In this document: piece by piece, positions 1 through 25,646 of the stretch
How positions within the stretch are numbered: the first letter of the stretch is position 1
How the letters are laid out: each line of letters starts with the position of its first letter
Origin: Lunasporangiospora selenospora
Lineage: Eukaryota > Mortierellomycota > Mortierellomycetes > Mortierellales > Mortierellaceae
Reading direction: 5' to 3'
NCBI GenBank assembly: GCA_015680635.1
Contig: JAABOA010000102.1
Coordinates: forward strand, 1-25,646
Length of the DNA: 25,646 bases
Program-made: the position numbers and the translations under genes
Notes under the pieces: model-generated
The model's input: the letters and a program-made list of their open reading frames with translations, nothing else
The model's database searches: none
What the model was told of the DNA's origin: nothing

Positions 1-2760
1 ACCAGAATAATGGTGTTCACGAGCGAATCGTCAACCACAAAGATCAAGGAACAAAACTTAAAGGAAACAAAAACGTGCTGTATTAAGATTGCAGCTGTCA
101 GTCTAAAATAGTCTATCTGACTCGGCCACTCTAAACGAACCAAAAGGGCCAAAACCCATCCACTACACCATTCTACTCGTCGCCAGTATTGTTTCACTTG
201 GTAGGGAGTAGCCGTGTAGTAAATCTCTTTTTGGAAACCAATCAAATGTCTCTCGGAAGCCTATGGGTACGATAGGCACGACAGTCGATACAATGCAAGT
301 ATCATGCATGCTTTCATCTCATCCCCTCCAACCAACCACTATACTCTCACAACTGCTTACCAGGGATGTGGTACAGCATGCTCTCGGCAATCTCGATATA
401 TCGGAGTCTGTTCTCGAGCCATACTTGCTTCCAGCGGTCATCAGCATTGATGAATGCATTGTTGATCAGGGCAATCGTGTACATGAACAAACGGCCATTG
501 AGATCATTCAGTCAACCAGCTAGATGCAGAGTACAGAGGAGAGAGGTAGACATATTGATCCTGTGCCTCATATCAATCTACCAATCAACACATTGAGCAT
601 CAGGATCGATGAGAATGTAAAGTACACTATCACCATGATAACAAGGGGAACATTCTTGTATGCAGATGCCGTCTCTCCTCCGCCCTCCACATACATTTGC
701 TGTTCAGAGGATCAAATCTCACTCCCTATCAATTTTAATACGAACAGAGGTCAGAGACAATAATGATACTCGAGCAGTAGTTTGATCCGCAACTATACAA
801 TCATTCCTATCATCCCCGTCCAATCTCAATAATCGTGAAGAACCTACCATCATCAAGTACACAGTGATAATGACTCCATGAAAGTTATCAGGAATGGTAG
901 AGTTATCAGGAGATCCCGAATCGTCCATGTTTACGGGGGCACTTACTCTACCGTGAACAATGTGGATAATGGCAATCGTAAAGAAGATGGTGCTGATGGC
1001 AAGTACCATCGAGAACACCTTGATCTCGTTGAAGATCCTAAACATGATAGTGATGTACTTGCACATGGTTCCACTCACTCGGAGCTCAGTCAGCTACAGG
1101 GGAACATGAGAAAAGATGCTAATCACAGGGTCAAAGCACATTCGTAGGCCTAGTTCTCTAGATAACCTAGCATGATAAGAGATTGAGTATTATCGAGTGA
1201 TAGTGGAGAGGGGGTTGCTTCGTCTCCAGCAGTGGCTCCAGCAGTTTGACATACCTGAAGTATTGAGATCGAGATATCTTCATTTCTAATGGATCCATCT
1301 TAGGTGTGTCCCTACTCTTTCGTATAATCGACGATGGTATTCTTGCGATCCACCAAGAGATCCTTGTGGAATGGCTCAAGTAATGTTTCTTTTCTAGCTG
1401 TGAAAGATACCAACTATCTCGCCATTAAAGGAAATCGAGCCAGAGAAGCCCGCATGAGAGCACAACAATTGCTGAGAACAATCCAAGGAGTGGTCGTTTC
1501 TCTCGGTGATACACTTGCATGAAAGCCGCACTCAGAATGAGGAGTGAATAGAGACACTGTGCAGCAAATCGAACCATCCACACTGCGTATGCGAATGTGT
1601 TCCTACAAAAGAAGAAGGGATTCCACAATACCATAATATCAAAACAACAAAACTTCAATTACGGATCAAATCCGGTCCTTGCAGTAGCCACCAAACATTT
1701 ATGCTTACCGCTTGTACTGGGCAACGGCATCAATGGCTGGATTATCGAGGATCTCGAGACAGTAGAAGCGAGGTCGGCTTTATACATGACTGAAAGGGTT
1801 CATGTTGAACAGAATGATGTGATAGAAGGATTGTATCCATGTAGTGCTCTGATTTGAATCACCAAGTGGGAGCACTTTACATGGCGATCGAGTGTTTGGA
1901 ACAAATGACCAGAGGAGATTGATAGGAGCAACAAACACATCCTCTGTGGAGTTCTTATCGAGCGGATCGTTTTCTCTCGCGTTGAATAGGAGCTAGAGGA
2001 TAGGATTCCGAGATTCGTAGATCCTGCTATCATTGGATCTCCAGAACTGGCTGAGAGTTGGAGGGTGTACAATCCTATGGTTGTCGATAATGAACTCTCT
2101 GTCGGGGCACTGAATGCTATTAAAATATTGGTATTTGAAAAGAATCGATATCAGGGGGCTCGAGTGATCGCCTAGGATCAGATATTAGTTGACAAATGAA
2201 GAAATATATTTGATATGTGCATCCATTGTTCCGTCGCGTTAGATCTCATCAAACACGAAAAGTATGAACCAATATTCCAATGTTTTTGGATCAACTGGCG
2301 TTCCTCAAATTACCGGATAGAGCTGGATATCGCCTCCAGTGGATTCGGGAACTGGATGTTCTCTATGAGGATGGTCTCTCAACCCGGTTAACTCATATAT
2401 AAACATTTTAGACATGTAGAATAAAAGTTCGAGTTCGTCTTGAGATGATTGTGGAGGTCTCCAAGATACGAAACGTATTGACCATGGGGTAACCTGAACC
2501 ATCATGAGCTGAGAGTTCTCCTTCCTGAAGTAACGTCGATTTGCTATCCACCAATAATGCCGTGATTTCCCGTCTTTGAACCGGATATCCATGGCCATCT
2601 TTCTAATGAATCCATGATCGGTCTCTTGAATTACAAATGTCCCTCCATAATAAGGTGCCTCCTCTCCAGAAATAATCTTTGGGATATCAATGAGATCCGA
2701 TCCACCGGCGGGGGCACACTGAGACTCGCTGGGGTCGGTCAGTACACCTTCTCGGAGGAT
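1..2760 (-). pseudogene. Broken copy of the propeller-channel gene (copy A)
   Basis: This is a decayed paralogue of the intact gene at 7451-11996; exon order, splice phases and many residues match. Recognisable pieces, 5' to 3' on the minus strand: propeller end (about 2690-2410, with RFKDGKS and FVSWRPP), pre-S1 region (about 2100-1709, with NLLWSFVPN and LEILDNPAID), S1-S2 (start near 1658, end 1255), S4-S5 and pore (1093-848, ELRVSGTMCKY to YLMM), S6 (725-582), post-S6 (about 477-361, NADDRWKQVWLENRLRYIE) and tail (from 260). Lesions visible: in-frame stops at 1993-1995 (TAG), 1780-1782 (TAA) and 1425-1427 (TAA, a Gln in the intact gene); the S3 exon is missing (only 161 bp separate exons that flank a whole exon in the intact copy); exon 725-582 is a multiple of three where phase 1 is needed, so S6 is frameshifted; no AG acceptor precedes the post-S6 exon; and there is one extra base in the A run at 228-232. 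About 200 codons between the propeller end and pre-S1 are also absent. Its start was not found. It cannot encode a working channel. Confidence 0.85.
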
Positions 2761-3008
2761 TAGTATGCATTGGAATGGGGATAGAGGCCGTGTTTATTCT
2801 CACCAGCTAGCAACTTTTTCAAAGAAATCGGGTGTAGTACCCTTTCCCTTGGCCGTTTGATTGTCAGGTTTAAGGGAGTGGGCGGGTGGGTCATCTTTAT
2901 CCCCCATTCCTCTGTATACTAATCCTCTGATTGTCTGAATCATGAGATTTGAGGTTTTCATCGAGTGATTTGGAAATAACAAGAGATCCCAAAGCTTGAC
3001 TCGTATCA

Positions 3009-3158
3009 TTAGAGCCATCCCAAACCCACGTTATCGTCCTTCATATCCTCCACCTCCTCTATGGGTTTCTCATCCCTCTTCTTGACCCATCGCTGGCACA
3101 GTTGGACCTAGTAAAATGCTATGATATAGTAGGTCATTCGAGAGAATTACACGGAGTC
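3009..3158 (-). pseudogene. Relic of the last exon of another propeller-channel copy
   Basis: The minus strand has an acceptor (CAG before 3158) and then a stretch that aligns with the last exon of the intact gene. MTYYIIAFY, a stop, then VQLCQRWVKKRDEK corresponds to MIYYTATPYQVKQYWQRIKMKDGK. The TAG at 3108-3110 falls on the Gln of YQV. The segment before MTYY is out of frame with it, so the exon is also shifted or shortened. Reading ends at a TAA at 3009-3011. No matching upstream exons (S1-S6 or the ADDSW region) were found between 3160 and 4300, so only the 3' end survives. The match is short and was judged by eye. Confidence 0.5.
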
Positions 3159-3570
3159 CTGTTTGTTGTTTGTAGTCTGCATCAATGAGAGGGAAAAAGA
3201 CCTTTATTGTCATGTTGGATTACCAGGAAAACTATCTAGTTCCTCACCGTCCTTCGGTAAACACAGCACACGCAGGGTATAGATTGGAGAGCGCTACAAC
3301 AACGATAGTCCTTTTTTATCATCAAGAAAAAAAAAAGTAATGGTTAGCAACCGAGGATACATGCACAACCGTACAACGTCTTTGAGGCTATTAATCCACA
3401 ACGTGGTGGTCCCAGTCATCCAGCGATGAAAACAACCGCCGCCAGGCGTAGGCTTCCGTTTCACCAAGGTTATCGTCCATGACGACGATTCCGACTGCAG
3501 AACCACCGCCAACTAAGGCATTAATGCCCAGGGGCAGAGGTCATAATGAGGTGATGGCTAGGCGTAGCAT

Positions 3571-3610
3571 AGTCTTGTACCCTCACGGACCCACGGAGCA
3601 GTCGAAAACA
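3571..3610 (+). repeat. Imperfect direct repeat, unit 1
   Basis: This 40 bp unit starts AGTCTTGTAC and contains GGAGCAGTC. It matches the unit at 3841-3880 at about 33 of 40 positions, in direct orientation and 270 bp apart. Both lie a short way after a GAGGT(G/A)AT string. Origin unknown. Confidence 0.5.
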
Positions 3611-3840
3611 ACAGATTCAAGCCAGCACCACCCTGGAACCAGAGTGACAACTGATTTTTCACTGAAGAAGTATGGATCTCTGCTATGCCAAGCGAGAAGT
3701 GGATCTCGGGGATGAGGTCATATGGAGAGTAGAAGATCACCCACAAGTCTCATGGAGAATATGCTGTTCAAGGTGCAGCACCATCACTGCGAGGGGTAAG
3801 CCAAGACAGTGAAGAGGTAATTGTAAGAGGATGACCATAC

Positions 3841-3880
3841 AGTCTTTTACTCTCACGTACCCATGGAGCAGTCAAGAGCA
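3841..3880 (+). repeat. Imperfect direct repeat, unit 2
   Basis: Second unit of the pair described at 3571-3610, starting AGTCTTTTAC and containing GGAGCAGTC. A further ACAGTCTTTT occurs near 3936, which suggests a degraded local duplication. Confidence 0.5.
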
Positions 3881-4305
3881 GCACATCCAATCATGTCCCA
3901 AGCAAGCTTGAGAAAAGGAAAATGGGCGTAACGTACAGTCTTTTGTCCCAAACCCTCGATCCGTACACACATTAATGCTTGGATACCACAGACACTACCA
4001 TTACCTTGTGTGTTTGATTGATGCGACTCGATTACGAATTTGAGTGATTCTTGGGTATAACAAATGAATTGTGTGAAAGAAAGCAAGATGTGTTGTGTGG
4101 GAATGGAGGGACTGGCCTTTGTTCACCTTTTGATGCGCAGTAAATGCTCTGACTAGTTCTTCGGTGGCAAATCTCTCTTGTCCTAAAAAGGAAAAAAAAG
4201 GAGTAACATCTGAACATGGAGCATGGCACATGGCACAGTCTGCTGTTGCTTTACTGACCAATTAACCAGCAAGTCGTCGCCAGATTTTTAAAAAAAAGTC
4301 TAAGG

Positions 4306-6382
4306 ATGCCTAAAAAGCGCGAGTCACCAGGACCGAGCGAGGTGAGGCTTGAGCAGACTGATATTCTGGGGAAAAAAAAAATAAAAATAAAAAAAGTGAT
4401 AGCGAGAAATATCAACAAAACTGAGATCTGTTCTATCTACTGTGTTCTTCTAGACGAGTCGCTCAGCTAAGCGGGCAACTCAGGACAAGGACAAGGAGGA
4501 CGAGTCCTCTGAGGAGGGTCATTTCGCTGACGAGGTATCGATCGCCGAACTTGATAGGGAGCCAGTTGATAAGTCCGATGAAGAGTCGACCGACAAGTCC
4601 GACGAAGAGGTAAAATGATGTGGAGATCAGACTAGCATAAACAAGGTGTGGCCTAAAGTTGAGCAACTTTGTAACCACTTTCATATTCTCTTTATTTTAC
4701 CTCAGGCAATTCTTTCTAGGAGGCTTGTCAAGGCGATTTATGGGGCTCGACCATCCGAGCTCCAGCTGCGTGTCGTGGCTTATCTTGTCCAAATACGAAA
4801 GGCGCCGACCCCTCAAATTAACGACTATGTTGCCTTTGTCGCGGCAACTCAACCGGCCGTCACGGCTAACTCTTTAGCCAAAGAGTGGCGAGCTATCAAG
4901 CGGTTTTTTAGCTCTGACAGTAAAAAAAAGTATTCGATATTAGGAGAGCTGACCAATGTGCCCGAGTGGGTGGCAGCGTTTAAAGCGGCGCCAATGATAG
5001 ACCCACTGATGGTCAAGATCGCATGTATGCCTCCTCCACCACCACCACCTCCACTACCACCTCCACCACCACCTCCTCCACCACCACCTTCTTCTCTAGC
5101 GGCAACAGGTTCCAGTATGATAGTCCAGTGTCGATCATGCAGCGACAGCAACGGCAACAGCAGCAGCGACAGCAACAGAAACGGCAGCTTTGACAGCAGC
5201 AGCAACAGCAGCAGCACCAAACACCTCACACCTGCCCAAGTGACATTGATGCAGGTGCTGTTCAAGACCAACTTCGAGAGATTCCAGGGCGATGAATGGC
5301 TGCTGCCATCTGGGGCTAGTTTTGACCGTGTAGTCTTTGACGCTGTCAAGGACATGCGCTGCGAGTGCTCTCTGCACTCTTTTGTCATTGACAACCCGGC
5401 CACGGTACTTGATCTTTTCCCAGACAGCAGGGATAAAGATGAACTCAAGAGAGTACTTATCGATCGAATGGGCGAAGAGCTTCCAGCTTTATCCCCTTCC
5501 GAGAAGGCTCTCTTGGAGATGTACACAATGGGTCCTGCGGAACTGGCGGAGCTATTTACCACGAAGACATGGCCTGCTGTCAGTGCACTCATGACAGAGA
5601 AACCGTCGGACGAGTTTCAGTGTCTTGTATATGAGTGTATGCATCAGCTCAGGAAGGTATACCGCCAGGAGCGAATGGCCATGCCCCAGACGCCCCATGA
5701 GTCGTGGATAGTGAACCGTCTGTGGGGTTTCCTTGCAGACGCGCTGAGCAATCCAGAGAATGTGGAGTTCCGACCTGGAGAGTATGCCTCTCTAGCCTCG
5801 ATGCATCGGCGGAACCTGGGTCGTCCTACACAAGCGCGCCAGTTCTCTGGCCACAAGGTCGATGGAGTAGCCATCGCAGCTTCTCACAAGCTCGAGCTAC
5901 TGGTCATTGAAGCAGCCAAGAAGGACGAGGGTCCTAACACAACAAAGGCGATGGACGACCGGATGAAGCTTTGCAAGCTGTCCAAGGATATGCTCGATTT
6001 TGTTCGTTGCAAGACTGAGCACAATTTCAGCAAACAGCTTAATACATTCGGGATTCAAATCTCAGGGGAATCGGCCAGGTTTTTTACCCTGCGGCAACGT
6101 TATGGTCGATTTTATCAGCTCTGTCAAGAAGGAACTGTTTCGCTGCCTTCTGTCTGGACCAGGAAGGTCAACACCAAGTCTGTCCTCAGGGTTCTCTCCA
6201 TGGTCCTTACCATCCGCAAGGCACTCTTCTCCATGGCTGAGTCTGTTGATGAGAGAATTGCTAATGACCCCAACTCTGTTGGTCAAGATGTTGACTTTGT
6301 CGCTGCCACCATGACAAGCCCACACCTCGCCCCCACGCGTCCAGCCCTCACCTCCAGGCAGGCACGTGAGTTGCAACTGTAA
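4306..6382 (+). CDS. 622-aa protein of unknown function with polyproline linker and possible nuclease-fold C-terminal domain
   Basis: Proposed exons are 4306-4341, 4454-4609 and 4706-6382; all junctions are phase 0 with GT-AG introns of 112 and 96 bp. The start is MPKKRESPGPSE, with no frame open upstream. Residues 1-64 are charged (KKR, SAKR, then acidic DEESTDKSDEE), suggesting a nuclear or linker role. Residues about 65-170 form a globular helical region. A polyproline run lies at about 173-193, a Ser/Asn/Asp-rich run (CAG/AGC-type repeats) at about 210-236, and a second globular domain follows to the C-terminus. That domain has D near 451 (HKVDGVAI) and then LELLVIEAAKKDEGPNTTKA near 462-480. 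The D...E-x-x-K spacing is reminiscent of PD-(D/E)xK nucleases, but this is a weak motif reading. Similar proteins are, from memory, abundant and multi-copy in mucoromycotan genomes and have no assigned role. The gene sits between channel-family copies on the opposite strand. Gene structure is well supported; function is not. Confidence 0.8.
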
Positions 6383-6418
6383 ATTACTGTATATTATTCG
6401 CTTCACTTTTTTCGCACC

Positions 6419-6424
6419 AATAAA
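6419..6424 (+). terminator. Likely poly(A) signal of the 622-aa gene
   Basis: AATAAA lies 37 bp after the stop codon at 6380-6382. A second A-rich AAATAAAAAA run follows near 6444-6453. This is a motif call only. Confidence 0.5.
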
Positions 6425-6454
6425 ACAAACCATTTGGCAAAATGAAATAAAAAA

Positions 6455-7080
6455 TATTGTGCTCTCTCTCTGCTCTGGAACATCTCTTTCTGATCTGATA
6501 GACTAAATTTCAATTGAAGTAAGGCAGCAAAGGCTAGAAAGACTAGGAGCTCTCTCAGAAGGCTATCCCAAGGTAGCATTACGTGGTGTTTAGCAAGTCG
6601 TTGCTAATCGGCCTCTGCCCTTGATATGTTCAGCTAAACCTGTGTGATGTACCGAGCTGTTGAATTTTCTAATAGTCGATCGGTGCCTTTTTCAACTCTC
6701 CTAATCGCAGGTCTTGCCTCCAGATAACGAGCAGTGGAAGGTGGATTTAACTATTCAACTATGAAAGGGCTAATTTATGCCTTGCTCTGAACTTCACATC
6801 CCCCATTTCAAGAGAATCAGGATTGTTTTCATTTGGTATCTCTCTCTCACATCGGGTGGCACCCAACTCGAGGCTTGTAATTGGAAACCATTTTATCAAT
6901 GATTTCTCGATCAACATGTTCCCGTTACAAAGGCACACTTGCAGCAAATTATAAACTTTCCTTCAAATGTTGGATTTGTTCTTGGAAGACCTATGCTTAA
7001 AGAACAAAGTATGACTTAAACTAGACATAGTCCAAAGATTTAGTACAGCAATCATGGTGTGATGGCAGCTACACGTTTCG
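6455..7080. other. Intergenic stretch, nothing recognised
   Basis: Both strands lack a long open frame, and no family, RNA gene or repeat was recognised. Confidence 0.5.
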
Positions 7081-7081
7081 C

Positions 7082-7385
7082 TTAGAACTCTTTTCTCCAA
7101 TTATCAGGCCATCTTTTTACAATCCTATTGTGAAGCAAAAGGGGCAAGAGGGGTATCAGCAAGGCCGATATGGTAGGAGACACGCAGCAGATAAGTGTGA
7201 GGTAGGGGGTCCAGATGTTAGCAGAGTCCATGAAAGATCTATAGGAGAGAGTTGGGAACACCATTGGGCCATCTAGGCCATTGGGTGCTCCTCAGAAAAC
7301 GCGTGTCACCAGGCTCACCCAACATGGCGACAATGCGGGGTCAGAAGCGTACCTTGTATTCCTCCTTTTCCTCAACTTGAATAGT
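7082..7385 (-). pseudogene. Possible S2-S3 relic of a further channel copy
   Basis: On the minus strand FKLRKRRNTR runs into a donor at 7352 (AG|GTACGC). An acceptor at 7239 (TATAG) then leads to SFMDSANIWTPYLTLI and further hydrophobic residues, about 40 in all. The junction is AG|A in phase 2, the same phase and bases as the exon 2/exon 3 junction of the intact gene (AG|A at 9058/8972), where the hydrophobic S3 segment also follows. No S1-S2 or S4 pieces flank it. It ends just downstream of the intact copy's 3' end. It could instead be a chance hydrophobic frame. Confidence 0.35.
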
Positions 7386-7450
7386 GCGCAAGGTTTATGT
7401 ACATCAATCCATTTATCTATCCTTCTCGATCCTGCTCACTAGCATAACTG

Positions 7451-10400
7451 TCATTTATCTGATAACCGAGGTTGGGCGTGTCCTTTCAATATCGAGAGGA
7501 TAGTGTGTATGTCTTGCTTCAATTCTGTGACATCTCTTTTCAACTCGGAGACTTCTACTTGGAGTCTTATCACAGTGCTTTCGGTCAGCATGAAAGTATG
7601 TTGACTCTCCTTTGAAGACTTTTGAGATCCAGAGATCTCCCTCACTTCATCCACCTTCTCCTCAGAGATGAATTTTCCATCCTTCATCTTGATCCGTTGC
7701 CAGTATTGTTTGACTTGGTACGGTGTTGCAGTGTAATAGATCATTTGAGGGAACCAATCAAACTTTTCTCGGAATCCTGTGGTCCATATAATATAAGAGA
7801 GAAATGCGTCAAGTAGGAGGGGCAAAAGATATGAGACATCCTATTGTATTAGAAGACAGTACTTTCAATCAGAGGTGAAGAGCTGTATTGTCTAACAGTA
7901 ACTCACTTGCCTGAAATGTGAAATGTCATGTTCTCCGTACTCTCGATATATCGGAGTCTGTTCTTGAGCCATACCTGGCGCCACGAATCATCGGCTCTGA
8001 CAAATACCACGTTGATTAAAACTTTGTTTGAAGTATAGTCGGGACGAGGGAGAAAGGAAAATTCAGGGGTTTGAGATCGGGTCTAGTGATCTTGAATCCA
8101 CAAAAGAATGTCAATCGTCGTCTCTCTCTCATTGTTCAATCCAACCCTTACCAATAAACACATGGAGTATCATAATAGACGTAAATGTAATGCAAATCAT
8201 AGCCATAACTAAGAGAGTCCAGCTCCGGAAAGCTGGTAGAGGCGCAGTGTCTTCTTGATTAGGTGTGCCACTACCAACCCATCTGCTATCGTCTTCAAAT
8301 GGATCAAACCGACCTCCCTGTTCCAAGATCGATATGGGCAGTCCAATAAGTACTTGTTAGTAAACATATAAAGTGGTTCTCACTGTAATAAAAAATCTAG
8401 TGAGGATCGCCTGTATTCATGTCCCAGAACCAGTACTTGCCATCATCAGGTACACGGAAGTGACAGCACCAAAAAAGTAATTTGGGATTCCTGCTCCTGT
8501 TTCTTTCCCTCCAATATCAGCAACTCCATGGAGGACATGAATAATGGAGATCGAAAAGAACAACAGCCCACTTGCAAAAACAATAAGGAATATCTTGATC
8601 TCACATAGGACGCAAAGCACAAGAGTGATATACTTGCACATGGGTTTGTTCACCCGAAGCTCTGCAACCTAGAGATGTACACGCGTCATTAGGACAGATG
8701 AGGCAATTCTAAGATGTTTTGAAATCCATTTTCAGAAGCTACGACAACCATGACTACCAACTCAATGCAACCCCTTCTCTTGCCGAATATTCTCAAGTCA
8801 ATACACCTCACTTACCAAGTGAAAGAACACTAAAATAATGCAGAAACTAAAGCTCGATGTCACCTCCTTCGTCCCCACCTTAAAGAGGTTGAGGAGTTGG
8901 TAGATACTTGTCCCAAGAGGATAGAGGTACACGAGCAGATTAAGCAGGTTGGATAGTAATCTAATGGCCATTCTAGGGTTAGTACAATCTGTGGCACTCT
9001 TGATTCACGCTCTAGGCTCTCTCATCTCAAGGGAGCAGGCAAAGTTGAACCGAGTACCTAAGATTTGGGGAGCACCCCCTCTCTTCATTCATCATTCTCC
9101 TCCCTGAGATAATCAATCCCTCACTCGACTCTCTTGCGTATCGAATACGAGCAAGACTATCTCGCCACTGCAGGAATGCGAGCCACAGGAATATGCACGA
9201 AAAAGTACAGATGACTGTAAACAACCCAATAAGCGCAATCCTATGGGGGGTATAAACTTGCATGAGAGCTGCAGCTACGATAAGGATGAAGTAGACACAC
9301 CGCGAAGCAAATCGGGCGAGCCAAAACTTGAACACAAATGTGTTCCTAAGTGATATGGGTAAAAAATTGTATTAACATACTAGCCAGCAATTTCAGGCTT
9401 GATTTCACTCAGAGCCATAATAACATACTGCCGCAACTTACCATTTATAATGGATGATAGCTTCAATGGCTGGATTATCCAGTATCTCCAGAGAGTAGTA
9501 CCGTGGATGGATGTACACATGCCTAAAAGGGTTCAAATTGAACAGGATTATGTAGTAGAATACCTGTGGCCAAGCTTTGTCAAGTTTACAGTTGGTTGAC
9601 GAGAACTCAGAGGCAGAGCACTGAGAGTTGGGAATAAACGACCATAGGAGATTGACGGGAGCAATATGGACCTCTTCAGTAAAACCAGTATTGCGAGTGT
9701 CAGGCTCTTGGCCTGTATAGTTCAATTGGAGGATCGGGTTCTTGCATTCGTAGATCTTTCGAGCGTCACGAACCCAGAGATGAATGCGGGTGTGACGCTG
9801 CACAATCCTGTAGTTGTTGACGATCAAATCTCGGTCGCCCTGCTTGAAATAGGCAAAAACTCTTGAAGTAGCGAGCCCAACATCAGGATACTGATATGCG
9901 AGATCCTCCTGACATTCAAGAAGGAACATGATGTACGAAATATCGATCTTGTTCTTTGCTCTGTTAATGCAGTAATTGGTGAGGATACGGATTATTTCCA
10001 GTGCCCCAGGTTCTACCAACGCTTTCTGGAGCATGATTCCGACAGGGTTCGATCCCTTTGAATACCAAAGGCGAGGTAGCCAGTTGTGCTCAGTGTGTGG
10101 CTCTAGCAATCGGCTCAGTGTGTTCATGAACTGGGGGTGATTCTGAGCTGTCCATTCTTTACAAAGCGATGACATTACAGACTTGGAGTGGTCATCAGGA
10201 TCCGGGTAATAGTTGACATGTCTTCTCAAATATCGGATCAACCCTTCCCGAGCATTCTGAACCTTGGCCCTGTTCTTATAAAACATATCAACAGCCGTGT
10301 AAAGGAACTTGTTTGCAGTGCCAGGCGTGAGCACATTTGCCAAGTACAAGTCAACCTCTTTGTTATTTGAGAACAGCCTGAGCGATCCCCAATAGGGAGA

Positions 10401-11996
10401 GTATCGAATCGAACACTCCCAATATTTCTTGTGAATGGAGTTAAGCATCCTATCAATAGAAACACTAGTGCGATCTGCAGTGGACGAGTCAGGTGTCACT
10501 CGAGAACCAAGACAGTGGGTGGGTCTCGACAGCTCCCAATATGATAATGGTTCAAGATCATCGCCTGGCATCTGTGGTAATCGCCAAACCGAAAGGCGGA
10601 TCGCGTCTTTAACAGATCCTAATGCCACAATCTGTGAATGCTCCTGAACGGAATAAAACCTTTCCGCTTCCAAGCTCACTTGGCTTGACCTGCCATCCTT
10701 GAACTGCGTAGTCACCATTAATTTTTGGAAATCTCCCTGTCCTGGCTGACCCCCGAGACCATCTCTTGTCCTCATCGAATAAACCCCATTTGAGAACGAA
10801 AGGCTCATCTCCTTCTTGATCTCTGGCAACTGGTGATGTCCCGATACGCACTCGCATTTCCTCTGCGCCATGTCGTCAAGGTCGTGCGAAAAGTCTTCAA
10901 CAAGAGAGACCTCGAGGGTTGATCCGTGGCAACTGGTGATAATGGCAGACCCCGTGTTGACACTCAGGTATTTCTTTCCAGGATATGTATGGTGGATTTT
11001 GGTCATGCTCCTGTATGGCAAATGGATCTTGAACTGGCCTGAGTTTGAATTTGTAGGATTAGCTTCTCTCTTCCAAAGGTATATCCTATTCTCTGTCTCG
11101 AGGTATCCTGCCCAGTTTTCGTACGAGACGTCAATCTTCTGAATGAACATTCCCGATATTGCCGAGTAGAGGAACAGAGCATCAATTGTCGATATGGCAA
11201 TCGCACAGCCGTCCGAAGATAGAGCAAACCTCTCAATCCGATGAACTGTATCAATATTGCAGAGTCGTTTCCCTGAAACCATGCACCAGATAGAGAGTCG
11301 GAGAGGCGATTGCCAAGCTGCAATGATTCCTTGAGTCATATTCAAGAACGTCCAGCGCATTCTTTCCCAATCCACTACTGGAGAGATCTGGATGTTGTAA
11401 AGCATCTCCCATTCTTCACTGGTAGTAAATACATGGAGCTCCTTCCCATTGTAGGCCACATATCGCTCTGACTTGTCGCTCCATTCCTCTGTGGCGATGT
11501 GGGTGAACCTAGCATATCCTTTGAAAAGGTTGAGTCTAGTGCAGCGACTGTGGCGCGTTGAAGGCTGGAGTATAGTACGTTTTCGGCTCTCCTGAAGGGA
11601 TGACTGATCATTGGCTCGAGGGTTCTTAAATGTGAATAGCTTTACAGGACGCTCCAGCGCGATGTTGTTCTCATTAACGGCGATTTGAGACCCATCCCAT
11701 GATATTGAGAGACGGTAGTTACGATTCTCTTCCTCTCCATAATCCACCAAATAGTGGGCAGTTGATGTGGTGTGATGAGTTGAGAGGGTTGAGTCTGTTG
11801 ATGGCTGGGTCCCGTTTTTCAGATCTAAGTCCCATACATCAAGGTGAAGTCGTCTCCCTGATGACGAGAGCGTGGCAGTGTGGGATCCGGACGCTGATAT
11901 GGCATAATCCACGATACTTGCAGCAACTCGCGGTCCATCCTTTTGCTCGCTATCGTTATGGTATATATTAATTGCCTTTCTTGGGGCAGGCACCAT
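7451..11996 (-). CDS. Propeller-channel protein: WD40-like N-terminal region fused to a six-helix ion-channel-like domain
   Basis: Seven exons in consistent phase: 11996-9442, 9345-9058, 8972-8816, 8668-8441, 8317-8152, 8021-7911 and 7776-7451, giving 1276 aa. Residues 1 to about 500 have propeller-like strands (VWDLDL, LSISWDGSQIAV, FALSSDGCAIAI, LSVWRLP). About 500-850 is a helical pre-channel region. Hydrophobic helices: S1 862-883, S2 889-910, S3 952-975, S4 about 988-1018 (with HLVAELRVNKPMCKYITL), S5 1022-1046. A pore-like segment (NYFFGAVTSVYLMM, then GRFDP) spans 1063-1081, S6 is 1108-1131, then VVFVRADDSWRQVW. The tail at about 1230-1262 has heptads (VIRLQVEVSELKRDVTELK), suggesting a coiled coil that oligomerises subunits. 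The plan resembles TRP-type/Ion_trans channels, presumably in the plasma or vacuolar membrane. Introns 4 and 6 appear to start with GC. An in-frame TGA lies nine codons before the chosen ATG. Ion selectivity cannot be read from sequence. Confidence 0.8.
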
Positions 11997-11999
11997 AGG

Positions 12000-12800
12000 T
12001 AGAGTATAATCTGGTAGTCATACAGTTAACTGGTTATTGAATTGTAGGTATTTGTTTTGCAAATCAAAATTGGCTATGTCTCTCACGACAACCTACCGTA
12101 GTGAATTGGGCCTGGCAGAGTCTGGAAGAACTCGATGTAGCACAACTGTACCGATCGTGAGTATGAATTACCCTTTTGATTCAAACAAACTACACATAGT
12201 CCTGCATAGATCTGAGCGCACATGAGAATTCGGACAAAGCATATTTCTCCTATTTCGAGTAGTTGAAAAAAAGGTTGTTGGTGGATATGAAGAAAAAGGC
12301 GCATCTCAATTCCAACCCGATAATCAAGTAGTTAACCAGACCTTCAGCAAGAGTCGAGTCTATAGTGAAAGTCTAACAAAAAATGATCCGATTTGTCAGC
12401 CTTGCTCAGGGTAAGGGCGCTTTACAAATGAGATTAGCAATGGTAATGACATCATACCAGACCCATTATGTTGATATCCTTGATTCCCTCGGCTTCTTGG
12501 TCAAGCAAGAAACAAAACACCGTATAATAGGACCCGCTGGTACACATATTATCACTCGGTTCAATCTATTTCCCATTACAGTTGTCAATAGGGGAACAAG
12601 TAACATCTTGGTAGGACTGTCAAGAATGCTGCCAGACTTACAGTAAATGTATCCACTCCTGATATCTTCAAGGGTTTCATGTAGTCCCTATCATGGAGAG
12701 TGTGAGTATGTGGTGTCGTGATACCCTGAGGGTAGGTCTCTGGATTTCATATCCCTTCCGCTCACAGCCTAACCCAAAGAGAACGTTTATCCTGCCAGAA
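12000..12800. other. Upstream region of the channel gene, no clear gene
   Basis: This stretch lies 5' of the channel gene. Short open frames exist on both strands but none looks coding. The minus strand has an exon-like 45 bp piece near 12690-12645, between an ATAG acceptor and a GTAAGTC donor, but it cannot be linked in phase to others. Confidence 0.3.
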
Positions 12801-12807
12801 ATCTTAC

Positions 12808-13074
12808 TTGCATGTCTTTTTGACGAATGCTTCCTTGGTTAAAAATAGTCTTGTAGCTATTATCCAACAGATCAAGCTAGTTGTTTAATGTGGTAAAAGC
12901 TTCCATGCAACGTCGTCGCTCATTAGCCCAGTCGCAACTTACGGTGAGTTTCGAGTTCCTCTTTCATTGCGATTTCATACTCTTCCATCGTTAAGAAGGT
13001 AAGTCCTGCGGGCACCTTGTCGATGCCTTGGTTACAGTCATCATTCTCAATTTCCCTGTCTTTGTAGCTGGTTC
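12808..13074 (-). pseudogene. Two exon-like pieces of an unrecognised gene
   Basis: Piece 1 (13074-12943) lies between AATAG and GTAAGT and reads, in 43 codons, DREIENDDCNQGIDKVPAG and then LTFLTMEEYEIAMKEELE. Piece 2 (12876-12808) lies between ACTAG and GTAAGA and reads LDLLDNSYKTIFNQGSIRQ. Both have protein-like composition and good splice sites. Piece 1 ends in phase 1 and piece 2 begins in phase 0, so joining them meets a stop at once. This suggests a decayed gene or a wrong junction. No family recognised. Confidence 0.25.
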
Positions 13075-13527
13075 CTATTCCCAAAAGGGTATCAAAGCAG
13101 GTGATGGAATGCTACTGCTGATAAGAGGGCTGTGATAGCGTTGCTCCATTGAGATAGGAGATCTCAGAGTCGTTTTTTCTTTCACTATTTTGGATGATAC
13201 AAATACTACTCATATGCCGCGACTCGTTGGAGCCATGACCTGAGGCCGGACTCCACACTGAGTTCATTGTGACAAGTGTCACTTCTAGTCTGGTTGGCGT
13301 TGTTGAAACTTTATAGGGCGAAGCCGTAACAAAAGGGGAATGAGACTCCGTCAAATTTAGTGAATGTGAATTTCATGTAAAATGGCGGGAGTGAATGGAA
13401 ATGCGATGAAAGAAGGACAACCTGTTGGCATCAGTCACTCATCCCCGACTTGTCATTCATCGCTCTTCATCCTTTGGTTTGGCCTTGAATGTGTGTAACC
13501 TCTAATTTGCCACCATCGCATGGGTAC

Positions 13528-13534
13528 TATATAG
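13528..13534 (+). promoter_or_regulatory. TATA-box-like element
   Basis: TATATAG lies 53 bp upstream of an ATG at 13581 that has a favourable A-rich context (CCAAACAAATG). It would fit a short 5' leader for the fragmentary plus-strand gene that follows. Confidence 0.35.
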
Positions 13535-13580
13535 AGATACCAAAAAAGCACCATTGGGCCACCAATACCAATCCAAACAA

Positions 13581-14162
13581 ATGAGCTTCTTCCTCGTGTG
13601 ATACACTCAATTGGTCAAGTTGGTGGAAGAGAAGGAAGCAGAGTCAACCTGTTTCCTTGGTAAATTGTAAATTGTCAGGATATCCTTAGCCAACGAGATG
13701 CATCTCCATTTCATCATTTCAGAACCATGTTTTCCATCTGCGCCATGTGCAGATGTGTGGCATAGTGAGGGGCAGAAAGACCATTCAGGGTCCAAGAGCT
13801 GCAAGTTACTTTGCCTCAGATTGAGGACTAGAATTTTAGAGCTCTATGTATATTTCCTCGATTATTTGCTGACACACGAATAGATGAAATCTGGTCTGCA
13901 TCAGTTGGTGAAATATTACAGAAATGGCAGAATGCAGTGTATTCGATAATGATAATGAGTTGTAGTGTCTTTTCTTTGGGTTCTCTAGTCAAAAGCCTCC
14001 ATAGCCCGATGGTATGATATTGACCTTGCCTTCTATGAGTATACCCTGGACACTAAAGAGGGGTATGTCCAGCTGTCAGTGGTGAAAGACACTCCTTTGG
14101 GCTTGGTCATCGAAACAAACCGTCCAAGGACATACATACTCCTATTAGAAGCTCATGATTAA
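13581..14162 (+). pseudogene. Possible broken plus-strand gene of unknown function
   Basis: After a TATA-like element, the ATG at 13581 opens MSFFLV and then meets TGA at 13599-13601. The same frame continues for 18 further codons (YTQLVKLVEEKEAESTCFL) to a donor-like GTAAAT. The middle region is ambiguous. An apparent last exon, 13989-14162, follows a TTCTCTAG acceptor and is open for 57 codons to TAA (YDIDLAFYEYTLDTKEGYVQ and LGLVIETNRPRTY). Composition looks protein-like, but no family was recognised. It could be a real gene whose first intron begins at the GTGTGA near 13596, in which case the TGA is intronic. Confidence 0.3.
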
Positions 14163-14359
14163 TACTTGGGTAGTACTATTACAATTTGTAGTGGGTAAGG
14201 GGGGGGGGATCTCTTCCTACTCGTCTGGAGAAGAGAGAGTCAAAGGTAATAGGGACATGCTGCTGTCCAGCATGGCAGCACGTTCACTTCTATGTTCTTG
14301 TTTTTGTTGTCTCGAGACCACCTCTTTGTCCTTGGTTCGCCTTAAGCTCCTGTCTTCCA

Positions 14360-16191
14360 TCAGATTTCGCCCTCCATCTCCGAGGTAGCGGGCTCGTCTG
14401 GGCTCTCCATGATCTGCTTGAACGTCTCGAAGTGGTGTCGAGGGTTCTGTTTAGCCTCGACCGAAATCTCGTCCACCTCCTTGAGATTAGTTGTGGGTGT
14501 GATGGCAAATACAATCGCGGCAAATGTGCGGCCTTTTTTGATGCCTCCCATATAGTTGGTCTTGATCACCTCCTTGAACAGCTTGGCCATTGAATCGGCA
14601 GGGTTATGGAGACGTCCACACCCGAATGCTGACAACACAATTGCATCATGACCTGAGGGGGATGGATGAGAAAAGAGAACGTCAGCCAACAGAAACAATG
14701 AAGCGAGTTAGCCAGCAGCAGAATTTTCTCTAGCCTCAGACACAAAACATTTGTGCTCTCAATCCATCATTACCATTCTCCAGTGCAATCCTGAACATGT
14801 TTTGGATCTTTTTCTTGGTGATAATAGCTGCTCGCTCACCCAGGATCATCTTATTGGCCTCGTTGGGGATCAGTGGTGGATTGCGCAAGGGTGCCATGGC
14901 CTGAAGTATCAAGGAAGATAAAAGAGTGTATACAAGACATTAGTCTGCTGTTTAAGGTTTGTAAGTACACAGAGAGTCGATGAACAGTGCTTACCAAAAA
15001 GCTCATCCAGTCAGGGCGATCCATGAGCTCATTGTTGTTTTGATTCGATTTGCGGAGGACGAGCATATTGGGGCAGTAGACACCGCCCTGACTAGGCAGT
15101 GGGTAGAACTCGGAACGACGGGGCTCCATGTCAAGGCACTGAAAGAGATTTGTCCGGCGAAAGAGTCCTGCCTCTTGCGACAAGCCGTCGAGTCTGTAGT
15201 CTGATATGTCGTACAAGGATAGCGTAAATTCCACTGGTTAGTTTTTACAGCCCGCCCCACGGCATCTAAATTGTATGGATTACGGTAATATAGTGCATTG
15301 TGGTTCTTTTAATAAAACCTTACCTCCGCCTGGGATCTCCCGGCTGGCCATGTCGAGCACCAGGGGCTTGAATCCTAGCCTCTTTAGCCTCAGAGCCTCA
15401 TCCAGACTGTCTGCCTCGACGACCTGGATTACGGGATCCTGCTGAGAATCCATGATCTGGCGTCGGATCCTAGAGTTGCCCTGGTACAGTCTTGCTCGTC
15501 GTACGCCCGAAAAGAGCTTTGCGCTATCAAGCCGGACGGTCTTGCCAGACGGTGTTACATATTGGAGCAACTCGAATGCTTGTACCGTCTCTGCGATCCG
15601 GGGGCTCAACGGCACAAGTGCTGCAGCTGCTGCGGGGGAAAGTGAAGACGAAGCCGCCTGACCGAAAGAGAGGAACCCAAAGATCGAGACTCCCAAGAGA
15701 CGAGAAAATACCCACAGAACAAAAAAGCCGATAGCAAGGCTCGAAACGATCCGGCGCCAATTCCGCTCGAGCAGCATACTGCCATTGTCGATGAACTGGC
15801 TGCCGGTGTTGCTATTGTTGGCGAGGTCATGGCCGCCGATGCTGTAGTACTTGTAGCCGTAATAGTAACGGCGAGTAGTTTTCCGGTGGAAACGCTTGAT
15901 CTTATGAAAGAGTTGCTGACCATACTGGACGATCTTCCCGAAGCGGGACTGAGGTCGCTGGTGCTGTGGGAGGAAAAGTGAAGAGGAGGAGGAGGAGGAA
16001 GAGGAGAAGGAGGAGGAAGAGGTAGAGAAGGTGAAGACGCCACCAGGAAGGGTCATGGAGTTTGGGCGGATGGTGATTGGCTTCTTGACATGATACTGTT
16101 GCTGCTGTTGTTGGATGAGGAGCTTTTGCTGAACAGACAGAGGCCGAGGCGGGAGCGAGTCTCGTTTCTTATTTGCTCCTGGGGGCATCAT
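14360..16191 (-). CDS. Membrane-anchored microbial-type PARG-like (TIGR02452) protein with altered catalytic motif
   Basis: Four exons, 16191-15324, 15200-14995, 14900-14774 and 14652-14360, in consistent phase, give 497 aa. Residues 1-145 are low complexity (polyQ 27-32, polyS 58-71, basic 97-110). A membrane helix lies at 148-172, so the protein is probably a single-pass anchor. From about 196 it matches the TIGR02452 family, whose active members remove ADP-ribose from proteins: VLDMASREIPGGG (278-290), SQEAGLFRRTNL (298-309), YPLPSQGGVYCPNM, and near the C-terminus VLSAFGCGRLHNP, the macro-domain phosphate loop. The family signature is GGG-x(6-8)-QEE. Here it is GGG-x8-QEA, so the catalytic second Glu is Ala301. 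Family membership is clear; hydrolase activity is doubtful. An alternative acceptor after 15234 would add 11 residues in frame but stretch the signature spacing to 19. The gene is divergent from the esterase at 16855. Confidence 0.88.
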
Positions 16192-16854
16192 GCGATGGGC
16201 GGAGCGGATGAGGGTGGAGGATGGTGCAGCGAGTAGAAGAGATGCGACAAGGAGGAGTAAACGGGGGCAAGGCAGGGGATGGATGGATGGATGGATGGAT
16301 GGATGGATGGAGAGATCGGCTGCAACGGGCGCGGGGATGCGGGGACTGGAGAGGAAAGGGAGACGGAGACTGCAGGAGAAGACGAAAGGCGCACGAGAGC
16401 AGCCTGGACGAAAGGAAGATAATATAAAGATGATGAGGCGGATGAAATAGCAGATGGATTAGCAGATGAAAAGGAAAAGAAAATAAAAGCAGATGAATGG
16501 TGAATGGACAACAAACAGAGTCTGGGAGACAATGGGCGGTGGGTGCGGAGAGAGAATGAGAGCCGAATCCTCGTCAACCCCCGGTATCGGCCTGGATTTG
16601 TCTCTCGACTTTTGTTCTCTCTGTTGCTCTCGGTCTCTCATTTCCTCTCTGTCTCTCACACACACTTTCTCCCAGCCATCATCGCTCCCGCCACACAGAC
16701 CCGCACGCTCTTTTTTTCTTTTTCTTTTTTTTCTCACCCTTCTCCTCTCCACTCACACACTCACAGGAACAACGATCGCACGAACGAAACTAAAAAGGTC
16801 AGGACGCGCTGCAAAGAGCCCATCCATCACATCATCGTACCAACACGCTCATCC
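16192..16854. promoter_or_regulatory. Shared divergent intergenic region (PARG-like / esterase)
   Basis: These 663 bp separate the two start codons and should hold both promoters and leaders. The PARG-proximal part is purine-rich on the plus strand. The esterase-proximal part (about 16600-16765) is strongly CT-rich, with CTCTCTGTCTCTC runs and poly-T, typical of fungal leaders and core promoters. An in-frame ATG at 16504 would extend the esterase by 117 residues through this low-complexity sequence. The ATG at 16855 was preferred for that reason. Confidence 0.5.
16277..16308 (+). repeat. (GGAT)8 microsatellite
   Basis: Eight perfect GGAT units in tandem lie 86 bp upstream of the PARG-like start codon. 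Length is likely to vary between strains. Confidence 0.95.
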
Positions 16855-18435
16855 ATGTCCACCCATTCACCCAAAGTCTCTCCCGCCGACTCTTCCCTGC
16901 GTCGTCGCGTCGCCAAGGACCAGAGCCTCGACCCAGAAGACGATCCTTCTGGCTCTTCTACTGCCTCGGCCTCGTCTCCACCTGTCGCCGACTCGACCAC
17001 AACAGTTACTGCCCCGGCATCTACGACAGCCATTCGCACCAGCCCTACAGAGGCCACCGACGGCCGGATCCTCTACAATGGACAGACTTACCATGGCACT
17101 GGTCGACTCCCCCGTGACGCTCCCTTCACTCCGTCATACGTCAATGCTTGCACGTTCAATGCCGTAGTTGCCTTTATATCACTCGTTGTCACGGTCACCT
17201 TCTTTTATTTCAAGGTCATTGCCGGACTCCTGGAATCGCCTCAAATTGGCTACGGGTACTATCCCTATTCGGAAGGTGGTCATGCAACGCCACCTCCGGG
17301 AATGGCAGACCAGGATTATTGGAGATGGGTCCACGAAAGCGGTGTCGCCGTCGAGCCCCGGGCAATGCTGTCCCCGATATGTTTACTGCCATCCGAACAG
17401 CAACAGCAGCAGCAGCACCGTTTTGTAAAGCAGGAAGCAGATGATGGTGATCGGGATTGTCGGTTGTTCAGCAAGATTGTTGTCCTAGCAGACTCGATCT
17501 CCAAGTACGGGTATTCACACGCGACCCATGGCTGGGTTGGGTCACTCGCGGATGAATACGCAGGAAAGGCAGACGTTGTCTTGCGTGGCTTCCCAGGTAA
17601 CAAAACTGGGAAAATTCTTGTCTTATCTGCAGCTGATTCCTGTCGATGCGCCTCAATCAACCCTAAACGAGTTTGAATTTTGTCCGCAATCCTCACGAAT
17701 TCCCCTGCCCATTCAACTTCTAAACTAGGATACAACACTCACTGGGTCCGAACCCTCTTTCCAGAGATTATCGAACAGGATTCCTCACTATCGTCACCTT
17801 CACAATCGCCGTCTTTGTCTTCAACCCCCGCAGATTCCTACAAAACACCCTATTACACCCCTATCAAGTTGGTCATTATCGCACTCGGCACTGACGACGC
17901 CTCTCTGCCCCATAAACGTCAACACATTCCTGTTAGCTCTTATGCAGAGAACATTCGAGCTATTGTCCAATCTATCCGCTACCCAGATGATCCGTACAAC
18001 TATGCCCCCGACACTCAGGTTATACTAGTCACACCAGCGCCCATTTACGATGCCATGTGGTCGGCATCACTTGAGGCAGTTGGCGAGACAAAACCAGATC
18101 GGGTCAACGAGGTTACGCGAGAGTATGCCCAGGCATGTGTAGCTGTTGCAGAAGAGTTGGGTCTCCCTGTCGTCAACCTCTGGCAAGAGATTCAATGCCA
18201 ACTCGATCACTCCTGTCCTATTCAAGAATCAGTAAGGCCTGAGGATTTCTTGATGGATGGGCTTCATCTTCGACGTCTTGGAAACGATGTTCTTTACAAG
18301 GGTATTTTGAATGCAATTGCACTCTCGTACCCAACCCTGCACCCCACATGCTGGCCAAGCGTCTTTCCCGGTTATTTGGCAGGAACAAGTCCTGAGCAAT
18401 CCTTGTTGAAAAGACAGTGCCGTAGATTCCATTAG
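16855..18435 (+). CDS. Membrane-anchored SGNH/GDSL hydrolase, IAH1-like, with altered active-site blocks
   Basis: Exons 16855-17596 and 17729-18435 (132 bp GT-AG intron, phase 1) give 482 aa. The junction restores GFPGYNTHW, the family's block II. Residues 1-97 are Ser/Thr/Pro-rich; one membrane helix lies at about 101-125; a polyQ run is at 182-187. The hydrolase domain covers about 204-450: ADSISKYG (212-219, nucleophile Ser214), GFPGYNTHW (245-253), IIALGTDDA (297-305) and DGLHL (424-428, Asp424/His427 dyad). IAH1-type enzymes cleave short acetate esters, and the fold and blocks II and V fit. Two deviations: the Gly of GDS is Ala212, and the block III oxyanion Asn (GAND) is Asp303. A low-complexity insertion (about 264-288) separates blocks II and III. 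Activity is therefore uncertain. The gene is divergent from the PARG-like gene and ends 127 bp from the convergent THADA-type gene. Confidence 0.87.
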
Positions 18436-18562
18436 TTTGTGTGTATACACAGAGCACAAACAAAAAAAGGTTCAAGAATTTCTTTAATTGGATTATCGTC
18501 TATAAAAAATAGCTACTGCATGACCAAGTCTCATTGCCCAATTTTTTTTTGTTTCTACATTA

Positions 18563-21500
18563 TTATTCGATCAAGAAAAATCTCTTCAAACAACCATCGT
18601 CCTTGCTCTTCCGTTGTCCTGCTTCAACCACCACAGGGTGGACGTTTGTCGTGTCCCGAACGATGGACAAAGCCTCCTCCACTTCCTTGTCCCCAGAGTT
18701 CTGCGCCCCATTTCCATCCACGATATGACTGCCACAGGCAAGTTTCCAAAGTACCTCAAACACGGGCTTCTGGCTACTAATTCCCCAAGGGGAAAGCCTG
18801 CTAATACCACCACTAGACTCTGGCTCTTGAGCAGTCTTATTAATTTCTCGGATTTCTTCGACACACGTTCCTTGGAGCGATCTCAGTCCCTGGATGATAG
18901 ACGTCGGGACCGATGGGCCTGAAAGGATGAGCTCAAGGGATCGCTGCACCAGCTGCATTGATACCAATGGCTCTCGGAACAAGTTGGGGGACTCCTTGTC
19001 AAAGAGAACCTTGTTTGGCTGAAGTGACTCTTGAACTATGGATGCTACAAGGCATGGAAACAAAGTGAAACCTCATTAATACAGTGCAACCCGATCTCTT
19101 TGTGTCTCACTATGAACACCAGCTACATTCAGGCACAAAGAAAAAAAAGAATAAAGCTTGACATACCTGGTTTACCCGTGCCCATCAATTGAGATACCAG
19201 AGCATTCACCAACATTTGACATTGGGTCTCCTTACCAGCGCCAGCGAACAAATTCAGCTGGTGGTCGTATACCAATGTCAATGCCTTCTCAGCCGAGATG
19301 GCAGATGGCAGCTGGAGACCACGAGAGACTACCAAAGCTCCAGCCTCCCGAACCTCCTGCTCATCATCCTGCAATTGCCAGGTCAATGCCTCAAAAAGCT
19401 CAAGGTAGGCACGAGTGACAGGCTCTGAAGGTGATTGATGTTGCACTGGATCCAAAAGTCGATCTGAAAAGGATGACATGGATTCCATGGCGGCCTCACG
19501 AAGTTGCAGCGTCTAGAATACAGATTGCATAGTGCGGAGCACGTTTAAGCTTGGGTGAGTTTCACAAACAGCCAGTAGAAAAGTAAACAGTTTCGAATGA
19601 ATTCCAAGCAGTACCTGATCCTCGTGGGCATGCTTATGGATTGACTTGGCCCAACGACTCAAGCAATCGATTCGTAGCGCTTCGGGGATACTAGAGTCAT
19701 TCCAGATCTAAAGAACAAAATTGAAACGGGAGAGATAATGAGTACAAAATTAAAGACTTCCCCTAAAGCACTATTTTTTCTTTTGAGAAAATAATAGTTG
19801 TCCTGGATTATTACCTGTGCAAAGACATTTCCAATGGCCGGAAGAATCGCCTCAACAACTGCAACGCTACCAGTCTCTCTGTCGTCCATGCGCCTGAAGA
19901 GTCGGTTCCAGAATTCAACGATATCGAGTCCAGCTCCATCGCCTGTCAATAGAGCGATCGCGAAGGGTCGCCCTTTTTCTCCAAGAGCCGTCATCATCGC
20001 AACCTCGACTCTCAGACACTCCAAGTTCTTTTCGTTATTGAACAAGAGCTGGATTACCACCCGATGAATAGCCTCAGCATCTAGTTGAGCCCGGAATCCA
20101 TCTTGGGAGCTCTCCCACAACGATTGAAGTGTCTCTAATGTCTCTAATCGGACCTCATAATCCGGGTCGTTCAGCAGGGATACCATCATATCCATTGCTT
20201 GCTCCTTGGAGAGTACAGTATTCACTCCTGAGACAATCGCCAGAATTACATTCCTAGCCATGAGGCGACGAACAAGATGTCCTCCCACTTGATTTCGATA
20301 CATTCCCTTATCTTCCAAGAGTCCCACCAGGCTGTAGTCAAACATAAAGTTTCGGATTCCCTTAAAGAACACATCGCTCAGACGCTTCATCTCTTCTCGC
20401 TCAGTCTCTGTAGACTTACTCAAAGTCGTATCCACATCCATGTCTGATTCCGTAGTGATAACAGTCTTGGTGCTTGAGGGATGGACCGAATCCTCGCGGT
20501 CACTACCCATCCAGTCCTGTCCAAACACAAACTCGGCAAAGATCGAAAGGACCATCCATCGATTCATCTGGCATCCGTATTGAAGTACTCGTTCAGTCAC
20601 AGGACCGATAGCGTCTGCAAACCGGCTCACAAATGATCGGCGAACCGCTCGATCTGCCACACCGCCTGATCCACCGCCTTCGCTTTGCAAGTGTCCACGA
20701 AGCAGGAACTGGACCTGAACCAACAGGCCATGGATCTCGTTCTGGCTGATTCTTGGTTTTAAGCACCCCCGCAAGATGTCTGTGACGACATTGATCAAAT
20801 TTCTTGAAGCAACGAGCGGAATTAGGGCTCTGGCAGCCATCTCACGTGTCTTCCAGATCGCACTGGCGGCACATCTTCGGACCAACACGACAAAGGGCTC
20901 CATAAGACCACCGTTCTCCTCAGTTGCATCAGCGGGATCGGCCTCAAGGCTTGGTTGAAGTCTGGACAAAAGCGTCAAGACAGGATAGAGGCCTGGATGC
21001 ACACGATCCGTCGAGGACTCGGCGCCAAGGAGTTGCTGGACTGCCACCTCCAGTTGGGTCTGGAGGAACCCACAGAGACCCTCGAGACGTGCAAAGAGCT
21101 CACGACTAGTAATTCCATTGATAGCTTGGTGCTCGTCTCGGACGCGCTTGGCACCAAAAACACGATGCAACAGTGTCGAGAACAACATCACACCACAGTT
21201 CCTGACAGCCCACGAAGGGGAAGAGAATGCTCGGATCGAAAGCTCCAAACCCTGGCCAACATATGGCAACACAGATGTGCTGAGCTTGGCATCCATAAAG
21301 AGTCGTCGAAGAACGTTCATGGCATGGATCTGGGGCAAGTCTACTTGATGGTTTGCATCGGCACTCACGGGCTTTTCGGCAATCGCCATCACACGGCGCA
21401 TTACCATTGGCAAAAGCGTTCGTCGTGTGTCAGAAAGTTCAGCATTGACGATGGCGAGGATACAAAGAGGAAGACCTGCAGAGCGTCGTGTCACGGAGAT

Positions 21501-24500
21501 GGTGTCGCTCAAAATCGAGTCCAAGTTCTCTTCAAGCCAGACACGAGGGAGGGTGGCCAATTCTGTGTCTTCAGAATTCAACAGTCGGGTGCACAGTGAA
21601 ATAAAAGCTGGGAATACAGATGAAAAGGCTCCTGGGTGTCGGATGGTCGTCAAGAGCCGACGGAAGAGGGTGCCTGCACAGTCCATTGCCTGTGGTTCCA
21701 AGACACCCTCAACCTTTGTAGTCCTGTTCGAGAGCGTAGCCTTTGAAAGGACGAGCTCCATCAATGCTGAGGACTCCTTCACTGCTCTCCAGCAGTAACT
21801 CAAAATAACTTGATGGTTAGGCCCGGAGCTCTGTCCAAGGTTATCCTCGTCTCCTCCAAAGGCGCTGATGACAGCATCAATGGACTCTTCCATCTCTGTA
21901 AAGGTAGCAGGGATATTTCCTTCAGGTGAGGGGTTCGAGAGGACTCCCATGACGATCGAACAAACCTCTTCGACAAGACTCATCATGTCTGCGTGAACCT
22001 TTCGCCAGAGCTGTCGGTGGTTGGTGACAAGGGGTGAAGAATAGTCGATCGAAGAGAAGAGATACCGCAAGCCGATCAAAGTTCCATGCATTGGGTAGCG
22101 ATGAGCGGCCTCCAGTTGATTCTGCCTAGCCTTGGCGATTTGAAACCGCAAGAGGTTCTGGAGGCGAATAGCGAAATCAACTACAGGGATAGGGAGATGG
22201 AAAATAAGAAGAATGTGTGTAAGCATGAAAGATGCATTTCCAAGACCATATTATTATTCCTGAAATAGACGCATGAGGATTGCTCACCTGCTGGGTTTCC
22301 AGTTTCTGGGGATGTGACGAGACCACTAGTCTCCTCGTATGGGATCTGGATGTCCCATCCAAGTTCAACAGCATACTTGACAAACACAATCTTCAGAACC
22401 AATCCACCCGAGTCACTCTCGCCTGCCCTTGTGCTTGTAAGCCAGTCAAGACCCCATCGAACCAACTTGTCCACCTTCTCTTTGGTGTCATAGCCTGCAA
22501 AAGGTGCCCTGAATTGCGACAAGATATCAAACGTCTGCTCGCGGCACTGGTCATAGGGATCCAGCAATGAGATCAATAGAGTCTTGACATGCTCTTTTGT
22601 GGCAATAGGAAGCTGGAATGGGAACCGGGAGATTTCATCCGCCTTGGCGCCCGAAGGTAATGGGGTAGTTTCGATACCAAAGGTCTTGATGATCACACCC
22701 AAGAGCCGCAAATTAGTAGCCACGCGCTGGAAGGATGATCCTGGATAAAGCGATGAGAAAATGTGCTCCAAAAGCCATTCCAAAAAGGATCTTGTCTCCG
22801 TGATCTTGTCCTGGCGTTCCTTGATCTGAGCCTCAATCTGTTCCGGTGTAAGATTCTTCTGTCCCACAGGCGTGTTCAGACGAGTAACTTCACGAGCCAA
22901 GACATAGATGTTGCCACGGATGCGAAGCAGAAACTTGGCCATATGGGCATAAAGCCTTTGGCGAAAGTCGGGAACAACCGAGTTCATGTTCAGGGGCAAG
23001 TATTGCTTCAAGAGTTGGAATTCGACTGACGATACTGGGGTGGTCGAGCGCTTGGATTCACAGAGGATTCCTAGGACATCTATCCGGACATCTGCAGAAG
23101 CGTGGTGCATAGCTGAATGGAACACTGAAATATCAATGTGACCTTGCTGCAGTCTTTTGGTCGAGCTTGACTGTTTACCAACGTCTTTGTAGTGGTTCGA
23201 GTCGACGAGATCCAGCGAACGCGCAGTCTTGATCGCAGAGACGATGGCATGGAACCGATATTCCTCATCAGAAACGTACCCAGCATATGCGGGGCTATGA
23301 TCATCCAAGACCTCCAAAAGAGTCCAAAAGGCTTCCGAGCAAGTCGAGAAAAGTGGCGAAATGACAAAGTGGCCGAGGTGCTTTCGAATCAAGTCATCTT
23401 TCGAAGTGAGAGCTTGAACAATAGGCTTGAGCCAAAAGTCGATCCATGGCTGCATTGCTTGCTTTCGAAGCAATTGAATTTGCTCCGCATCCCTTTCGCT
23501 CACAGCAGCAACAGGCTCACTGGCCCTTGCAGCAGAGCGACTGACCTTGACAGGCTTTGGTGGGATGAGGACATTCGCCCGAGTAGAGTCGAGCTCAATG
23601 CATTCCTTCCATGATCGCTCAATCATAGCATTGATCGCTACAGCTGCTCCTGGGGCTGTTGCAAGTTGCTCCAAAGCCGTAATTGCCTGGGCAAGGGTAT
23701 CAGGTCGCATTTGGGTCATCTCAAGGATGGAGACACGGCCAACCAGAATAGCAAGGATTGGGTACTTTGATTTGCGGTGACTGTCGGCCATAATAATGCG
23801 CTTTAGTAGCTGGCTTACGTAAGCCGGGGTCTTTGTTTCTTCCTTGTCCATAACCGACTTCAAGAAAACAATATCAAGCAGAAGCTCGAGGATGTTTCTG
23901 ACCTTGTGCTGAACGGCGTCAATAGGATCCTCCCAGTAGTCAAGAACATAGGCCGTGAGTTTTTCCTGTGCTTGTTCATCAATGCAGTTCGCAAGCGCCC
24001 GCTTCATAGAGGGCGAAGCAGACGACTTCTCCCCAAGGTGTAGCTTTGTCTGCTGGAGCCAATGGCCCATTGTCTCAAAGGCGCTGGTTTTGCTTGACAT
24101 GTCTCTGGAAGTGGCGCAAAGGTAGGCGATGGCGTGGAAGAGCACTTGGTGCAACATCAGCTGCTCTTGCTGTCCGTCCTGTTCTTCAAAGACTTCAGGG
24201 GCGTACCAGCGGCTCAACTGCTCAATTGGCATAACCAATGCCTCCTGTCGGATGTTGGTTAACAGTCCACGCACGATCCCCAACATATACATTCCGGCGT
24301 CTTCCTCTCCAGGACCACACTTGTCGCCCAAATATGTGTTCCAGCCATAATCCATCTCAACCATGGCGCGAGGGATCTCTGGCAAGAATGAATAGTCGTA
24401 GTTGCTCGAGCCGAAAACGAGATGAGAGACTCGTCGAGTGACCTCCTGGACGCTAGGAGCTGTAAGGTCGATAATGTTGGCAAAGAGCATGCCCGAGATG

Positions 24501-25645
24501 GAAGAGAGATCGCGATGATATGCCGGAGAAGACGAGACAACAATTGCATCCTCAAAAATCCTGGCAATGTAGGCGGGTGGTTGGTGTGTTGGCGAGAGCT
24601 CGAACTGGTTGATATTCATGTCCTCCGATGGCCCATTAAGGTTTGTTGCATTGATCAGTCGAGAGAAGATGGCGAGGATCAGCTTGAGAATAAATTCGAT
24701 ATCCTGCATGGCTTCCGTATGCTCACTGGGAGCCTGGTCTCTCTCTACCTATATCCCAGGAAAGTCGAATACATCCTGTCGTTAGTAGCTGTTTACGTTT
24801 GCAGGGGCGATCGACCGATACAATCGGACCTAGAATCAGACTGCCATTCCACGAGAGTTCATCCAATATGGTTACAAAGTACCTGCACATTGGTGGCCTG
24901 TACACGAGCATGAAGCAGTACAGAAAGTTTGTCCAAGATGATATCCAAGTCTGCAAGGAGCGCAGTCCGTCCCAAGGTGTAGTCCAGAGTTGTGTACAGA
25001 CAAAGCGCCTTTTGATGCCACGCCATATCTATGTCGATCTGAGGCTGACCAGAAACTCCCAAGATATCGCTCATGATGACAGATCGAAGCGCCTTGACGA
25101 CGACACCGTCCTGATCAGACTCGTCTTGCTGCAGTAGTGGTTGAAGTGACAGCAGGACACTAAAGATCTGTTTCCGCGATCCTGGCTTTGCGGTAGCAAA
25201 ATAGTAGTATGCGATAAATTGAGAGAACGCGCTCTGAAAATCCGGTCTCTCCAGAAACTCGCCATGCTTTTCCTTTTGAACTCTGGCGGCTTGCTCTAGT
25301 ATACGTAGACATGAAAACGAGCAGGCTTGTAAGCGAATGCCTCATGGACAATTGTTCTGCTGGACGATATGTAACAAGCCTTGAAAGTGGTAGGCCCAAA
25401 ATATCAATACAAAAGACAATCATACCAATCCTCTTGAAGGCAGTTGCTTGTTGTTGGGTAGTGGTTCGGCCATATTTTTCTTGCTCCTGTTTGGAGTCTG
25501 TTACAAAAAGGGCCCAAGCTGTGACCAGTGGCTGCTCGTCCTTGTAGACTTCAAATGGTGCTAGAAGTTGTGACCAGCAATGAGTGTAGGGGACTGAGTG
25601 GTCTTTGGCCTGGAAAGCCTGCTTGGTTCGCTGATGCAGCACCAT
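18563..25645 (-). CDS. TRM732: THADA/Trm732-type HEAT-repeat protein (DUF2428), possibly 5' partial
   Basis: Seven exons in consistent phase: 25645-25426, 25295-24883, 24748-22288, 22180-19815, 19707-19615, 19512-19167 and 19044-18563, 2126 aa from the first ATG. That ATG touches the window edge, so the true start may lie outside. The protein is almost wholly helical HEAT-like repeats with no membrane segment. THADA/DUF2428 hallmarks: YPMHGTLIGLRYLF (about 1060-1073), TRRSAGLPLCILAI (about 1262-1275), IHAMNVLRRLFMDAKL (about 1316-1331), AVRNCGVMLFSTLLHRVFG (about 1356-1374), then WKTREMAARALIPLV. In yeast, Trm732 partners the methyltransferase Trm7 for 2'-O-methylation of tRNA position 32; animal THADA is its orthologue. 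A cytosolic tRNA-modification scaffold is therefore the likely role. Length is close to human THADA (about 1950 aa) and longer than yeast Trm732 (about 1420 aa). It is convergent with the esterase gene. No lesions were seen. Confidence 0.9.
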
Positions 25646-25646
25646 G

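Follow-up and report, generated by a model that had tools for sequence, protein, structure and literature searches.

A PARG-like gene family of Mortierellaceae lacks the catalytic glutamate and is predicted to encode membrane-anchored pseudoenzymes

The window, a stretch of 25,646 nucleotides that is one whole contig of the Lunasporangiospora selenospora genome assembly (G000; 8.2 Mb, 475 contigs), encodes on its minus strand a relative of microbial-type PARG whose signature reads GGD-x7-QEA and not the GGG-x(6-8)-QEE of active enzymes. The altered signature recurs in orthologues across the Mortierellaceae and, in a modified form, in a second paralogous group. The protein is very likely a pseudoenzyme; that it senses ADP-ribose is about an even call.

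The gene comprises four exons (16191-15324, 15200-14995, 14900-14774, and 14652-14360) with a product of 497 residues, and the public L. selenospora protein BGW38_000098 (P0001) equals this model without the first Met. Exon 1 begins at the first ATG (16191) and encodes a low-complexity N-terminal tail, a hydrophobic helix, and the first part of the PARG_cat_microb domain as far as ...IPGG. Intron 1 (15201-15323, 123 nt, phase 1, GTAAGG...CATATCAG) interrupts an Asp codon at the position of the third signature Gly. Exon 2 encodes (D)YRLDGLSQEAGLFRRTNLF...MSFL and is followed by exon 3 and by exon 4, which runs from the diphosphate-binding loop through the stop codon. The product scores 59.2 bits against PF10021 (cut-off 23.5) and 73.6 bits against TIGR02452 (cut-off 50), and its predicted fold is a PARG-type macrodomain. 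An alternative start of exon 2 at 15233 (a 90-nt intron, adding the 11 residues VEFTLSLYDIS) was rejected: it leaves the frame open, but the PF10021 score falls from 59.2 to 43.8 bits and the added residues are absent from P0001. A GGAT tandem repeat (16277-16312) lies immediately upstream of the start codon.

The original prediction that QEA replaces QEE was borne out. The codons CAA GAG GCA (Q298, E299, and A300) are contiguous at 15177-15169 on the minus strand, in the frame ...LSQEAGLFRRTNLF, and P0001 carries the same residues. Since the Ala codon adjoins CAA GAG inside exon 2, splice choice is unable to restore the Glu, and none of the AG acceptors listed within 260 nt of the intron 1 donor yields QEE. 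The remainder of the predicted motif requires revision. Only the first two signature glycines are present (G288 and G289, 15325-15330, minus strand); the supposed third is Asp290, because exon 1 ends in ...GGC GGA G and exon 2 opens with AC, together giving GAC. The apparent GGG resulted from a translation that ran into the intron donor (G/GTAAGG), and the same read-through has placed a spurious third Gly in database rows P0034, P0062, P0174, and P0175. The spacing is thus x7 instead of x8, and the Ala is residue 300 of the four-exon model (299 in P0001) instead of 301. LFRRTNL is present, as had been noted. The macrodomain loop SAFGCGRL had been taken as intact, which holds for SAFGCG but not for the two residues that follow: in SAFGCGRLHN (S408-N417, 14603-14632, minus strand), R414 and L415 occupy positions at which QEE relatives carry [A/V]-[F/Y]. 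The aromatic consensus reported for the diphosphate loop of active PARGs is G[A,V][F,Y] (PMC7050489), and GCG-R-L was found instead in all 39 orthologue rows that have the residue, of 40 examined.

Homologues were drawn from three sets, one of 93 rows, one of the best 120 of 3080, and one of the best 120 of 177, with 7996 candidates pre-picked by shared words for the last two. The Mortierellaceae orthologue group, denoted clade 1, comprised 43 rows among the matches listed, four without an organism name and some from the same species and so not fully independent; identity across the domain was 54-75%, with broken models giving the lowest values. As the original prediction had proposed to check by alignment, QEA is conserved in related fungi: 35 of these 43 rows, including 12 named genera, have GGD-x7-QEA, and the other eight are models broken at intron 1. 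Database models of the counterparts of this intron (15323-15201 in the window) fail through read-through, skipping, or frameshift, which masks the motif. QEE occurred in none of the 43 rows among the matches listed, a broken one (P0035) carrying Ser at the position, and it occurred in all 164 remaining homologues among those matches, which include 21 Glomeromycotina-type rows and many near-copies of each other. No microbial-type PARG with QEE was found among the listed matches named as Mortierellaceae, many rows being nameless. Several family proteins bear UniRef names that begin 'Microbial-type PARG catalytic dom...', which imply an eraser where one is unlikely.

The missing residue corresponds to the general acid/base, as the original prediction held: E112A abolishes activity in Deinococcus radiodurans PARG (DrPARG; PMC6445106) and E749N is dead in mouse PARG, in which F868A and GG737/738AA impair activity (PMC3897571). 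In DrPARG, the pyrophosphate is contacted by the main-chain N of Gln110, Gly224, Gly226, Val227, and Phe228, and the ribose'' by Glu111 (PMC6445106). Mapping by alignment onto DrPARG (and by motif only onto mouse PARG) suggests that the Gln, Glu, and Gly contacts are retained in the L. selenospora protein, with the Val and Phe, which are main-chain contacts, replaced. The protein thus keeps Gln, the first Glu, and both glycines of GCG, and is without the acid and the loop-2 aromatic. Loss of these last two residues suggests that it would be unable to work as a PARG, and we hold with high confidence that it lacks this activity; the earlier reading of 'not an eraser' is therefore well supported. 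A role as an ADP-ribose reader or sensor is plausible in that the retained contacts are consistent with it without proving it, and the pocket may still hold an ADP-ribose group. However, in the mouse E748N/E749N crystals the signature loop is distorted and the active site contains no visible iso-ADPr (PMC3897571), so loss of the Glu may not leave a good binding site.

Patterns of constraint differ between the groups. In 18 clade-1 rows, 19 of 26 pocket-loop columns were invariant versus 101 of 251 in the rest of the domain (p 0.0016), and Glomeromycotina rows gave a comparable result (18/26 versus 69/250, p 7e-5). Gln, the first Glu, and GCG were invariant in the 16 clade-1 rows of alignment A3. 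At the same time the clade-1 loops have been remodelled (G to D twice, A to R, and F/Y to L), and none of the 18 rows tested departs from the two new residues, Asp290 and Asp294. Fixed replacements of QEE-conserved columns showed no significant concentration in the loops (4/16 versus 4/46, Fisher p 0.19), which speaks against a pocket still in use. The position aligned with the ribose-cap Asp of Thermomonospora curvata PARG (TcPARG) varies among 40 clade-1 rows (D 16, N 9, S 6, T 3, P 2, and K 2). Of 21 Glomeromycotina-type rows, 20 have D there and one has a gap, and N occurs in 90 of 111 other QEE rows; because N prevails in the latter, the variation in clade 1 has uncertain weight against binding. 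We saw no sign of gene decay in the clade-1 sequences.

A second group of Mortierellaceae pseudo-PARGs, clade 2 (P0176-P0195), comprised 20 rows among the matches listed, with lengths of 744-829 residues once partial and short entries are set aside. All 20 have the signature GG[D/N]-x8-[N/S/P/V]-EA and so are without the signature Gln, and in all 18 that reach the second loop, LPPHGTEAGQNP or a near variant replaces GCG. The domain is nevertheless well conserved outside the loops, with 187 of 248 columns invariant in 10 rows that are close relatives, and the loops are not special in this regard (19/26). Extra conservation of the loops in clade 1 and not in clade 2 suggests that the former still uses its pocket and that the latter no longer does. 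The one clade-2 protein examined at full length, P0182, has long acidic stretches C-terminal of the domain. A search for a clade-2 paralogue in the L. selenospora genome, for which the assembly is probably incomplete, matched only the PARG-like gene of the window.

Phylogenetic reconstruction with both loops removed (60 rows: 18 clade 1, 10 clade 2, 12 Glomeromycotina, and 20 others) recovered clade 1 (99/96), clade 2 (100/100), Glomeromycotina (100/98), and the others (99/90), and joined clades 1 and 2 (100/99). Given a root among the others, which was placed at the midpoint and not inferred, Glomeromycotina are the nearest group to both Mortierellaceae clades. The stem of clade 2 is long (1.33 changes per column), such that its exact placement should be taken with caution. 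A single change suffices to explain the Glu state on this tree, and its direction would be a loss and not a gain, since QEE is present in all other rows. The simplest history suggested by these data is that the catalytic Glu was lost once, along with the change of Gly to Asp, ahead of the gene duplication. Collectively, these results uphold the original prediction in that the acid is missing and its absence informative, correct its GGG, its spacing, and its intact loop, and indicate that it understated a case that is family-wide and extends to a paralogue.

The protein had also been described as held at a membrane, which is supported by prediction. The hydrophobic segment LAIGFFVLWVFSRLLGVSI (15682-15738, minus strand; Kyte-Doolittle maximum 2.06) overlaps the AF2-predicted N-terminal helix (residues 138-164 of P0001). 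Among the matches listed, 37 of 43 clade-1 rows have such a segment with a peak of at least 1.92, the other six being too short or unplaced, and it is present in 17 of 20 clade-2 rows; none of the 21 Glomeromycotina-type rows showed it. Most clade-1 rows have a charge of +8 to +11 over the 40 residues that precede the segment and of -1 to +4 over the 20 that follow it; the corresponding values are +1 and 0 in P0001 and 0 and +1 in P0029. This bias suggests an N-inside orientation, with the clade-1 domain then on the non-cytosolic side. Clade 2 shows a weaker bias of the opposite sense in the 17 of its 20 rows where the segment is clear. Each of 18 clade-1 rows tested has zero or one N-glycosylation sequon, and mitochondrial sorting is another possibility. 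Within the otherwise variable N-terminal tail, a motif of the form KPITIR[TP]NSM.LPG is conserved among clade-1 orthologues (alignment A3); in L. selenospora it reads KPITIRPNSMTLPGG (residues 37-51, 16039-16083, minus strand) and is a possible site of docking or phosphorylation.

We propose that the protein is a membrane-anchored pseudoenzyme, derived from a microbial-type PARG, that binds an ADP-ribose-type ligand without cleaving it, an explanation for which we consider the case evenly balanced. According to this proposal, an ancestor of the Mortierellaceae would have exchanged the catalytic Glu for Ala and the third signature Gly for Asp before the gene duplicated, and both duplicates would carry an N-terminal hydrophobic helix that may or may not predate the duplication. 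The copy in the window would retain the macrodomain fold together with GG, Gln298, Glu299, and GCG for the diphosphate and distal ribose; without the acid/base and the loop-2 aromatic, its most likely mode would be to bind and not to cleave. The ligand would be free or terminal ADP-ribose. A PAR chain is less likely because Asp290 lies within the glycine-rich stretch, for which work on mouse PARG suggests a position facing the n-1 diphosphate (PMC3897571). Ligand in the pocket might then alter what the anchored protein or its N-terminal tail binds. The proposal draws on sequence, conservation, predicted fold and helix, and phylogeny, from which we infer loss of hydrolysis, ligand binding, and sensing.

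The main rival to ADP-ribose sensing is a scaffold without ligand, in which the pocket would no longer serve ADP-ribose and the macrodomain would mediate protein interactions at the membrane, possibly paired with the clade-2 paralogue. We regard this as somewhat doubtful, but it would account for clade 2, where the domain is conserved although the Gln is missing and, in the 18 rows (of 20) that extend to it, the GCG loop as well, and it would accommodate the remodelled loops of clade 1; there is also precedent in ADPRHL1, a pseudoenzyme of another ADP-ribosylhydrolase class for which a developmental role is described (PMC10601310, PMC7390403). A pure scaffold would, however, have no need for loops more conserved than the remaining domain, or for the invariant Gln, first Glu, and GCG of clade 1.

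It is quite unlikely that the protein is instead an altered but active hydrolase, in which Asp290, Asp294, or the substrate substitutes for the Glu and a slow reaction or a different ADP-ribose bond is involved. The fixation of both Asp residues in clade 1 would fit such an enzyme, as would the MacroD-type hydrolases, which are without two consecutive Glu and for which a substrate-assisted mechanism has been proposed (PMC7050489), and human PARG E756N, which retains marginal activity at branch points (PMC8319183). Against this, the equivalent substitutions in DrPARG (E to A) and mouse PARG (E to N) are inactivating, the loop-2 aromatic whose counterpart change F868A lowers activity in mouse PARG is gone too, and Asp290 has an equivalent in 19 of 20 clade-2 rows, which are without the GCG loop. 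An ordinary QEE concealed by sequencing error or a wrong splicing model has a negligible chance of being correct: models broken at intron 1 (8 of 43 rows) do mark the region as error-prone, but the Ala codon sits inside exon 2 with no listed acceptor yielding QEE, and 35 rows from 12 named genera among the matches listed agree.

Profile searches of the L. selenospora genome, which ignored introns, found the window gene as the sole match to PF10021 and TIGR02452 in an assembly that is probably incomplete, and found no match to PARP (PF00644), Macro (PF01661), PARG_cat_C (PF05028), or ADP_ribosyl_GH (PF03747); the PF00644 and PF05028 searches likewise returned zero matches in all 14 control genomes. 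The assembly is regarded as incomplete because chaperonin PF00118 matched on five contigs of the 8.2 Mb, and about nine such genes are expected. The failure to find a writer of ADP-ribosylation counts against the sensing proposal, subject to these limits of the search. We tentatively entertain, as an unlikely extension, that the only microbial-type PARG of the Mortierellaceae became two membrane-anchored pseudoenzymes, namely the gene of the window, still holding an ADP-ribose ligand as a membrane-tethered sensor of an NAD metabolite, and a partner without a pocket. If so, the Mortierellaceae would be without any microbial-type PARG eraser and would provide a macrodomain counterpart of the conversion from hydrolase to sensor in TRPM2. 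The family also raises the question of how ADP-ribose marks are removed in these soil fungi, if such marks are made.

Elsewhere in the window, a divergent neighbour (about 16504-18435, plus strand) includes a frame at 17677-18432 that matches GDSL-type esterases (PF13472, PF00657), preceded by a frame at 16504-17673 without a Pfam match; the two are probably one spliced gene. A THADA/Trm732-type gene (about 19659-24748, minus strand) comprises two or more open frames (PF10350, PF25151, PF25150), and an open frame of 859 residues (9438-12017, minus strand) has no Pfam match at E 0.01.

None of the titles and abstract openings listed in our literature searches concerned a PARG-like family in Mortierellaceae, and no paper in the collection searched had PARG and Mortierella together as whole words. 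An earlier study (PMC4245714), whose main text does not contain the word Mortierella, described incomplete signatures in Naegleria, among them GGA/H-x7-QEE, and noted no obvious PARG in two Mucorales. The nearest relatives in our tree, PF10021 proteins of Glomeromycotina (for example P0042 from Ambispora, P0043 from Geosiphon, and P0040 from Rhizophagus), share 41-46% identity with the L. selenospora protein but differ in having QEE. In 20 of 21 rows the domain is preceded by fewer than 25 residues, as measured by script, and the remaining row has no strong hydrophobic peak (1.17). Some Glomeromycotina PF10021 proteins have a UBA domain. A similar PF10021 domain occurs in a UniRef entry labelled as a purine-synthesis enzyme of Anthurium amnicola (P0041), which probably reflects contamination by a fungus or a transcript from a symbiont.

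Among known systems, two vertebrate proteins offer parallels. The NUDT9-H domain of TRPM2, which resembles the L. selenospora protein in its proposed mode of action, is a hydrolase domain that has lost catalysis and is required for the response of a membrane protein to ADP-ribose (PMC11479946); it is, however, a Nudix domain of an ion channel, and as the L. selenospora protein contains no channel, the likeness is by analogy only. ADPRHL1 is a catalytically deficient relative of ADP-ribosylhydrolases with a biological role, but it is a heart protein of the ARH class. Also among the close systems is microbial-type PARG itself (PF10021/TIGR02452), represented by the structures of T. curvata PARG (PDB 3SIG/3SIH) and DrPARG (5ZDB), from which the L. 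selenospora protein differs in having GGD for GGG, QEA for QEE, RL for [A/V][F/Y], and an N-terminal hydrophobic helix. The T. curvata variant E115A (PDB 3SIJ) carries the same Glu-to-Ala change at the aligned position. Whereas E115A is a single substitution engineered into a bacterial protein, that of the Mortierellaceae is natural, family-wide, and accompanied by further loop changes. The family is thus a natural counterpart of E115A that can be compared directly with its QEE relatives in Glomeromycotina, which opens the step from eraser to binder to testing.
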